Source of the DNA: Blastocatellia bacterium
Lineage (GTDB): Bacteria > Acidobacteriota > Blastocatellia > Pyrinomonadales > Pyrinomonadaceae
Direction: 5' to 3'
NCBI GenBank assembly: GCA_016789265.1
Contig: JAEUQK010000020.1
Location: forward strand, 248,001 to 312,000
DNA length: 64,000 nucleotides
The notes under the pieces are model-generated. The model saw only the letters and a list, made by a program, of their open reading frames with translations, did not search any database and had not been told where the DNA came from. Position 1 is the stretch's first letter, and every line of letters starts with the position of its first letter. This document shows positions 1-64,000 of the stretch, in pieces. A program made the position numbers and the translations under genes.

Positions 1-2
1 AA

Positions 3-1388
3 GGGATAATCGACAAGCTGCCTTACATAAAGTCGCTCGGAGCGACCGCTATCTGGACAACTCCCGTCTACGACAATGTCGATGTTCCCGACACAAAGGA
101 AACATATCCGCCAGAAATGCCCACTACGACGGGTTTTCACGGCTACGGCGCCGTAGATTTCTACGCCGTTGACGAACACCTTGGAAGCATGGCGAAACTC
201 AAAGAGTTCGTTCAGAAAGCGCACATGTCGGGCTTTGTCGTACTTCAGGATCAGGTCGTGAACCATACCGGGCCGTATCACGTTTGGGCAGAGGATCCGC
301 CGACACCAAATTGGTTTAATGGGACCGTTAAGGATCATGTTTCCAACAACTGGCAGAAATGGACAACGATGAATCCGCGGGCGACCTACCAAACCCAGCG
401 TCGAAACATCGACGGCTGGTTCATCGATATCCTGCCGGATCTTAACCAAAACAATCCAGAGGTTGAAAAATACCTTATCCAGAATTCGCTTTGGTGGATG
501 GCTCAGGTCGGTTTCGATGCGATCCGTATGGATACGCTGCCGCACGTGCCGCGAACTTATTGGTCGAAATGGGGAGCGGCCGTACATCGCGAGTTTCCAA
601 AAGTGAATATCCTGGGCGAACTGTTTGACGGTGATCCGGCATTGCTTTCGTACTTTCAGAAAGGTCGTCGCGGCCACGACGGGATCGATCCCGAGATAGA
701 TACGCTTTACGATTTCACACTTTTTTATGCTTTAAGAAACGCATTCGCGAAAGGGCAAAGCATTAGACAGGTCTCGCAGGTGTTCGCGAAAGACTGGTTG
801 TACCCAAAGCCAAATGTTCTTGTTTCCTTCCTTGGCGTCCACGACATGGAACGCTTCATGAACGAACAGGGGGCAACGATCGATGGTCTAAAGCTTGCCC
901 AGACAATGATCATGACATCCAGAGGTACGCCTCTGCTCTATTACGGCGACGAGATAGCAATGCCGGGTGGGCCGGACCCAGACAATCGCCGCGATTTCCC
1001 CGGCGGATTTCCCGGTGATGCGAAGAACGCATTCTCGCAAAACGGCCGAACAGCTCAGGAAAACGAAGTGTTCGATCATCTGGCAAAACTCGGCGATATC
1101 CGAAAGCAGCTTGAACCGCTTCGACGCGGTCGTTCGCTCGATCTCGTTGACGAAGAACAGCAATTCGCTTTTGCTCGTCTTACCGATAAGGAAGCGGTGA
1201 TCGTCATTTTCAATAACGATACGAAACCGGGTGAAATTAACTTTGACATCTCATTTATCAGCAAACAGATAGGCGTGAATGCGACTCTCAAGGATTCGCT
1301 CGGAAAATTGCCTGACATTCGGGTCAATGACGGCAAGGTCAAGACTACTATTTCTGCACGTAGTGCGGGAATCTATATTGTTAAGTAG
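3..1388 (+). CDS. GH13 alpha-amylase family glycosidase, 5' end outside window
   Basis: The reading frame is already open at base 3, so the N-terminus lies outside the window and the ATG at 117 is internal. About 461 residues are present. The four GH13 regions are readable in order: DQVVNHT (near 247-267), GFDAIRMDT with the nucleophile Asp (near 513-536), LGELFDG with the acid/base Glu (near 610-628) and LGVHDMERF with the transition-state Asp (near 830-856). A C-terminal beta-sandwich follows. It hydrolyses or rearranges alpha-glucans, probably cyclomaltodextrinase or neopullulanase-like; the exact specificity is not readable. It opens a plus-strand maltodextrin locus with a sugar transporter next door. 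Known: the GH13 catalytic triad. Inferred: maltodextrin as substrate. Confidence 0.9.
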   Translation, partial: GIIDKLPYIKSLGATAIWTTPVYDNVDVPDTKETYPPEMPTTTGFHGYGAVDFYAVDEHLGSMAKLKEFVQKAHMSGFVVLQDQVVNHTGPYHVWAEDPPTPNWFNGTVKDHVSNNWQKWTTMNPRATYQTQRRNIDGWFIDILPDLNQNNPEVEKYLIQNSLWWMAQVGFDAIRMDTLPHVPRTYWSKWGAAVHREFPKVNILGELFDGDPALLSYFQKGRRGHDGIDPEIDTLYDFTLFYALRNAFAKGQSIRQVSQVFAKDWLYPKPNVLVSFLGVHDMERFMNEQGATIDGLKLAQTMIMTSRGTPLLYYGDEIAMPGGPDPDNRRDFPGGFPGDAKNAFSQNGRTAQENEVFDHLAKLGDIRKQLEPLRRGRSLDLVDEEQQFAFARLTDKEAVIVIFNNDTKPGEINFDISFISKQIGVNATLKDSLGKLPDIRVNDGKVKTTISARSAGIYIVK

Positions 1389-1505
1389 ATCACTGTTGAT
1401 TCTGTGATCAGCGGGTAGTGGCATGTTATTGATATTCGCTCCCCGCTACTCACCTACGACTGACCACGATACGCGGAAGATACCAAATTTGTGTCGAGAA
1501 GCTTT

Positions 1506-2843
1506 ATGCAAAACAAACCAAGGCTAACATTTTGGCAGATCTGGAACATGAGTTTCGGATTTCTCGGTATTCAATTTGGCTGGGGCTTGCAGATGGCAAA
1601 TATGTCGCCCATCTACAAATACCTCGGTGCCGACGAAGCGAATTTGCCCTATCTCTGGCTTGCCGGGCCGTTGACCGGTATGCTCGTTCAGCCGATCGTC
1701 GGGGCGATGTCTGACCGCACGTGGACTCGGCTGGGTCGCCGCCGTCCCTTCTTCCTGACCGGAGCGATCATCGCAAGTGTGTGCTTGATCCTGATGCCGA
1801 ATTCATCCGCTGTCTGGATGGCCGCAGGCCTTCTTTGGATAATGGACGCCTCCATCAATATCACAATGGAACCTTTCCGCGCTTTCGTCGGTGACAAACT
1901 TGCCGAAGAACAGCGAACGCTCGGCTTCGTTATGCAGTCGTTCTTTATCGGAATCGGCTCTACACTCGCAAACGCACTGCCGTACATACTAACGTGGGCA
2001 GGCGTGATCGGGATAATGAAAAGCGGCATACCTTATTCAACGCTCATCGCATTTACGGTGGGAGCCGCGGCATTTTTGGGGGCGGTACTTTGGACCGTCT
2101 TCACTACAAATGAGTTTCCTCCGGAAGATATAGAAGCGTTTAGGAAGAAGAATGCCGAAGGGGGCATCGTCGGCAACATCCTAAAAGAGATCTCCGAGGC
2201 GGTTAGGGACATGCCCTCAACAATGAAGCAGCTCGCAGTTGTCCAGTTTTTCACGTGGTTTGCCCTTCCGTTCATGTGGCAGTTTTATGGTCTGACCGTC
2301 GCTCACCACGTTTTTGGAGCGGCGGACGAAAGTTCGGCGGCATTTAAATCAGGGACAGAATGGGGCGGGGTTTGCTTTGCGGTTTATAACTTCATTTGTT
2401 TTCTGGTCGCGTTCGGAATTCCACCACTTGCAAATAAGATCGGCCGTAAAGGTGTTCATATTACTTGTCTGATCCTGGGCGGCGTAGGCCTTGTTTCGAC
2501 ATATTTCGCAACCGGACCCTATTTTCTCTGGATCGGAATGGCGGGTGTCGGCATCGCTTGGGCTTCGATACTTTCGATGCCTTACGTGATACTTGCCGGT
2601 GCGATCAAACCGGAACGTATGGGCGTCTATATGGGTGTTTTCAATTTGTTCATCGTTATTCCTCAGGTCGTGCAGAGCTTCCTCACGCCGCAGATCTACA
2701 AGAGCCTGCTCGGTAATAATCCGCTCAATGCCGTAATGCTCGGCGGGGCTTCAATGATCGTCGCCGCACTTTGTGTGTTTATCGTCAAGGATGTCGGTGC
2801 GGCAAAAATAGAGGGCGCTGGGGCAACAGGTGGAGGGCATTAG
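1506..2843 (+). CDS. MFS sugar transporter, GPH/SLC45 (maltose/sucrose) type
   Basis: Twelve hydrophobic segments and the loop motif SDRTWTRLGRRRPFF after the second helix are typical of the SLC45/GPH branch of the major facilitator superfamily, which moves maltose or sucrose by cation symport across the inner membrane. The ATG at 1506 has GAGAAG four bases upstream and gives an N-terminus (MQNKPRLTFWQIWNMSFGF) like other family members; an in-frame GTG at 1491 would add five residues. It lies 117 bases after one GH13 gene and 78 bases before the next, so it very likely imports the oligosaccharides those enzymes make. Substrate is inferred from neighbours. Confidence 0.88.
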   Translation: MQNKPRLTFWQIWNMSFGFLGIQFGWGLQMANMSPIYKYLGADEANLPYLWLAGPLTGMLVQPIVGAMSDRTWTRLGRRRPFFLTGAIIASVCLILMPNSSAVWMAAGLLWIMDASINITMEPFRAFVGDKLAEEQRTLGFVMQSFFIGIGSTLANALPYILTWAGVIGIMKSGIPYSTLIAFTVGAAAFLGAVLWTVFTTNEFPPEDIEAFRKKNAEGGIVGNILKEISEAVRDMPSTMKQLAVVQFFTWFALPFMWQFYGLTVAHHVFGAADESSAAFKSGTEWGGVCFAVYNFICFLVAFGIPPLANKIGRKGVHITCLILGGVGLVSTYFATGPYFLWIGMAGVGIAWASILSMPYVILAGAIKPERMGVYMGVFNLFIVIPQVVQSFLTPQIYKSLLGNNPLNAVMLGGASMIVAALCVFIVKDVGAAKIEGAGATGGGH

Positions 2844-2921
2844 TTTTGCAGTGTGTGTGGCTGTGAATTGATCATTAATTGACAATTACAAATTGGTCCG
2901 CGGAGTAAAAGGTCAGATCCT

Positions 2922-4331
2922 ATGAAGATCGGAAAGATAGCTTTTCTTCTTCTCGCGTGCATTGTCTGTGTCAACACTCTTGGCGCTCAAGCAGTTCCCT
3001 CGCGGGACGTTTCAAAGGAAAATGCACGGCAATCGGCCGAGTGGATACGCGATGCGGTAATTTACCAGATCTGGGAACGGGCGTATTCGCAAAAAGGCGA
3101 TTTCAACGGCATTGCCAGCGATCTCGATCGATTAAAGGATCTCGGGGTTGATGTGCTCTGGCTGATGCCCGTACATCCGATCGGACAGGTAAAGAAGAAA
3201 GGCTCGATCGGTTCGCCTTATGCAGTGAGAGATTACTACGGCGTGAATCCGGATTACGGCACGCCCGCCGATCTTAAACGCCTCGTCGCCGAATCGCATA
3301 AACGCGGGATGAAAGTGATCATCGATGTAGTCCTAAACCATACCGCGTGGGACAACAAACTGATCAAAGAGCATCCGGAGTTTTACAAGAAGAATGACAA
3401 GGGTGAGATCATTCCGCCTGTGCCTGACTGGGCCGATGTCGCCGGCCTCGATTACAGCAAGCCCGAGCTTCGCAAATACATCATCGAAAATCTGAAAAGC
3501 TGGATCCGCGATTACGATCTCGACGGGTTTCGCTGTGACGTTGCATTGTTTATCCCGACTGATTTTTGGGACGAAGCACGGGCCGAGGTCGATAAGGTCA
3601 AGCCCAACACTATCTGGCTAGCCGAAGCCGAAAAACCCGACCTGCTCGTAAAAGCGTTTGATGTCGATTATGCGTGGAACATGCACGGAACGCTTACCGA
3701 AGTGATGCAGGGAGCCAAACCGGCGTCAGCGTTAAGAAAGGTTTGGGAAGAACAGTTCTCAACCTTTCCTCGAGGTTCGATCCGAATGCGTTTTTCGGAT
3801 AACCATGACGAACGGCGGGCGATCGCTCGATTCGGCGAAAAAGGAGCTCTTGCGGCCCAGGCTTTGATGTTCGCGCTTGACGGCGTACCGCTCGTATATA
3901 ACGGAATGGAGGCGGGCGACACAGCCGAATCGGGAGCACCGGCTCTGTTCGAAAGGCTTCCTATCTTTTGGCAGTTCGCCGAGCGAAGGCCCGAATTTCC
4001 ACGATTCTACAAGTCGATGATCGCGTTGCGAAAGTCGAGCATTGCACTTCGCCGCGGTGATGTTACGTGGCTTCGCAACTCTGACGAGAACCGTGTGCTG
4101 ACCTTCACCCGCCGGTCGGGAAATGAAGAGATCCTTGTCGCAGTGAATATGACCAGCGTTCCGTTTTTTGGTTCGGTCGAGATAGCCGGAAATTTCGACG
4201 AGATCACGCCGAGTATCGGCCTGCCGCTGCCGCCTGATGATGAAAAGGCAAAAACCGAGGCGAAAAGATCGATCGGATTACCTGCCCTGAATCTTGACGC
4301 ATATGCTTTCCGCTTCTTTAGGCGAAAATAA
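2922..4331 (+). CDS. Secreted GH13 alpha-amylase
   Basis: The 469-residue protein starts with a signal peptide (MKIGKIAFLLLACIVCVNT, likely cleaved after GAQA near residue 23). GH13 regions follow: DVVLNHTAW near base 3327, GFRCDVALF with the nucleophile Asp near 3526, WLAEAEKPD with the acid/base Glu near 3616, and FSDNHDERR near 3793. The C-terminal beta domain ends about residue 465. It should cleave alpha-1,4-glucans outside the cytoplasm and feed the transporter encoded immediately upstream. The start is the ATG at 2922, preceded by AAAAGG. Fine specificity (amylase, maltodextrin glucosidase or trehalose-related) cannot be decided from sequence alone. Confidence 0.92.
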   Translation: MKIGKIAFLLLACIVCVNTLGAQAVPSRDVSKENARQSAEWIRDAVIYQIWERAYSQKGDFNGIASDLDRLKDLGVDVLWLMPVHPIGQVKKKGSIGSPYAVRDYYGVNPDYGTPADLKRLVAESHKRGMKVIIDVVLNHTAWDNKLIKEHPEFYKKNDKGEIIPPVPDWADVAGLDYSKPELRKYIIENLKSWIRDYDLDGFRCDVALFIPTDFWDEARAEVDKVKPNTIWLAEAEKPDLLVKAFDVDYAWNMHGTLTEVMQGAKPASALRKVWEEQFSTFPRGSIRMRFSDNHDERRAIARFGEKGALAAQALMFALDGVPLVYNGMEAGDTAESGAPALFERLPIFWQFAERRPEFPRFYKSMIALRKSSIALRRGDVTWLRNSDENRVLTFTRRSGNEEILVAVNMTSVPFFGSVEIAGNFDEITPSIGLPLPPDDEKAKTEAKRSIGLPALNLDAYAFRFFRRK

Positions 4332-4373
4332 AAGGCTGATAGTTTTAATGCCGCTTGCTTCGTTTTTTGCAAT

Positions 4374-5033
4374 ATGAAGATCACGATATTTATTCTGTCC
4401 ACCATTTTCGGCATGTATGCGTGCGGAATGGGAACGGGCTCAACTACGCCGTCATCCAGAGCGGGCAGCGAGCCAACACCTGCGAATACTTCGGGAATCG
4501 CTGCGGCTGCACCGGAACCATCCTCGACGCCAAGACCCGCATCGGATCAGCCAAAGACGGTGATAGAATTTTTCAACGTTTTGCCCGAGAAATATTTCCC
4601 GCTAGAGGGCTGCGATCACGACAAAGACAAAGATTGCAAAAAAGCTCGCGCCGATTACCTGAAGACATTTACAGAGGTCGCCGACATCAAGAACGGTTAT
4701 TTCAAAGGCGGTTGCGACGGGGCGCAGAGCTGTATCGAGATGGCTATTTTCAAACGGCCGGATGACACATATCTTGTCGGCGTTTTTACATCGGCCGAGG
4801 TCAACAACGATTTCTATTTTCTTGACTACGCAGGCGGGAAATGGACCGACGCAACTTCATCGGTTCCCGAATTCAGCCAAAAACTATGGTATGAACTTCC
4901 GCGGATCGGGACGACAATGAAAGTATTTGAGAAGAAAGTGATCGAAAAAGGTGCAGATTACGAGGTTACCGAAAAAGGAAAGTACATTTACTCGCTCGTT
5001 TGGAAGAACGGTGCGTTCTCAAAGCAAAAGTAA
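4374..5033 (+). CDS. Unknown lipoprotein in the maltodextrin locus
   Basis: The 219-residue protein has a short hydrophobic leader and a loose lipobox, GMYA followed by Cys17, then a Ser/Thr/Pro/Ala-rich linker to about residue 60. This is the usual layout of a lipoprotein tethered on a flexible stalk. The rest is a soluble domain with two cysteine pairs near residues 82-90 (GCDHDKDKDC) and 115-122 (GCDGAQSC) that could form disulfides. I do not recognise the family. It sits between the amylase (42 bases) and the glucoamylase-esterase gene (about 34 bases), suggesting co-transcription and a possible role in glucan handling at the cell surface; that is inference. Confidence 0.7.
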   Translation: MKITIFILSTIFGMYACGMGTGSTTPSSRAGSEPTPANTSGIAAAAPEPSSTPRPASDQPKTVIEFFNVLPEKYFPLEGCDHDKDKDCKKARADYLKTFTEVADIKNGYFKGGCDGAQSCIEMAIFKRPDDTYLVGVFTSAEVNNDFYFLDYAGGKWTDATSSVPEFSQKLWYELPRIGTTMKVFEKKVIEKGADYEVTEKGKYIYSLVWKNGAFSKQK

Positions 5034-5067
5034 GAAATAATAGGTGATAGGTAAAAGGGGGAAAGCA

Positions 5068-8000
5068 GTGGAGAAATTTCGTCAGACAAACCGAGATCGT
5101 GTAAAGGGCAAAATCATTTTGCCTTTTTACTTTTTCCTTTTTGCCTTTCTGGGTTTTCCCCAGACAACCGCTCCGGGCGGCCCCGGTAAGGACGCGCAAT
5201 GGGCGACCGCAGGGAAACAGGCGATCGGCACCTCAGCGTCGCTCGAATCAAAGGTCTGGTTCACCCTCGCCCAAGGCGTAATGACCGAGGTCTATTACCC
5301 TGACGTCACCGTCGCGAACGTCCACATGCTGCAGTTCGTGGTCGTTAACCCAAAGACGAAAAAGGTCGAGACGGAACGCGACGATGCTGTCCATCAGATA
5401 AAGCCGCTCAAAATAGATTCACTCAGCTTTCAACAGATCAACACGGCGAAATCGGGCGAATGGAAGATCACTAAGACCTATACGACAGACCCCGAGCGCG
5501 ACAGTGTCTTGATTGACGTTCGATTTTGGGCAAAAAGACCGGGGCTCAATTTGTATGTTTACTACGACCCCTCATTGTCGAACACCGGCATGAAGGATGA
5601 AGCCTACTCCCCCGCTCCAAGAATTGTGATGGGTCCTGACCCTGGCCCTTCGAAATCGGAATCCATCCGACCGACTTCTGATTTCGGGTTAGGGGCCTCT
5701 GATGGGGAAATGGTGTCTGCCGTCGTCTTTTCTTCCCCCATTGCAGAAATGACTAATGGCTACCTAGGTGTTAGCGACGGGCTGGAGCAGCTTGGGAAGT
5801 TTGGCCGTATAGAAAACCCAAATTGGCGGGCGGAAGCGGGTAACGTCGTGCAGGTTGCGAAAATCGTCCGTCCGACGCGATTTACAACCGTCCTGTCATT
5901 TGCGAAAGAGGGTGACATTATGGGCACCGCGTTCTCAAACGCCCGAGAATCGCGAGAGAAGGGATTCGTCAAATGCCTAACCGAATATGAGAAGGGCTGG
6001 GCCGATTATGTAAAGACCCTCCCGAAGGTCGAGCCCAAGTACCAAGCCCAATTCAACATGGCGGCAATGGTGTTAAAGGCCCAGGAGGACAAGACCGTTC
6101 GGGGCGCGAACGTGGCGAGTCTCACGGTGCCGTGGGGCGGTGGAGCGAATGCGAACGAAGATGTCGGCGGCGGATATCACCTCGTGTGGTCGCGTGATCT
6201 CTATCATGTGTTCACGGCGTATATGGCACTTGGCGACAAAGCCGCTGCTGAACGCGCATTAGATTTTCTTTTCAAGATCCAGCAGAAGGAGGACGGCAGT
6301 TTCCCGCAGAATTCGTGGCTTGACGGCAAGGGCGGCTGGGGTTCGCTGCAGATGGACGAGGTCGGCTATCCGCTGATAATGGCGTGGCAACTCGGTCGAT
6401 TTGACAAGGAAACATACGAAAAACACGTAAAGCGGGCTGCGGATTTCATCGTTAAGAACGGCCCGTTCACGCCGCAGGAACGCTGGGAAGAGCGGCCGGG
6501 CTATTCGCCCTCGACGATCGCGGCCGAGATCGCGGGTCTCGTCTGCGCGGCTGACATTGCAAAACGAAACGGTGACGAAGCCTCTACACTCATTTACCTC
6601 GCGGCGGCTGACGATTGGGCACGCAATATCGAACGCTGGACCGCAACGACTAAAGGCAAGTATGGCGACGGCAATTACTACATCCGCATCTCCGAAAAAG
6701 GCGAACCTGACGGCGGGCATAAGATCGAGCTCAATAACAATGCAGGTTCGTTTTACGAGACAGACATTGTCGATGCCGGTTTCCTCGAACTTGTCCGACT
6801 CGGCATCAAGCTTGCGGACGATCCGCTGATCGTGAAATCGTTAAAAGTTATCGACGAACAGATAAAGGTCGACACTCCGAATGGCCCGGCATATTACCGC
6901 TATACAAACGATGGCTACGGCGAGATGGCAGACGGCCGCCGATGGAACTTTGACGGAAAATACACCGGCAAAGGCCGCCCATGGCCGCTGCTGAGCGGCG
7001 AACGGGCTCAGTATGAGATCGCGGCTGCGAATACGCCGATAAGATTCTCGGTGACGGGGACTGACCCTCACGACTTCTTTATGACGCTCGCGAAACGCCG
7101 CCTCGATAACATGCTCGCCTTTGCAAACGATGGCCTGATGATCCCCGAGCAGGTCTGGGACAAACAGGAAACTCCCGCGAACATCGATCATCAATTCATT
7201 CCGGAGTTGAAGTTTGGAGAAGGAACAGGTTCCGCAACGCCGCTCGCATGGTCGATGGGTCAATTCATTCGTCTTGCGACGAATCTAAAGGCCGGGAAAA
7301 ATCTGGATACGCCGCAGGTCGTTTACGACCGATACAAGAATGGTATCCCGGCGAAGGTAAATAATTTTGGCGGCCTCGATGAAGAGGTGATAATGCCGGT
7401 CAAGCCCGGTGTAACGGTGCCGGCCGAGCGGCAAGCGAAGTCAGGGACGCGCATCGCATATTCGCTTGGCGGCAAGACACAGATCACTGCGGCCGGAACG
7501 GACGGCAAAGCCAAGACCGAATTCACGATGCCGTCTGAACCGGCGATCGCACTTGTCGGCGTTCAGGCGCCTGACGGAGCGACTTCGTTCGAACGCGTTA
7601 GGATCCTCGGCTCGCCGCCCGAGCAAAAGTTTTCGGAGGAACAGATCGATAGGATAAAAACTGCCGTATCCAGCCCGATCGTTGATGGCGAAAATGTCAT
7701 CTTCTTTTATCGCGGTAAAGCCGAAATGGTTCAGGTCGCCGGCGATATGACGAACTGGAGTTCCGGCCGCATCTTTATGCAAAAGATCGGCGAGGACCTG
7801 TTTGCTTATCAAACAAAATTCCCGATAAACGCCCGCCTCGAATACAAATATACGGTCAACGGTAAATGGGAACTCGACCCGCTGAACACGAACAAACTGG
7901 ACAATGGTGTCGGCGGGGAGAATAACTTCTTTTCAATGCCATCAGCTCTGTTGCCGCCAGTCAAGGTCCCGGGCCGCGGAAAGAGTGAAAAGTTTGAGAT

Positions 8001-8643
8001 CGACTCAAAGGATTTTGGTAAACGTACGATCAGCGTTTACCTGCCGGCCGGATATGATACTTCCGCGGAGAGATTTGGAGCCCTGTTTCTTCAGGACGGA
8101 TCGGATTATGAAAAGCGAACCTTCGCACCGGGCGTCATAGACCGGCTGATCAAAGATTCCCAAATAAAGCCGTTCATTCTCGTTTTCATCGATCCGAAAG
8201 ACCGGATAAAAGAATATTGGGCAAACGACCAATGGGCTGATTTCATTGCTAATGAGGTCGTTCCCGAGGTCGATAAGCGCTATCGTACGAACGCAGATCG
8301 CGATGGCCGTGCATTGCTCGGGGCCAGCCTCGGCGGCATCACCAGCATCCATATCGGCCTCCGTCATCCCGATAAATTTTCGCGGCTCGGCGGGCAGAGC
8401 TCGTCTTTTTGGGTAGACAACGAACGTGTTGTAAAGGGGCTTGAAAGGCTGCATCCGGCAAAGGCGAAGTTCAGGTTCTATTTGGATGACGGAATATTCG
8501 AGGGCGTTGACGACAGCCGTCGCGTGAATGTAATGCTCCGCGGCAGAGGCTATCCGGTTACATATATCGAAGGCTCTACCGGCCACAACTGGACCGCATG
8601 GGGCGAACGCCTTGCCGCGGCGTTCATAGCTCTATTGAATTAG
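5068..8643 (+). CDS. Glucoamylase (GH15) fused to a CBM48-like module and an esterase
   Basis: This 1191-residue exported protein has three parts. Residues ~40-290 match the beta-sandwich that precedes bacterial glucoamylases. Residues ~300-720 are the alpha/alpha barrel, with the general acid region QERWEERPGYSPST near residue 470 and the general base region MIPEQVWD near 690. Residues ~865-955 look like an early-set/CBM48 module (VAGDMTNWSS). Residues ~970-1191 are an alpha/beta hydrolase of the esterase D/enterochelin esterase type, with nucleophile motif GASLGG near 1084 and a His in TGHNW near 1171. GTG 5068 is chosen because AGGGGG lies 5 bases upstream; a GTG at 5044 lacks this. It should release glucose from the non-reducing ends of starch fragments; the esterase substrate is unknown. 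The stop shares four bases with the convergent gene. Confidence 0.88.
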   Translation: MEKFRQTNRDRVKGKIILPFYFFLFAFLGFPQTTAPGGPGKDAQWATAGKQAIGTSASLESKVWFTLAQGVMTEVYYPDVTVANVHMLQFVVVNPKTKKVETERDDAVHQIKPLKIDSLSFQQINTAKSGEWKITKTYTTDPERDSVLIDVRFWAKRPGLNLYVYYDPSLSNTGMKDEAYSPAPRIVMGPDPGPSKSESIRPTSDFGLGASDGEMVSAVVFSSPIAEMTNGYLGVSDGLEQLGKFGRIENPNWRAEAGNVVQVAKIVRPTRFTTVLSFAKEGDIMGTAFSNARESREKGFVKCLTEYEKGWADYVKTLPKVEPKYQAQFNMAAMVLKAQEDKTVRGANVASLTVPWGGGANANEDVGGGYHLVWSRDLYHVFTAYMALGDKAAAERALDFLFKIQQKEDGSFPQNSWLDGKGGWGSLQMDEVGYPLIMAWQLGRFDKETYEKHVKRAADFIVKNGPFTPQERWEERPGYSPSTIAAEIAGLVCAADIAKRNGDEASTLIYLAAADDWARNIERWTATTKGKYGDGNYYIRISEKGEPDGGHKIELNNNAGSFYETDIVDAGFLELVRLGIKLADDPLIVKSLKVIDEQIKVDTPNGPAYYRYTNDGYGEMADGRRWNFDGKYTGKGRPWPLLSGERAQYEIAAANTPIRFSVTGTDPHDFFMTLAKRRLDNMLAFANDGLMIPEQVWDKQETPANIDHQFIPELKFGEGTGSATPLAWSMGQFIRLATNLKAGKNLDTPQVVYDRYKNGIPAKVNNFGGLDEEVIMPVKPGVTVPAERQAKSGTRIAYSLGGKTQITAAGTDGKAKTEFTMPSEPAIALVGVQAPDGATSFERVRILGSPPEQKFSEEQIDRIKTAVSSPIVDGENVIFFYRGKAEMVQVAGDMTNWSSGRIFMQKIGEDLFAYQTKFPINARLEYKYTVNGKWELDPLNTNKLDNGVGGENNFFSMPSALLPPVKVPGRGKSEKFEIDSKDFGKRTISVYLPAGYDTSAERFGALFLQDGSDYEKRTFAPGVIDRLIKDSQIKPFILVFIDPKDRIKEYWANDQWADFIANEVVPEVDKRYRTNADRDGRALLGASLGGITSIHIGLRHPDKFSRLGGQSSSFWVDNERVVKGLERLHPAKAKFRFYLDDGIFEGVDDSRRVNVMLRGRGYPVTYIEGSTGHNWTAWGERLAAAFIALLN

Positions 8644-9722
8644 TCTTCTTCTCCGTCGCGCGCCCGCTGTATCTCGCGAAGGGTCAGCCCGCGGCGTATT
8701 ATAATGACAATACCTATCGCCGTCCAAAACAGGATGCGGCCCTTTCGTATGATCGCCAGCGTGATGCCTATTCCGACGCCGATCGCGGCGGTTTCGGCGA
8801 TGAATTGGGCGCCCGCTTCATCCACTCCGACAAGAAATGGGATCAGCTTGAACACGATCGTTATCAGGCGGCTGACCGATTCGAGCAGGAATGCATTCAG
8901 AAAATGCCCCGAAGTATCGATCAAACGGGTGAGTATGAACCAAACCTCGATCACGCCAAGAACGTGAAACGCCGTCTCGAACAAGCAAATTGGCAGGAAT
9001 CTTCGCGGATAACGGCGATAAAAGCCGTAGATCAGGTTTTCGAAAAGCCGCACTTGGAGTCTGCCGTGTTCGAGCAGGTGCGAGAACCAGCCCTTCTGAT
9101 ACATCCATTCGCAGGTCTCGCTCGCAAAGTGCCACTGGCGAATGATCAGCAGCAATAGAAAGATAATCAACAGAAAGATCGCTCCGATCAGAACGTCGAT
9201 CGTAAGGGTCGTCCCTTCGTCAAGCGTATAGCTGCGAACAAAAGTCAGAGCGCCAAGGATAAGAAACAAGCTCGTAGTAAAACTGTAAAAGAGATTCTCG
9301 GTCGCAACGGACGAGAGACCGACGACGAGCGGCAGCTTTTTGCGAACGGCGACCGCTTTCGCCGTCCCGCTTATCAGGATACCGAGCGGGATCATGCTGC
9401 TCATCGCTTCGCCGATTATCACCGCAGGGACCGTATCTCTAAGTGTCAGGGAATACGGCTCGTAAACGGAAAGCTTCCATGCAAGCGAGCGCATAAGGAT
9501 GCGCACGGCATAGATCGCGAGTATCACAAAAAAGCCGAAAACGCCGAAATTCTCAATGTTGTCGGCAATCTCCCGCAGTCCAACCGAATAGACAAAATAA
9601 GCAAAAAGGCCGACCCCGCCCACCGTAAGCGCTGTGCCGAGCACCTTTAAACGCCTCGTGTTTTTTGCGGATATCTGCGGTCGGCGAACGCCTTTGTTCT
9701 CGGGTTGGGGTTGCGGATCCAC
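8640..9722 (-). CDS. Flippase-like integral membrane protein (LPG synthase TM region family)
   Basis: The 360-residue protein has about eight hydrophobic segments and the layout of the family known from the membrane part of lysylphosphatidylglycerol synthase (flippase-like, TIGR00374-type). It has a conserved-looking polar stretch (RILMRSLAWKL, then GEAMSSMIPLGILISGTAKA) in the first half. No synthase domain is attached, so it is a stand-alone flippase-like protein, possibly moving lipids or lipid-linked molecules across the inner membrane; this is family inference. The start is a GTG at 9722. Its TAA stop overlaps the TAG of the convergent glucoamylase gene by the tetranucleotide TTAG. Confidence 0.72.
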   Translation of the reverse strand: MDPQPQPENKGVRRPQISAKNTRRLKVLGTALTVGGVGLFAYFVYSVGLREIADNIENFGVFGFFVILAIYAVRILMRSLAWKLSVYEPYSLTLRDTVPAVIIGEAMSSMIPLGILISGTAKAVAVRKKLPLVVGLSSVATENLFYSFTTSLFLILGALTFVRSYTLDEGTTLTIDVLIGAIFLLIIFLLLLIIRQWHFASETCEWMYQKGWFSHLLEHGRLQVRLFENLIYGFYRRYPRRFLPICLFETAFHVLGVIEVWFILTRLIDTSGHFLNAFLLESVSRLITIVFKLIPFLVGVDEAGAQFIAETAAIGVGIGITLAIIRKGRILFWTAIGIVIIIRRGLTLREIQRARDGEED

Positions 9723-9803
9723 TTCTCGTTGCCTAATGCTTGATAGCTGATTAGAATGGTATTTTATCGATACACGAATAACAAAAGCTTATAGGAAGAA
9801 CAT

Positions 9804-10982
9804 ATGAGTACCGCAGCAGGATTGGCATTATCAAACACCGGTTTGACCACGTTATCTGAAGAAGAGGAATTGTTCCGAGCATCTGTCCGCGAATTTGCCG
9901 AGGGCGAGGTTCGTCCGCGCGTTGAGGCGATGGAGCACGCTTCAAAACTAGATCCGGAACTAATAACACAATGCTTTGAACTCGGCCTGATGGCGATCGA
10001 ATCGCCCGAGGAGTTCGGCGGTGCCGGCTCGACCATTTTCAACGCGATACTCGCGATCGAGGAGCTAGCTCGTGTTGACGCATCGGTTTCTGTCTTTGTC
10101 GATGTGCACAATACGCTCGTCACCAATGCATTTATGCGTTGGGCGACGGATGAACAGAAGAAGAAATACATGCCGCAGCTTGCGAGCGGCCGTGTAGGAG
10201 CCTATGCACTCAGCGAGGCGGCTTCGGGTTCTGACGCATTCGCCTTAAAAACTCGTGCGATCGACAAAGGTGACCATTACGAACTCAACGGGCAAAAACT
10301 CTGGATCACTAACGGCAACGAAGCAGAGATCTTTGTCTTGTTTGCGACCATCGATCCTGAAGCCGGTTACAAGGGCATCACAGCTTTCATAGTTGAAAAG
10401 CAATTTGAAGGCTTTTCGGTGGGTAAGAAAGAAGACAAACTCGGAATTCGCGCGTCGTCGACGACCGAATTGATCCTCGATAACTGCAAAGTGCCGAAGG
10501 AAAACGTTCTCGGTGAGGTCGGCAAAGGTTATAAGGTTTCGATCGAAACTCTCAACGAAGGCCGTATCGGCATCGGAGCACAGATGCTCGGCATTGCGCA
10601 GGGTGCCTATGAGGCGGCATTGAAATACACTGCTGAACGCGAACAGTTTGGCCAGTCGCTGAATAGTTTTCAGGCTGTCCAGTTCCAGCTTGCCGAAATG
10701 GCGGTCGAGATCGAAGCGACGCGGCTGCTCGTTTACAATGCCGCCCGGCTCAAAGACGCGGGCAAGCCGTTCCTCAAAGAAGCCGCGATGGCAAAACTCT
10801 ATTCGTCACGCTGTGCCGAGGCTGTCGCATCAAAAGCCATCGAACTCTATGGCGGTTACGGATACGTAAAAGACTATCCCGTCGAAAAGTACTGGCGCGA
10901 TTCAAAGATCGGCTCGATCTACGAAGGCACGTCGAACATGCAGCTTCAGACGATCGCAAAGCTGATCACGAGCGGCAAATGA
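9804..10982 (+). CDS. Acyl-CoA dehydrogenase
   Basis: At 392 residues this is full length for the short/branched-chain acyl-CoA dehydrogenase family. Visible are the first family signature (AYALSEAASGSDAFAL near residue 133), the FAD/substrate region (KLWITNGNEAEIFV), the second signature (QFGQSLNSFQAVQ...) and IYEGTSNMQ near residue 373, whose Glu is the catalytic base in the short-chain branch. It oxidises acyl-CoA to trans-2-enoyl-CoA with FAD and passes electrons to electron-transfer flavoprotein. ATG 9804 has AGGAAG nearby. No other beta-oxidation gene is adjacent, so chain length is open. A promoter for the downstream riboswitch begins right after its stop. Confidence 0.93.
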   Translation: MSTAAGLALSNTGLTTLSEEEELFRASVREFAEGEVRPRVEAMEHASKLDPELITQCFELGLMAIESPEEFGGAGSTIFNAILAIEELARVDASVSVFVDVHNTLVTNAFMRWATDEQKKKYMPQLASGRVGAYALSEAASGSDAFALKTRAIDKGDHYELNGQKLWITNGNEAEIFVLFATIDPEAGYKGITAFIVEKQFEGFSVGKKEDKLGIRASSTTELILDNCKVPKENVLGEVGKGYKVSIETLNEGRIGIGAQMLGIAQGAYEAALKYTAEREQFGQSLNSFQAVQFQLAEMAVEIEATRLLVYNAARLKDAGKPFLKEAAMAKLYSSRCAEAVASKAIELYGGYGYVKDYPVEKYWRDSKIGSIYEGTSNMQLQTIAKLITSGK

Positions 10983-10983
10983 T

Positions 10984-11013
10984 TTGACAACCACTGATCC
11001 TGATTGCTATTTT
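10984..11013 (+). promoter_or_regulatory. Sigma-70-type promoter for the riboswitch transcript
   Basis: A perfect -35 TTGACA (10984-10989) is followed after 18 bases by TATTTT (11008-11013). Transcription would start about 11019-11020, exactly at the first base of the riboswitch P1 helix. The -35 box begins one base after the acyl-CoA dehydrogenase stop codon, so the downstream RNA need not depend on that gene. Confidence 0.65.
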
Positions 11014-11018
11014 CTATT

Positions 11019-11120
11019 CTGCATCAGGAGAGGTTCGAAAGAACCCAGCAACCGGCGAGAAACGGTGCTTTGAGGTGAAAGCCTCGATGTGCAGAAGCGG
11101 AAGCTTCTAGAAATCTCAAC
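11019..11120 (+). promoter_or_regulatory. SAM-I/IV-family-like riboswitch aptamer
   Basis: The core follows the SAM-I/SAM-IV plan: CAGGAGAGG (11025-11033), CAGCAACC (11046-11053) and CGGTGCT (11063-11069). Helices that can be drawn are P1 CTGCA 11019-11023 with TGCAG 11090-11094; P2 GGTT 11032-11035 with AACC 11042-11045; P3 ACCG 11051-11054 with CGGT 11063-11066; P4 GAGG 11072-11075 with CCTC 11082-11085; and a 3' hairpin AGAAGC/GCTTCT (11093-11108). GAGA in the P3 loop (11057-11060) can pair with TCTC at 11114-11117, the kind of pseudoknot used by SAM-IV and SAM-I/IV variants. P2 is very short and lacks the SAM-I kink-turn and pseudoknot. Ligand SAM is inferred from the core only. Confidence 0.72.
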
Positions 11121-11126
11121 AGTTCG

Positions 11127-11173
11127 CAAATAGGCCTATTACTCTTGATGTGAGTGATGGGCCTATTTGTTTC
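11127..11173 (+). terminator. Rho-independent attenuator after the riboswitch
   Basis: CAAATAGGCC (11127-11136) pairs perfectly with GGCCTATTTG (11160-11169); ACTC 11141-11144 and GAGT 11152-11155 extend the helix, and a short T-run follows. It lies between the aptamer and the next gene, so ligand binding probably controls read-through. Confidence 0.75.
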
Positions 11174-11214
11174 CTGGTGTATTAACCAAATGAAAAATAG
11201 GAGAGTACATCAGA

Positions 11215-11643
11215 ATGAGAAAATTTCCATATATAGTATACAAGGTGAATGCCACGACCTTTCTTACTAAATCTATCCATTTCCGACCCTTGGAGGCCGA
11301 GCCCGAGAAGACAGGCATAACTCTTTGCTGCGCATTTAGTCCTTTCGATGAAAACGGGCGTCTACGCGATGACGCGAGAACCATCGTTCGCCGGATCGCC
11401 CTTTCAGAGAGGGTAACATCCGGGATGAATGTTTGCGTCGTGTTTGGCCCCGAGGAGTGTGAGTATTTCGAACCGGACGGAACTCCGGTACTGTCGTCCA
11501 GACCACCTAAGTTGGGTCGAAATCTGCTCGAACTCGGCCCGGCTATTTCGAATGACGAACCATACGAAAAGCCGAGCGACGGCGAAACTGCTCTGAACTT
11601 AACCACCGCACTATCCAAAGAAAAGAAGGAACTAGTCCACTAA
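11215..11643 (+). CDS. Unknown protein under riboswitch control
   Basis: The 142-residue protein has no signal peptide, membrane segment or family motif that I recognise. The start ATG at 11215 has AGGAG at 11200-11204 (spacing about 10). The first ~25 residues are rich in AT-type codons and aromatic/basic residues, and the C-terminal 40 residues are acidic and probably flexible. It is the only gene downstream of the riboswitch and attenuator before a terminator, so the switch presumably serves it alone. An antisense frame of similar length exists on the other strand, but the RBS and attenuator favour this one. Function unknown; a link to methionine or SAM is only implied by the leader. Confidence 0.55.
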   Translation: MRKFPYIVYKVNATTFLTKSIHFRPLEAEPEKTGITLCCAFSPFDENGRLRDDARTIVRRIALSERVTSGMNVCVVFGPEECEYFEPDGTPVLSSRPPKLGRNLLELGPAISNDEPYEKPSDGETALNLTTALSKEKKELVH

Positions 11644-11716
11644 CCAAACTGACAAGCCGTTGTCTGAACAAATGACGCAAAACCGTCGGACATGAGGTTA
11701 GATCAACGGAGATGTT

Positions 11717-11751
11717 AAAACCCGGAATCCGATTTCGACTCCGGGTTTTTC
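11717..11751. terminator. Bidirectional terminator
   Basis: AAAACCCGGA (11717-11726) pairs with TCCGGGTTTT (11740-11749), with T-runs on both strands. It separates the riboswitch-controlled gene from the convergent permease gene. Confidence 0.85.
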
Positions 11752-11752
11752 T

Positions 11753-13393
11753 TTATCGATCCGTCGCTATCAGGCGGCTATTTTTTCGTCCGTAAAGGAA
11801 ATAGAACACAACACCGATCACCATCCAGATCAATAGTCTCGCCCATGTGTCCCAAGGCAGGCCGTACATAAGGTAAAGGCTTGTCAGTGCGGCAAAGATG
11901 GGTACGATCGGCGAAAACGGCACCTTGAACGGTCTCGGCAGATCAGGCTTTGTCTTACGCAGAACGATAATGCCGATCGAAACGATCACGAACGCGAACA
12001 ACGTCCCGATGCTTACCAGCTGTCCGAGCATCGAGATCGGCACGAGTGCGGCCATCACGGCGACGATCGCACCGGTGATCATTGTCGTGACGTGCGGTGT
12101 GCGAAAACGCGGATGGATCTTGGCGGCCCATTCCGGCAACAAACCGTCCTTTGCCATCGCGTAAAAAATGCGGGGCTGTCCCATGATCTGGACGACCATC
12201 GTCGAGCTTAGCCCCAGCACCGCTCCAAATTTGATGATCATCGAGAACGACCTGAGTATGAACGCAATGGTCGACCCTTCGACCGCCATTCCGGAGGCCG
12301 CGGTGATCGCGGCCGCAATAGGTGCTGCTTCTTCCTTTAACTGAGTGTAAGGAACCAGACCGACCATGATCCCCGCGACCAAAATGTACAAGATCGTGCA
12401 AATCACAAGCGAGCCTATGATCGCCCTCGGCATGTCTTTTTGCGGGTTCTTTGCCTCTTGAGCGGCGGTCGAAACAGCGTCAAATCCGATATAAGCGAAA
12501 AAGATCACGGCCGCACCGGTCAGGATTCCACTGTAACCGTACTCGCCAAACACTCCAGTGTTGGGAGGGATGAACTGCAAACAGTCACCGACACCGGGCT
12601 CGCATCCGATGCCGAGGTAATGTGTGTTCACGTAGCCAACGCCTGCGATGATAAACAGCAGCACGACGCCGATCTTGACCATCACTACGACGGAGTTGAA
12701 GTTCGCAGATTCGCGTATTCCTCTCACTAGCAATGCGGTAACGGCTATCGCGATCAGGAACGCCGGAAGATTGAAAAACGCCGTCTCGACCGGCGCTTGT
12801 ATGCCAGCCAACGACATTCCTTTGGCAAGCTCGTCGGTCAACACGTTGTACCCTGCCGGAGGATTCAATATCGTCTCACCCACGCGCAGGTTCGAAAGGT
12901 GTGCGGCCGCGTCAGCCGATAGGCCCACGAACTTCGTGCCCGGTGCGGCACTCAGCGCGACCGGGAAATGTATCCAGAAGTCCGCAAGAAGGCTGATGAC
13001 GTTTCCCGACCATCCCGCGGCGACGGTCGCAGCACCAAACGCATACTCAAGGATCAGATCCCATCCGATTATCCATGCGATGAATTCGCCAAGTGTCGCG
13101 TAACTATACGTATAGGCCGAGCCCGAGATCGGTACTGACGATGCGAATTCGGAATAGCATAAGGCTGCGAGTGCGCTGACCAAGCCGGCAATTATCATCG
13201 AAATTACGACCGCGGGGCCCGAATGCCTTCCCGCAGCCTGGCCCGTCAGAACAAAAATACCCGTGCCGATGATCGCTCCAACGCCGAGCAAGGTAAGGGC
13301 CGAAACGCCCAAGGTTCTCTTCAATGTTCCTTCGCCCCTGTCCTCGGATTCTGCAAGGATCTTTTCGAGCGGCTTTGTCCTGAATAATTCCAT
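11753..13393 (-). CDS. APC-family amino acid permease
   Basis: Using the ATG at 13393 gives 546 residues starting MELFRTKPLEKIL; the open frame extends upstream to 13528, but that part is basic and unlike the family, and TAGGT sits 8-12 bases before 13393. At least twelve membrane helices are present. The first carries GVGAIIGTGIFVLTG, the substrate-binding glycine motif of the cationic amino acid transporter branch. It most likely imports an amino acid with protons at the inner membrane. A long extracellular loop with cysteines (GIGCEPGVGDCLQ) lies near residue 260. The substrate cannot be read from sequence. It stands alone between a terminator and a divergently arranged regulator. Confidence 0.9.
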   Translation of the reverse strand: MELFRTKPLEKILAESEDRGEGTLKRTLGVSALTLLGVGAIIGTGIFVLTGQAAGRHSGPAVVISMIIAGLVSALAALCYSEFASSVPISGSAYTYSYATLGEFIAWIIGWDLILEYAFGAATVAAGWSGNVISLLADFWIHFPVALSAAPGTKFVGLSADAAAHLSNLRVGETILNPPAGYNVLTDELAKGMSLAGIQAPVETAFFNLPAFLIAIAVTALLVRGIRESANFNSVVVMVKIGVVLLFIIAGVGYVNTHYLGIGCEPGVGDCLQFIPPNTGVFGEYGYSGILTGAAVIFFAYIGFDAVSTAAQEAKNPQKDMPRAIIGSLVICTILYILVAGIMVGLVPYTQLKEEAAPIAAAITAASGMAVEGSTIAFILRSFSMIIKFGAVLGLSSTMVVQIMGQPRIFYAMAKDGLLPEWAAKIHPRFRTPHVTTMITGAIVAVMAALVPISMLGQLVSIGTLFAFVIVSIGIIVLRKTKPDLPRPFKVPFSPIVPIFAALTSLYLMYGLPWDTWARLLIWMVIGVVFYFLYGRKNSRLIATDR

Positions 13394-13643
13394 AGATTTG
13401 TTACCTAATACATGTTCAAGATCTTGGTTGCGGGTCCGTTTTCTCCGGGCGATCGATACTGAGCGTTCACGCGAAACCGTAACTCTGAATCGAAAGCCCA
13501 TACGAAACTCTTCCCGCGTCACAATCAAGAATGGACTCGAGCCTCTCTGTAAGTCGTTAGAACCTATGAAATCTTCTGAAATGCGGATGAGACCGTCATG
13601 AAAGTCCTCTTTTTTAGCGATCTTGCGTCTTTAAGGCGGGGTA

Positions 13644-13672
13644 TTGTCGACTGTTTTGAGCTGGACTATAAT
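13644..13672 (+). promoter_or_regulatory. Sigma-70-type promoter for the CadC-like regulator
   Basis: TTGTCG (13644-13649), a 17-base spacer and a perfect TATAAT (13667-13672). The predicted transcription start near 13679 leaves a short leader with GAGAGG before the ATG at 13698, which decides the start codon of the next gene. Confidence 0.7.
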
Positions 13673-13697
13673 GAATTCCTCTCGAGAGGTTAGCCTT

Positions 13698-14612
13698 ATG
13701 AACGAAACCGGCTCCCGCGTGATCTACGAATTCAGCGGCTTTCGCGCCGATCCCGTGAAACGCCGCTTGTACTCGGGAAGCGATCACTTGCCGTTGACCC
13801 CGAAAGCGTTCGATACGCTATTGGTTTTGATCAGGAACCGTGGAGAAATGGTTTCTAAGGGAGACCTCATGGACGCCGTCTGGCCCGAGACTTCCGTTGA
13901 GGAAAACAACCTTACGCAGCAGGTAGCCGCACTTCGCCGTTGTTTCGGAGAAAAGGCGGGAGACCATCGATTCATCGTCACGCTCCCGGGCAGGGGTTAT
14001 AGTTTTGTAGCACCTGTATTGGAATCGATTGTCGATTCCTCAGATGAACTGGCGATCTGTGAATCATCGCGTTCGACAGTCACGATAGACATCGAAGGCG
14101 GTTTCTTCCTCGGACTGAAGAAATTGTTTCGACGAAGCGGAGCACTCGGTTCGTCGGTCGCTGCCGTCTATATCTTCGTCGTATGTCTCGCCGGTTTTTG
14201 GCCGGTTTTAAGTGGCCATCAGCCGGCCGGACGAGCCCAAACGGTTGCCGTCCTCGGATTTCGATCATTCGACCACGATACCGCCGAGCTTGGTTCGGGC
14301 ATTCGCGACACGCTGCGGGCGCGAATTGGAAACTTGGAAGATGTCGAACTCCTTCCCGCGCGATCTATCGAACCACCTGACAACATCATGATCGCTGCCC
14401 GCGAGGAGAGCGCGGACGTTGTCTTGACCGGTTCGGTTCAGCGAAGTGATGATAAGGTTCGGATCGCGCTCGAGATGGTGGACGTGAAACGCGAACGTGT
14501 GGTTTGGGGCCAGACGTTCGATTACAGCGGCCCGAACCGGTTCGAGGTTCAGGACGCGATAGCCGGTGAGGTCCTCAAGATCTTAGGAAGGCCGCCGTTT
14601 CGAAAGGCCTAA
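13698..14612 (+). CDS. CadC/ToxR-type membrane transcriptional regulator with TolB-N-like sensor
   Basis: The ATG at 13698 (RBS GAGAGG, 13685-13690) gives 304 residues; an upstream in-frame start would fall inside the promoter. Residues ~8-105 form an OmpR/PhoB-type winged helix (LTPKAFDTLLVLI, then the recognition region ENNLTQQVAALRRCF and the wing GRGYSFVAPV). A single membrane helix follows near 150-172. The periplasmic part (~185-295) resembles the TolB N-terminal/FlgO-like fold (VAVLGFRSF...LTGSVQRSDDKVRIALEMVD) found in many acidobacterial regulators. It should bind DNA while anchored in the inner membrane. Signal and targets are unknown. It is transcribed divergently from the permease. 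Confidence 0.85.
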   Translation: MNETGSRVIYEFSGFRADPVKRRLYSGSDHLPLTPKAFDTLLVLIRNRGEMVSKGDLMDAVWPETSVEENNLTQQVAALRRCFGEKAGDHRFIVTLPGRGYSFVAPVLESIVDSSDELAICESSRSTVTIDIEGGFFLGLKKLFRRSGALGSSVAAVYIFVVCLAGFWPVLSGHQPAGRAQTVAVLGFRSFDHDTAELGSGIRDTLRARIGNLEDVELLPARSIEPPDNIMIAAREESADVVLTGSVQRSDDKVRIALEMVDVKRERVVWGQTFDYSGPNRFEVQDAIAGEVLKILGRPPFRKA

Positions 14613-14622
14613 AACTTAGTCA

Positions 14623-15147
14623 ATGAATTCGATCTCAATTCGCCCGGCGACGATAGACGACGCAAAGGTACTTACCGATCTCGCCTACACCACATTTTGG
14701 GACGCGTTCGCACATCATCCGAAAAATGCGCCGGACGACCTGAACCACTACATGCGTCAGGCGTTTAGTGAAGAACAGATATTAAGCGAGCTGCAAGACG
14801 AAAACAGCATATTCCTGATCGCTGAACTGGACGGTGAAGCAGCGGGCTATGCAAAACTTATCCTCGACAATATTGAGCCGGGTATTACGGCCGAACGTCC
14901 TGTGGAGCTGTCACGCCTTTATTCGCACCAGCAATTTCTTGGTAAGGGTATCGGCCAGGGATTAATGAATGCCTGCGTCGAACGCGCCAAGGAAGATAGC
15001 CGAGACGTAATGTGGCTGGGCGTTTGGGAATACAATCCGCGCGCTCAGCGGTTCTATGAAAAGAACGGATTCCGGATAGTCGGGAGCCACGTTTTCCTTC
15101 TTGGCGAAGACCCCCAGACAGATCTGCTGATGCAGAGAGAGCTTTGA
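14623..15147 (+). CDS. GNAT-family N-acetyltransferase
   Basis: The 174-residue protein has the GNAT plan: IRPATIDDAKVLTDLAY at the N-terminus, the beta4 strand AGYAKLILD, the acetyl-CoA pyrophosphate loop QFLGKGIGQGLMN near residue 104 (Q/R-x-x-G-x-G/A), and the C-terminal NPRAQRFYEKNGF motif. It transfers an acetyl group from acetyl-CoA to an unknown amine. It begins ten bases after the CadC-like gene and is probably co-transcribed. The cytoplasmic location follows from the lack of a signal peptide. Confidence 0.88.
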   Translation: MNSISIRPATIDDAKVLTDLAYTTFWDAFAHHPKNAPDDLNHYMRQAFSEEQILSELQDENSIFLIAELDGEAAGYAKLILDNIEPGITAERPVELSRLYSHQQFLGKGIGQGLMNACVERAKEDSRDVMWLGVWEYNPRAQRFYEKNGFRIVGSHVFLLGEDPQTDLLMQREL

Positions 15148-15216
15148 AGACGAGACCGATCGACCTTATTCACGAAATTCGCCCCGCTCAATAATAATGG
15201 CAAAGGCCAATCCTTC

Positions 15217-16200
15217 TCACTTTTCGACGACGTAGCTTTCCCGCGATCTGACGACTACGTCAGGTCTCCCGACCTTCACCTTTATTTGCTTTCTGCCCGG
15301 GGATGAATTCTTTGGGTAATACCCCAGGCGATATTGCCTACCAAGCTCGTCTGCGATTTCGCTAAACTTCGCTGAAAGATCATCAATGTTCTCGATCTGC
15401 AGATGGCGGCCTCCCGTCAATCTAGCAAGTTCCCGCATATATCTGTGCGCATTTGCAAGACCCTCGTAGAATCTTGCATTTCTATACTTTTCTTCTACTT
15501 TTGACGACGTGTCGAATTGTATTGCATAAACGATGGTATCAGTCTCCTCGGCGTCTTTCAGATTCTCTTTTGCCGAACTGAAGTAGCCGTCGCCAACTCC
15601 ATCCGAAAACAAGATGACAGCCTTCCGTGACTTTATTCTCTTCATTTTATTGAAGGCATAATCCATCGCGTCGAATAGCAATGTAGTTCGATCAGACGAC
15701 AGCCCGCTTATTGCTAAGGACTTCTTGAGATTAGCGACCTTTGTTTTATCGACCAGACTTACAACGCTATCAGCAAATGTCGCGGCGATCAGTTCGTCAT
15801 TCGGACGAAGTTGTTTAATAAAAACATTCACCGCATTTGTTAGAACCGATCTGTACTGTCCACTCATGGATCCGCTTCTATCAAGCACAAACATCACGGT
15901 GAACGACTTCTCGATCGGTTCAAAGAATTCGATCGTTTGTTCTATGCCATCCTCAAACACCTGAAAGTCTTTGGAAACCAAATTCGTAATATACCTTCCG
16001 TCTCGGTCTAGCACGGTTACGGGAACCGTGACCAGGTTCGTATCTACTCTAATTCCCGGCTCCTGACCGAATGCCGTTAACGAGCAGACCGTTAAAATGA
16101 AATATAAGAAGGAAAAGCAAAGCCGAGTTGGAAAAATCAGAAAACGCCTGCATGTAGCTGATAACGGTAGAAACCTGAGGTCTTTTTCTTTAGCACGCAT
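15217..16200 (-). CDS. Secreted VWFA-related acidobacterial protein 1
   Basis: The 327-residue protein has an N-terminal export signal (hydrophobic stretch ~28-43, cleavage near FGQ). It then has the strand-rich segment typical of the acidobacterial VWFA-related family (IRVDTNLVTVPVTVLDRDGRYI) and a von Willebrand A domain. The metal-ion-dependent adhesion site is intact: LDRSGSM near residue 111, and ILFSDGVGDG near 198. Such domains bind protein partners through a divalent metal; the role in this family is unknown. It starts two bases after the stop of the second VWFA gene and shares its whole domain order, so the pair are tandem duplicates in one operon. Confidence 0.88.
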   Translation of the reverse strand: MRAKEKDLRFLPLSATCRRFLIFPTRLCFSFLYFILTVCSLTAFGQEPGIRVDTNLVTVPVTVLDRDGRYITNLVSKDFQVFEDGIEQTIEFFEPIEKSFTVMFVLDRSGSMSGQYRSVLTNAVNVFIKQLRPNDELIAATFADSVVSLVDKTKVANLKKSLAISGLSSDRTTLLFDAMDYAFNKMKRIKSRKAVILFSDGVGDGYFSSAKENLKDAEETDTIVYAIQFDTSSKVEEKYRNARFYEGLANAHRYMRELARLTGGRHLQIENIDDLSAKFSEIADELGRQYRLGYYPKNSSPGRKQIKVKVGRPDVVVRSRESYVVEK

Positions 16201-16201
16201 A

Positions 16202-17137
16202 TTAGTTAGTCACAAGGTAGCTGTCCCTCGCCCGTACGACGAGATTTGGCACATTCGTCTCCACTTTGATGCGTCTCCGCTCTCCCCGTTTCGCTTCAGT
16301 CTTCGGGTGATAACCGAGGTTGTACTGAAGCCCGAGCTCTCGAACGATCTCAACGAAGGTTCGTTCCAAGTCATCGATCTTCTCGATCTGATAATGTTTG
16401 CCGCCGGAAATTTCGGCCATTCGAACCATGTAGTCAGTAGCGGTTGCGATCGTTTCTAATAGACGTTTTCGGTTGGCGGGCTTGAGGGGTTGTTCGAATG
16501 CCCCAAATTGTACGGTGTATATGACGGCTTCGTTTTCTTCCGCGTCTTGAAAATTACTTTCGGCGCTTGCAAATATGCCCGAACCAACTGCATCGGAAAA
16601 GAAAATGATCGCCTTTCTCCCCTTGACCTTCTCCATCTTCCTCAAGGCAAAGTCCATCCCATCATAGATCATGGTCACGGGAGGCAGACCGTCGACCCTC
16701 AGCTTGAATTTCTTTCTTTTCCAAACTTCTTTAGCTTCAGCAAAATTGAAGATAAAATGGACTTCCTGATTAAATGTCGCTGCTGCCACCGTGTCGTAGG
16801 GACGTAGATTGTTAAGAAAAATAGTTGCGGCGTTCGCAAGTGCGTCGGCATCATCAAGCATAGAACCGCTCACATCCATTACGAGCAATACGGTTACGGG
16901 TTTATCGACAGTGTCCAGAAACTTGATCTCCTGCTCGACGCCATTCTCAAAAACCCGAAAGTCCTCCTTCTTTAAGTTCGTAATATGCCGTCCACTTCGA
17001 TCGAAAACAGTTAGCGGCACCGACACCAAGCGGGTATCAATTTTAATTACTCCGTCTTGAGAAAGGCAGAGGTGAGAACTTGCAAAACAAAGCCACAACA
17101 GGGTGAACAGCCGACTTTTTGATGAATTTGGGACCAT
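16202..17137 (-). CDS. Secreted VWFA-related acidobacterial protein 2
   Basis: The ATG at 17137 gives 311 residues beginning MVPNSSKSRLFTLLWLCFAS, a good signal peptide cleaved near CLSQ. A longer frame from 17284 would run through the upstream terminator and overlap the cysteine-rich gene, so it is rejected. The VWA domain keeps the metal site (VMDVSGSM and IFFSDAVGSG), and the C-terminal segment LGLQYNLGYHPKT is shared with its tandem partner. Partner proteins and function are unknown. The pair follow an exported cysteine-rich protein and an anchored thioredoxin-like protein on the same strand. Confidence 0.88.
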   Translation of the reverse strand: MVPNSSKSRLFTLLWLCFASSHLCLSQDGVIKIDTRLVSVPLTVFDRSGRHITNLKKEDFRVFENGVEQEIKFLDTVDKPVTVLLVMDVSGSMLDDADALANAATIFLNNLRPYDTVAAATFNQEVHFIFNFAEAKEVWKRKKFKLRVDGLPPVTMIYDGMDFALRKMEKVKGRKAIIFFSDAVGSGIFASAESNFQDAEENEAVIYTVQFGAFEQPLKPANRKRLLETIATATDYMVRMAEISGGKHYQIEKIDDLERTFVEIVRELGLQYNLGYHPKTEAKRGERRRIKVETNVPNLVVRARDSYLVTN

Positions 17138-17160
17138 CGGTTGCGCGGAAAAGCGATCTT

Positions 17161-17193
17161 GCAAACAAAATCGGCCCCAACCTAACAGGGCCG
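17161..17193 (-). terminator. Terminator after the cysteine-rich gene
   Basis: CGGCCC (17172-17177 on plus) pairs with GGGCCG (17188-17193); on the minus strand the hairpin is followed by ATTTTGTTTG. It lies between the cysteine-rich gene and VWFA gene 2 and may reduce, not abolish, read-through to the VWFA pair. Confidence 0.6.
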
Positions 17194-17207
17194 GGGTCAA
17201 CTGGGAC

Positions 17208-17690
17208 TTATACGCAAGGCGTTCCGCCCCCGGCACCGGTGCAGTAACGGAAATCGGGACATGCCACGCATGTTCCTCCTCCAAGCGTGGAACATGTCAG
17301 TGAATACCCGTTCTGGGCACCTTGATTTGGATCACATGTATATCCACCTGTAGCAGGATCGTAGGGACAGTTTAGCCCCCAGTTTACCATGCATCGGCCT
17401 GGCTGGGTTTCCTCGTTTTCGCACCAAACCGCGTGCTGCATACAGCTAAGGAACTGTGAATTGCACGATAATATACAGGAGTTGCATTCCGCCTGCGTCG
17501 AAGTCGCCAGACACTCGGTTTCGCAATTGCTTCGGCAACTTCCTTGATTGGATTCACATTCCTGAACACACGGAGCCGCGGTCACAGATCGAATCGAATT
17601 CTCGGATCCGCCAAACACGTATAAACAGCCCGCAAGCACGCTCAGGACAAACCATTTTCTGTAGAGAGACCACATTTTTCTTCTAGGCAT
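17208..17690 (-). CDS. Exported protein with 18 cysteines, unknown
   Basis: The 160-residue protein has a strong RBS (AGGAGG, four bases before ATG 17690) and an export signal. VLAGC ending at Cys22 could be a lipobox; alternatively signal peptidase I could cut after VTAA. The remainder contains 18 cysteines in about 120 residues. The first half follows a helical C-x3-C rhythm (CVQECESNQGSCRSNCETEC), the second half is Gly/Pro/Asn-rich. An even number of cysteines in an exported protein suggests nine disulfides. I do not recognise the family. A thioredoxin-like gene lies 49 bases upstream on the same strand and could help it fold. Confidence 0.75.
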   Translation of the reverse strand: MPRRKMWSLYRKWFVLSVLAGCLYVFGGSENSIRSVTAAPCVQECESNQGSCRSNCETECLATSTQAECNSCILSCNSQFLSCMQHAVWCENEETQPGRCMVNWGLNCPYDPATGGYTCDPNQGAQNGYSLTCSTLGGGTCVACPDFRYCTGAGGGTPCV

Positions 17691-17739
17691 TTTGCCTCCT
17701 TCCTTTCCTTCTCGAGAATTCCTCCCTCGCTGCTACTGT

Positions 17740-18282
17740 CTATCCGTCTTTATTCACCACATCCTCAAGTATTCTCACCATAACCTCTTGTTCCCTTTCC
17801 GCGGACAGTTTTCCAACCCACGAATCCAGCACGACGCCCTTCTTGTTAACCAAGAGTAGCGTCGGGGTTCCGCGGACGCTTAATTCGCGTGGTTCAGCTT
17901 CAAGGATCGTTCCAACTTGAACGGATCTTCCTTTAAGGAAGGCTGCCGCTTCGCCAACTTTCTGAGGAAACACAGCAATTGTCTGCAATTTGGACAGGTC
18001 TGACGTCTTTTCGGTGAGCCGCTTGTAAAACTCGGCACTATCGCTGCAGTACTTGCAAGTTGTCGAAAGCACCAATAAAAGGGTTCTTTCGTTTCGTGAC
18101 CAATCTATTCGTGACAACGGAAGCTGGGTTCCGGGCTTAATCGTTGGTTGCGATTTTGGCGTTACCTCCTGAGAATCCGTCAGGAAATGGTTTATCAGCA
18201 CACCCCCAAGCAAAAGCGCAATCGTGATTATCGCAAGATTAGATGCGGTTTCAATGTTGATCCTGCTTTTACTCACTACCAT
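17740..18282 (-). CDS. Membrane-anchored thioredoxin-like protein (TlpA/MauD-like)
   Basis: From ATG 18282 the protein has 180 residues: an N-terminal anchor helix (NLAIITIALLLGGVLINHF, ~residues 13-31), a short linker and a thioredoxin fold. The active site is TTCKYCSD, a CxxC pair, near residues 75-78. The cis-Pro loop is RGTPTLLLV near 138. It should act in the periplasm as a thiol-disulfide exchange protein. The open frame continues upstream to 18342 but that part does not fit. Its position just before an 18-cysteine exported protein resembles the MauD logic, where a thioredoxin-like protein helps a disulfide-rich subunit mature; that parallel is inference. Confidence 0.78.
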   Translation of the reverse strand: MVVSKSRINIETASNLAIITIALLLGGVLINHFLTDSQEVTPKSQPTIKPGTQLPLSRIDWSRNERTLLLVLSTTCKYCSDSAEFYKRLTEKTSDLSKLQTIAVFPQKVGEAAAFLKGRSVQVGTILEAEPRELSVRGTPTLLLVNKKGVVLDSWVGKLSAEREQEVMVRILEDVVNKDG

Positions 18283-18365
18283 GCTTAAGTTGGGCCGAAT
18301 TTTGTGCAAATCTAATCTATGTGAAGAAATGGCCCAATGCAATACTTATTTCTTGGCAAAAACGA

Positions 18366-18650
18366 TCATTTTTTGGGGGATTCATCCGCCCCACTGTCCT
18401 GAGAATGCAGCCAGTGTTTGCGACGGCATTCGGTCGGCGTTATCCCGAATTTCCTCCTGAAGTCGCGGGTAAAGTGGCTTTCGTCTTTTATCCCAACGCT
18501 CCTTGCAATTTGGTTTATGTGCTCGAATCCGTTTTCGAGTGATTCGCGGGCTCGCTCCAATCGACGTTCCGGTAAAACTTAGACTTCGGGAAATGTTTAT
18601 GATTCGTAGCTAAAAATTGCTTTTCTGTTGTCGATGCGATATTGTTGCAG
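18366..18650 (-). pseudogene. Broken AraC/XylS-type regulator, C-terminal DNA-binding remnant
   Basis: On the minus strand, 18584-18366 encodes the second half of an AraC HTH domain: RLERARESLENGF, INQIARSVGIKDESHFT and RRKFGITPTECRRKH. No ATG precedes it; only a TTG at 18560 is in frame. In the next frame upstream (to about 18650) the sequence ...KHFPKSKFYRNV reads like the end of the first HTH helix pair and would join RLERAR directly if one base were restored at about 18562. The sensor domain is missing and the remnant overlaps the start of the radical SAM gene on the other strand. I read it as a truncated, frameshifted gene. Confidence 0.65.
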
Positions 18651-18652
18651 CT

Positions 18653-19663
18653 GTGCGACACGTCAGGAACCCCCCAAATCCCTATAACAAATTCTCGGCT
18701 GAATATGTTGGTGAGCCGCCGCCGACGAAGCTGGAAGTGTTTGAGGAAACGGCGACGAAGAACGTGATCACAAAGGCGTTCGCATCGGATTGGGAAGGCG
18801 GTTGGCGCTACACGGTGAATTGTTATCGAGGCTGCGTACACGGCTGCACTTATTGTTTTGCCCGGCAATATCACGAATATCTCGGTTACGGTGCCGGTAC
18901 GGATTTCGAAACAAAGATAGTCGTAAAGCCAAACACGCCTCAGCTTCTTCGTGAAGAGTTGAAAAAGACTCGCGACAAGATGCCGCATTTGGATTTTTCG
19001 TTCGCGACCGATCCGTATCTGCCGCTCGAGGCCGAGTATCAGTTAACGCGAAAATGTCTTGAGGTTTGCGCCGAATTCGGCGTACCGACGGCAGTTATAA
19101 CAAAATCGCCGCTCGTGACCCGCGACATTGATGTGCTGAAAAAACAAAGCAAGGTCTCGGTATTCTTCTCTCTGCCATTTCTGACAAAAGAGATGTCGAA
19201 CCCATTCGAACCATATACTCCGGTTCCCGAGGCACGTTTCCGCGCCATGAAGATGATCGCCGACGCAGGAATTCCGGTCGGTATCGGAGTCGCTCCGGTC
19301 ATCCCTGGTTATAACGAATCTGACATACCAGGCTTGCTCGAACGGGCGAAAGAAGCCGGAGCGACGCGGGCGTTCATGTCCATGCTGCATCTTGATACCG
19401 ATTCGATAGAGGATTACTTTGTCGAAAAACTCTACGAACGGATCCCTACAAAAGCCGCGAAGGTCATCAACACGTTGAAACGCGAACGCGGCGGGACTTT
19501 GCGACATAGTAGTTACCGCGAACGAATGACCGGCGAGACGGAACAATGGGAAGTGACGATGAAACTGTTCGATTTTCACGCAAAAAGGCTCGGATTTCGC
19601 CAGCATGAAAAGCCAGGGGAGCCCGAGATCGCACCCGTGCCCATCCAACAAACGTTGTTCTGA
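18653..19663 (+). CDS. Radical SAM protein of the SplB/Rv2578c-like group
   Basis: The protein of about 336 residues carries the radical SAM cluster motif as C-x3-C-x2-C within GCVHGCTYCFARQ near residue 72. DFSFATDPYLPLE and AGIPVGIGVAPVIPG follow, as in spore photoproduct lyase-like proteins that are widespread in non-spore-formers. It binds a 4Fe-4S cluster and S-adenosylmethionine; the reaction is not known. The start is uncertain: GTG 18653 is used, with an in-frame TTG at 18617 that has no better ribosome site. Its 5' end lies over the AraC remnant on the opposite strand. Confidence 0.85.
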   Translation: MRHVRNPPNPYNKFSAEYVGEPPPTKLEVFEETATKNVITKAFASDWEGGWRYTVNCYRGCVHGCTYCFARQYHEYLGYGAGTDFETKIVVKPNTPQLLREELKKTRDKMPHLDFSFATDPYLPLEAEYQLTRKCLEVCAEFGVPTAVITKSPLVTRDIDVLKKQSKVSVFFSLPFLTKEMSNPFEPYTPVPEARFRAMKMIADAGIPVGIGVAPVIPGYNESDIPGLLERAKEAGATRAFMSMLHLDTDSIEDYFVEKLYERIPTKAAKVINTLKRERGGTLRHSSYRERMTGETEQWEVTMKLFDFHAKRLGFRQHEKPGEPEIAPVPIQQTLF

Positions 19664-19683
19664 CCTCGTTAGGCGATCCCTTT

Positions 19684-19692
19684 TGTTATAAT
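19684..19692 (+). promoter_or_regulatory. Extended -10 promoter for the SYLF gene
   Basis: TGTTATAAT (19684-19692) is an extended -10 element with a perfect TATAAT. The -35 region is poor. It lies 27 bases before the ATG at 19720, and AGGGGG is placed between. Confidence 0.55.
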
Positions 19693-19719
19693 GAGAATCA
19701 AACGAAAACAGGGGGATTT

Positions 19720-20424
19720 ATGAGAACCAGAATTACCACGCTTGCGTTAGCACTACTTTTACTCTCCATTTGCTCGACCGTCTCTACAGCTCAAAAACAG
19801 ACCGGAAAGGACCTGAAAGACGCGGTAGACCGCGTTAATAAGGCGTCCGTGGTCATGTCAGAGATAATGAAGATCAGGGATAAATCGATCCCGCGCGACC
19901 TGCTCGGCAAGGCAAAGGCGATCGTCGTTTTTCCGGGGGCGATCAAAGGAGCGTTCATCGTCGGCGGGCAGGGAGGCAAAGGAGTTGCGATCCGCCGAAT
20001 CGGGAAAGGCTGGAGCGCACCCGCGTTTTTGAACATGGCCGGCGGCAGTGTAGGATTGCAGATCGGAGGTTCAAAGACCGATTACGTTATGCTCATAATG
20101 AACGACAAAGGTCTGAAGAATCTTATAGCCGATAAGTTCGAGATCGGGGGTGAGGGAAGCGTCGCAGCAGGCCCGGTCGGCCGGACAGCGGCTGCCTCGA
20201 CAAATGCCACACTCGATGCAGAGATACTTACCTACTCTCGAAGCAAGGGGCTTTTTGCAGGTATCTCCTTAAAGGGTGTAGTGATATCGAACGACGAAGA
20301 TCTCAACACGGCGATCTACGAGAAGACAGCCAAGCAGATACTCGGAGATCCGCCGCTTGCCGCCTCGGCCGCACCAAGCACGCTGCACAAATTCGGCCAG
20401 ACGGTTTCTGAGGTCTCAAAATAA
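19720..20424 (+). CDS. Secreted SYLF (Ysc84-type) lipid-binding domain protein
   Basis: The 234-residue protein has a signal peptide ending near STAQ (residue 25). A single SYLF domain follows: AKAIVVFPGAIKGAFIVGGQGG near residue 66, then a glycine-rich membrane-like pattern and SRSKGLFAGISLKG near 170. SYLF domains bind phosphoinositide-like lipids in eukaryotes; bacterial members are exported and of uncertain role. RBS AGGGGG precedes the ATG. The TPR gene starts four bases after its stop, so the two are co-transcribed. Confidence 0.9.
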   Translation: MRTRITTLALALLLLSICSTVSTAQKQTGKDLKDAVDRVNKASVVMSEIMKIRDKSIPRDLLGKAKAIVVFPGAIKGAFIVGGQGGKGVAIRRIGKGWSAPAFLNMAGGSVGLQIGGSKTDYVMLIMNDKGLKNLIADKFEIGGEGSVAAGPVGRTAAASTNATLDAEILTYSRSKGLFAGISLKGVVISNDEDLNTAIYEKTAKQILGDPPLAASAAPSTLHKFGQTVSEVSK

Positions 20425-20427
20425 CGA

Positions 20428-20745
20428 ATGTCAGAGCGAATAGCCGTATTTGAACAAATGCTCGAGGCCGATCCTGCCAATACGATGGTGATGTTCGGCC
20501 TCGCCAAGGAGTACGAAAAGCTTGGGCGTAACGAGGATGTGATCCGAGTCCTGGAAGATTACCTCGCAAAGGCCGACGACGAGGGCAACGCATACGGAAC
20601 TCTCGCCGCGGCCTATGAGCGGACAGGCAACCGCGAAAAGGCTATCGAGGCCTACAAGAAAGGAATCGACGTTTCGCTCGCCCACGGCCATCCGTCAATG
20701 GCCAACGAATACAAGATGACTCTGGACCTGGAACTTGCAGATTAA
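20428..20745 (+). CDS. Small TPR protein
   Basis: The 105-residue protein consists of about three tetratricopeptide repeats: DPANTMVMFGLAKEYEKLG, then a middle repeat, then NAYGTLAAAYERTGNREKAIEAYKKG. Such repeats form a right-handed helical scaffold that binds other proteins. No signal peptide is present, so it is cytoplasmic. It follows the SYLF gene by three bases and its TAA overlaps the TAA of the convergent cyclophilin gene (shared TTAA). Partner unknown. Confidence 0.85.
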   Translation: MSERIAVFEQMLEADPANTMVMFGLAKEYEKLGRNEDVIRVLEDYLAKADDEGNAYGTLAAAYERTGNREKAIEAYKKGIDVSLAHGHPSMANEYKMTLDLELAD

Positions 20746-21413
20746 CGAGCAGGACATGTTGCCACGGTCGCTTTCTTTATCCTCACAGGCTTATCAGGTT
20801 TTTCATCTGCTCCCGGCGCTTTATTGATCGCATCGACCACGTCCATACCTTTGGTCACCCGCCCAAACGCTGCAAACTTGTTGTCCAAAAACGGAGCGGC
20901 TGCTACGAGAATAAAGAAATTTGTGGTGGCGGTATTCGGTTCGTCGGCTCGAGCCATTGAGACGACGCCGCGTTCGTGAAGGATCTTGTTCGGTTCGTCC
21001 GGAATGGTGCGCCGTGCTCGCTCGCCCATCGCTTTGGTAACTTTCTTGTCCTCGCGCGACCAGATGTTGCCGCCCTGTATCACAAAGTTCGGGACCACGC
21101 GGTCAAAGCTCGTAGTGTCGTACAAGCCGAGCGATATCACGTTCAGAAAATTCCTGACGGATTCCGGGGCATGTTCCGGATACATCTCCATTTCGATCAC
21201 ACCTGCCTCGGTGTCGAGCGTAACGCATTGGGCCGCCAATGTTTTTACGTCAGCTTTTTCGTATGGCTCCGGGATCGCGTTTGGATTCGGAGTCGGCCGG
21301 GCATTCGCTTTTGGTGTTTCCCTTACATCGGGCGTCGGTGTCGGCTGCTGAGCGGCAACACTGACGGCGAAACACATCAGACATCCTAAAATGCAAGCGG
21401 CCTTCTTAACCAT
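20742..21413 (-). CDS. Exported cyclophilin-type peptidyl-prolyl isomerase
   Basis: The 223-residue protein has a signal peptide (cleavage near VAAQ, residue 22) and a Pro/Thr-rich linker (to about residue 50) before a bacterial cyclophilin domain. Key elements are SFDRVVPNFVIQGG with the catalytic Arg near residue 107, GVVSMARADEPNTATTNFFI and FAAFGRVTKGMDVVD. It catalyses cis-trans isomerisation of proline bonds in exported proteins, in the periplasm or at the outer surface. It is a second cyclophilin in this window besides the HEAT fusion at 32948-35182. Its stop overlaps the convergent TPR gene. Confidence 0.92.
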   Translation of the reverse strand: MVKKAACILGCLMCFAVSVAAQQPTPTPDVRETPKANARPTPNPNAIPEPYEKADVKTLAAQCVTLDTEAGVIEMEMYPEHAPESVRNFLNVISLGLYDTTSFDRVVPNFVIQGGNIWSREDKKVTKAMGERARRTIPDEPNKILHERGVVSMARADEPNTATTNFFILVAAAPFLDNKFAAFGRVTKGMDVVDAINKAPGADEKPDKPVRIKKATVATCPAR

Positions 21414-21499
21414 TATTCTGATTTTCCGCGAAACCTGATTCGGTGTAAAGTTGTATAAATCACCGTGAGATATTTCAGAGAGACTTCGTCAAGAATTAT

Positions 21500-23164
21500 A
21501 TGAAAAAACTGTCACTGCTTCTCGCTCTTTTGGTTTTCGCGTCTGCTCTTTTTGCCCAGCGTGATCATCCCGCCCGGCCGACCGAGACCGGCGGTCCGCT
21601 AAAGCCGGAACAGGCGGCATTCGACGTTCAAGCCTATGACATCAGCATCGCGGCCGATCCGAAAACAAAAACCATCAAGGGAACGACAGTGATGACGGCG
21701 AGGGTCGTAGACCCGACCGACGTCATTCTGCTTGACCTCGACACGCCGTATACGGTCGAAAGCGTTTACGGCGAGGGTAAGGACAAGCAATTGTCGCTGA
21801 AATTCGAACGCGAGGGCGGCACGATCCGTATCCATTTTCCGTCGAAGAAGAACCGCGGCGAGGTATTCGAGACAGTGATCTCATACGCCGGAACGCCGCG
21901 TGTCGCGCCAAATCCTCCGTGGATCGGCGGATTCATCTGGACCAAAACTCCGAGCGGTGCCGACTGGATATCGATCGCGATGCAGAACGACGGAGCGGAC
22001 ATTCTTTTCCCGGTCAAAGATCATCCTTCTGATAAGGCCGATGTCGCGACACTTCGCGTTACGGTGCCGGATCCGCTCGTAGCGGCCGGACCGGGGAAAT
22101 TGGCTGACACTATCAAGAACAACGACGGCACATCGACATACGTCTGGAAGATAACTAACCCGATACCGAATTACTCAATCCTATTTGACGCAGCACCGTA
22201 TCGTGTTATCAAAGACACGACAAAGAGCGTTACTGGTGAGGTGATCCCGATCGAGTTTTACATCTTGCCGGAAAGCTACAACAACGGCGCAAGACTGATC
22301 GAGGAAACGAAGAAGTACAACGCGTTTTTCGAAAAATATCTTGGGCCGTTCCCCTGGCGATCTGAGAAACTCGGCATAGTCGAGACTCCTCACCTCGGAA
22401 TGGAGCATTCGACACATATTGCTTACGGAAACAAGTTTCGCTTCACGCCCGAAGGTTTCGACTGGCTTATGTTCCATGAGTTCGGCCACGAATGGTGGGC
22501 AAACCTCGCGACAGCACGCGACTGGAAAGACTTTTGGATACACGAAGGTTTTCAGTCATTCATGGACACCTTCTACCTGGAAGAAGTCAAAGGAAAAGAA
22601 GCATACTTCAACGCGATGAAGGGCCGCGCCAAAGCTACGCTTAACCTACAGCCGGTCGCTCCGCGCGAAGATTCGGTCGCGTATAAGGTTTATCTGCTTC
22701 CGCCCGATTATGTGAAGTCGAACGGCGATATCTATGGCAAAGGAGCAGTCGTGCTTCACACTCTGCGTTACCTGATCGGCGACGATGCTTTTTTCCGGGC
22801 TTTGCGGCGAATGGCTTATCCGCGAAAGGAAATGGAAAAAATGACCGACGGCCGCCAGCAACGTCTGACCGACACCGACGAATTTTTGTCGATCGCCGAA
22901 GAAGAATCGAAGATGAAACTCGATTGGTTTTTCGAGGTATATCTCCGCCAGCCGAAACTTCCGAAACTGGTTTCCGAGACCAAGGGTAACTCGCTCGAAC
23001 TTCGTTGGGAATCGCCAAACGACCTGAAATTCCCGATGCCTATTGACGTTGTGATCGACGGCAAAACCCACCGAGTCGAAATGAAGAACGGCAAAGGAAA
23101 AGTAACATTTACCGGAAGCGCTCCAGTTGTCGATCCAAATGGTTGGGTATTGAAGGCACAATAG
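21500..23164 (+). CDS. Exported M1-family aminopeptidase
   Basis: The 554-residue protein has a signal peptide (ASALFAQ, cleavage near residue 20) and the M1 (gluzincin) architecture: an N-terminal beta-saddle, then the catalytic domain. The substrate-recognition loop reads GMEHST near residue 302 in place of GAMEN. The zinc site is HEFGHEWW (HExxH) near 329 with the third ligand in IHEGFQSFMD about 18 residues later. It should remove N-terminal residues from peptides outside the cytoplasm. It lacks the C-terminal helical domain of full-length PepN, as is usual for short secreted members. No operon partner is obvious. Confidence 0.9.
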   Translation: MKKLSLLLALLVFASALFAQRDHPARPTETGGPLKPEQAAFDVQAYDISIAADPKTKTIKGTTVMTARVVDPTDVILLDLDTPYTVESVYGEGKDKQLSLKFEREGGTIRIHFPSKKNRGEVFETVISYAGTPRVAPNPPWIGGFIWTKTPSGADWISIAMQNDGADILFPVKDHPSDKADVATLRVTVPDPLVAAGPGKLADTIKNNDGTSTYVWKITNPIPNYSILFDAAPYRVIKDTTKSVTGEVIPIEFYILPESYNNGARLIEETKKYNAFFEKYLGPFPWRSEKLGIVETPHLGMEHSTHIAYGNKFRFTPEGFDWLMFHEFGHEWWANLATARDWKDFWIHEGFQSFMDTFYLEEVKGKEAYFNAMKGRAKATLNLQPVAPREDSVAYKVYLLPPDYVKSNGDIYGKGAVVLHTLRYLIGDDAFFRALRRMAYPRKEMEKMTDGRQQRLTDTDEFLSIAEEESKMKLDWFFEVYLRQPKLPKLVSETKGNSLELRWESPNDLKFPMPIDVVIDGKTHRVEMKNGKGKVTFTGSAPVVDPNGWVLKAQ

Positions 23165-23200
23165 AACTTAGTTGCAGTAGTCTCTAATTAATTCCTGTCC

Positions 23201-23232
23201 GAGTGAATGAGGAAATCCAACCTCATTCGCTC
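23201..23232 (+). repeat. Inverted repeat between M1 peptidase and E1 genes
   Basis: GAGTGAATGAGG pairs with CCTCATTCGCTC with one G-T pair and an eight-base loop. There is no T-run behind it, so it is a weak terminator candidate or an mRNA 3' stem. Nothing else stands out in 23165-23341. Confidence 0.5.
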
Positions 23233-23341
23233 CGTTCGGCATCTGCACATCTGTATCCTAAAAATTGCCCCTTTTTTCCCGTTTTGATATCCTAAAAAGT
23301 TACTGCACCATTAGATATTTTTATTATAAGGATCATCATAG

Positions 23342-25576
23342 ATGTCTACGTCTGCGAAAAAGACCAATTTGAAAAGCAATAATAAAGAAACGAAAACGAT
23401 AGCGGCTGGATCGGCAAAAATGACCGAGGCAGATGGATCTGTACCAGGGACAGAGGTCCAGAATGCCGGGCGTTCGCGTGATCGTCACGGGCTCGACGAA
23501 AAGACGCTGATCGGCATCTATCGCACGATGTATATGTCCCGCCGGATCGACGATAAAGAGATCCAGTTAAAGGGGCAAAACAAGATCTTCTTCCAGATCT
23601 CGGGAGCCGGCCATGAAGCCGTCCTGACCGCGGCAGCCCTTGCATTGAAGCCGGGCTACGATTGGTTCTTTCCGTATTATCGTGACCGTGCTTTAATGCT
23701 CGGACTTGGAATGACCGCGCAGGAAATGCTCTGGTCGTCCGTCGGTGCTGAGAGTGATCCGAACTCGCACGGCCGCCAGATGCCGTCGCATTGGGGACAC
23801 AAGGGGATCAACGTGCCATCGCAGTCGTCTTGCACCGGTTCGCAAGCGCTTCACGCTGTTGGTGCGGCCGAGGCGTCTTATCGAGCCTCACTCGTAAAGG
23901 AATTACAAGACAAGATCGAGGGATTCAAGGGCGACGAGGTCGTCTATATGTCGGTCGGCGACGGCACGACGAGCGAAGGCGAATGGTGGGAAGCGCTCAA
24001 TTCTGCTTGTAACATGAAGCTGCCGGTGATCTTCGTCGTAGAAGACAACGGATACGCGATATCGACTCCGGTCGAGGTGAATACAGCGGGCGGCGATATC
24101 TCAAAGCTTGTCGCGGGTTTTCCGGGTCTATATATCCAGAATGTTGACGGCACTGATCCGCTCGCGTCTTACGCTGCGTTCAGATCGGCGGTCGAATATT
24201 GCCGCGAACGCAAGGGTCCAGCATTCATCCACGCGAAAGTAATTCGGCCTTACTCTCACTCGCTTTCGGACGACGAAAAGCTCTACAGGCCTGACGAAGA
24301 ACGAGAGGCAGATGCTGCTATCGACCCGATAAAGACATGGGCCGAGTTTCTGATGACCGAGGGTATCGCTTCGTCTGAACAGCTCGAAGCCCTCAGAAAA
24401 GAGGTAGATGCCGAGGTCACTCAGGCTTCGGATATCGCTATCGAAACGCCGCAGCCTGCACCCGAAACCGCTTATCGCAACGTGTATTCGCCGGATGTCG
24501 ATCCGACCGACCGTTCGCTCTTCGATACAGAAGATGGTGCCGAACTTTCGGGAAACGCCGGAACGATGGTCGATCTCATCAACCGCTGCATGCACGAGGA
24601 AATGGCCCGTGATGAACGCATCGTTGTCTTTGGTGAGGACGTTGCCGATTGCTCGCGCGAGCAATACCTGGATCAAGTGAAGGGAAAGGGCGGCGTGTTC
24701 AAGGTGACGGCAAATCTGCAGCGTGAGTTCGGTTCGACACGTGTTTTCAATTCGCCGCTGGCCGAGGCAAACATCGTCGGACGAGCCGTCGGCCTTTCGC
24801 TTCGTGGTCTAAAACCGGTCGTCGAGATCCAGTTTTTCGATTACATATTTCCCGCTATGCACCAGATCCGGAACGAGGTCGCGGCGATGCGCTGGCGTTC
24901 TGACGGCGAATCGAAATGCCCGATGGTCATTCGCGTTCCTGTCGGCGGTTATCTGAAAGGCGGGGCCGTTTACCACTCACAATCGGGCACGACGCTTTTT
25001 GCCCACACTCCGGGCCTCCGGATCGTCTACCCATCGACGGCACTCGACGCTAACGGCCTCTTGCGAACCGCTATACGCTGCGACGACCCCGTGATGTTCC
25101 TCGAACACAAACATCTCTATCGTCAGGTCTATAACAAATCGCAGTATCCATCGAGCGAATTTCTCATTCCGTTCGGCAAGGCGAGAAAGGTCCGCGAAGG
25201 CAATGACATTACGATCGTCACCTTTGGGGCCCTTGTGGAAAGATCGAATCAGGCCGCGAAACGCCTCGAACAGCAGGGCATCACGGTAGATCTTATCGAC
25301 CTCCGCACACTCGTCCCGTACGATTGGGAAGCGATCGCTGAATCGGTCAAGAAAACCTCTCGCGTCATCGTCGCTCACGAAGATCCGATCTCGTACGGTT
25401 ACGGTGCCGAGATCGCCGCTCGCATCTCAAACGAGCTTTTCGAATACCTAGACGCACCCGTCCGCCGCGTCGGCGCCACCGACACCTTTGTCGGCTACGC
25501 GCCGCAACTCGAAGATTTCATTCTGCCGCAATCCGAAGACGTCGAAGCGGCCGTGCAGGATTTGATGAGGTATTAA
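23342..25576 (+). CDS. Fused E1 alpha/beta 2-oxoacid dehydrogenase (branched-chain type)
   Basis: The 744-residue protein joins both subunits of a thiamine-diphosphate E1. The alpha part (~45-370) has [10 protein letters not shown], the TPP/Mg motif [16 protein letters not shown]...DNGYAIS near residue 203, and [13 protein letters not shown] linker of about 40 residues leads to the beta part (~400-744) with [33 protein letters not shown] and VRVPVGG-like motifs. It decarboxylates a 2-oxoacid and passes the acyl group to the lipoyl arm of E2. The shape fits 2-oxoisovalerate dehydrogenase better than pyruvate dehydrogenase, but substrate is not certain. No E2 or E3 gene is adjacent. Confidence 0.92.
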
Positions 25577-25636
25577 GGTAATTTCGCTAGTGCAGTCGAA
25601 ATTGACGATTCGATATGTCGCATATTTCTTTGATGT

Positions 25637-26077
25637 ATGAAGAAAATTGCATTGATGATGCTGGGCTTTGCAAGCCTGCTGGTGTTTAGTCAGGTTGAGG
25701 TTTTTGCTTGTAGTTGTGAACTACCGCTCGGGAATATCACCGTAAAGCAACAGGTAGGTAAGGCTCGCAAGAATTCGCGTGCTGTTTTCATGGGCGAGGT
25801 CCTCGAAGTGATTCGTCCTGAGGATAGCTATTCGGTAATTGTGAAATTCCGTGTTGATCAGATCTGGAAGGGCAAACTTCGAAAAGAGCTAACGTTGGGA
25901 ACTGGAACTGGCGGCGGCGATTGCGGTTATAGATTCGAAGTTGGCCAACGTTATCTTGTCTATGCTTACGGGTCGAACGAGACGAGTCTATCGACGAACA
26001 TCTGTCAGCGTACAGTTCCGCTAAAGGACGCGGTTGGAGATATAAAGTTATTAGGAAAAGGCAAGATGCCGTCTTAA
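25637..26077 (+). CDS. Exported NTR/TIMP-like small protein
   Basis: The 146-residue protein has a signal peptide ending in VFACSC. The mature chain would begin at or near the first Cys of CSCELPLG, as in tissue inhibitors of metalloproteinases, whose N-terminal cysteine chelates the protease metal. Further matches are the early RAVFMGEVLEV strand and later cysteines (GGGDCGYRF, STNICQRT) that could pair with it. This netrin/TIMP-like OB fold occurs in many bacterial secreted proteins of unknown role. Inhibition of a protease is possible, not shown. The racemase gene begins nine bases after the stop. Confidence 0.72.
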   Translation: MKKIALMMLGFASLLVFSQVEVFACSCELPLGNITVKQQVGKARKNSRAVFMGEVLEVIRPEDSYSVIVKFRVDQIWKGKLRKELTLGTGTGGGDCGYRFEVGQRYLVYAYGSNETSLSTNICQRTVPLKDAVGDIKLLGKGKMPS

Positions 26078-26086
26078 CTGTATTCT

Positions 26087-26776
26087 ATGCCTAAACACAT
26101 CGGAATCGTTGCTGGAAGTGCAGAAGGGGCGGCGCTTTGTTATCGCACGATCTGTCTCGAGTCACAGAATCAGCTTGGCGAGCACAACCATCCGGAAGTG
26201 ACGATGAACTCGATCCCGATGGCGCGGCACATGCCGCCGATCATCGCGGACGATTGGAAGACGGTCGCCGAACTGATGCTCGAATCGGTGGAAAAGGTCG
26301 CACTGGCCGGTGCCGATTTCGCTATCTGCCCGGACAATACCTATCATCAGGCATTCGATTTTCTGCTCCCGCGTTCGCCTATCCCGTGGCTGCACATTGC
26401 AAGCGTTGTCGGCAAAGAAGCAGAGAGAAATGGTTATAAAAGACTGGGCATCCTTGGTACAAAGTACCTCGCCGAAGGCCCGGTCTATTCGTCACGGTTG
26501 AATGAGCTTGGCATCGAACGCGAGATTCCCGACTTAGAAGACCGCATCCGTATTAACGAGATCGTCTTCAAGGAACTAGTGAACGGTGTTTTTCTGGAAT
26601 CGTCGCGCATCTATTTCAACAAAGTGACTGAGAAGCTGAAGTCACGCGGCTGTGACGCCGTCGTGCTCGGCTGTACCGAAATTCCGCTCATCGTTCGGCC
26701 GGATGATTGTCCGCTTCCGACACTCGATTCGACACGGCTTCTTGCGCGTGCCGCGATCAAGGAAGCAATTCAATAG
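26087..26776 (+). CDS. Aspartate/glutamate racemase family protein
   Basis: At 229 residues it matches the two-domain Asp/Glu racemase family that inverts amino acids with two cysteines and no cofactor. The second catalytic region is intact (VVLGCTEIPLI, Cys near residue 186). The first reads ICPDNTYHQ near residue 79; members normally have CNT or CxNT there, so the Cys is displaced and Asp occupies the usual nucleophile place. The enzyme may still work with the shifted Cys, have a narrowed substrate range, or act on a different substrate. It shares an operon with the TIMP-like gene and the DHFR-like gene. Confidence 0.85.
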   Translation: MPKHIGIVAGSAEGAALCYRTICLESQNQLGEHNHPEVTMNSIPMARHMPPIIADDWKTVAELMLESVEKVALAGADFAICPDNTYHQAFDFLLPRSPIPWLHIASVVGKEAERNGYKRLGILGTKYLAEGPVYSSRLNELGIEREIPDLEDRIRINEIVFKELVNGVFLESSRIYFNKVTEKLKSRGCDAVVLGCTEIPLIVRPDDCPLPTLDSTRLLARAAIKEAIQ

Positions 26777-26787
26777 CATTCAATAGT

Positions 26788-27438
26788 ATGGGAAAAGTTC
26801 ACGTTAGTGCTTTTGCAATTTCGCTTGATGGCTTTTCAGCCGGGCCGGATCAGAGTCTGGAACACCCCTTGGGCGTGAACGGCACGGATATGATGGGGTG
26901 GTTCTTCCCGACAAAAACCTTTATCGATCAGCACGGAGCCGGTGAAGGCGGCGAGACCGGTGTCGATAACGACTTCGCCATGAAGAGCATGACCGGCAAT
27001 GGAGCGTGGATACTGGGCCGCAACATGTTCGGCCCGATCCGCGGACCTTGGCCCGACGATGAATGGAAAGGCTGGTGGGGCGACGAACCGCCGTATCATG
27101 TCCCGACCTTTGTGCTGACGCATTACGCTCGGGAGCCGATAGTGATGAAAGGCGGAACGACCTTTTATTTCGTCACCGACGGCATTCAATCGGCACTCGA
27201 AAAAGCCAAAGCTGCTGCGGGTGATAAGGACATACGCATCGGCGGCGGAGCCTCGACCGTTCGTCAATATCTGAAAGAGCGCCTGATAGACGAACTTCAT
27301 CTTGCGCTGAGTCCGGTATTTTTGGGTCGCGGTGAATCGATCTTTGCAGGGCTTGATCTCCGCGAGCTAGGCTACAAGGTAGAGAAAACAGTACCAGGTG
27401 AGCGAGCCACCCATCTTATTATTTTCAAAGAGAATTAG
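26788..27438 (+). CDS. Dihydrofolate-reductase-fold protein (RibD C-terminal family)
   Basis: The ATG at 26788 gives 216 residues starting MGKVHVSAFAISLDGFSAG, the usual start of RibD-C/YyaP-type reductases; the frame extending up to 26707 overlaps the racemase and is rejected. It shows the NADPH-binding plan: GAWILGRNMFGP near residue 72, DIRIGGGASTVRQYLKERLIDELHLALSPVFLGRGE near 150-185. The enzyme probably reduces a small molecule with NADPH; the substrate is not known for this stand-alone group. It begins 11 bases after the racemase stop. Confidence 0.85.
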   Translation: MGKVHVSAFAISLDGFSAGPDQSLEHPLGVNGTDMMGWFFPTKTFIDQHGAGEGGETGVDNDFAMKSMTGNGAWILGRNMFGPIRGPWPDDEWKGWWGDEPPYHVPTFVLTHYAREPIVMKGGTTFYFVTDGIQSALEKAKAAAGDKDIRIGGGASTVRQYLKERLIDELHLALSPVFLGRGESIFAGLDLRELGYKVEKTVPGERATHLIIFKEN

Positions 27439-27450
27439 GCAAAATCAATT

Positions 27451-27472
27451 GGCGCATTTTCCGCGCCTTTTT
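27451..27472 (+). terminator. Terminator after the DHFR-like gene
   Basis: GGCGC (27451-27455) pairs with GCGCC (27463-27467), followed by five T residues. It closes the TIMP-like/racemase/reductase unit. Confidence 0.75.
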
Positions 27473-27498
27473 GGACGAGATTCCGTAAAAGGATTGAT

Positions 27499-28215
27499 AT
27501 GGATGTTCTTACATTGTCGTTGATCCTCGCCGCGACCGCCTTTCTTTTGGGACTGCTCGCAAAGATCGTCGATAAACGCATACTCGTAACGAGCGCGGTT
27601 CTTTTTGCGATCTACCTTGCGTTGGACGACTTTGTTACGGGCCTCCCGAACCTCTTTAAAGCACTTGATCTTATTCCGGGAGATTGGAATTGGACAGGCA
27701 AACTGTTCAGCCTTGTCCTTTCGGCGGTAGTGATCTTTGCCTTGAAACTTTCGCGTGATGCGGTCGGCTTGCACAAGCAGGAGCACTCCAGGATCGCCTG
27801 GATCGGTATCGCGTTATTTGTCGTTTGGGGGACTTGCCTCGGATTGCTTTTCAAGCCCGGTATGCCCAATGCGGAAACACTCGCTTTTCAGGCGACGATG
27901 CCGGGGCTGGCGGAAGAGATCGCTTGCAGAGGAATAGCCCCCGCGATCCTGCTCGGACTGATGAATCGCAAACCCGGTGTCGAAGACATTCCATGGTCCG
28001 TGATATTCGCGACTTCAGTAATGTTCGGGATCTGGCACTCGCTGAGTTTCTCCGGCGGGAGTTTAGGATTCGACATTATGTCAGGGCTTTTCCCATTCAT
28101 CGGAAGTATCCCAGGCGGATGGCTTCGTTTTAAGACCAAGAGCCTGTTCGCGCCAATATTAGGACATGCTCTTGCCAACGTCGCGTTTCACCTCGCAGGC
28201 TGGCTCTATGTTTGA
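27499..28215 (+). CDS. CPBP (Abi/CAAX-type) intramembrane metalloprotease
   Basis: The 238-residue protein has about seven membrane helices and the CPBP motifs in order: EEIACRG (motif 1, EExxxR) near residue 138, FGIWHSLSFSGG (motif 2, FxxxH) near 175 and ILGHALANVAFH (motif 3, HxxxN/D) near 223. These residues bind the catalytic zinc inside the membrane. Substrates in bacteria are mostly unknown; some members give bacteriocin self-immunity. No peptide gene is visible next to it, so no such role is claimed. Confidence 0.88.
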   Translation: MDVLTLSLILAATAFLLGLLAKIVDKRILVTSAVLFAIYLALDDFVTGLPNLFKALDLIPGDWNWTGKLFSLVLSAVVIFALKLSRDAVGLHKQEHSRIAWIGIALFVVWGTCLGLLFKPGMPNAETLAFQATMPGLAEEIACRGIAPAILLGLMNRKPGVEDIPWSVIFATSVMFGIWHSLSFSGGSLGFDIMSGLFPFIGSIPGGWLRFKTKSLFAPILGHALANVAFHLAGWLYV

Positions 28216-28263
28216 GACCAAGCGTCTCTAACAAATAACAGAAGTTTAAAGCATAATAGCCTG

Positions 28264-29781
28264 ATGAAAACTCTTCTAACGGCGGTTCTCCTCGGTTTCA
28301 GTACGTTTGCTATCGCGCAGAATCCGATCCGTGAATATCGCCAGGCACACGAGACTCGACTGCTGAACGAATTCGTTCAACTGCTCTCTATACCCAACGT
28401 TGCATCCGATACGTCAAACATCCGTAAAAATGCCGATTATCTTGTTGCGGAGATGCAGAAACGCGGTCTGAAGGCGCGGCTTCTTGAGGCCGCGAACAAC
28501 AAGGTGCCGCCGGTCGTTTATGGCGAATGGATGACGCCGGGAGCAACCAGGACGATCATTTTCTACGCCCATTACGACGGCCAGCCGACCGATCCGGCGG
28601 ATTGGACCGGCAGCAAGCCTTGGGAACCGGTACTGAGGTCGACATCGCTGGAAAAAGGCGGCAAAACCATTTCATTCCCGAAGGACGATGAAAAGATCGA
28701 TCCCGAATGGCGGCTATACGGGCGATCAACTTCTGACGATAAGGCTGGCGTGTTCGCGATCCTCACAGCGTTCGACGCGCTGATCGCTAAAGACATAAAG
28801 CCGACGGTCAATATCAAATTTTTCTTCGAGGGCGAAGAAGAAGCCGGTTCGTCGAACCTGAAAGAGGTATTGTCAAAGAACAAGGAGCGTCTGAAGGCCG
28901 ACGCATTCATTGTCTGTGACGGGCCGGTGCATCAATCGGGCCGCAAGCAGGTCGTCTTTGGCGTTCGCGGCGACGTGAATGTCGATCTCACCGTTTACGG
29001 AGCCAAGCGGCCGCTGCACAGCGGACATTACGGCAACTGGTCGCCGAACCCGGCGATGACGCTTGCCAGGCTGCTCGCGTCGATGAAGGACGCTTCGGGC
29101 AACATCACCGTCAAAGGATGGGCCGACGATGTGGTGCCTTTTGGACCGGTCGAGCTGAAAGCAATCAAAGAAGCCCCGCAGTACGACGACGAGATAAAGA
29201 AGCAGCTTGGGATCACGTTCACAGAGGGCGGCGGCACCAGCCTGCTTGAACGTATCAACCAGCCGTCGCTCAACATTAACGGCTTCAAGAGCGGCGATGT
29301 CGGCAGCCTTGCGAGAAACGTGATCCCCACAACAGCGACAGCCGTTCTCGATCTAAGGCTAGTGAAAGGCAACGACGTCGCGCGTCAGATCGAAAAGCTT
29401 CGCAAACATATTGAATCGCAGGGCTACTATGTGATCGATCGCGACCCGACAGATCCCGAGCGTCTCCAGCATCCCTTCATAGCCAAATTCACTCAGCGAG
29501 AGGGCGGATATAACGCACAGCGTACAAAGATGGACCTGCCGATCTCCATCGCCGTGATCAACGCCGTCCAGGCCGCGTCTGTTGAACCGATCGTGCGTAT
29601 GCCGAGCCTCGGCGGCAGTCTACCGTTGTCCATCATTGAGGAAACGCTTCAGATGCCGACCATCACCGTGCCGATCGCGAATTACGATAATAACCAGCAC
29701 GCCGAGAATGAGAATATTCGAATACAGAATCTTTGGGACGGGATCGAGATCTTCGCGTCGTTGATGACTATGAAGAATTAG
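28264..29781 (+). CDS. Exported M20-family metallopeptidase
   Basis: The 505-residue protein has a signal peptide (cleavage near AIAQ, residue 19) and the M20 layout with a catalytic domain interrupted by a dimerisation lid. Readable motifs are FYAHYDGQP near residue 103, GRSTSDDKAGV near 155 with the bridging Asp, FFEGEEEAGS near 190 with the general-base Glu and the metal-binding Glu, and a late His in NNQHAENENIR near 480. It likely cleaves dipeptides or C-terminal residues outside the cytoplasm, adding to the M1 peptidase upstream. The exact substrate is unknown. Confidence 0.92.
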   Translation: MKTLLTAVLLGFSTFAIAQNPIREYRQAHETRLLNEFVQLLSIPNVASDTSNIRKNADYLVAEMQKRGLKARLLEAANNKVPPVVYGEWMTPGATRTIIFYAHYDGQPTDPADWTGSKPWEPVLRSTSLEKGGKTISFPKDDEKIDPEWRLYGRSTSDDKAGVFAILTAFDALIAKDIKPTVNIKFFFEGEEEAGSSNLKEVLSKNKERLKADAFIVCDGPVHQSGRKQVVFGVRGDVNVDLTVYGAKRPLHSGHYGNWSPNPAMTLARLLASMKDASGNITVKGWADDVVPFGPVELKAIKEAPQYDDEIKKQLGITFTEGGGTSLLERINQPSLNINGFKSGDVGSLARNVIPTTATAVLDLRLVKGNDVARQIEKLRKHIESQGYYVIDRDPTDPERLQHPFIAKFTQREGGYNAQRTKMDLPISIAVINAVQAASVEPIVRMPSLGGSLPLSIIEETLQMPTITVPIANYDNNQHAENENIRIQNLWDGIEIFASLMTMKN

Positions 29782-29847
29782 CCAGGAATTAGCACAGATT
29801 TTCAAGAAAGAACTTTATTAAATTTGTGTGATTCGTGACATTCGTGG

Positions 29848-30645
29848 CTAACTTCTTAGGCGGTATACACCCGTCGTGACTCGCTCGGCGAAGCCTTCAT
29901 CGACGAGTTCGTGGTTGGCCTTGCCGGATTCCCAGCGATAAAAACCGAACTTCCCTGAAAGCTCGCCGAGCAGCGTCATGCCGCACATTTGCAGATAGGT
30001 GCGGGCCAGTTCGCGAACCGCATCTTCGCGTTTCATCTTCACGCCCATCTCTTTCGGAAACCGTGCTTCGGCCGTCGTCCAAATGTAGGTGAATTTCGGA
30101 ACGTAAACGACTTCCTGCGGGATGACCTTCATCCGCCGTTGGAGCTCGTCGAGAGCTTTGGTGAGGTCGGCCTTGTTCTTGAAATTGCAAGCATCCCGAA
30201 GGTCGCTAGTCGCCATTTCCCATTCCTTTCGAAGCACTTTCAAAACGAGTTGAGCGTTTTTCGAAAGCACGCCGCTTTCACCTTTTTTTGACCAGCCCCA
30301 GATCGCGTTGAATACAGGGATCATCCGCGGTGCAAGGAACATCGAATGCCCCTTGTAAACCTTGCCGTAAAAGACCCGTCCACGGGCAACGACCTGATCT
30401 TTCAGCACCCATGCAAGGCTTGCCTCAGGATCTTTTTGCACGTTTCGCGGCATATGAGCGTCGCGTCGGCCGCACACCGCGATGTAAACGGACGGCATCC
30501 GTTTTCGCTCGTCGGTCATGCCGAGACACATACCAATGTCCTCGACCAACGCTTCTACATCCTCGACGGTCGATACCTTTAGCGAATCTTCACGCCGCCA
30601 TTTGCGGTCGCGGTACTGTTCAAATTCCTCCGGCAGAACCGACAT
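29848..30645 (-). CDS. Winged-helix protein, possibly AlkZ-related
   Basis: From ATG 30645 the protein has 265 residues. It has no signal peptide and is rich in basic residues, with several helix-turn-helix-like segments: KNAQLVLKVLRKEWEMATSDLRDACNFKNKADLTKALDEL (about residues 136-175) looks like a winged helix, and VRELARTYLQMCGMTLLGELSGKFGFYRWE near 215-245 resembles the DNA-binding part of AlkZ/YcaQ-type winged-helix proteins. The QxQ-type catalytic motif of true AlkZ glycosylases is not seen. A nucleic-acid role is inferred; the family call is tentative. Confidence 0.55.
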   Translation of the reverse strand: MSVLPEEFEQYRDRKWRREDSLKVSTVEDVEALVEDIGMCLGMTDERKRMPSVYIAVCGRRDAHMPRNVQKDPEASLAWVLKDQVVARGRVFYGKVYKGHSMFLAPRMIPVFNAIWGWSKKGESGVLSKNAQLVLKVLRKEWEMATSDLRDACNFKNKADLTKALDELQRRMKVIPQEVVYVPKFTYIWTTAEARFPKEMGVKMKREDAVRELARTYLQMCGMTLLGELSGKFGFYRWESGKANHELVDEGFAERVTTGVYRLRS

Positions 30646-30662
30646 GCGGATATTAAAACACA

Positions 30663-30691
30663 ATGGGCAGGAAAACGTGTTTCCCGCCCAT
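30663..30691 (-). terminator. Terminator of the glycine-zipper protein gene
   Basis: ATGGGC (30663-30668) pairs with GCCCAT (30686-30691) and GGAAA with TTTCC inside, with one mismatch. On the minus strand it lies just after the stop at 30716 and is followed by TGTGTTTTAAT. Confidence 0.65.
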
Positions 30692-30715
30692 GTTTCTTAT
30701 CGAGTTGAATGTTGC

Positions 30716-32314
30716 CTAATTCTCGCTTGAAGGCTGATCACCGCGGATAGGCGAAGAAGATTGGATCGTCAATGTCGATCCCTGGTTCAGCTTTACATCA
30801 TCCCGGCCTGTTGCGATGACCGAACCGGCACCTGCTCCGCCGCCAATTATTGCTCCGATAGCCGCTCCCTTAAGTCCTCCGGCGATCGCGCCTATGATCG
30901 CACCTGCACCAGCCCCGATGCCGCCGCGTTTCGCGGTTTCCTTGGTCTGGCTGTCGCCCTTTGCGGTCCCTTCATTATCGACCTTTACGACCTTGCCGTA
31001 CTGGTCCTTGATTCCCTGGAGCGACCCGGCAAAGTCATAACGCTGGCCGTTTCGAAGCGTGATGGATTCGAAATTGAAAGTGATGTTAGAGCTTCCCGAG
31101 ACGCGTCCCGAACGGCCTACGCCGCTGATATAGCCTTCGATCGTAGCGCCGCGAAACTCTGACGGTGATTGAACAGTCAGCTTAAAGCGATCGTTGTTTT
31201 GCGAAACCTTTGTATCGATCAGGTTCTCGAGGATCGCGGTAATGACCGTGCCGTTCGGTACGACGAATTCGCCGGTGCGTCCCTGACCCATGGTCGGATT
31301 CGGTAAATTGCCTGTGCGGTTGTCATCCGGATCGTTGCTCGAATAATCGGCGGCAGGCTGTCCGCCGGCGTCGATTCCAAGCTGGGCGACCGCGTCGGTC
31401 TTTGAATAGACGCTCTCAGCAAAAATGGTTTCCTTTAGATAATCGGTCGTAATTCGCCGCGTTACTTTCAACGTTTGTCCGTTGTCTTCGGACGTGAACG
31501 TGATGGTGTAATCGGTTTCACCGCCAAGCGATGAGACGATCAATGTCTGCCCGCGCAAGGTCGTTTTAAGGCGAACCGTACGGCCGTTAGAACGCTCGAC
31601 CTTTTCACGTCCATCTGCGGTGACCGTTACGGGCTGAGCCTTTGAGGTGGCGAGCGTTACCTGATTTCCTCGAACATCGAGCGCGATCTGTTCCGGTGCT
31701 TCCAGTTTCGATTCGAGGTCCTGCTTGTCCGCATCCTGAACTCCCGAACTCGACAATATGTCTGCAATGCTCTCGCTGCGTCCCGCATCAAGCGAGTAGG
31801 TTCCCGTAAGTCCGGTGCTCGCACGTGCCGGTATCGGATCGATCGAGGTCCCGCGCGAGGCGTTTGAGATACGCCCGGCCCAATCGGGAGTTACGCCGTA
31901 GTTGCCGGCAAGATCCGAGATGGTCTTTTTCAGGTCGTCCCAATCGGTTTGGAGACGACGGTTCAGGGTCATTGTCCGTAGTGATCCTTCAACGTCTTTT
32001 GCGGCGTCAATGATCTCGTTCACGTCATCCCGGTTCTCGCGTTTTGCGACAAAGTTGTCGTCAAACGCGGTCACCTTTTCCTGCAGGTTTCGCAAGCTTC
32101 GGTTCACGTCGGCTGTATTAACGCGCCCCGCCGAGTTGTTCTTTATCTCGTACTCGAGGCCGTATTTGAAATCGTCAACCTGAGAATTCAGACTGCGAAC
32201 GAGGTCGCGCACCTGGCGCTCGTTTCGCGTCTGTGCGTCGGCAACCGAAGCAACGCCGAACATAACCAAACCAAAGACCGCAAACGACAAAGCGACAGCT
32301 GTAAAACGTTTCAT
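30716..32314 (-). CDS. Large exported protein with C-terminal glycine zipper, unknown
   Basis: The ATG at 32314 (RBS AAGGAA) gives 532 residues with a signal peptide ending ADAQ near residue 28. The N-terminal ~150 residues are helical and charged. The middle (~150-390) holds repeated beta-rich segments, including TGTYSLDAGRSESIADIL and LDVRGNQVTLATSKAQPVTV. Near residue 460-505 is a glycine zipper (GGIGAGAGAIIGAIAGG and AAIGAIIGGGAGAGS) able to pack in or through a membrane. The residues 330-440 region (VPNGTVITAILENLIDTKVSQ) recalls acidobacterial proteins annotated YMGG-like. An envelope location is likely; function unknown. Confidence 0.7.
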   Translation of the reverse strand: MKRFTAVALSFAVFGLVMFGVASVADAQTRNERQVRDLVRSLNSQVDDFKYGLEYEIKNNSAGRVNTADVNRSLRNLQEKVTAFDDNFVAKRENRDDVNEIIDAAKDVEGSLRTMTLNRRLQTDWDDLKKTISDLAGNYGVTPDWAGRISNASRGTSIDPIPARASTGLTGTYSLDAGRSESIADILSSSGVQDADKQDLESKLEAPEQIALDVRGNQVTLATSKAQPVTVTADGREKVERSNGRTVRLKTTLRGQTLIVSSLGGETDYTITFTSEDNGQTLKVTRRITTDYLKETIFAESVYSKTDAVAQLGIDAGGQPAADYSSNDPDDNRTGNLPNPTMGQGRTGEFVVPNGTVITAILENLIDTKVSQNNDRFKLTVQSPSEFRGATIEGYISGVGRSGRVSGSSNITFNFESITLRNGQRYDFAGSLQGIKDQYGKVVKVDNEGTAKGDSQTKETAKRGGIGAGAGAIIGAIAGGLKGAAIGAIIGGGAGAGSVIATGRDDVKLNQGSTLTIQSSSPIRGDQPSSEN

Positions 32315-32475
32315 TTCCTTATCTCCGAATCGAAAAAAGCCGGGCACACGTCAGCCCACATTCGTTTGAAGCACATTTCATACCAAACGTTGTCAGGTTT
32401 ACAGGGCGGCCGGGAAAGCGCGTTCGCTATGCTAGAATTTTATGTTAGACACCAACATTTACAGCGAGGTAGAAC

Positions 32476-32904
32476 ATGGCGGGAAGTGAATACAAGGCAA
32501 CTGTAAGATACGCCGGCGACGAACTTTTTATCGGAACTAGCCCCGGCAGCGTCAGCGTAGCTATTGACGTTAAAGGAGATAGGAAATCGGCACCGACCCC
32601 GATGGAGATGCTGCTGATATCGGTGGCCGCGTGTACGGCGGCCGACGTGTCGTCGATAATGGAAAAGAAACGGCAGGATGTTCGCGAATATCTTGTTGAG
32701 GTAACGGGGACGCGAGTCGAGGAGCACCCGAGGAAGTTTACCGCATTCCACGTCCACCATATCGTGCGCGGCCGCAACGTTTCGGAACAGGCCTTAGCCC
32801 ATGCGATAGAACTTTCAGACCAGAAATATTGCTCCGTAGCCGCGACTGTCAGGCCGACGGCAGAGATAACTACCAGCTACGAGATCAAAGAAATAGAGGT
32901 GTGA
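32476..32904 (+). CDS. OsmC-family protein
   Basis: The 142-residue protein is full length for OsmC/Ohr. It has GKSAPTPME-like start of the active-site helix (KSAPTPMEMLLISVAACTAAD, first Cys near residue 55) and the second conserved Cys in SDQKYCSVAATVRP near 119. OsmC/Ohr proteins reduce organic hydroperoxides in the cytoplasm using these two cysteines. The YhfA-like OsmC subgroup is the best fit, because the two flanking motifs differ from Ohr. The RBS GCGAGG precedes the ATG. It lies 3 kb from a peroxide-response cassette but is not in the same unit. Confidence 0.88.
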   Translation: MAGSEYKATVRYAGDELFIGTSPGSVSVAIDVKGDRKSAPTPMEMLLISVAACTAADVSSIMEKKRQDVREYLVEVTGTRVEEHPRKFTAFHVHHIVRGRNVSEQALAHAIELSDQKYCSVAATVRPTAEITTSYEIKEIEV

Positions 32905-32947
32905 ACTAAACACCAGTCGATTGCCGTAGTTCGTTACCCAAACGATT

Positions 32948-35182
32948 ATGAAGCCAATATTGCTCACGCTCTTACTGTTAGTCCCTGTATCGATCTTCAA
33001 CGCGCAAATCCCGCTTGCGACCCAGGTCCAGATCTTAAAGGCTGAAGACGCTCGACGATATGACAAGACGCTGGAGGATCTGATGAAAAGTCCGAATGCG
33101 GCAGTTCGGATCAGGGCCGCACTTTCGGCAGGACGGATCGGCGATGCGGCGGCGGTGCCGGCATTAGTGAGAATGCTAAATGGAGACGCATCCGAGAAGG
33201 CTCGGGAAATGGCGGCTTTTGCGCTTGGCGAGATCGAATCGCTCGATGCGGCGGACGCGATCAGGATCGCTCTTGGGGAGACCGCGAGAGTGCAAATGCC
33301 AGGCGCTGAAAAAGCGAATGTCCGAGGCCGACTCGTCGAGGCTGCGGGAAAGATCGTCGCTGCCAATGCACAGTCGGAACCACGAGCGGCAGCCGGTGTG
33401 GCGGAAAAAAACAAGGAACTGAAAGAGGCGATCCTTTTTTCGCTTGAGCGGGAACTGCAGAGCAAGACCGACACGAATAAGGAGACGATCCTGCTTGCCC
33501 TGACCGCGGCCCTTCGTGCCCGGCCTGAGAAATCGGATGAGACGATCCGTAAATTCCTTGCTTTTACAGACCCCGACATAGTGGCCACAGCACTCAATAC
33601 GTTGACCCGCCTGCGGTCAAAAAATGCGAACCGCGATGCACGTGACCTCCTGGAAACGCATACTCATGCGATCGTTCGGGCAAACGCAGCCCGCGTTCTG
33701 GGAGCGGCTGAAGACAAGGAAGCGGTCGATCTGCTGATCAAGGCAGCGACGATGGATACAGACAGCCGCGTGCGCGTCGCGGCGATCCGTTCGCTGGCAA
33801 CGTTAAAGGATGCTAAAGCGGCCGATCCGCTTTTGAAACGAGGCGAAGAACTGCTTGCGGCATATTCGAAGGCGAAGAAGCCAAACTTCAAGCCCGTGGA
33901 ACAGAATGAGTTCATCGAGGTGGCAGCCGCGCTCGGGCGAATACTTGCAAATACGGATAACGAACGTGCAGATAAACTGTTTGCCGATTTTGGAAAGCTG
34001 GATAAGGGCCACACGCCGGAGGTTTACATTGCGCGTATTCGCGTCGGGCCGAAACGCGGAGACGGTAGTTCGCCGGAGCTAACCGACTGGCGGCAGTACA
34101 GCACCCTCGCACAGATCGTCGGTGAATTTGCCGCGATCGAGCCGAAGAGCGAAGTCGGAAAACAGATGAAAACCGAGGCTCCCGGCATCATCCGTCCACT
34201 TGCGAAAGCCTTTGCAGAGGCGGACCCAGCAACCGAAGGTAAACGAATGATGGCCGGGCCCGATGCTCTTCAGGCATTTGCGCGATTTAAGACAGATGAT
34301 CTTGGCGAAGTGTTGAGGACAGCATTGAAAAACAAGGATGTTCAGATGCGCGCGACAGCGGCCGGGCTTATTGCGGACGTTCCGCCAACGGACGAAAACA
34401 TCGACTCACTAAACGAAGCGTTCGACTATGCGTGGAAGAACGACGTTGAAAGCAATGACGCGATCCTAGCGACATTGGATGCACTTTTTAAGCTGGATAA
34501 GAAAGGTGCGCGAGGAACGGTAAGCGCTTTTCTTTTGGCGACCGCGTCTCCCGACCAGCTTGTTCGAATAAAAGCATTGCAGATACTCAAGGACGACGAT
34601 TATAAAAATAAGCGCGAGCTTCAAGAATATTTGGCGTCTACGGCTGCAAAAAATACTGTACACGTGCAGCCTTTTGGAGGTAAGGGGACAAAGATCGGCC
34701 AGATCCTTACTAAGGACGCAGACTACCGACGAGCATTGTCGCGCAAGAACGGTACGATCCGTGCTGTCTTAACAACGCAGAAAGGGACATTCACTATCGA
34801 GTTTTTGCCCGAGGATGCTCCGTTGACAGTCGATAATTTCGTGAAGCTGGCTCGGGCCGGATATTTCAACGGGCTGGAAGTACATCGCGTGGTTCCGAAT
34901 TTTGTGATGCAGGATGGCGACCCGCGCGGTGATGGTAATGGCGGGCCGGGCTGGTCGATCAGGTGCGAGGTCAATATGATCCCATACGAACGAGGTGCGG
35001 TCGGCATGGCTTTGTCGGGTAAAGATACCGGCGGTTCGCAATGGTTCGTAACGCATTCGCCGCAGCCACATCTCGACGGCGGCTACACCGTTTTCGGTCG
35101 AGTGAACGAAACCGGAATGAAAGTCGTAGATAAGATCGTGCGGGGAGATAAGATCTTGAGCGTGCGGATTATTGGTCGATAG
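32948..35182 (+). CDS. HEAT-repeat protein fused to a cyclophilin domain, exported
   Basis: The 744-residue protein has a signal peptide (cleavage near FNAQ, residue 20). Residues ~35-560 are alpha-helical HEAT repeats: clear units include PNAAVRIRAALSAGRIGD, DSRVRVAAIRSLATLKD and KDVQMRATAAGLIAD. Residues ~595-744 are a cyclophilin domain with the active-site EVHRVVPNFVMQDGDP near 640 (catalytic Arg) and GSQWFVTHSPQPHLDGGYTVFGRV. The isomerase would thus be attached to a long protein-binding solenoid, presumably to bring it to particular exported substrates. The isomerase activity follows from the family; the target is unknown. Confidence 0.9.
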   Translation: MKPILLTLLLLVPVSIFNAQIPLATQVQILKAEDARRYDKTLEDLMKSPNAAVRIRAALSAGRIGDAAAVPALVRMLNGDASEKAREMAAFALGEIESLDAADAIRIALGETARVQMPGAEKANVRGRLVEAAGKIVAANAQSEPRAAAGVAEKNKELKEAILFSLERELQSKTDTNKETILLALTAALRARPEKSDETIRKFLAFTDPDIVATALNTLTRLRSKNANRDARDLLETHTHAIVRANAARVLGAAEDKEAVDLLIKAATMDTDSRVRVAAIRSLATLKDAKAADPLLKRGEELLAAYSKAKKPNFKPVEQNEFIEVAAALGRILANTDNERADKLFADFGKLDKGHTPEVYIARIRVGPKRGDGSSPELTDWRQYSTLAQIVGEFAAIEPKSEVGKQMKTEAPGIIRPLAKAFAEADPATEGKRMMAGPDALQAFARFKTDDLGEVLRTALKNKDVQMRATAAGLIADVPPTDENIDSLNEAFDYAWKNDVESNDAILATLDALFKLDKKGARGTVSAFLLATASPDQLVRIKALQILKDDDYKNKRELQEYLASTAAKNTVHVQPFGGKGTKIGQILTKDADYRRALSRKNGTIRAVLTTQKGTFTIEFLPEDAPLTVDNFVKLARAGYFNGLEVHRVVPNFVMQDGDPRGDGNGGPGWSIRCEVNMIPYERGAVGMALSGKDTGGSQWFVTHSPQPHLDGGYTVFGRVNETGMKVVDKIVRGDKILSVRIIGR

Positions 35183-35342
35183 AGTGAAGTTTCGCTGAAA
35201 CTCGGCCCTAGATTCGAACAGAATGTACAGGATAGACAGGATATTTCGCGCACTAAACGGTTCGATCTGATCCTGACTATCCTTTGGATCCTGTCTGAAT
35301 GATTCCAGTGGCCATTCTGAACTCGGAGGCGAATAACCCAAT

Positions 35343-35864
35343 ATGCAGGAAATCGAACATCGCAGCATGTCCGGGCTTTCAAAGGAAGAACGCCGTCAGG
35401 TCGAGATCGAGCAGGGGCTCGACAATCTCTCTCATTATCTTGACGGTCTGTTTCGGGTACCTTTTACCGGGTGGCGGTTCGGGCTTGATGCCTTGATCGG
35501 GCTGATACCAAATGTCGGAGACACGCTGACATCGTTCGCGTCGTTTTACATTCTGCTTGCGGGCGTGCGTTACGGCGTGCCTAAGATCACGCTGCTGAGA
35601 ATGGCGTTCAACATCGGGCTGGATTATCTTGTCGGGATGATACCGTTCATCGGTGACGCATTCGATTTTGTATGGAAGGCGAATAAGCAGAACATGGATC
35701 TCATACGCGAGCGTGCGGCAGGCCATGGACAAGGAAAGACGAGCGATTATGTTTTTGTATTTGCTATCATAGGCGTGCTTATTCTGGTCCTGATCGGCTC
35801 TATTGCCGTGAGCGTATATGTGATAGGCGCGATCGTTAATGAGATCATTACCGGAAATATCTAG
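35343..35864 (+). CDS. DUF4112 membrane protein
   Basis: The 173-residue protein matches the DUF4112 plan: a start helix with LDNLSHYLDGLFRVPFTG, then GLDALIGLIPNVGDTLTSFASFYI, and a second similar unit LDYLVGMIPFIGDAFDFVWKANKQN. Each unit has an IP-x-x-GD motif between hydrophobic segments. A third hydrophobic helix near the C-terminus follows a basic loop. It is an inner-membrane protein of unknown function. Start ATG 35343. A strong bidirectional terminator follows. Confidence 0.88.
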   Translation: MQEIEHRSMSGLSKEERRQVEIEQGLDNLSHYLDGLFRVPFTGWRFGLDALIGLIPNVGDTLTSFASFYILLAGVRYGVPKITLLRMAFNIGLDYLVGMIPFIGDAFDFVWKANKQNMDLIRERAAGHGQGKTSDYVFVFAIIGVLILVLIGSIAVSVYVIGAIVNEIITGNI

Positions 35865-35904
35865 GGGAAATCGGATCGAATGACCTGTTGGGAGATCCAA
35901 ATGG

Positions 35905-35935
35905 AAAAGAGCGAGCTTCGTAGCCCGCTCTTTTT
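35905..35935. terminator. Bidirectional terminator
   Basis: AAAAGAGCG (35905-35913) pairs with CGCTCTTTT (35926-35934), with AGC/GCT completing the stem and a single mismatch; T-runs follow on both strands. It ends the DUF4112 gene and the convergent peroxide cassette. Confidence 0.8.
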
Positions 35936-35996
35936 AGTTTCAGTCCTTTTATAGCCAAGTGGCAACCTCCCTACCGGTTGGGTTTCCACCTTTAGT

Positions 35997-36479
35997 TTAG
36001 GCCGCAGCGGCTTGAGTCGCGAACATCTTGTCTAGCGCGGTTTGCAGCACGCTGATACCGAATTCACCTGCAGCCCGGGTCTTGAGCTTTCCTTCCGCGT
36101 CAAACAAATAGTAGACCGGGACCCAGCCCTGTTCATTAAGAAATGCGTCCTTCAACTTGTGAAGGCTGTCGACAGCGGTCGGCTCCGTGATGTGATTAGC
36201 TGTGATCGCTTCGTCCACCAAGTCGAGATCCGTATCGGCTTCATAACGCGGCATGTGAACGGCGATCGTCTGCAAACCGAGTGCTCCGTATTTCTTCTTG
36301 ATCTCGTTCAATTGCGGCATCTTATCTTTGCAAATACCGCACGAGACCGCCCAGAAGTGAACCAGAGTTGGCTTTTCCTTTATCGTTTCCGTTGCGTCCT
36401 CGAGCGAGCCGTTGAACCACGTGGTAGCTCCTTCGAGCGACGGCATCGCATCTCCAATTCTCATCGGCATTTTCTTCAA
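35997..36479 (-). CDS. Cytoplasmic TlpA-like thioredoxin-fold protein
   Basis: The 160-residue protein has a thioredoxin/AhpC-TSA fold with no signal peptide. The active site is HFWAVSCGICKDKMP, a CxxC (CGIC) pair near residues 47-50, and the cis-Pro loop is WVPVYYLFD near 118. It is the third gene of a minus-strand unit after the Fur-type regulator and peroxiredoxin. A plausible job is reducing the peroxiredoxin or handling thiol oxidation; that is inferred from context. It lies 74 bases downstream of the peroxiredoxin stop, and the gap holds an AT-rich inverted repeat. Confidence 0.82.
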   Translation of the reverse strand: MKKMPMRIGDAMPSLEGATTWFNGSLEDATETIKEKPTLVHFWAVSCGICKDKMPQLNEIKKKYGALGLQTIAVHMPRYEADTDLDLVDEAITANHITEPTAVDSLHKLKDAFLNEQGWVPVYYLFDAEGKLKTRAAGEFGISVLQTALDKMFATQAAAA

Positions 36480-36484
36480 TTCTC

Positions 36485-36553
36485 CAATTGAAAAGTGACA
36501 ATGGACAATTAGATCCTTTCTTCAATTGTCCATTGCCAACTGTCCATTTTCCA
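36485..36553. repeat. Inverted AATTGTCCATT repeat
   Basis: AATGGACAATT (36500-36510) and AATTGTCCATT (36524-36534) form a perfect 11-bp inverted repeat; partial copies (CAATTG at 36485-36490, TGTCCATTTTCCA after 36540) flank it. A related AATTGACAATT lies at 2877-2887. It looks like a small dispersed intergenic repeat and may act as a weak terminator or attenuator between peroxiredoxin and thioredoxin-like genes. Confidence 0.55.
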
Positions 36554-37144
36554 CTAAACCTTAAGGTTCTCCTGTCCCGGCGTCCAGTCGGCAGCGCACA
36601 ATCCGCCGGTCTGCAAGCCCTGCAGAACGCGAAGCGTTTCATCTACCGAGCGGCCGATATTCAGATCGTGAACAACCGAATACTGGAGTACGCCTTCCGG
36701 ATTGATGATGAACAGGCCGCGTAGAGCGATGTTCGACTCCTCGACCAGGATGTTATACTTCGCCGCTAGGCGTCCGCCTACGTCGGACGCGAGCGGATAA
36801 GCGAGGCCTTCGATGCCGTTCTTGTCACGCGGGGTTTTTACCCAAGCGCGATGCGAATGGACCGAGTCGGTCGAGATTCCGAGAACCTCGGCGCCGATGC
36901 CGTTCAGTTCCTCGATGCGATCCGAAAAAGCGGTGAGCTCGGTCGGGCATACGAACGTGAAATCGAGCGGGTAGAATAAAAGGACAAGCCATTTGCCCTT
37001 GTAATCGGAAAGCTTGACGTTTTCTGCCAAGGTTTCCATGTTCTTGGTCGAAGGCAGGTCAAAGTCCGGTGCCGGTTTACCTACCTTTGCGAATGTAACG
37101 ACCTTCTCGGTTACCAATTCGGCCGCAGTTGCTGTAGCTGACAT
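36554..37144 (-). CDS. Typical 2-Cys peroxiredoxin (AhpC/TSA)
   Basis: The 196-residue protein shows the 2-Cys peroxiredoxin features: FYPLDFTFVCPTELTAF with the peroxidatic Cys near residue 62, LRGLFIINPEGVLQY, and the resolving Cys in GGLCAADWTPGQ near 182. It reduces hydrogen peroxide and alkyl hydroperoxides in the cytoplasm. The gene follows a Fur/PerR-like regulator on the same strand and precedes a thioredoxin-like gene, so the unit reads as a peroxide response cassette. No separate Per-box was found directly upstream; control is probably from the promoter before the regulator. Confidence 0.95.
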   Translation of the reverse strand: MSATATAAELVTEKVVTFAKVGKPAPDFDLPSTKNMETLAENVKLSDYKGKWLVLLFYPLDFTFVCPTELTAFSDRIEELNGIGAEVLGISTDSVHSHRAWVKTPRDKNGIEGLAYPLASDVGGRLAAKYNILVEESNIALRGLFIINPEGVLQYSVVHDLNIGRSVDETLRVLQGLQTGGLCAADWTPGQENLKV

Positions 37145-37255
37145 TTATGTATTATTTCTCCTTGTTCTTATTCTTGCCGAGGGACGCACAGATACCACCG
37201 AGAATCTGGAAAATAGCGATAACATATTTCCTGGTGTTCCCTGAATTTCCGTCGG

Positions 37256-37660
37256 CTAGTTTGTACTCACGCAGTCAGGACAAAGTCCCCGAAGCGTAAA
37301 CTCGATAGATTCCGGTTTGAATTTGGATTGTTTTGCGGCTTTCTTGATTATGTCTGCGGGTGGCTCCATCTCGATATCCACGAGCTTGCCGCACGATGTG
37401 CAGATCGCATGATCGTGCCTGTGCGTCATTCGGTCATATCGGCTCGCGCCGTTGCCGAATTGGATCTCGGCGATGTGTCCCGCTTCCTTAAGATAGCGAA
37501 GGCTGTTGTAAACGGTCGCAAAACTTATGCTTGGCAACAGCTCTTTTGCCTTGCCGAACACTTCGTTTGCCGTCAGGTGCTCGTTTGCATCACGGATCAC
37601 GCGCAGCACGACCGTTCGCTGTCTAGTTAAACCTAACCCTTGAAAATTGCTCGTAACCAT
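37256..37660 (-). CDS. perR: Fur-family regulator, PerR-like
   Basis: The 134-residue protein is a Fur-family repressor. It has an N-terminal winged helix (LTRQRTVVLRVI ... SFATVYNSLRYLKE), a metal/His region (RYDRMTHRHDHAICTSC) and two CxxC pairs (CTSC near residue 87, CPDC near 128) that bind structural zinc. The neighbours peroxiredoxin and thioredoxin-like protein, and a Per-box-like operator in its own promoter, point to peroxide sensing. The family logic is iron-catalysed histidine oxidation releasing the repressor. Peroxide sensing rather than iron regulation is inferred from context. Confidence 0.88.
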   Translation of the reverse strand: MVTSNFQGLGLTRQRTVVLRVIRDANEHLTANEVFGKAKELLPSISFATVYNSLRYLKEAGHIAEIQFGNGASRYDRMTHRHDHAICTSCGKLVDIEMEPPADIIKKAAKQSKFKPESIEFTLRGLCPDCVSTN

Positions 37661-37672
37661 TTCTTCTCACCG

Positions 37673-37686
37673 GACATCGCGATGTC
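37673..37686. promoter_or_regulatory. Palindrome in the perR leader
   Basis: GACATCGCGATGTC is a perfect 14-bp palindrome between the predicted transcription start and the perR start codon. It may be a second operator or an RNA hairpin near the ribosome site. Confidence 0.4.
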
Positions 37687-37696
37687 TCGATTACTA

Positions 37697-37711
37697 TTAG
37701 AATAATTCTAA
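37697..37711. promoter_or_regulatory. Per-box-like operator
   Basis: TTAGAATAATTCTAA is a perfect 7-1-7 inverted repeat, close to the Bacillus Per-box form TTATAATNATTATAA. It covers the -10 hexamer and part of the spacer of the perR promoter, where bound repressor would block polymerase. Confidence 0.75.
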
Positions 37712-37727
37712 ATAGAACGATTGTCAA
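37699..37727 (-). promoter_or_regulatory. Promoter of the perR-peroxiredoxin unit
   Basis: On the minus strand: perfect -35 TTGACA (37727-37722), 17-base spacer, -10 TATTCT (37704-37699). The Per-box-like palindrome overlaps the -10. Confidence 0.75.
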
Positions 37728-37785
37728 GCCAAAGGAGCGACCTGACGTCAACGTCTCGCCCTGAACGCGATCTCCGGCAACGAGA

Positions 37786-40332
37786 TCAGATCGTTCCAAC
37801 ACGACGGTAGAAGATCTGTTTCGCAAATTCGGTGGCTAGCACATAGAGAATTGTGATGACGAGTATCGGGAGCATTACAGTCGCCGGAAGCGGCACAAAT
37901 CCGAATACTTCGCTGAACGGTAAATATGGAGCGAAGATCGTCAAAACGACGATGGCAGCGGTCGTTATCGCGAGCCAGCGACTCGGGCGGCTCTTGTAGA
38001 ACGGACGCCGTGTACGGACGATGAGAGCGACAAGAAGTTCGGTCAGAAGCGATTCAATGAACCACCCAGTCCGAAATTCTTCCGGTGCCGCCTCTATCAC
38101 GTAATACAAAAGCCCGAACGTCAGAAAATCGAAGACGGAACTCACGAGTCCGAAAACGATCATAAAATTTCGAATGAACTTGATGTCCCAACGATGAGGC
38201 GTTTCGACCGCTTCGCGGTCAACGTTGTCGCTCGCGATGGCGATCGCCGGAATGTCCGAGAGGAAGTTGTTTAGAAGGATCTGCTTGGCCAACAGCGGCA
38301 GAAAGGGCAGGAACAATGAAGCGCCTGCCATACTGAACATATTTCCAAAATTCGCACTCGTCGTCGTAAAGACATATTTCAGCGAATTTGCGAACGTCGT
38401 GCGGCCTTCCTCGATCCCATCGCGAAGCACGAGCAGTCCTTTTTTCAGCAAGACGAATTCGGCGGCCTCGCGCGCAACGTCAACCGCACTTTCAACCGAT
38501 ATTCCTACGTCCGCTTCATGCAGAGCGGGAGCGTCGTTAATGCCGTCGCCCATGTAGCCCACGACGTGTCCGGCTTTGCGGAGAGCATCTATGATCCGTT
38601 CCTTTTGGTTCGGGTCCACTTCGACGAAGAGCGTCGTGTGCTCGGCCCGATGCCACAATGCTTCCTCGGATATTGTGTTGAGTTCGGCACCGGTCAGGAT
38701 TCCTTCCACTTTAAGGCCAACCTTTTCGGCAACGTGGGCGGCTACATGGCGGTTGTCGCCGGTAATTATCTTAAGCTGGACTCCAAGGTCGGCGAGCGCG
38801 TCGATCGCTAAAAGGGAATCAGATTTGGGCGGATCGAAGAACAACAAAAATCCTTCGAAGATCAATTTCTTTTCTTCCTCGCGGGTAAACCCGTCGTCGA
38901 GCGAGACCGGCTTTGAAGCGATCCCGAGCACGCGAAATCCTTGTTTGCTCCATTCCTTGAATTTCTTGCTTATTCCTTCCTTAAGCTCAACATCAAGTGC
39001 CGGCGTTTGATCACCGATGCGAACCCGATCGCAAACATCGACGACATTATCAAGGGCGCCTTTAGTGATCATCTCCGGTTCTCCGGAGCCCGTTTCCACC
39101 AATATGCTAAGCCGCTTTCTCTGAAAGTCGTACGGCACTTCGCTGATCTTCGTTACGTCGGAAATATCGATCTCGCGGCCGGTAGTTATGGCCTCGTCGA
39201 GAGGATTTGGAAGGCCGGTTTGTAAGCTCGCGTTGAGAAACGCAAGGCGTAAGACCCTGTCTGAGGGTTCGCCGTCAGAAGCCAGCGACGCATCGAGCCG
39301 AACTACACCTTCGGTAAGCGTCCCGGTCTTATCTGTGCACAGCACGTCCATGCTGCCGAGATTTTCGATCGCCTCGAGCCGTCGGACAATGACGCCGCGC
39401 TTTGCCATCTCGCGTGCGCCTTTAGATAAGTTGATCGTTATGATCGCGGGCAGAAGTTCGGGGGAAAGGCCGACGGCCAGTGCGATCGCAAACAGAAGCG
39501 AATCGATCGTCGGTTTGTCTGACAGCAGGTTAATTGCGAAGACTGCGATGATCAGGACGGCTATCATTCGCGTCAGCAAATACCCGAACCGCCTTATGCC
39601 GCGCTCAAATTCGGTCTCGGGTGCCTGCCGTGCAACAACGTCTGCGATCTTGCCGTATTCAGTGTCGGCTCCGGTCGTCACGATCAGGACGTTTGCCGTT
39701 CCGCTCCGGACCGACGTCCCCATAAATACGCAGTTAGTACGCTCCGAAAGGCTTGCTGACTCCGGCGTCGGGCCTGGTTCTTTTTCGACGGGGAATGTTT
39801 CGCCAGTCAATATTGCCTGATTGACATAGAGGTCTTGTTCTTCGAGCACGACCCCATCTGCCGGGATCAAACTGCCGGCGGAGAGCAACACGACATCGCC
39901 CGGAACGATGGTCTCAAAAGCGACTTGGCTGGGTTCGCCATCCCGGATAGCGGTGACATAGTGCGTGAGGCGGGCCCGAAGTTTTGCCACCGCTTTACTG
40001 GCAGAGTATTCCTGCGCGAACGTAATGACCGCACTTCCGAGAACGATCGCGAATATTACGGCTGCGTCTGTCCATTCGCCGACGAATAACGAGACGACAA
40101 CGGCAAACAGAAGTATAAGCACCAACGGATTCGTAAATTGCATTACGAAGAGCCTTAACGCTGAATGATGGGAATGAACTACAAGAGAATTTGGGCCGTG
40201 TACTTTCAAACGACTCGAAGCTTCGATCGTAGTAAGGCCCCTAAGAGTGGTTTTCAACTGCGCCGCAACGTCGTCATTACCGCGATTCCAGTAATGTTTT
40301 GCAACAGACGGATTTCCGGTGTCTTTGGCCAT
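37786..40332 (-). CDS. mgtA: P-type ATPase, magnesium-importing MgtA type
   Basis: The 848-residue protein follows the P3B (MgtA/MgtB) plan. In order: an N-terminal cation-ATPase domain, transmembrane pairs, the actuator motif ILTGETFPVEKE near residue 195, GLSPELLPAII in M4 (the ion-binding stretch of MgtA-type pumps), the phosphorylation motif CTDKTGTLTEG with Asp near 335, a nucleotide domain, and MGDGINDAPAL near 592. MgtA imports magnesium at low external levels. The start ATG at 40332 directly follows a stem-loop leader. No mgtC is adjacent. The substrate call rests on the overall similarity to MgtA and the P-E-L-L-P motif. Confidence 0.88.
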   Translation of the reverse strand: MAKDTGNPSVAKHYWNRGNDDVAAQLKTTLRGLTTIEASSRLKVHGPNSLVVHSHHSALRLFVMQFTNPLVLILLFAVVVSLFVGEWTDAAVIFAIVLGSAVITFAQEYSASKAVAKLRARLTHYVTAIRDGEPSQVAFETIVPGDVVLLSAGSLIPADGVVLEEQDLYVNQAILTGETFPVEKEPGPTPESASLSERTNCVFMGTSVRSGTANVLIVTTGADTEYGKIADVVARQAPETEFERGIRRFGYLLTRMIAVLIIAVFAINLLSDKPTIDSLLFAIALAVGLSPELLPAIITINLSKGAREMAKRGVIVRRLEAIENLGSMDVLCTDKTGTLTEGVVRLDASLASDGEPSDRVLRLAFLNASLQTGLPNPLDEAITTGREIDISDVTKISEVPYDFQRKRLSILVETGSGEPEMITKGALDNVVDVCDRVRIGDQTPALDVELKEGISKKFKEWSKQGFRVLGIASKPVSLDDGFTREEEKKLIFEGFLLFFDPPKSDSLLAIDALADLGVQLKIITGDNRHVAAHVAEKVGLKVEGILTGAELNTISEEALWHRAEHTTLFVEVDPNQKERIIDALRKAGHVVGYMGDGINDAPALHEADVGISVESAVDVAREAAEFVLLKKGLLVLRDGIEEGRTTFANSLKYVFTTTSANFGNMFSMAGASLFLPFLPLLAKQILLNNFLSDIPAIAIASDNVDREAVETPHRWDIKFIRNFMIVFGLVSSVFDFLTFGLLYYVIEAAPEEFRTGWFIESLLTELLVALIVRTRRPFYKSRPSRWLAITTAAIVVLTIFAPYLPFSEVFGFVPLPATVMLPILVITILYVLATEFAKQIFYRRVGTI

Positions 40333-40394
40333 TAGTCGGCAAACGAACGAGTTTGGATCTCATCCTAATCCAAATATACACCCGTTGCCGACTA
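40333..40394 (-). promoter_or_regulatory. Nested stem-loop leader before mgtA
   Basis: TAGTCGGCAA (40333-40342) and TTGCCGACTA (40385-40394) form a perfect 10-bp outer stem that ends directly at the mgtA ATG. A second stem TTTGGAT/ATCCAAA (40352-40358 with 40368-40374) lies inside. The loop of the inner stem carries TAGGATGAG, with an ATG out of frame with mgtA. The fold could hide or present the ribosome site; it is not a recognisable M-box. Confidence 0.6.
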
Positions 40395-40468
40395 CGTTCT
40401 ATTACTTCGATCGTCCGCGAAATGAGCGATCCGGTAGCGTAGAAATGGACCTCCAATTCTTAAACGGA

Positions 40469-41401
40469 TCACTCATTCGCCTTTTTGATCAGCTTGATAG
40501 CTTCGTCGATCTCGGCCTTGAATCGTGGTGCCATGCGTATCGCCCGGTCAAAGTCACGCTGAGCTTCGTCATCTCTGCCCAACGACAGTAGCGCGTAGCC
40601 TCGGAACTTATATGCCTGGATCATACGTCCGTCGAGGCGAATAGCTTGTGAAAAATCCCGAATCGCTCCTTCAAAGTCCTTCTTGTCAAACCGGAGACAT
40701 CCACGGCCGATATATGGGCCGCTCATTTCCGGGTCGAGATTCATCGCTTTCTCGTAATCAGCAAGCGCGGAATCGTTCTCATAACCGAAGCGGTAAACAT
40801 CGCCGCGACGGAAATAGACCTCGGCATTTTTCGGTTCGAGGTTGATGGCCCTGTCGAAGTCTGCAAGTGCGCCCTTCGAATCGCCCATCTCGACACGTGT
40901 CATTCCGCGGCCGATGTAGCCTTTAACAAATCTCGGTTCGATCTTGATCGACCTTTCATAATCGGCCAAGGCTTTGTCCAGTTTGCGTTTTACAAGCCAT
41001 GCGGATCCGCGAGTTATGTATGCTTCTGCAAGCCCGGGGGAAACAGCGATCGCCCGGTCGTAGTCGGCTATTGCCCGGTCGATCTCGTGTTCCGCGAAAT
41101 AAGCATTTCCGCGGTTGACGTATGCCGCCGCCGTACGAGGGTCGATGACGGTGATCTGATGCGATTCGGCAGCGTCGGAACCAGTTTGCGGAAACGCGTT
41201 ATTCTTCAGCGACGTCTTGCTCGATCCTAGCCTTGAACTCAGTTCGATCGAACGTGTGAAGTTTTCGATCGCGGCGTCGTAGTCGCCGTTCTCATAAAGA
41301 CGAAGGCCCTTTTTATTGAGGTCGTTGGCCTGCCTTAGATTCTGTCCCATTATGGAAAATGAAAGGGAAATGATGGCGAGCAATATGGAAATTCTGAACA
41401 T
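40469..41401 (-). CDS. Exported TPR-repeat protein
   Basis: The 310-residue protein has a signal peptide (cleavage near SIMGQ, residue 20) and about seven tetratricopeptide repeats: one at residues 24-57, then six regular units from ~90 to 300, such as AAYVNRGNAYFAEHEIDRAIADYDRAIAVSPG-type repeats. The repeats carry the TPR consensus W/L/G/Y-A-F-A-P positions. AGGAG precedes the ATG by seven bases. It is a periplasmic or surface protein-binding scaffold; partner unknown. The 278 bases upstream (41402-41679) contain nothing I can name. Confidence 0.88.
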   Translation of the reverse strand: MFRISILLAIISLSFSIMGQNLRQANDLNKKGLRLYENGDYDAAIENFTRSIELSSRLGSSKTSLKNNAFPQTGSDAAESHQITVIDPRTAAAYVNRGNAYFAEHEIDRAIADYDRAIAVSPGLAEAYITRGSAWLVKRKLDKALADYERSIKIEPRFVKGYIGRGMTRVEMGDSKGALADFDRAINLEPKNAEVYFRRGDVYRFGYENDSALADYEKAMNLDPEMSGPYIGRGCLRFDKKDFEGAIRDFSQAIRLDGRMIQAYKFRGYALLSLGRDDEAQRDFDRAIRMAPRFKAEIDEAIKLIKKANE

Positions 41402-41679
41402 AATACACTCCTTTGCTTCTTTGTGGCCCGATGGATAAATAACGCGGCACTGACCAAATGAGTAATATGGTCATCATGTTGCCGCTACCCTTAATGACAC
41501 CGCTAGCATGCATTTTGTTACAGAAAAGTCCGCAGCGTTGATAAAATAAGGCCAATACTCGCAATAAGTTAGCGAGATCTCGGATGTCGTTCGAATACTC
41601 GAATTAAAGTCATGGGCGAGCGCAAAAACGGCGAGCCCGCTAAGGCCCGCCAAGGAGGACATGCTTACATGTCAGGACT

Positions 41680-42738
41680 TTATGGTTTGGTGCTCTTCAC
41701 ATTCACAACCGTGGCGGCCTTGGGTGCGGCAGGCGGCCTCGGCGTATCAAGTGACGGTGCCGGCTTGGTAGAAAGGCGATAAACGCCGGCCGGTTCGGTG
41801 ACGATCCTGTATCCGTTTGGCACCGAGAAAAGCGATGGGTCTGGTTCACTGCGAACAATGTTCTTTAGCGTATAGGTCTGGTCGCCGAAACGCGGGTCGC
41901 TGTGCTTCGAATAGACCACCAGTTCGAGTTCTTTTGAATACCAACGTTCGTATGTGATCTCGATCGGGCGTTCGTTTCCGATGGCACCTTCGGGAATGGT
42001 CGTGATGCTCCGTGTTCCGAAAGCGGAAACACCCTCAATATCACGCGTTCCGAGATCCTCTTTTCGGGTCTCATATTTTACATGCTGTCCCGGGTAAAAT
42101 CCTGCAAATCCTCCCTCTCCGACCGTGACCGCAAACGCGCCCGACGGCGATGCCGCCAATGCCGGTAGTGTGACTGCTCCGGCAGAAGGAGCAACGGCTA
42201 TCTTCTTTTCGACGAGCTGTTTCTGTTCGGTCGTCAGTTCTTTTGCGGCAGCGATCTTTGCTTCGATCTCGGCCCGCTGCTGATCGGTCAATTCCTTCTT
42301 GCTTACGATCTTAGCTCCCGGGGAAACTGCTCCTGCAATGGTAAGGCCCTGACCGCCGCGTAATTCTGATATTCGTGCGATCTTGTCGGACGTATCGAGA
42401 AGGAGTCGTTTCTCTGCTATTGGATCGAGGATCGAGATGCCCTGGCCATAGCTGAAAAAGGTTCCCAAAAGATTGCCGGATCCACCCGAGATCTCTCGCC
42501 GAAACCGGCCCTCACTGTTTCGATAGAGCTTGCTGGTCGAGTTGCGTACGATCCGGTTGCCGTCTGCTAATACCTGCACACTCTCGCTGACGGCCTCGGC
42601 TGAAAACGGAGCGTTCTTTACCGTTTTTTCATTTCCGGCGGCGATCTCCGCGATCAACCTCGCGTCTTGCTGGGCGTTCGCATATACGCCCAAAAGAACA
42701 AATAACAATAATCCGGACAATACCTTCATCATCTTCAT
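41680..42738 (-). CDS. Exported protein of the ECF sigma locus, unknown
   Basis: The 352-residue protein has a signal peptide ending ANAQ (residue 22). It contains an antiparallel-beta-looking segment with FRREISGGSGN and LLDTSDKIARI (residues ~85-130), which resembles outer-membrane lipoprotein-type carriers or sigma-regulator partners. A helical, Lys/Glu-rich stretch at ~150-185 (DQQRAEIEAKIAAAKE) and a Pro/Ala/Lys-rich tail follow. It is the last gene of a three-gene minus-strand unit: ECF sigma factor, membrane protein, exported protein. An RseB-like sensor role is one possibility, not supported by a specific motif. Confidence 0.65.
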   Translation of the reverse strand: MKMMKVLSGLLLFVLLGVYANAQQDARLIAEIAAGNEKTVKNAPFSAEAVSESVQVLADGNRIVRNSTSKLYRNSEGRFRREISGGSGNLLGTFFSYGQGISILDPIAEKRLLLDTSDKIARISELRGGQGLTIAGAVSPGAKIVSKKELTDQQRAEIEAKIAAAKELTTEQKQLVEKKIAVAPSAGAVTLPALAASPSGAFAVTVGEGGFAGFYPGQHVKYETRKEDLGTRDIEGVSAFGTRSITTIPEGAIGNERPIEITYERWYSKELELVVYSKHSDPRFGDQTYTLKNIVRSEPDPSLFSVPNGYRIVTEPAGVYRLSTKPAPSLDTPRPPAAPKAATVVNVKSTKP

Positions 42739-42750
42739 ACTTCCTCGATG

Positions 42751-43449
42751 TTATTCAACAATTCTGATAGCACGCGTAACGCCGTCCGGTCCGATCAGAA
42801 GATCGGCTTTTACCGTCGGCGATTCATTTTCAAGCGGAACATTCATTCCCATGGCAAAAAGAGTGGAGCGGGGAATGTCAACGCGGATCACGCGGCCGCC
42901 GCGGGCCGATTCACCGCCGTCGCCCATATAGGTCACTGCATAGAACTCTGCATCCGGAACCGATCGCGTGCTCGCCCGCTGCACGCTCGGGCTGGATTCT
43001 CGCGCCGGCCTGTATATGGCTTGCTGAGGTACCGGCGATTGGGTTGAGATATCGCTCTCGATACCGCTCGCTCTGCCGGCGGTAAATCCCGAAAGGGTCA
43101 CACTGGGCCCGATCTGGGAACTTGAACCAGTGGCTAGTGCCGGTTCATTGCTGACATTGCCGGTGACGGGAATCCCCGTTCGCGACGATGCGGCATAGAG
43201 CCCAACAAACGCAACGAAAGCAGCCGCAGCCATCGAACCGACCGCGACACGGTATCGCATGATCGACCACCAGTGAGTCCTACCCGGCCTCACCCCTGTT
43301 CGATCTGAATCGATACGCTTAAGAACCTTTGAAAAGAGCTCGGTTCGACCCACGATCTCGTCGATCTCGCATTCTTGAATCGCGGAGTTCTTGATCAGAT
43401 CTCTTCCGAGTGTTTCAAGTGTCTGTTTTTGTGATCTACGGTCGTTCAT
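42751..43449 (-). CDS. Single-pass membrane protein, candidate anti-sigma factor
   Basis: From ATG 43449 the protein has 232 residues: a cytoplasmic segment of ~60 residues, one membrane helix (VAVGSMAAAAFVAFVGLYAAS, ~residues 68-90) and a Ser/Thr/Pro-rich periplasmic part of ~130 residues. Its order after an ECF sigma gene is that of an anti-sigma factor, but no zinc-binding HxxxCxxC is present, so it would be of a different type. A frame extended by two codons from a TTG (43455) is less likely. The start lies about seven bases after the predicted transcription start of its own ECF promoter, so the mRNA may be nearly leaderless. Confidence 0.6.
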   Translation of the reverse strand: MNDRRSQKQTLETLGRDLIKNSAIQECEIDEIVGRTELFSKVLKRIDSDRTGVRPGRTHWWSIMRYRVAVGSMAAAAFVAFVGLYAASSRTGIPVTGNVSNEPALATGSSSQIGPSVTLSGFTAGRASGIESDISTQSPVPQQAIYRPARESSPSVQRASTRSVPDAEFYAVTYMGDGGESARGGRVIRVDIPRSTLFAMGMNVPLENESPTVKADLLIGPDGVTRAIRIVE

Positions 43450-43462
43450 TCTCAAAATATAT

Positions 43463-43489
43463 GACGGAGCCTAAATGTTGGCGGTTACA
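43463..43489 (-). promoter_or_regulatory. ECF sigma promoter 2
   Basis: On the minus strand: TGTAACC (43489-43483), 16-base spacer, CGTC (43466-43463). It lies inside the 3' end of the sigma-factor gene and directly before the candidate anti-sigma gene. It has the same -35 and -10 and the same spacing as the copy before the sigma gene. Confidence 0.65.
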
Positions 43490-44135
43490 TGAATCTCCTC
43501 AGCGACTTTCTCAGGCTGTTTCGCGCCCGCCAAGCCTTTATCTTCACTTTAGACTGGGACCATCCAAAGAAATCAGCGATCTCGGCAACGCTCATCTCGT
43601 CCACGTAGAGCATCTGCAGCAGTGCGCGTTCGTCCATCGGAAGCCGCGAAAGCAGTTTGTTCGAGAGGTCTCGATTTACCAGCGATTCTTCCGGGTCTGC
43701 AGAATCATGTGCCGCGAGGTCAAGCACCGTTTTCGCCTCACCTTCCGAGAGCTCGCAATTAAGTTCTTCCGGCTTTCTGTTTTGACTCCTCAGCGCGTCG
43801 AGACAGACATTTGCGGTGATCCGGCCGATCCAACTGTGAAACGAAAAAGAATGCTCGCCTCGAAACTTCGCCAGTTCCACATAGGCTTTAGCAAAGCTGA
43901 TCTGCACGAACTCCTCGATCTGCTCGGGACGCTGGAAATATCGTGCAGCGGTTCGGGCGACTAGCCGCTTGTGTCTGTCGAAAAGCTGTTCGAAGGCGGT
44001 CTGATCACCGGCAAGGATAAGTTCGATAAGCTGGGCGTCAGTGCGTTCGGCGCGCACCGAGCAGCTGGTCACGAGATCGTCACCCGCATAATTCAGTATG
44101 GAATCTCGCTCAAAAGCGTCCCTGATACCGTCCAT
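43485..44135 (-). CDS. ECF sigma-70-type RNA polymerase sigma factor
   Basis: The 216-residue protein has the ECF layout. Region 2 contains AARYFQRPEQIEEFVQISFAKAYVELAKFRGE (about residues 60-90), and a linker leads to region 4 with LLQMLYVDEMSVAEIADFFGWSQSKVKIKAWRARNSLRK (about 170-208), an HTH that reads -35 elements. It directs RNA polymerase to a small set of promoters. Two matching promoters, one upstream of this gene, indicate autoregulation. Its signal is unknown; the downstream membrane protein is a candidate inhibitor. Start choice is the ATG at 44135. Confidence 0.92.
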   Translation of the reverse strand: MDGIRDAFERDSILNYAGDDLVTSCSVRAERTDAQLIELILAGDQTAFEQLFDRHKRLVARTAARYFQRPEQIEEFVQISFAKAYVELAKFRGEHSFSFHSWIGRITANVCLDALRSQNRKPEELNCELSEGEAKTVLDLAAHDSADPEESLVNRDLSNKLLSRLPMDERALLQMLYVDEMSVAEIADFFGWSQSKVKIKAWRARNSLRKSLRRFM

Positions 44136-44174
44136 CCTTGCTTCAAACTCTGACCAAAACGCGTCTTAAGTCAA

Positions 44175-44201
44175 GACGAAGGCGCGTTTCAGCCGGTTAC
44201 A
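44175..44201 (-). promoter_or_regulatory. ECF sigma promoter 1, upstream of the sigma gene
   Basis: On the minus strand: TGTAACC (44201-44195), 16-base spacer, CGTC (44178-44175), the classic AAC-N16-CGTC arrangement. It is 40 bases from the sigma-factor ATG at 44135, so the sigma factor probably transcribes its own gene. Confidence 0.7.
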
Positions 44202-44260
44202 TCTTTTCGAAAACAGTGTTTCGAATACCGAGAGATACGCATGTAACGGCCTTTGAGTTC

Positions 44261-45400
44261 TCAATTGCGGGACGATGGTAAGAGAAGTTTTCTACGTGAT
44301 TGAACTATCAGGCCGGTACGCTTGGAGGTCACGTCGATAGTCCTTTCCTTTGAGCTGTCAGCCAGCGGGATCTTGGGGGTGTATGTCACTACATAAGAGG
44401 CGTCGATCATGCGTGCGACGAGCGCTGTTCGCTCGATCATTTCATCGAGCGACTCCGGGATGATCATCTCGCCGTTCGTATTTTCCGTAAGTGCGCCAAG
44501 CTGTTCTTCAGCCGTCTCCAGGTCGGCTTTTCGTTTCCGCATAGTCTTAATGTACTTGCGGTCGGTGACGATCGTCGGGCCGATCTTTGGAGCGGTCGCA
44601 CGGTCGCGAACACCGGGTGGCAGCTGAGCGACAACCTCGGGCGGCATGGACTGCGGCGGCGGTGTCTTTGAAATACCCTTTGTACGCGGCTCGATTTCCG
44701 TCGATTCCAACTTTGTGTAACTGATGACGTGAACACTGATGTCTGTTCCCAAAAGCCGCCTGAATGCGTCGAATTTGTCGGACGATCGTCCCCAACTGTC
44801 GGTGCCGTCAGTGATCAGGACCAGGTGTTTATTATCAACGCCGCTTTTGGTCATGAAGTCGGTTGCAAGTGTGATCGCATCGACGAACGCCGAACGGCGG
44901 CCGAATTTCGCACAACTTATGCCCTCAAGCACCTGCTTATTGTCATCTGTCCATTCGACGATGATCTCCGGTTTATCAGCGTACTGCATTATAGCGACCG
45001 AATCGCCGGGACGAAGTGCATTAGCCAAGGCCCGGGCCGTCTTTTTTGTCTGATCGAGCGTTTTTACCGCGCGCATCTCGCCGCCAGTGTCCATCACGAT
45101 CAATACATTGGCTGGAATGCGGCGCACGCTGCTCGGTTGGTGAAGGATGTTGTCGTCAGTTATGACCAGATCGGCATCCTTGACGTCTCCAACGAATTTA
45201 CCCGCCTCGTCGAAGGCGAGTACATTTAACTTCACTTCCTCCGTAATGATCTTTACTTCCTCGAGAGTAGGTGTCGGCGTGGGCTTGGCGCGACCGCTCT
45301 GCGCGTTAGCTCCGATGACGAAAATACCTACCGAAGCAAAGAGAAACACCAGGGCCTTAATTGTTCTCGAAATACCGGTCATTTTTGGTGAGATGCTCAA
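44261..45400 (-). CDS. Secreted VWFA-related protein 3 with altered metal site
   Basis: The 379-residue protein has a signal peptide (cleavage near GANAQ, residue ~33) and a Pro/Thr linker (KPTPTPTLEEV). It keeps the acidobacterial VWFA-related plan: a strand-rich segment, then the A domain, with VLITDGTDSWG near residue 195. The metal-ion site at residues ~107-112 reads IVMDTGGEM in place of the usual DxSxS, so two of the metal-binding serines are lost. Other VWFA proteins at 15.2-17.1 kb keep theirs. An insertion rich in Pro follows (~255-275). Function unknown; probably a protein-binding surface module. Confidence 0.85.
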   Translation of the reverse strand: MSISPKMTGISRTIKALVFLFASVGIFVIGANAQSGRAKPTPTPTLEEVKIITEEVKLNVLAFDEAGKFVGDVKDADLVITDDNILHQPSSVRRIPANVLIVMDTGGEMRAVKTLDQTKKTARALANALRPGDSVAIMQYADKPEIIVEWTDDNKQVLEGISCAKFGRRSAFVDAITLATDFMTKSGVDNKHLVLITDGTDSWGRSSDKFDAFRRLLGTDISVHVISYTKLESTEIEPRTKGISKTPPPQSMPPEVVAQLPPGVRDRATAPKIGPTIVTDRKYIKTMRKRKADLETAEEQLGALTENTNGEMIIPESLDEMIERTALVARMIDASYVVTYTPKIPLADSSKERTIDVTSKRTGLIVQSRRKLLLPSSRN

Positions 45401-45427
45401 ATCCCTTGGTTATTTGCTTCCGGCAGA

Positions 45428-46492
45428 TCAGAGTGTCGGATGTTCATCCACGAACTTCAACAGATTCGGCAGGTATTCCCGAAAACTCGGACAGGAAATG
45501 CCGTGCGCCTCGAGTAGTTTTGTCGCAACACTCGTGTCGTATGTCTGCGAGAGGAAAAAATAAGGTACCCCGGAATGCGGCAGTCCCGTGATCGCGGGTG
45601 AAAAGGGCAGCATCAGCGACCATTCCGTTAGACCGGCAGGCGGCGTAACTATACTGCGTTTTCCGCTGAGATCTTCCGCGATCGAATCGAACAGCTCCGA
45701 TGTGGCGAGCGGCTCAGGGTCGGCAAGGGCGATCGTCCAGCCGACGGCCGACTCGTCACCGGAGAGAGCCGCTATCCCATCAACTACGAAGTCAACCGGA
45801 ACAAGATTGAGGCGAACATTCGGGTTGCCGACATTGACGAACCGAAGGAGACTCGGGGCTTTGCGAAGATAATGGATCAAATAGTAGATCCCGTCATACT
45901 TAGCCGTTTCACCTGTTTTCGAGTCACCAACGACTACGGAGGGGCGAAAGATCGAGACCGGCAGGTATTCTTTTAGTTCCTCCACCTCGATCTCGGCGAG
46001 ATATTTTGTCTCTTCGTAGTAATTTCGAAAACCAGCCGAATGTTCCAGATCACTTTCGAGAATTCTTCCCTCGCGTTTGCCGGCGACATAGCACGTAGAA
46101 ATGTAGTTGTAACGTTTTAGAGCCGGCAAGGATCGGACAAATTCATTTACATTCTTTGTGCCTTCTACGTTGACCTTAAATGCGATGTCTTTGGGTACAG
46201 CAAGGTCATACACGGCTGCGAGATGAAAAACCATAGTAACGGTATTTCGGATCTCAGCTAGATCGCCGCTCTCTATACCCAGATTGGGCTTGGTGATGTC
46301 ACCCTCGACGATCGAGAAATTTTCGATCGGTACGCCGGCTTTCGCAGAAATACTTTCTACCGCGGTTCTTGCCTTTTCGACAAACGTAGATTGAACCAGC
46401 AGATAAAAGCTGGTGTCGTTTCGAGCAAGCCGCTCAACCAGTCGTTCCGCGATAAATCCCGGGAAACCTGTTAAAAAGATCGACTCATTCAT
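45428..46492 (-). CDS. Extended SDR / thioester-reductase-like oxidoreductase
   Basis: From ATG 46492 the protein has 354 residues. It has the NAD(P)-binding glycine motif FLTGFPGFIAERLVERL at residues 4-20, the Asp-containing EGDITKPN near residue 64, FHLAAVYDL near 90 and the catalytic YxxxK (YYEETKYLAE) near 161. The overall order matches the male-sterility/thioester-reductase branch of the extended short-chain dehydrogenases, which reduce carrier-bound or CoA-bound acyl groups. No carrier or synthetase gene is adjacent. Substrate unknown. Confidence 0.85.
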   Translation of the reverse strand: MNESIFLTGFPGFIAERLVERLARNDTSFYLLVQSTFVEKARTAVESISAKAGVPIENFSIVEGDITKPNLGIESGDLAEIRNTVTMVFHLAAVYDLAVPKDIAFKVNVEGTKNVNEFVRSLPALKRYNYISTCYVAGKREGRILESDLEHSAGFRNYYEETKYLAEIEVEELKEYLPVSIFRPSVVVGDSKTGETAKYDGIYYLIHYLRKAPSLLRFVNVGNPNVRLNLVPVDFVVDGIAALSGDESAVGWTIALADPEPLATSELFDSIAEDLSGKRSIVTPPAGLTEWSLMLPFSPAITGLPHSGVPYFFLSQTYDTSVATKLLEAHGISCPSFREYLPNLLKFVDEHPTL

Positions 46493-46534
46493 GTCTTTCA
46501 GCCAGGTTCCCACAATGGCTTACGCTCGATGGCC

Positions 46535-46564
46535 TGTGGAAAACCTTTTTACACATGTGGAAAA
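46535..46564. promoter_or_regulatory. Cluster of DnaA-box-like sequences
   Basis: TGTGGAAAA occurs at 46535-46543 and 46556-46564, exactly 21 bases apart; its complement TTTTCCACA is the DnaA-box form used by cyanobacteria. Between them TTTTACACA (46547-46555) is a further near match. They lie between the divergent SDR gene and a small gene, with no replication gene in view, so DnaA-linked control of a promoter is possible but unproved. Confidence 0.4.
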
Positions 46565-46591
46565 CCTATGCTACATTTCGGTTATAGCAAT

Positions 46592-46804
46592 ATGTCTGAA
46601 GCAGTACGAGATAGAGAGCCGTCAACTGGCGAAACGCATGCCAGCGAGCTTATCGAGCCACGTTGGTCGGTTATCTCGTTCGAACAACTTGAAGCCTCAG
46701 GACTACCCTATTACGAAGCGGTAACCGTCCTTGAAACGCTTGACCAAAAAGGAGTTGCCGGCCTCTGCATCATCGCGGACGAAGCCGCCAACCGCCAATC
46801 CTAA
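46592..46804 (+). CDS. Small protein of unknown function
   Basis: From ATG 46592 the protein has 70 residues. It is acidic, without signal peptide or membrane segment, and ends with a short basic tail. An extended frame starting at 46529 passes through the DnaA-box-like cluster and is less likely. No family is recognised; LEASGLPYYEAVTVLETLDQKG could be a helical pair. Its TAA stop overlaps the TAG of the convergent oxidoreductase gene (shared CTAA), which supports it as a real gene. Confidence 0.5.
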   Translation: MSEAVRDREPSTGETHASELIEPRWSVISFEQLEASGLPYYEAVTVLETLDQKGVAGLCIIADEAANRQS

Positions 46805-47784
46805 AGCTCCAATACGACCTTTCCAAAACTCTCATTTGATTCTCGATAGTCGTGAGCGGCGGCGATCTCCGCCAATTTGAATACCCTATCAACATTTGGC
46901 CGCAACGTTCCGTTTTCAAATAATGGCAAGGCAAACTCGGCAAATGCACGCGTTGCTTCAGCTTTCTCCCCGGTGCTGCGCCCACGGAGTACTGTACCTA
47001 TGATCTTGAGCCGCTTATATAGTGCCACTCCGAGATCGAACTCCGCCTTTCGACCGCCGGTCAATCCGACCAGGATCAATCTTCCGCTGCGGGAAAGGCT
47101 GGAAAGATTTTCGGCGAAATAACTTGCCCCTACAAGGTCAAGTATCACATCGACGCCTGCACCGTTCGTGATCTCCATCACTGCATTCGCGAATTTGCCA
47201 TCTGGGGAAGCGATCGCGTGTTCAAGTCCAAACTCGCGGCAGCGATCCAATTTTGCTGATGTGCGTGATGTGCCGATCACGGTTGCGCCGGCGGCGTTTG
47301 CCAGTTGTGCCGCCGCTAGGCCAACACCTGAACCTGCGGCGTGAATAAGGATCGTTTCGCCGGACTGAATGCCGCATTGCGTAAAAACCGCGTCGTGGGC
47401 CGTGATAAACGCTTCAGGGATAGCGGATGCCTCAGTGAAAGTCAGCTCGTTTGGAATTCGAATGAGAGTTAATGCGTTTGTAAGAATGTACTCGGCTTGG
47501 GCTTCGCCGGCAGTGATCCCCATTACGCGGTCACCTATCTTTAGCTCGGCATCGCCTTCGCCAAGATCAGCGATCTCACCGGCGAATTCCAATCCGGGGA
47601 TCTGCGACGAAAAACCGGGCGGCGCCGGATAAAGACCTTTCCGCTGCAGCAGGTCTGCTCGATTCAATCCAGCAGCCCGGACCCGGACGAGAGCCTGTCC
47701 TCCAACGGGTTTCGGCGGGTTGGGGACCTCACGTATCTCGAGACCCGCGACACCGCCGAATTCTTTGATAAAGACCGCTTTCAT
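46801..47784 (-). CDS. Zinc-independent quinone oxidoreductase (MDR family)
   Basis: The 327-residue protein matches the zeta-crystallin/PIG3 branch of medium-chain dehydrogenases. Evidence is RVRAAGLNRADLLQRKGLYPAPPG near residue 32, GLEFAGEIADLG near 64, the NADPH loop HAAGSGVGLAAAQLANAAG near 147, and ILDLVGASYFAENL near 211. Zinc-binding cysteines are absent. It reduces quinones or enones with NADPH in the cytoplasm. It follows the efflux operon on the same strand by 87 bases and could be co-transcribed; that would suit a detoxification role, but it may be independent. Confidence 0.9.
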   Translation of the reverse strand: MKAVFIKEFGGVAGLEIREVPNPPKPVGGQALVRVRAAGLNRADLLQRKGLYPAPPGFSSQIPGLEFAGEIADLGEGDAELKIGDRVMGITAGEAQAEYILTNALTLIRIPNELTFTEASAIPEAFITAHDAVFTQCGIQSGETILIHAAGSGVGLAAAQLANAAGATVIGTSRTSAKLDRCREFGLEHAIASPDGKFANAVMEITNGAGVDVILDLVGASYFAENLSSLSRSGRLILVGLTGGRKAEFDLGVALYKRLKIIGTVLRGRSTGEKAEATRAFAEFALPLFENGTLRPNVDRVFKLAEIAAAHDYRESNESFGKVVLEL

Positions 47785-47871
47785 AGGATCGCTGAGCCAT
47801 TCATCCGCCCTAATTATTTTTTCACTTAGAACAAGTGGAGCGAGAATGCGAACGAGCGTGTACGCGTTCCA

Positions 47872-49611
47872 TTATTTTCTCAGCCGGGCCTCGACGTTGT
47901 TCGCCTTTAGTGAATTTCCCGTCGCACGCTGCAGATCGGCGATGGCCTTGTTTAATTCGGTCTGCGCTCTCAGTTCCGCACTCCGAGCAGATGTTAAAGC
48001 CGTTTGGCGTTCGAGGACCTTATAAATGTCCGATTGTCCGGCATCGAGCTTACGCTGTTCACTATCGTATTGCTTGACCGAATTCTCACGCGCGATCGCT
48101 GCGGCGCGAAGCTTCGCCTCGGCCGTCCGCACTGCCTGGATCGAATTGCGAACGTCAACCTGAATGTTCTGTTCGAGCTGGGCCCGCTGCGTCTCTATTT
48201 TCTCGCCCTCGACCAGCGATTTACCATATTGTGCGCCTGCGGTCTTGTCGCCGAAAAGAGGCAGATTGACCGTCAACCCCACTCTATAAGTCGGATAACG
48301 ATTGTTGAAAACGCCGGTGTACGCATTGCCCGTTAACAATGCCAAATTTGCGCGTTGCTGCTGGCAAGCCGGCGAAGTCGGGTCTTGTTCGCAGGCAAGC
48401 GGAAACGGCGTTCGGAAATTCGGATTCTGATCGCCGCCGATTCCTGCCGAAGTGTAACTGGCAACCAGATCGATCTGCGGCTTCTTAAGGTCTCCGTAGA
48501 ACTTTCGATCGATCGCATTAATGTCACGCTGAACCTGATTTAGTTCGAGCTCGGGTCGATTAGCGATGGCCAGATCAAGCGCTTCTTTGAGGGTTGTGTC
48601 GGGCGGCGTCAGATCTACCGGGTCGGTCGGAGTAAGAGACTCTGACCAGACCTTTGCGTTCTTGTTGGGCGAGATCAAATTCTTGAGGGCATTCTCGGCC
48701 TGGTTGACGACATTCAGGGCTTCGTAAACTGCCTGTTCGAAATTAGCGACCTGAGTCTCAGCCGCGACAATGTCGATCGGTGCGAGCTGTCCTTCTGAAA
48801 CGAGACGTTTATTGTGCTCGTACTGGTCCTTTGCGTCCTTTACACCATCGCGCTGAACCTGTAGATTTCTCAGTGCAAACGCCAGATCCCAATAGGCTCG
48901 TTGAACGGTCGCGATCGTCTCGATCGTGCGTTGGCGAAACTGCACGTCTGTAAGCGAAAGATTACGTTTTGCGATCTCTATCGTGCGTCTATTTTGATCG
49001 AACCTGCGGCCCCTAAAAAGCGGCTGGGTCAGCGAAAATCCGATGCTGGCGTTCTCCTGAGGGCTAAGGATAGAGATCGGGTTTGTTGACGTTTGGCGCT
49101 GATTGTTCACGTCCGCGCGCAGCACCGTACCAAAACTCGGGATAAAACCTGTCACGCCCACATTGCCTACAAAAGAACCAAGAGTCGTCTCCTGATTTGA
49201 GCTAAAGATACTTACGTTCGGCGTGGTCGATCGTTCGTAATAAGTTTGTCCGGTAAGCCGCGGCTGATAGAAACCGCGGGCCGCCCGAAGGTCAAACTCG
49301 GCTATCTTCACATTCTTTCGAGTGACCTCAATGTCGTTGTTGTTCTCGAGAGCCATTGCGATCGCATCATTCAGTGTCAACGAACGCTGATCCATCATGT
49401 CGACACCGACGCGGCCAAGATCGGGCAAGCTGCGATCATCCGAACGATAATTAGGCGCGATCGGCGGAACACCCTCTAGCTTCTCAGGCGCAACGTTCTG
49501 TTTGTCGACCACGACGGGCGTTGCGGTCGGCGTTGGCGTCGGATCTTGTGCCGTGACCGTTCCCCCGATCAGAATGAAGGCTGCAATAAAAATAAATAAT
49601 TGCCGTTTCAT
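47872..49611 (-). CDS. TolC-family outer-membrane efflux protein
   Basis: The ATG at 49611 gives 579 residues with a signal peptide ending VTAQ and a Pro/Thr-rich linker. The OEP domain repeats can be seen: SLTLNDAIAMALENNNDIEVTRKN near residue 70-95 and TTLKEALDLAIANRPELELNQVQRD near 350, which are the matching halves of the TolC barrel. An unusual stretch with CEQDPTSPACQQQ near 405 could form one disulfide in an external loop. It forms the outer-membrane exit duct of the RND pump encoded just upstream in the same direction. Confidence 0.92.
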   Translation of the reverse strand: MKRQLFIFIAAFILIGGTVTAQDPTPTPTATPVVVDKQNVAPEKLEGVPPIAPNYRSDDRSLPDLGRVGVDMMDQRSLTLNDAIAMALENNNDIEVTRKNVKIAEFDLRAARGFYQPRLTGQTYYERSTTPNVSIFSSNQETTLGSFVGNVGVTGFIPSFGTVLRADVNNQRQTSTNPISILSPQENASIGFSLTQPLFRGRRFDQNRRTIEIAKRNLSLTDVQFRQRTIETIATVQRAYWDLAFALRNLQVQRDGVKDAKDQYEHNKRLVSEGQLAPIDIVAAETQVANFEQAVYEALNVVNQAENALKNLISPNKNAKVWSESLTPTDPVDLTPPDTTLKEALDLAIANRPELELNQVQRDINAIDRKFYGDLKKPQIDLVASYTSAGIGGDQNPNFRTPFPLACEQDPTSPACQQQRANLALLTGNAYTGVFNNRYPTYRVGLTVNLPLFGDKTAGAQYGKSLVEGEKIETQRAQLEQNIQVDVRNSIQAVRTAEAKLRAAAIARENSVKQYDSEQRKLDAGQSDIYKVLERQTALTSARSAELRAQTELNKAIADLQRATGNSLKANNVEARLRK

Positions 49612-49697
49612 AAATCTTGTCCTACGGACTGCGTACAAATATATCGGTCAAGAGCATCGATCATGTTACCGATGCCGCGATCGTTCATTAACGACGT

Positions 49698-52600
49698 CTA
49701 ACTCTTGCTAAAAAGGGAAGCCGTCGCCGTCGCGAACCTGCGGCGAATCCCACCGAAAAGCCAATCCGAAAACCTCGTAACATATTGGAACAGCCGCATC
49801 TCGCTCAGATCGTCAAAGATCGAATAAAAGACGGGTACGGCCAACAGCGTCAGCAGCAAACACAGGGTCTGTCCGCCGACGACGAGTACGCCGATCGACC
49901 GGTTGGTTCCCGAACCCGCACCGCTGGAAATGACAAGCGGTATCATACCGGCGACCAACGCGATGGTGGTCATCAGGATCGGGCGAAGTCGGTCTCGGTT
50001 TGCCTGAATGATCGCGTCATAGCGGCTCATTCCCTGCGAACGTAAAGTGTTCGTGTGGTCGATCTGCAAGATCGCGTTTTTCTTAACAACGCCGAACAGC
50101 AGTAGCAATCCGAGGCCGGAGAAGATATTCACGGTCTGGCCCGCGATCAGCAAACTCAAAATACCGAAAGGTACGGAAAGCGGTAGTGTCAGCAAGATCG
50201 TGACCGGGTGAATGAACGATTCGAACTGTGCCGCGAGAACGATGTACATGAACACGAACGAAAGAGCGAACGCAAGCAGGAAGTAGAATCCAGCCTTGCC
50301 CATTTCTTTTGACTGCCCAATGTAACCCGTGCGGTAGCCGGTCGGAAGCTGAAGCTCACCCACGATCTTGTTGATCTCTGACGTGATACTGGCCGCTGAA
50401 CCGCCCGGTCTCGTGTTTGCCAGAAGTGTGACCTGCCGTTGCCTGTTAGTTCGTTCTATCGAGCTTGGTCCGGTGCCTTCTGAGACCTTCACCAAGCGGT
50501 CGAGCGAAACCCAACCGAGTTTTGTCGAAGGAACGATCATACGGCCCAAACCTTCGACATCGGTCCTATAGTTATTGATCGCACGAACGTGTACTTCGTA
50601 TTGTTCGGAACCTTCGTTAAAGGTCGTCGCTTCCTGGCCGGCGACCAGCGTGTTCAACGCTTGTGAGACGTCGCCCACCCGAACGCCCAAGTCCGCGGCA
50701 GTTGCTCGATCGACCTCAAGGCGAACCTCCGGTTTGCCGGAGATCAAGGTCGAGTCTACGTCCACTGCATCAGGGATCGACTTCATCCTTTCGAGGATCT
50801 TGCCCGAATATTCTTCGAGCTTTTTGAGATCGGGACCCGCGATCAAAAACTGAACGTTCGCATTGCGGAAACCGCCGCCGGAGAATGCCTGAACTATCTG
50901 AACACCCGTTCTAAGATCAGGATAGTCCTTCAGCAGATCGCGAGTCGCGGACATCAGCTGTTCTTGTGACCTGTCCCGTTCCGAAATGGCAGCTAGCTTT
51001 ACATATATGGTGCCGCTGTTTACCACCTGTGCCTGCCCGCCGCCTATCGTTACAAGAGTGTCGGTGACGCCCGGCATTTTGCGGATCTGAGATGCTATAC
51101 GCTCCATTGCCTGGGCCGAAGCGCCGAGGCTAGAGCCCTCAGGAGCACGCACCGAAACCTCGAACTGCGACTGATCATCGACCGGCAAGAAATTCTTTCC
51201 GACGAACATGAACAAGGGAATGATAGCCAGAAAAACGAGAACGCAAACCGTCACGATAACCCAGCGATGTGCCATCGAAAACCGGAGCAAGATCGTATAA
51301 AGACCATCCAGATGCCGGAACCACCCGGCCTGTTTCGAATCGTCGACATGCGTATGATCGGGATTGATCACCCTCTCTTTTTCATCGTGTTTGATCTCGT
51401 GCAATTGATCGTCTGTATCCGAGTGCTTTCGCTTTATGAGCCGAGCCGCGAGCATCGGTGTCAGGGTAAATGAAACGATCAGAGAAACGCCTACGGCGAA
51501 AGCCGCGGTCAAACCGAAGCTCGACATAAAGCGCCCGATAATACCTTGCATGAATCCGATAGGGAGAAACACAGCCATCAGCGAAAGGGTTGTGGCGAGT
51601 ACCGCCAGCCCGATCTCTCGGGTTCCCTCGATTGCAGCCTGAAACGGCTCCATCCCCTTTTCCTCTACAAATCTGAATATGTTCTCGAGGACAACGATGG
51701 CATCATCGATCACGATACCGACCATTAGCGTCAACGAAAGCATCGTGATCGAGTTAAGCGTGTAGCCCATTGCATACATAAGCCCGAACGTCGAGATGAT
51801 CGACGTCGGGATCGCGAGGGCCGCAATGAATGTCGAGCGGAAACTCCAAAGGAAGAGGAAAACGACGATAGCTGCCAAAATCGCGCCCACGACGAGGTGT
51901 TCTTCGATAGCCGTGAGTGAGTTTTCGATAAATATCGAGTTGTCGCCGATGATACGCATCGAGTAGTTTGGCGGTAGCGTCGATTCGATCTCTTTGAGAC
52001 GTGCCTTGATCTCATGTGCAACAGCAACGGTGTTCTGGCCGGACTGTTTAGACACGATCAGCGTTACGGCCGGCTGGCCATTTAAACGCGCTTCAGAACG
52101 TATTTCTTCCGCACCGTCTTCGGTGAAGCCAATGTCCTTGACCTTTACCTGGTAGTCGCCGCGCATCGCGACGACAATGTTGTCGAACTCTTCAGGTTTC
52201 TGGATCTTGCCCATCGTCCTGACGCTTGTTTCCTTTTGTCCTTCATCGAGACGTCCGCTCGGAAACTCTATGTTTTGTATCCTGAGTGCGTTTGATACTT
52301 CGGCAGGTGTAACGTTGTAAGACCGCATCTTATCCGGATCGACCCAGACGTTGATCTGACGTTCCTGACCGCCGATCATCGTGATCTGGCCAACGCCATT
52401 TACGGATTCGATCCGTTCCTTGATCTTGTTCTTTGCCGTTTCCGTTACTTCTCTCAGCGAGGTCGGCGCGGAGACCGTAATACGCAGCACGGGTGCAGCA
52501 TCAGTATCGAGTTTCTGTACCGTAGGCTGCTCGGCAGTGTCGGGAAGGTTTGGTATGACGGTCTGCACACGGTTCTCGACTTCCTGAGCCGCAACGTTTA

Positions 52601-52904
52601 CGTCTTTCTCGAGAACGAACTGGACGAAGACCTGCGAAACGCCTTCGACAGAACTTGAACGAAGTTCGTCAATGCCGCTGATCGTATTGACAGCTTCCTC
52701 GACCTTTTCGGTGATCTCCGTCTCGACCTCTGCCGGCGAGGCTCCGGGGTTAATGACCGTAATGGTAATGGTCGGAAAGTCGATCTTTGGAAACAGGTCG
52801 AGGCCGAGGCGGAAAAATGAGAAGATTCCCACCACCACGAGTGAAAGGACCAACATCGTGGCAAAAACCGGACGCTTTACACAAACTTCTGCTAACCACT
52901 GCAT
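49698..52904 (-). CDS. RND multidrug/efflux pump, AcrB (HAE1) type
   Basis: The 1068-residue protein has the RND layout: an initial membrane helix (VFATMLVLSLVVVGIFSFFRLG), two large periplasmic loops and twelve membrane helices. Recognisable stretches are LFPKIDFPTITIT near residue 36, the helix-4 charged residues within LMVGIVIDDAIVVLENIFR near 396 (Asp pair for proton relay), and FGVVKKNAILQIDHTNTLR near 955. It moves substrates from the inner membrane or periplasm into a TolC duct using the proton gradient. Drug or lipid substrate cannot be told. It belongs to a TetR-controlled operon with adaptor and TolC genes. Confidence 0.95.
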   Translation of the reverse strand: MQWLAEVCVKRPVFATMLVLSLVVVGIFSFFRLGLDLFPKIDFPTITITVINPGASPAEVETEITEKVEEAVNTISGIDELRSSSVEGVSQVFVQFVLEKDVNVAAQEVENRVQTVIPNLPDTAEQPTVQKLDTDAAPVLRITVSAPTSLREVTETAKNKIKERIESVNGVGQITMIGGQERQINVWVDPDKMRSYNVTPAEVSNALRIQNIEFPSGRLDEGQKETSVRTMGKIQKPEEFDNIVVAMRGDYQVKVKDIGFTEDGAEEIRSEARLNGQPAVTLIVSKQSGQNTVAVAHEIKARLKEIESTLPPNYSMRIIGDNSIFIENSLTAIEEHLVVGAILAAIVVFLFLWSFRSTFIAALAIPTSIISTFGLMYAMGYTLNSITMLSLTLMVGIVIDDAIVVLENIFRFVEEKGMEPFQAAIEGTREIGLAVLATTLSLMAVFLPIGFMQGIIGRFMSSFGLTAAFAVGVSLIVSFTLTPMLAARLIKRKHSDTDDQLHEIKHDEKERVINPDHTHVDDSKQAGWFRHLDGLYTILLRFSMAHRWVIVTVCVLVFLAIIPLFMFVGKNFLPVDDQSQFEVSVRAPEGSSLGASAQAMERIASQIRKMPGVTDTLVTIGGGQAQVVNSGTIYVKLAAISERDRSQEQLMSATRDLLKDYPDLRTGVQIVQAFSGGGFRNANVQFLIAGPDLKKLEEYSGKILERMKSIPDAVDVDSTLISGKPEVRLEVDRATAADLGVRVGDVSQALNTLVAGQEATTFNEGSEQYEVHVRAINNYRTDVEGLGRMIVPSTKLGWVSLDRLVKVSEGTGPSSIERTNRQRQVTLLANTRPGGSAASITSEINKIVGELQLPTGYRTGYIGQSKEMGKAGFYFLLAFALSFVFMYIVLAAQFESFIHPVTILLTLPLSVPFGILSLLIAGQTVNIFSGLGLLLLFGVVKKNAILQIDHTNTLRSQGMSRYDAIIQANRDRLRPILMTTIALVAGMIPLVISSGAGSGTNRSIGVLVVGGQTLCLLLTLLAVPVFYSIFDDLSEMRLFQYVTRFSDWLFGGIRRRFATATASLFSKS

Positions 52905-52921
52905 AGATCAAAACCTCTGAG

Positions 52922-53356
52922 TCAATTACCCTCTGCTTTCTTCTTTAACGCCGCATTCATCTCGTTGAATCCGCGCGTAGTGTTCCTTTCGAGCATTGGC
53001 CAAAGGATCGGCACCAATATCCCCGAGAACTCTTCGCGATGGACGAACTTCGTTTTTCCGCCGCCCTGATCTTCGAGCATGAATTCATGTTGGCCGTCAA
53101 ATAGCCCGGCGAACAAAAGTTTTCCTTTCCAGGCAAACTTCTTTGCTTGATCCGCAGCGATCACCTTTGGCATCATCGTCATTCCCATGCCGCCCTCAGG
53201 TTCGATCCTGACGCTTAGGCCGGCCCCTACCTTCGCCTCGCCTGAGATGGACCTGACAAACGGGTTCCACTCGGGAAAGCGTTCAAAGTCCATCAGGATA
53301 TTCCAGATATCCTCGGCCGTTGCCCGGATATCGATCTCCGTCCTCAATTCGCGCAT
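52922..53356 (-). CDS. SRPBCC (START-like) small-molecule-binding protein in the efflux operon
   Basis: The 144-residue protein has the SRPBCC/polyketide-cyclase-like fold. Visible are the N-terminal strand LRTEIDIRATAEDIWNILMD, then FPEWNPFVRSISG near residue 28 and the C-terminal helix TRGFNEMNAALKKK. These proteins enclose a hydrophobic cavity for lipids or aromatic ligands. It has no signal peptide. It overlaps the adaptor start region by one base (TAATG) and ends 18 bases before the RND pump gene, so it is embedded in the efflux operon. A role in binding the exported or sensed compound is inferred only from position. Confidence 0.85.
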   Translation of the reverse strand: MRELRTEIDIRATAEDIWNILMDFERFPEWNPFVRSISGEAKVGAGLSVRIEPEGGMGMTMMPKVIAADQAKKFAWKGKLLFAGLFDGQHEFMLEDQGGGKTKFVHREEFSGILVPILWPMLERNTTRGFNEMNAALKKKAEGN

Positions 53357-54693
53357 TACTGCCTCACAAAAACGCCGTCGGTCAGCGAGCCGAGATTGCT
53401 GACCGCAACGCGGTCGCCCTCGACTACGCCGCGTTTGACCTGGATCATATCGCCTTCAAGCAAGCCGAGTTGTACGAACTGTTCACGCGCCACGCCATCC
53501 TTGATCACAAAAACCGAGTTCGTATCGCCAACGGTCTTCACCGCTTTAACTGGGATCACGACTGCCGGTTCCGGCTTAGACTGGGTGATACGGACGGTCG
53601 CAAATTGACCCGGCTTCAACAGTCCCTCCGAATTCTGTACTTCGGCTTCGACCGTCAGTGTGCGGGCCGATGTGTTCAGACCCGGCGCGATCCGTACGAT
53701 CGTTCCGGCAAAATTCCGGTCCGGATATGCTGCCGTTTGCAACGAAACTCCCTGTCCGGTGGCGACCTTGCCGATCGACTGTTCAGGTATGTCGATCTTC
53801 ATTCGCAGCGTTGAGGTCCGGACGATGGTAGCGATCTTGGAGTTTGGTGTGTTCGGGGAAATGTACTCGCCCACGTCGGCAACTTTGTCGGAAACGTAAC
53901 CACTGATCGGTGCCCTGATGACGGTGTCCGTTACCGCCTTTTCCGCCTGGGCTACCTGCGCTTCCAGCGTCGCGATCGCGGCCCGGGCCGTTGACGCGGC
54001 GGCTTTAGCAGCTTCATAAGCGGCACGTGCAGTATCGATCGCCTTTATCGCGATCGCTGCATTTGAACGTGCCTCGTCCAGCTGGCCCAACAGCGAGTCT
54101 CGCTGCGATTTGCGCTGGTCATAGATCGATCTTGAAATATCCCCTGACTCCAGTAGATTTTCAGCTCGCCTCAATTCTTTTTCCGCAAGTTCGAGCTGAG
54201 CGGTGATCGACTTTACCTGCGAAAAATCCTTGATCTGGAAAGTCTCACCGTCCTTTACGCCCAGACGGGCCTGCGTTTGCCGAAGATTAGCAAGAGCCTG
54301 TTCGGCATTAGCGTTTGCCTGGATGACGCCCTGCCGCTGTTGTTCGACCTGGGCTTTCGCCTGTTCGAGTCGAATGCTCGCGTCGCGCGGATCGAGTCTG
54401 ACAAGAACGTCGCCCTGGCCGACATAACTGCCGATATCAAAATTGACCTCCACGATCTTTCCCGCAACGGCCGGTGCGACGTCCGTCTGGGCATCGCTTG
54501 CCAGATTTCCCGTCGCCTCGATATAGGTCGGAATGGGTTTGATAGTCGCCGCCTCGGTCGTGATATCTACCGTTGTCGCCTCTTTATTAGAATTAGCGGT
54601 CGTCGCCGAATTCGCGTTTGAACCGCAGCCTGCCGAGAGTGCAGCTACAGCCATTGTGCCGGCCAATGTAATGTATAAGTGCGTCTTCATCAT
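53356..54693 (-). CDS. RND periplasmic adaptor (HlyD/AcrA family)
   Basis: The 445-residue protein begins with a lipoprotein signal: AALSAGCGSN, with Cys near residue 23. Then come the barrel-sandwich half (VAPAVAGKIVEVNFDIGSYV), a long coiled coil (~85-255, rich in Gln/Ala heptads such as QAKAQVEQQRQGVIQANANAEQALA), the second sandwich half (VIRAPISGYVSDKVADVGEY) and a beta-barrel with VTITQ-like strands. It joins the inner-membrane RND pump to TolC. The coiled coil is long, as in AcrA-type rather than HlyD-type adaptors. Encoded directly downstream of the TetR gene. Confidence 0.93.
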   Translation of the reverse strand: MMKTHLYITLAGTMAVAALSAGCGSNANSATTANSNKEATTVDITTEAATIKPIPTYIEATGNLASDAQTDVAPAVAGKIVEVNFDIGSYVGQGDVLVRLDPRDASIRLEQAKAQVEQQRQGVIQANANAEQALANLRQTQARLGVKDGETFQIKDFSQVKSITAQLELAEKELRRAENLLESGDISRSIYDQRKSQRDSLLGQLDEARSNAAIAIKAIDTARAAYEAAKAAASTARAAIATLEAQVAQAEKAVTDTVIRAPISGYVSDKVADVGEYISPNTPNSKIATIVRTSTLRMKIDIPEQSIGKVATGQGVSLQTAAYPDRNFAGTIVRIAPGLNTSARTLTVEAEVQNSEGLLKPGQFATVRITQSKPEPAVVIPVKAVKTVGDTNSVFVIKDGVAREQFVQLGLLEGDMIQVKRGVVEGDRVAVSNLGSLTDGVFVRQ

Positions 54694-54723
54694 TGTTTAT
54701 GGGCCTCCGGTCTCGGAGATAGA

Positions 54724-55398
54724 TCAACTTGCCTTCAATGTGATGCCGCGGAGCAATATCTCCGCGAAGTTCTTTGCCGCCGTTTCATTGCTAATGTCGA
54801 GTACGCGGCGGTTCTTGTCCCAAAGAATATTGTTAAGCGAATGATGTATTAGCATTCCCAAGAAAGCCCGTACCACGATCTTTGGGGCGACCTTGCGAAA
54901 CGCGCCGTCTTTTTGCCTCTTCTTTACATAGGCTCCAAGGAAGTCGTAGATCTTTGCTACAAATTCCGTGTAAAAACGGTCCGCCATTTCGTGTTCTTCC
55001 AAAGCAGAGAAGAACAACATCCGCATGAACGAAATATCCGATTGCTGTTTATCAAGGGCACGGATCGCAAAGCTGTAAAAGACGCCGTAATCGTCATTGG
55101 AGTTCATTGCTTTGATCAATGACTCATTTTCCTCCCAAGGAAACCTATGATGCCCTTCACTGCACTTCTTTACGTCGAGCAAAGCCGCGTACAGCTCATC
55201 TTTTGTCGAGAAATGTTTGAAAACGGTCGCCTCTGAGACGCCGGCCGAGCGGGCAATGTCCTTTGTTGTTGTCCCGCTGAATCCCCGCTTGGAGAAAAGA
55301 TTGAACGCGGTTTCGAGAATAACCTCGCGGCGACGGTCGCCGGTCATCCTCGCGGAGTGGTCACAGGCGAAAAGTTCGTGATTATCTTTACCTTCCAT
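54724..55398 (-). CDS. TetR-family transcriptional regulator of the efflux operon
   Basis: From ATG 55398 the protein has 224 residues. The N-terminal HTH reads GDRRREVILETAFNLFSKRGFSGTTTKDIARSAGVSEATVFKHFSTKDELYAALLD, the textbook TetR DNA-binding domain. The C-terminal ~150 residues are helical and would hold the ligand pocket. The later ATG is preferred over 55422 because a 6-2-6 inverted repeat operator lies immediately upstream of it. The adaptor gene begins 31 bases after the stop in the same direction, so it should be the local repressor of the operon. Ligand unknown. Confidence 0.9.
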   Translation of the reverse strand: MEGKDNHELFACDHSARMTGDRRREVILETAFNLFSKRGFSGTTTKDIARSAGVSEATVFKHFSTKDELYAALLDVKKCSEGHHRFPWEENESLIKAMNSNDDYGVFYSFAIRALDKQQSDISFMRMLFFSALEEHEMADRFYTEFVAKIYDFLGAYVKKRQKDGAFRKVAPKIVVRAFLGMLIHHSLNNILWDKNRRVLDISNETAAKNFAEILLRGITLKAS

Positions 55399-55405
55399 GA
55401 TATGA

Positions 55406-55419
55406 AGTAAGTGCTTACT
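55406..55419. promoter_or_regulatory. Likely TetR operator and promoter region
   Basis: AGTAAG-TG-CTTACT is a perfect 6-2-6 inverted repeat eight bases upstream of the TetR ATG. On the minus strand a perfect TTGACA (55465-55460) lies upstream with a poor -10 (CAATTC) 17 bases on. The repeat would lie just downstream of the transcription start. Confidence 0.6.
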
Positions 55420-55716
55420 CACTTTTGAATTTCTAAGAATTGCATTTCGCTCGCGACAGTGTCAAGCAAAAAACCAACATTCCAGGAAATTGAACTTCCG
55501 TCGCCCGAAGACCGGTACTCATTTCAAATGAACGATAACCGGCCTTAAGTTGTTCACGCGATTTTTTCGCCTTTTCTGTATCAACAGATTCGAATGTTAA
55601 CGGAACTAATTTTTAAGAAAATCGTTACAACTCAATAAGAAAGAAATTCATCAGAAACAGCCAAGGACGCTCGGAAGGTAAACGGCGGTCAAAAAATTCG
55701 GGGAGGGAATGTGACA

Positions 55717-56058
55717 ATGTCGGAATTTGAAGCAGAAGTTAAGAAAGCGGAAAAGGAATTGGAGCAGAGCCTGGTTCCGGTAGTTCCGGAGGAACGGCTC
55801 GACGACGAATTTTTAGGAGATCTGAAGATGCAGGCACAGGAATACGGACAGAAATTTCAGGAAGCAGCCGACAAGGCAAAAGTTTTCGCCGAGGAAAAAA
55901 TGGCGTGGGCGGGTGACAAGTTCAAGGAGATCCAGAACAAGGATCCCAAAGAGATCATTGAGGATGCGAAAGAATACGCAAGGCAGAAGCCTGGTCAGAC
56001 CATCCTGATCTCAGCGGCGATCGGCCTCGTTATCGGATTTCTGTTGCGGCGCAAGTAG
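55717..56058 (+). CDS. DUF883/ElaB-like membrane-anchored protein
   Basis: The ATG at 55717 is preferred over the GTG at 55711 because GGGGAGGG sits at 55699-55706, a good distance from it. The 113-residue protein has a long helical, Lys/Glu-rich region (residues ~5-80, LKMQAQEYGQKFQEAADKAK) and a C-terminal membrane helix PGQTILISAAIGLVIGFLLRRK. This is the ElaB/DUF883 layout; E. coli ElaB links to ribosome and stress. A glycine-rich membrane helix (IGLVIGFL) is present. It is alone between two terminator-like regions. Confidence 0.75.
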   Translation: MSEFEAEVKKAEKELEQSLVPVVPEERLDDEFLGDLKMQAQEYGQKFQEAADKAKVFAEEKMAWAGDKFKEIQNKDPKEIIEDAKEYARQKPGQTILISAAIGLVIGFLLRRK

Positions 56059-56099
56059 AGTTTTTCAACAAAATTCGGTTCGGAAGGCCGAATGTAGGC

Positions 56100-56134
56100 A
56101 AAAAAGCGGCTCGCCAATTGGCGAGCCGCTTTTT
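56100..56134. terminator. Strong bidirectional terminator
   Basis: A perfect palindrome: AAAAGCGGCTCGCCAA (56102-56117) followed by its reverse complement (56118-56133), with T-runs on both strands. It separates the DUF883-like gene from the convergent zinc-ribbon gene. Confidence 0.9.
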
Positions 56135-56135
56135 G

Positions 56136-56492
56136 TTATTCCTGTGCGTGTATCAAGCGCCGTGTCGTGTCTCCAAAGAGAACGTCGATCTTTTGCGGTT
56201 CAAGAACTGCCGTAACCTCGCCGTGGCCGAACTTATCGTGCATCATGGCCTGTCCTTTCTTGTATTTCCGGGTACGGTCATACGGGGTAGCCGCCTTGCC
56301 TTTGCCCACAGCGACCGAGGTCTTCACGCCGCTCTTAAAGGTGCTGGAAGTCTGGCATACGTCGCATACCGCGGAAGTGATCTTTCCAAGTTTCGTGACG
56401 GTCTGAACAGTGTGATCCTGATCAGAATCGCATGCCGAACACATCATCGGCAGCTTGTCGCCTACTGCATATTTTTCAACTTTGATAGCCAT
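56136..56492 (-). CDS. Small zinc-ribbon protein with CarD/UvrD-tail-like domain
   Basis: The 118-residue protein has CSAC (residues 18-21) and CDVC near 43-46, forming a four-cysteine zinc ribbon. The C-terminal part, KKGQAMMHDKFGHGEVTAVLEPQKIDVLFGDTTRRLIHAQ, resembles the Tudor-like KOW tail seen in CarD and at the end of UvrD. Both parts suggest a nucleic-acid or RNA-polymerase link. It lies 18 bases downstream of a DEAD-box helicase gene on the same strand. The function is inferred from fold only. Confidence 0.7.
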   Translation of the reverse strand: MAIKVEKYAVGDKLPMMCSACDSDQDHTVQTVTKLGKITSAVCDVCQTSSTFKSGVKTSVAVGKGKAATPYDRTRKYKKGQAMMHDKFGHGEVTAVLEPQKIDVLFGDTTRRLIHAQE

Positions 56493-56510
56493 CTTTATTC
56501 GTCCTCACAT

Positions 56511-57716
56511 TTACCGGCGGCGGCGTCCGCCAAACGAACGAAACGACCTTACCGGTTGACGTCCAACTACGACCGGTTTGACCGGAGCTGACATCAAGCC
56601 TCCAAAATCGGGCAATAACACTCGCTCTACCGATTGACCGGTTAGTTTCTCGATCGCCTTCATCGAATGCTCTTCAGCCGTCGTGAATAGCGTTATCGCG
56701 CGCCCTGTGTTGCCCGCCCTTCCCGTTCGCCCGATCCTGTGGACATAGTCCTCGGGGACGACCGGAATATCATAGTTTATCACATGTGAGACCGAATCTA
56801 TGTCGATACCTCGGGCGGCAACGTCGGTGGCAACAAGGATACGGGTCTTGCCGGCCTTGAAATTCCTTAGTGCGGATTCCCTTTGCGACTGTGACCTGTC
56901 GCCGTGAATTCGGTTCGAACGATGGTCGCGTTTCTCTAGGATATGTGCTATCCGGTCGGCTCCGCGCTTGGTCCGGGTGAATACCAAAACACGTTCAAAG
57001 TCTTCCTTTTCAAGCAGTTCCAGCAGCAACGGCAGCTTGTGCTGCTGCGCTACGGGATAGGCTTTTTGATCGACGGTTACGGCAGCGGTCCCGCGTTTTG
57101 AAACCTCGATGAAGGTCGGCTCTTTAACGATCGACATTGCGATCTGCTCGATCTCGCCGGCCATCGTAGCCGAGAAAAAAAGTGTTTGCCGTTTTTCCGG
57201 GATCGCTTTGACGATCCGCCGGATAGCAGGCAAAAATCCCATATCGAGCATCCGGTCAGCTTCGTCAAGGATCAAAGTTTCGAGGGCTTTGAAGTTAACG
57301 AGGCCCTGCTCCATAAAATCTAAAAGCCTGCCAGGCGTGCATATGAGAATATTCACACCATCTTTTAGTGCCTTTATCTGCTTCGGATAACCGGTACCTC
57401 CGATTATCGCAGCACAAGTGATGCCTTTCGGCAGAAATGAACGGCATGCTGCGTCGATCTGGGTAGTAAGTTCCCGAGTCGGCGATAGGATCAATACCCG
57501 GAGGCCCTTTCTGTTGAGGTGCTTGACTTGTTGATTCAGTATCGGCAGCAAGAATGCAGCCGTTTTGCCCGTGCCGGTCTCGGCACAAGCGATAACGTCA
57601 CCGCCGCGTAAAACTACCGGAATTGCCTGCTTTTGGATGGGTGTAGGCTCTTTATAACCCAAGCGCTCGCAGCGATCCGCAAAGGCGGAGTGCAAGCCAA
57701 GTTCTCTAAAACTCAT
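56511..57716 (-). CDS. rhlE: DEAD-box RNA helicase, RhlE type
   Basis: The 401-residue protein contains all DEAD-box motifs: Q-motif (YKEPTPIQKQAIPV), ACAETGTGKTAAF (motif I) near residue 46, PTRELT (Ia) near 89, TPGRLLDF (Ib), LDEADRML (II) near 152, FSATM (III) near 184, VFTRTKRGADRIA (IV), ATDVAARGIDI (V) near 299 and HRIGRTGRAG (VI) near 327. It unwinds RNA with ATP. The short C-terminal tail after residue 375 and overall sequence fit RhlE. It is followed by the zinc-ribbon protein gene. Its upstream region carries a stem-loop. Confidence 0.93.
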   Translation of the reverse strand: MSFRELGLHSAFADRCERLGYKEPTPIQKQAIPVVLRGGDVIACAETGTGKTAAFLLPILNQQVKHLNRKGLRVLILSPTRELTTQIDAACRSFLPKGITCAAIIGGTGYPKQIKALKDGVNILICTPGRLLDFMEQGLVNFKALETLILDEADRMLDMGFLPAIRRIVKAIPEKRQTLFFSATMAGEIEQIAMSIVKEPTFIEVSKRGTAAVTVDQKAYPVAQQHKLPLLLELLEKEDFERVLVFTRTKRGADRIAHILEKRDHRSNRIHGDRSQSQRESALRNFKAGKTRILVATDVAARGIDIDSVSHVINYDIPVVPEDYVHRIGRTGRAGNTGRAITLFTTAEEHSMKAIEKLTGQSVERVLLPDFGGLMSAPVKPVVVGRQPVRSFRSFGGRRRR

Positions 57717-57762
57717 TTATATTTATCTTTCCTTTTGTATCGACCGAGGAACCATTTTGCGA

Positions 57763-57793
57763 AGAGGTAAAACACTGATTGGTGTTGACCTCT
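57763..57793 (-). promoter_or_regulatory. Stem-loop in the helicase leader
   Basis: AGAGGT/ACCTCT (57763-57768 with 57788-57793) and AACAC/GTGTT (57771-57775 with 57782-57786) form a strong interrupted stem 47 bases upstream of the rhlE ATG. DEAD-box helicase mRNAs often carry structured leaders; a regulatory role here is inference. The rest of 57717-58088 (372 bases) holds only the weak terminator at 57933. Confidence 0.4.
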
Positions 57794-57932
57794 GCGCAAC
57801 TAGAAATACATTTCACTCTGCCTTTTGGCTGAGCGTCTGCAAGCGCAGTTCTTCAGGATCGTATTAAGAAGTTATCTAACGCGGGGTATAGATCTCGGTG
57901 TAACGGTAGCAGCGAAGAACCAACGTTTGAAA

Positions 57933-57950
57933 GGCCCAAAACAAAGGGCC
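57933..57950 (-). terminator. Weak terminator after the ABC transporter operon
   Basis: GGCCC (57933-57937) and GGGCC (57946-57950) form a five-pair hairpin; on the minus strand TTTC follows. It lies 139 bases past the stop of the permease/binding-protein gene. Confidence 0.4.
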
Positions 57951-58088
57951 ACTTCCGGCTTTATATAACTAACCATCCGCTCGAACTATCCTCTTCGCTT
58001 ACCTCACGTTGAGGGCGAAATACCGTCGACAAAAGAGCGATGGAATTATCAAATTGTGAGATTACAACAATTTACGGGAAGTTGCAAA

Positions 58089-59636
58089 CTATTTATGACT
58101 TACCCAGTACAAGGCAACTTCTCGCGGCGCTCGCTTCTTCCCGTCTACTTCGTAGTTCATTTTGCGCATATCTTCGGTCGAGACAGCGTTTTTCAAGGCG
58201 TTGAAGGCATTGATCAAGGCGTCGGCTTTTTCAGAGCGTGCAACGAAAACGGCCTGATACGGCGGGAAGTAATGTCGGTCATCCTCAAGCTGAAAAAGGT
58301 CGAGGGCAGATATCAGGCCATCGGTGGAGTTGCCGGCGATCAGGTCTAGCTCGCGCGATTGCAGGGCTCGATACGTGAGCGAAAGGTCCATTTCGCGAGG
58401 CTGGCGGGCGAAGTTGAATCCGTACGCCTTTGAGAATCCAGGATAACCATCCGCCCGCGACATAAAATCCTGCCCGAATCCTGCTTGCCAATCACGCGAG
58501 ATCGCTACCGCGTCGGATATGGTCTTCAGGTTGTTCTTGCGTGCGACATCGCCGCGAACGAGTATCGCGAAGTCGTTCGCGAAACCGAGCGGCGGGCTCA
58601 ATTCGAGGTTGAATTTGTCGGCGTACTCGGCTTTCGTCTTTTCGTAGACCGCCTGCGGATCGGTGATCGGCGGATGTTTGAGGATTGCGGTGTATGCCGT
58701 GCCCGTGTATTCGGGATAAACATCGATCTCGCCGGAGAGCAGGCCATCGTGAGCCAGATTGCCGCCGAGTTCGAAACGACGTTCCACCTGAACGCCTTGC
58801 TTTTCGAGCATTTGTGAAAGGATCTCTGCGAGGATCACTGATTCGGTAAAATCCTTTGAACCGACGACAATGTGTTTCGCGCTCGCATCTACTGAGATCC
58901 TCGCGTCATTCGTTCGCGCGGGGAGATAGCTGGCGGCGATGATCGCGACGAAAACGGCTGCCGCTCCCAAAACAGCAAACAGGCGACGCCCTTTGCTTCG
59001 CTCGCCTATCTTAAAGGAGCGTTCGACCTGCCCGAGGACAAAATCACATAGCAGAGCCAGCAAGGCTGAGGCGATTGCGCCTGCAAGCAACAAGTTGTTA
59101 TCGTTTTGCCTCAGGCCGCGGAAAATGTAGGTTCCCAGTCCGCCCGCTCCGACAGCCGCCGCGACCGTTGCGACTCCGACCGATATGACAACAGCGACGC
59201 GGATCCCGGTCAAGATCACAGGCGCAGCCAACGGAAGTTCGACCAGGCGCAAGATCTGTCCCGGCGTCATTCCCAATGCGACCGCTGCTTCGCGTATCTT
59301 TGGATCGATGCCTAGAATTCCCGTAACCGTGTTTCGGATCACAGGCAAAAGGGCGTAAAGAGCCAATGCGATGACGGCCGTTCGTGCACCAATACCTCCT
59401 ATGAATGGGATCGGTATCAGAAGGCCAAAAAGAGCGAGGCTTGGAACCGTCTGGATTATGTTTGCGAAACCAAGGACAGGAGTCTGCAAACTCTTGATCC
59501 GTGTGAGCAGAATGCCAAGCGGTAGCCCGATCAAAACCGCGAGCCCCGTTGAAAGCAAAACGATGAAGATGTGCTCCCGCGTCAGCACGAGTAACTCGGG
59601 CCAGTTGCCAGCGAGAAATTTGAAAAACTCCTGCAC
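58089..59636 (-). CDS. Osmoprotectant-type ABC permease fused to its binding protein (OpuBC/OpuBB-like)
   Basis: The 515-residue protein has six or so membrane helices in the first ~210 residues with the permease EAA-like loop (IREAAVALGMTPGQILRLVELPLAAP near residue 118). After a further helix, residues ~250-515 form a type-2 substrate-binding domain: VVGSKDFTESVILAEILSQ, DVYPEYTGTAYTAIL near 318 and GNSTDGLISALDLF near 425. Such fusions belong to glycine betaine/choline/carnitine and also ergothioneine importers (EgtU). The ATPase gene is encoded two genes upstream on the same strand. Ligand unknown. Confidence 0.9.
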   Translation of the reverse strand: MQEFFKFLAGNWPELLVLTREHIFIVLLSTGLAVLIGLPLGILLTRIKSLQTPVLGFANIIQTVPSLALFGLLIPIPFIGGIGARTAVIALALYALLPVIRNTVTGILGIDPKIREAAVALGMTPGQILRLVELPLAAPVILTGIRVAVVISVGVATVAAAVGAGGLGTYIFRGLRQNDNNLLLAGAIASALLALLCDFVLGQVERSFKIGERSKGRRLFAVLGAAAVFVAIIAASYLPARTNDARISVDASAKHIVVGSKDFTESVILAEILSQMLEKQGVQVERRFELGGNLAHDGLLSGEIDVYPEYTGTAYTAILKHPPITDPQAVYEKTKAEYADKFNLELSPPLGFANDFAILVRGDVARKNNLKTISDAVAISRDWQAGFGQDFMSRADGYPGFSKAYGFNFARQPREMDLSLTYRALQSRELDLIAGNSTDGLISALDLFQLEDDRHYFPPYQAVFVARSEKADALINAFNALKNAVSTEDMRKMNYEVDGKKRAPREVALYWVSHK

Positions 59637-59656
59637 TTATTCGCGTCTTCTGATCT

Positions 59657-61267
59657 TTATTTCCTTTGATTCGTCGGCAAAAACTGGGGCGTTACACGGC
59701 CCTTTGTCAGCTGCTCAAATGCATATGCGTACTTGATCAACTTTGGTTCACTCCACGCCGTCCCGACGAACATCATCCCGGCGGTCTGTGTCGATGCAGG
59801 CGATGCAGGCAAATTCCCCGATGCGGGCGCTGCAGGCACCTCACGGAGTCCCATCGGTACAACGATCGACGGATAGCCCGCGATCGCCGATACACCTACA
59901 AGTTGGCCAAACGGCCCGACTAGTGCATCCAGTTTATTCTGATCCAGCAGCGCGTCAATACCGTCTTCCCGAGTCTGTTTGTGAAGGCGGGCCACCGCAT
60001 CAAGATAGCTTTTGTCTGTGAGATCGCCGCGTGCCTCGGATTCAATGAACAATTCTTGGCCAAACTTGGAAAGTTCCTTGTCCTTGTTTTCTTCATTGAA
60101 CTTGATCAGGTCCGCTAGTGTTTTGTACTTGGCTCCTCGCGCGGCGAGATATTTGTTGAGATTTGCCTTGAACTCAAACTGCATGAGTGCCATGCGGTCG
60201 GCAGCAAATGTCTGGGGCATTTCGGGAAGTTTGACCTCCACCAGTGTTGCCCCGGCTTGACGCAATTTATCGAAGAGAGGTTCCCAGTATGCTTTCCACG
60301 CATCGAGGTTGCGCTGCGGCGGGCTGGTCAGTAGTCCCAGACGCGCGGCCTTGAGGCCGTTAAGGTCGAGGAATTTTGCGTAGTCCTTCGCCTTACGCTT
60401 ATCGGCCTCGGCGGTCGCGGGATCATTCTTGTCAGTACCGGCGATCGCCGAAAGCATGATCGCAGCATCTGCAACGCTTCTCGTCATTGGCCCGGCGGTA
60501 TCCTGCGAATGCGATATCGGGATGATCCCGGAGCGCGAAACGAGTCCGACGGTCGGCTTAAGACCGACCACTCCGTTTGTGACTGCCGGAGAGATGATCG
60601 ATCCGTTTGTCTCGGTGCCGATCGCTGCGGCCGTCAAGTTAGCCGACACGGAAACACCCGAACCTGAGCTCGATCCGCTCGGATTTTGGTCCAGCCAGTA
60701 TGGATTATTCGTCTGACCGCCGCGGCCTGACCATCCGCTGATCGAACGATTTCCGCGAAAATTAGCCCACTCGGATAGATTGGTTTTTCCCAAAATGACT
60801 GCACCTGCCTTTCGCAACTGAGCCGCGACGAATGCGTCTTGTTTGGGCGTCGGGGCATCGACCAATGCAAGGGAGCCGGCGGTCGTGAGCATCTTGTCCG
60901 CGGTGTCGATATTGTCCTTTATGAGCACCGGAATGCCGTGCATCGTCGACCGGAATTTGCCGCGCTTGATCTCTTTGTCGAGTTTGTCGGCGATCGTAAG
61001 TGCGTCCGGGTTTATCTCCAAAACGGACCGTGTCTTTGTGTCGATCTGTTTTATCCGCTCGATATACATTTCCGCAAGGCGGCGAGCGGTGAGTTTGCCT
61101 GTTTTCAGCTTTTCGTGGAGTTCGGCGATCGTAACCTCGACCAGCTCCGGAAACGGTTCGCCTTCGCCGACGATCAATGTTTCGCCGAGGACGTTTCGAG
61201 TGAGGACCACGGCCGCTAATCCGGCTGCACTTGCTTTGAGAAATTCTCGTCTGTCGGTTTGTTCCAT
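59657..61267 (-). CDS. Tat-exported amidase (amidase signature family) inside the ABC operon
   Basis: The ATG at 61267 gives 536 residues starting MEQTDRREFLKASAAG, a twin-arginine signal (RREFLK). The amidase signature shows the Ser-cisSer-Lys triad: the Lys in GIPVLIKDNIDTADK near residue 107, the cis-Ser in GSSSGSGVSVSAN near 180, and the Ser nucleophile in GTETNGSIISPA near 208. It hydrolyses an amide outside the cytoplasm after folding inside. It lies 20 bases before the permease/binding-protein gene and 11 bases after the ATPase gene, so all three are co-transcribed. The amide substrate may yield the molecule that is imported; that is inference. Confidence 0.9.
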   Translation of the reverse strand: MEQTDRREFLKASAAGLAAVVLTRNVLGETLIVGEGEPFPELVEVTIAELHEKLKTGKLTARRLAEMYIERIKQIDTKTRSVLEINPDALTIADKLDKEIKRGKFRSTMHGIPVLIKDNIDTADKMLTTAGSLALVDAPTPKQDAFVAAQLRKAGAVILGKTNLSEWANFRGNRSISGWSGRGGQTNNPYWLDQNPSGSSSGSGVSVSANLTAAAIGTETNGSIISPAVTNGVVGLKPTVGLVSRSGIIPISHSQDTAGPMTRSVADAAIMLSAIAGTDKNDPATAEADKRKAKDYAKFLDLNGLKAARLGLLTSPPQRNLDAWKAYWEPLFDKLRQAGATLVEVKLPEMPQTFAADRMALMQFEFKANLNKYLAARGAKYKTLADLIKFNEENKDKELSKFGQELFIESEARGDLTDKSYLDAVARLHKQTREDGIDALLDQNKLDALVGPFGQLVGVSAIAGYPSIVVPMGLREVPAAPASGNLPASPASTQTAGMMFVGTAWSEPKLIKYAYAFEQLTKGRVTPQFLPTNQRK

Positions 61268-61277
61268 ATTGATTTGA

Positions 61278-62042
61278 TCAGGTTGAAATAGTTTCAAGAT
61301 ACGCTCTTGCCAGCGGTGCGTCCGCGGTGAGGAACTCACCCGGTGATCCGATGAATATCAACCTGCCGCGTTCCATGAGAGCGATCCGATCGCCTAGGAG
61401 CAATGCTTCGTGAAGGTCGTGGGTGACGAAAACCGCGGTCTTCTTCATTTCACGAACGAGAGCAGCAAATTCCTTTTGAAGCCCGTTCCGGGTAATTACG
61501 TCCAATGCGCCGAACGGTTCGTCGAGAAGGACCAATTCCGGGTCCGCCGCCAAAGCCCTTGCGACCCCGACGCGCTGACGCTGGCCGCCTGAGAGCTCAT
61601 GCGGATAACGGTCCGCGAACCTTGCAGCGTCGAGGCGAACGAGTGACAGCATTACATCTACTCGTTTGTTGATCTCACCCGGATCACGATCTGCAAGTTT
61701 CAATGTCAGCCCGACATTTTCACGTACAGTGAAATGAGGAAAAAGCCCGCCATCCTGAAGCACATAACCTATCCGGCGCCTTAGCGCGATCGGATCCCAA
61801 TCGGTTGTCTTCCGCCCCTTGACCAGAATAACGCCTGCCGTCGGTTCGATCAGCCTGTTTATAAGCTTCAATGTCGTCGTCTTACCGCAGCCCGATTCGC
61901 CTAGAAGTACAAGCGTTTCACCGATGACGATCTCGAAAGATAGATCCTCAAGGACTCGGTTTCCGCCTATCTCACAGGAAACTCGGTCAAATTGAATTAT
62001 CGAAGGTTCGGAAGGCATTTTATCGTTGAGGAATTTTAGCAT
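61278..62042 (-). CDS. ABC transporter ATP-binding protein, OpuBA/ProV-like
   Basis: The 254-residue protein has Walker A GESGCGKTTT near residue 51, the Q-loop region GYVLQDGGLFPHFTV near 92, the ABC signature LSGGQRQRVGVARAL near 149, Walker B LVLLDEPFGALD near 169 and H-loop VFVTHDLHEA near 202. The sequence LQDGGLFPHFTVRENV is typical of osmoprotectant importer ATPases. It lacks the C-terminal CBS domains of many ProV proteins. It powers the permease/binding protein two genes downstream. Start ATG 62042; a downstream ATG at 62018 is also possible. Confidence 0.9.
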   Translation of the reverse strand: MLKFLNDKMPSEPSIIQFDRVSCEIGGNRVLEDLSFEIVIGETLVLLGESGCGKTTTLKLINRLIEPTAGVILVKGRKTTDWDPIALRRRIGYVLQDGGLFPHFTVRENVGLTLKLADRDPGEINKRVDVMLSLVRLDAARFADRYPHELSGGQRQRVGVARALAADPELVLLDEPFGALDVITRNGLQKEFAALVREMKKTAVFVTHDLHEALLLGDRIALMERGRLIFIGSPGEFLTADAPLARAYLETIST

Positions 62043-62165
62043 TGAAATGCAATTTCAGATGGGTTCACGCGTTTATACATTGGCCAAAGGCAAAATGTTC
62101 CTGGCAGTCCGTCAATCTTAAGGCCTCATCAAAGCCGCCGTTGTTGGCCCGTTGCGGGTGATGAT

Positions 62166-62855
62166 ATGAAATCGAAATTATCAATATTTGTCCTTTTGAT
62201 CCCTGCGATCTTTGTCCTGACCGGTATGACAGCGGTGACGACATTTGCTATCGAAAATAGCGAGACCACGCTGCGCGACAAAACGCAGATCGCCGAGGCC
62301 GAGCAGCTTCTTTCGGAGCTTGGCTATATGGTCAATGACACGGACGGACGATTGGACTTTATGTCGCGACACGCCGTAATGGCATTTCAAAAGGTCGAGG
62401 GTTTGAAGAGGACTGGCGTTTTGACCTCATCGCTTCTCGAAAGGCTCCGCGAAGCTGTGACGCCGTCGCCAAAGTATCAGGGGCCTGCACATATCGAGGT
62501 CGACATAACCAGACAGGTGCTTTTCATGGTCGACGAGAACGGAAAGGTGAATCTGATCGTACCGGTCTCGACCGGCAGCGGCGAGCGATACTACGACAAA
62601 TCGACAAGAAAATGGGAAGTCGCGAGCACACCACGCGGAGAGTACAGTATTCAGCGAAAGATAAACGGTACCCGCACGGCACCGCTTGGCCAGATCTTTT
62701 ATCCAAGCTATTTTCGCGGCGGATGGGCAGTACACGGCAGCAATTCGATACCGCCGAGGCCCGCGAGCCATGGCTGTGTCCGTGTTCCGCGCGGTGCGGA
62801 CCAAAGGCTGTTCAAGCTGATGCCCGTTGGAATGAAGATATATTTATACGACTGA
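62166..62855 (+). CDS. L,D-transpeptidase (YkuD) with peptidoglycan-binding domain
   Basis: The 229-residue protein has an export signal or membrane anchor (residues 4-28). A PG_binding_1 repeat lies at ~40-95 (LLSELGYMVNDTDGRLDFMSRHAVMAFQKVEG), then a YkuD domain at ~103-229. The catalytic motif is HGSNSIPPRPASHGCVRV near residue 185-202, with His, Ser and Cys in place. It makes 3-3 cross-links in peptidoglycan or attaches proteins to it in the periplasm. It is transcribed divergently from the ABC operon. Confidence 0.92.
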   Translation: MKSKLSIFVLLIPAIFVLTGMTAVTTFAIENSETTLRDKTQIAEAEQLLSELGYMVNDTDGRLDFMSRHAVMAFQKVEGLKRTGVLTSSLLERLREAVTPSPKYQGPAHIEVDITRQVLFMVDENGKVNLIVPVSTGSGERYYDKSTRKWEVASTPRGEYSIQRKINGTRTAPLGQIFYPSYFRGGWAVHGSNSIPPRPASHGCVRVPRGADQRLFKLMPVGMKIYLYD

Positions 62856-62864
62856 TGTTCAAAA

Positions 62865-62888
62865 GCCCTGGGAGACCAGGGCCTTTTT
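62865..62888 (+). terminator. Terminator of the L,D-transpeptidase gene
   Basis: GCCCTGG (62865-62871) pairs with CCAGGGC (62876-62882), loop GAGA, then five T residues. Confidence 0.85.
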
Positions 62889-62930
62889 ATTTGGAAGTGT
62901 TCGCACACATGAGCTTTACGTGATCAAAAT

Positions 62931-62962
62931 AAAAAAGAGCCGGTCGTTCATGACCGGCTCTC
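62931..62962 (-). terminator. Terminator of the minus-strand surface-protein remnant
   Basis: GAGCCGGTC (62937-62945) pairs with GACCGGCTC (62952-62960); on the minus strand it is followed by six T residues. It lies 44 bases past the stop at 63006. Confidence 0.8.
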
Positions 62963-63005
62963 TAAATGGGCTCTTGGTCATAAAACGGACCTGCCCGCAG
63001 TTGCG

Positions 63006-63680
63006 TTAGAGTAAAGCCGTAAAGTCTAGTCCGGAGACGTTGTCATCTGGAGTAATAAGCACGGATGACGGGTTGACACTATATCGTTTTGCGTAAACCG
63101 AAACTACATATACCTCGCCGACCGAAAGGCATTCCATTCGGTAATAACCGAACGATCCGGTTTAGGTATAACGGGTCTCACCCGTTGTCTCGTTCAAGAC
63201 GCTTACCATCGCTCTGATCAATGGTCGTCCTGCGGCAGTAGCTACTCGTCCGCTGATCCATATCGGACTCGCGGTCGGTCCAACCACAAGATTGACGAAA
63301 GTACAGGTTACGATATCACCTTCTTCGAGTGTGATCGCGACGTTCCTGTTTGCGATCGAGATAGTGTTGTTGTTTGTTCCCGAACCGCCATACGGGTCGC
63401 TCGTGCACAGAATATCTGAGAGCGAGAATATTGTTCCCGTGAACGATTCCGTTACGATCACCCGATTCGCAGAGCCAAACCGCGGAATGTCATTAAACGA
63501 CTGGCTGTTCGGATACGGCAGCGGCTGACCGTCGTCATCGAGAGTGAACGTCGCAGGCGTAAGAGCCTGTCCTGTTACCGTGAAATCGAACGGGAAGGAA
63601 ACGTTTTGCTGTGCCTCTTTGAATTCACGGGATGGAACGAGTTCTTTCTGGTTCCTAAATGTCTCGTCAAAAGCCGGTTT
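63006..63680 (-). pseudogene. Decayed surface protein: beta-sandwich plus carboxypeptidase-regulatory-like tail with in-frame stop
   Basis: On the minus strand the frame is open from 63680 and reads SFPFDFTVTGQALTPATF, then VIVTESFTGTIFSLSDIL and DIVTCTFVN, typical of prealbumin-like repeats in large acidobacterial secreted proteins. A carboxypeptidase-regulatory-like domain follows (WISGRVATAAGRPLIRAMVSV). A TAA at 63162-63164 interrupts it after GETRYT, yet the same frame goes on with TGSFGYYRMECLSVGEVY and ends at a second TAA (63006-63008), giving a complete domain. A TGA at 63681-63683 and the lack of any start nearby show that the 5' part is also lost. The main body of the gene is missing. 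Confidence 0.75.
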
Positions 63681-63714
63681 TCAAAGAACTCGCCTAGGTA
63701 TGGCTATCCTCCCG

Positions 63715-63747
63715 CCTATAGGGACGCAAAGGAGGTGTCAATAAATG
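63715..63747 (+). other. Structured AGGAGG-containing sequence before ATG 63745
   Basis: CCTATAGG (63715-63722) followed by GGGACGCAAAGGAGG (63721-63735) and ATG at 63745. CCTCC at 63708-63712 can pair with GGAGG 63731-63735, hiding the ribosome site. GGGACGCAAAG also occurs in c-di-GMP-I riboswitches, but the second half of that motif is absent. The 45-codon frame from 63745 runs into the terminator and is probably not a gene. Confidence 0.3.
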
Positions 63748-63847
63748 GCGACGTTTAACACTCGCATTACCTGGGGAATTCGAACTGCCTACCCCTTTTT
63801 TGTATGTACAAGTTCACGGCAAGTGTGGAAAGTCATCATTTACAAAC

Positions 63848-63876
63848 AAAAAGGGCGGAAATTACCACCCTTTTTG
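63848..63876. terminator. Bidirectional terminator at the right edge
   Basis: AAAAAGGG (63848-63855) pairs with CCCTTTTT (63868-63875), with GG/CC continuing the stem and one mismatch; T-runs on both strands. It ends the minus-strand gene that begins outside the window. Confidence 0.75.
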
Positions 63877-63897
63877 AGATGAATGAAGGCAGTTCTG

Positions 63898-63999
63898 CTA
63901 TTGTTTTAGCCAACCATCGCGGACTTTGATCTGCTGAGGAGTCGCTGCCGTGTCCTCAGAGAGGCTGTAGGCCATGAATTCCCGAGATCCAACCTTCAT
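63898..63999 (-). CDS. 3' end of an unknown gene running off the window
   Basis: The minus-strand frame ends with a TAG at 63898-63900 and codes for 33 residues up to the window edge, ending QQIKVRDGWLKQ. An ATG falls at 63999-63997, but whether it is the start or internal cannot be seen. No family is recognisable from this short piece. A terminator follows 22 bases later. Confidence 0.45.
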   Translation of the reverse strand: MKVGSREFMAYSLSEDTAATPQQIKVRDGWLKQ

Positions 64000-64000
64000 T

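Follow-up and report, generated by a model that had tools for sequence, protein, structure and literature searches.

How does the leader in front of a small, uncharacterised gene of a Blastocatellia bacterium sense its ligand, and how could binding be passed on to the gene? The leader lies in a 64,000-nt stretch (assembly GCA_016789265.1, contig JAEUQK010000020.1, positions 248,001-312,000 of the forward strand), which we call the window. Positions 10984-11213 of the window hold a promoter, a SAM-I/IV aptamer, an intrinsic terminator and a hairpin at the ribosome-binding site (RBS), followed by a 142-codon gene at 11215-11643. From sequence comparison and folding predictions we propose, with a probability of about 0.7, that the leader is a SAM-dependent OFF switch that works by a two-step strand exchange of the P1 5′ strand.

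The promoter and the aptamer

The sensing part of the leader comprises the following elements.

10984-11013, plus strand: σ70-like promoter TTGACA-N18-TATTTT (extended TG), boxes at 10984-10989 and 11008-11013; start predicted near 11020-11021, where P1 begins
11021-11118, plus strand: SAM-I/IV aptamer, from an RF01725 match, covariation and a pseudoknot permutation test
11021-11025/11086-11090, plus strand: aptamer helix P1
11032-11036/11041-11045, plus strand: P2 with a GAAA loop, plus G11030-C11046 across a one-base bulge
11047-11054/11063-11069, plus strand: aptamer helix P3
11072-11075/11082-11085, plus strand: aptamer helix P4
11093-11098/11103-11108, plus strand: aptamer helix P5
11057-11060/11114-11117, plus strand: pseudoknot PK-2 between GAGA of the P3 loop and TCTC of the tail, from the permutation test

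A sequence-only reading of this DNA had proposed a promoter with N18 spacing whose start coincides with P1. Both boxes are indeed there, and the −10 box ends 7-8 bases upstream of the first P1 base (11021). One promoter-like site was seen where 0.9 is expected by chance per 1-kb region, which is no excess; in the relatives L006, L008 and L013, TTGACA lies at the same place and distance. An acyl-CoA dehydrogenase gene is found upstream of the riboswitch in the window and also in L006.

The element is almost certainly a genuine riboswitch of the SAM-I/IV class. RF01725 matches it over the full length (1-99) with 40.8 bits, which falls 0.3 bit short of the curated cut-off of 41.1, and an E value of 4.7e-5; this is the sole match in the 3.9-Mb genome. 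When 94 distinct sequences were aligned to R1, a model built from 11 relatives, 97.2% of the cells were paired compared with 75.8% after shuffling, and 19 of the 26 pairs had changed on both sides compared with 14.4 in the shuffles, in an alignment that was fitted to the structure and is hence biased towards it. Sliding the partners of the aptamer helices in this alignment abolishes the covariation signal. P4 covaries among the relatives, all five P5 pairs vary on both sides, and the complementarity of PK-2 across 93 sequences (1372) exceeds the maximum reached by permutation (1229). The two central P1 pairs, A-U and U-A, which we take to act at the SAM sulfonium, are invariant in the 94 sequences. 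The sequence-only reading had named a missing model match together with missing covariation as a refuting outcome, and neither was seen.

The riboswitch type, the core, P5 (11093-11108) and the P3-loop/tail pseudoknot thus bear out the sequence-only reading, while its account of P2 has to be corrected. It had described four pairs with a six-base loop and had suggested a divergent subclass from the missing kink-turn; the helix has five pairs plus G11030-C11046 across the bulge and a GAAA loop, which agrees with the class consensus, and we reject the divergent subclass. The short P2 is a class trait and not a divergence, because the published definition of SAM-I/IV has an undivided P2 and no PK-1, together with P4, P5 and PK-2 (PMC6890682, PMC2864571), and these variants have no internal loop in P2 (PMC2864571). 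The window element has the undivided P2 without internal loop or kink-turn, P4, P5 and PK-2, and by inspection no PK-1 partner for the P2 GAAA loop was seen. It differs from SAM-I (RF00162), which has a kink-turn P2 and a pseudoknot between the P2 loop and J3-4, in that its five-pair P2 carries no internal loop, and from SAM-IV (RF00634), which has P2a/P2b and PK-1 and lacks P4, in that it has P4 and an undivided P2. By analogy with the class, the ligand is probably SAM. Matches of microRNA and lncRNA models to the terminator hairpin and the P5 region are far below the cut-offs of those models and were dismissed as chance.

RF01725 finds the riboswitch in 9 of the 119 genomes of the order, and four relatives in the order exceed its cut-off. 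R1 matches in 10/119 genomes of the order, 11/162 of the class and 22/396 sampled from the phylum. The spread in the order is patchy, with the riboswitch and the small gene together in a few genomes of the same genus only. A DNA pattern scan of public genomes yielded 113 stretches, mostly from Acidobacteriota and Actinobacteria. Among these relatives, a Phycisphaerae locus (L056, 1864-2267, reverse strand) has tandem SAM-I/IV-like aptamers of 30.7 and 23.1 bits before an AAA+ gene. In four loci of one other Acidobacteriota family, f28 (L031, L032, L033, L046), P1 differs (GUAUG, GCAUG), there is no terminator, and the start codon directly follows the aptamer, which suggests another type of control.

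Two complements of the P1 5′ strand

Downstream of the aptamer, the elements are as follows.

11021-11030, plus strand: switching strand, the P1 5′ strand with J1/2, GCAUCAGGAG, complementary to both anti-P1 elements
11126-11173, plus strand: intrinsic terminator with a 19-pair stem, loop UUGAUGU (11145-11151) and a weak U tract, from folding energy
11142-11151, plus strand: anti-1, CUCUUGAUGU, at the terminator apex; 10/10 pairs with 11021-11030, two of them G-U
11171-11180, plus strand: anti-2, UUCCUGGUGU; 10/10 pairs with 11021-11030, G-U included; overlaps the 5′ arm of the RBS hairpin
11174-11213, plus strand: RBS hairpin with arms 11174-11183 and 11204-11213, Shine-Dalgarno AGGAG (11199-11203) in the loop and the start codon next to it
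11215-11643, plus strand: controlled gene behind the SAM-I/IV riboswitch, 142 aa, a relative of the "FPYL" proteins

The hairpin at 11126-11170 has 19 pairs and a folding energy of −30.3 kcal/mol (z −9.5). The earlier description of a leader with its own promoter and an attenuator is supported in both of its parts. Its "perfect terminator" is right for the stem but not for the U tract, which is weak: TTTCC directly follows the stem, and a generic terminator scan does not list the site. Most relatives have equivalent terminator hairpins with better U tracts. An ATG in the terminator loop was considered as the start of a leader peptide and rejected, as in the window ATGTGA stops immediately, and L006 and L008 have no such ATG.

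The sequence-only reading did not include the RBS hairpin and the two complements of the P1 5′ strand. The hairpin has an energy of −13.1 kcal/mol in the window (z −3.8); in the relatives its arms differ by lineage, and z is below −2 in 22 of 29. When the relatives are placed side by side, their terminator loops carry (C)CUGAUG(C/U), and a second copy, CUCCUGRUGC, lies just before the ribosome-binding site. Both motifs are complementary to the P1 5′ strand with J1/2.

The order in which these pairings would arise was predicted along the growing window RNA with a partition function that includes no pseudoknots, ligand or RNA polymerase. In this ligand-free model, pairing with anti-1 has a probability of 0.95-1.00 for 3′ ends from 11149 to 11158, the terminator is predicted from 11164 on, and pairing with anti-2 reaches 1.00 for 3′ ends from 11179 to 11206, after which the RBS hairpin competes. 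Most relatives are predicted to follow this order too, and among the 38 loci listed, the predicted pairing of the P1 5′ strand with the downstream part clearly exceeds that of shuffles. Once complete, the terminator always beats anti-1 in the window at equilibrium; antitermination by anti-1 would therefore have to be kinetic.

We propose the following mechanism. The transcript would begin at P1. With SAM bound, P1 (11021-11025/11086-11090) would be locked, so that the terminator at 11126-11173 forms and transcription stops; in transcripts that read through, the hairpin at 11174-11213 would close over the Shine-Dalgarno sequence, and the gene would be OFF. Without SAM, the free GCAUCAGGAG would pair first with anti-1 before synthesis of the terminator's 3′ arm is complete, delaying terminator nucleation, and the P1 5′ strand would then shift to anti-2 and keep the RBS hairpin open, such that the gene is both transcribed and translated (ON). 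A single sensor may thus control transcription as well as translation of the gene. The proposal builds on the identity and covariation of the aptamer, the complementarity and conservation of the anti-elements and the predicted order of pairing, from which we infer pairing in the cell and the joint action of the two steps. The OFF direction is suggested by the class and by its metK targets.

Conservation of the anti-P1 elements and alternative readings

The alternative that survives best, though it is unlikely, is an ordinary SAM-I/IV OFF switch that works through P1 stability and the terminator; GAUG in the loop and CCUGRUGC at the RBS would be functionless leftovers or loop preferences. It is in keeping with the terminator winning at equilibrium with or without anti-1, and with common ancestry of the leaders within one phylum. 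Conservation of the anti-P1 elements could be largely inherited, because the P1 5′ strand is near-invariant and was fixed in the pattern by which many loci were collected. Against this reading, terminator stems are free to differ, yet the loop persists in different Acidobacteriota classes and in single genomes from other phyla. Of the 39 riboswitch terminators, 25 contain TGATG in their apical part; the control terminators, taken from the flanks of the loci and thus from the same DNA, are nearly all without it (11/889 have it). In an enlarged set, 27 of the 51 riboswitch terminators reach a complementarity score of at least 18 to their own P1, compared with 6/889 controls.

A switch also needs an antiterminator in the ligand-free state. 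When the roughly 80-100 ten-base windows of each aptamer were compared as an internal control, the P1-5′/J1-2 window ranked first as a partner for the terminator apex in 31 of 51 loci, and for the 40 bases that follow the terminator in 26 of 51. Measured against dinucleotide shuffles of the DNA downstream, 51 of 85 loci had p < 0.05; they include most of the Acidobacteriota loci and single ones from Verrucomicrobiota, Planctomycetota, Chloroflexota, Armatimonadota and Bacteroidota. By the same test, the complementarity was not detected in Acidimicrobiia and other Actinobacteria despite the same P1, with the exception of L106, whose match lies ~100 bases downstream; Holophagae-like loci, in which P1 is different, gave no signal.

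Compensatory changes speak against functionless leftovers as well. Pairing is kept by change in L164 (GCAUUACGAG with CUCGUGAUGC), L044 (ACAUCCGG with CCGGGUGU), L040 (CAUCAAGAG with CUCUUGAUG), L166 (CGAGAG with CUCUCG) and L025 (UCAUCAG with CUGAUGA), and the P1/J1-2 variants of L018 and L038 have matching changes downstream. Own P1s outscore shuffled P1s with p = 2e-4 in a permutation of P1 variants that ignores relatedness. There are exceptions, which favour the ordinary switch: the J1/2 variants CACG (L017, L026, L023, L109) and CUGG (L168) have no matching change, nor has L041, one pair is lost in L112 and L150, a good anti-1 is missing despite a terminator in L041, L043, L063 and L170, and anti-1 is reduced to the five bases GATGC in L073, L094 and L101.

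It is less probable still that the switch is mainly translational, with anti-2 opposing the RBS hairpin, in the manner of E. coli thiC, and the window terminator being minor or constitutive. The weak U tract of the window and the thiC precedent favour this, as do eight loci that have anti-2 and no terminator (L097, L131, L140, L145, L147, L150, L151, L155); in three of these (L140, L145, L151), the Shine-Dalgarno sequence itself is the pairing partner of the CUCCU in anti-2. Most Acidobacteriota relatives, on the other hand, have strong terminators with good U tracts and anti-1, and several of them (L034, L035, L036, L038) show no clear anti-2. A stand-alone small RNA acting in trans, with the downstream ORF left uncontrolled, would account for the own promoter and terminator and for an ORF of no known family, but is very improbable, as five genomes of the family keep the ORF downstream of the riboswitch, its product is related to proteins encoded after other SAM-I/IV riboswitches, and the RBS hairpin beside its start codon is conserved.

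The two-step strand exchange can be compared with known systems. In SAM-I riboswitches the antiterminator sets the P1 3′ strand against the 5′ arm of the terminator, whereas in the window the P1 5′ strand is predicted to pair with the terminator loop. The transcriptional SAM-I (S-box) riboswitches otherwise share the SAM-binding core, a terminator that forms with SAM bound and strand exchange at P1 (PMC3656099, PMC10853860), while the kink-turn and PK-1, which are class features of SAM-I, are missing in the window. Published SAM-I/IV riboswitches (RF01725; Weinberg et al. 2010, PMC2864571; PMC6890682) resemble the window element in P2 to P5, PK-2, the lack of PK-1 and the core sequences, and in relatives they precede metK, metX and metH; the window differs in its score just under the cut-off, its two anti-P1 copies and its uncharacterised target gene.

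The E. coli thiC and tbpA TPP riboswitches (PMC5234074, PMC11487190) are similar in that the P1 5′ strand pairs with an anti-P1 segment that otherwise lies in the RBS stem, and in that both translation and mRNA level are controlled, as is predicted here. In thiC, C7-G16, by its position the 5′ side of P1, is protected once a downstream segment in competition with the RBS stem becomes exposed (PMC5234074). The window shows the same arrangement, with a conserved anti-2 that reaches into the RBS hairpin, and the translational half of the model would have a direct precedent in the thiC anti-P1 stem (PMC5234074). These riboswitches have another aptamer and ligand, and Rho stops transcription there, while the intrinsic terminator of the window has its own separate anti-P1 copy in the loop. 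The Bc1 c-di-GMP riboswitch (PMC11218506) also combines termination and translation in one riboswitch; it has two terminators and an incoherent output, and the abstract describes no anti-P1 element pair. The two anti-P1 elements are probably what is new in this expression platform, a suggestion with good comparative support; in the literature searched, which included few subscription papers, neither a terminator loop with an anti-P1 copy nor two successive copies were described, which in itself is weak evidence.

The controlled gene and the FPYL family

The 142-aa protein has no Pfam match. Among the 119 genomes of the order, four others encode homologues, every one of them downstream of a SAM-I/IV aptamer, although the aptamer of L013 is missed by the Rfam model. 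A profile of these five proteins (A3) aligns with a profile of the ~240-aa FPYL proteins (A4) over 52 columns with a probability of 95.3 and an E value of 2e-8. FPYL proteins have a C-terminal Cys-rich domain and are encoded behind SAM-I/IV riboswitches in other Acidobacteriota and a Chloroflexi genome; the family has no match in NCBIfam or PHROGs. A search with A3 in 297 genomes of the phylum matched only two, the window genome and G374, where the gene lies behind riboswitch L035. The predicted structure of the window protein was unusable (mean pLDDT 39), and that of the 240-aa relative from L035 (pLDDT 62) gave a best Foldseek hit of only E 0.29.

In G004 (L008) and in L118, the gene lies between the riboswitch and metK. 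The metK gene of the window genome is on another contig, and no second SAM riboswitch was detected in the 4.1-kb locus around it. Riboswitch control and this neighbourhood suggest a role of the FPYL family in SAM homeostasis.

Several further observations concern the neighbourhood of this and other SAM-I/IV riboswitches. In L112, MetK begins 83 bases after the aptamer and its N-terminus resembles the FPYL start of L118, as though a deletion had removed the FPYL gene and joined its start to metK. A MoxR-like AAA+ ATPase (~430-490 aa) is the first gene behind the riboswitch in L003/L025, L031, L050, L056 and L099, loci that span at least four phyla (Acidobacteriota, a Deltaproteobacteria MAG, Phycisphaerae and Armatimonadota). 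Other proteins without a known methionine link are encoded directly behind the riboswitch, namely RadC/JAB (L028, L047), a TY-Chap3 domain (L017, L026) and HHLWNNHGTWW-type proteins (L044, L070, L150). In the window, an amino-acid permease gene (11753-13528, minus strand) is convergent with the controlled gene, and a terminator-like site (11761-11778, plus strand) lies between the two.

Expression platforms are far harder than aptamers to analyse by covariation (PMC13273304). A platform of the window type leaves a clear signature, because the near-invariant P1 5′ strand has two conserved complements, and the switch can be predicted base by base. If the proposed strand exchange is true, a terminator that matches the aptamer with its loop and not its stem would be a compact coupling of sensing to termination, and repeating this complement at the ribosome-binding site would let one sensor make two checks. 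We see even odds that tandem anti-P1 elements provide coherent transcription-then-translation control in Acidobacteriota and some other phyla, and that FPYL proteins are an unrecognised component of SAM homeostasis. With a place between riboswitch and metK in two loci, the protein family would be a new candidate for that role.
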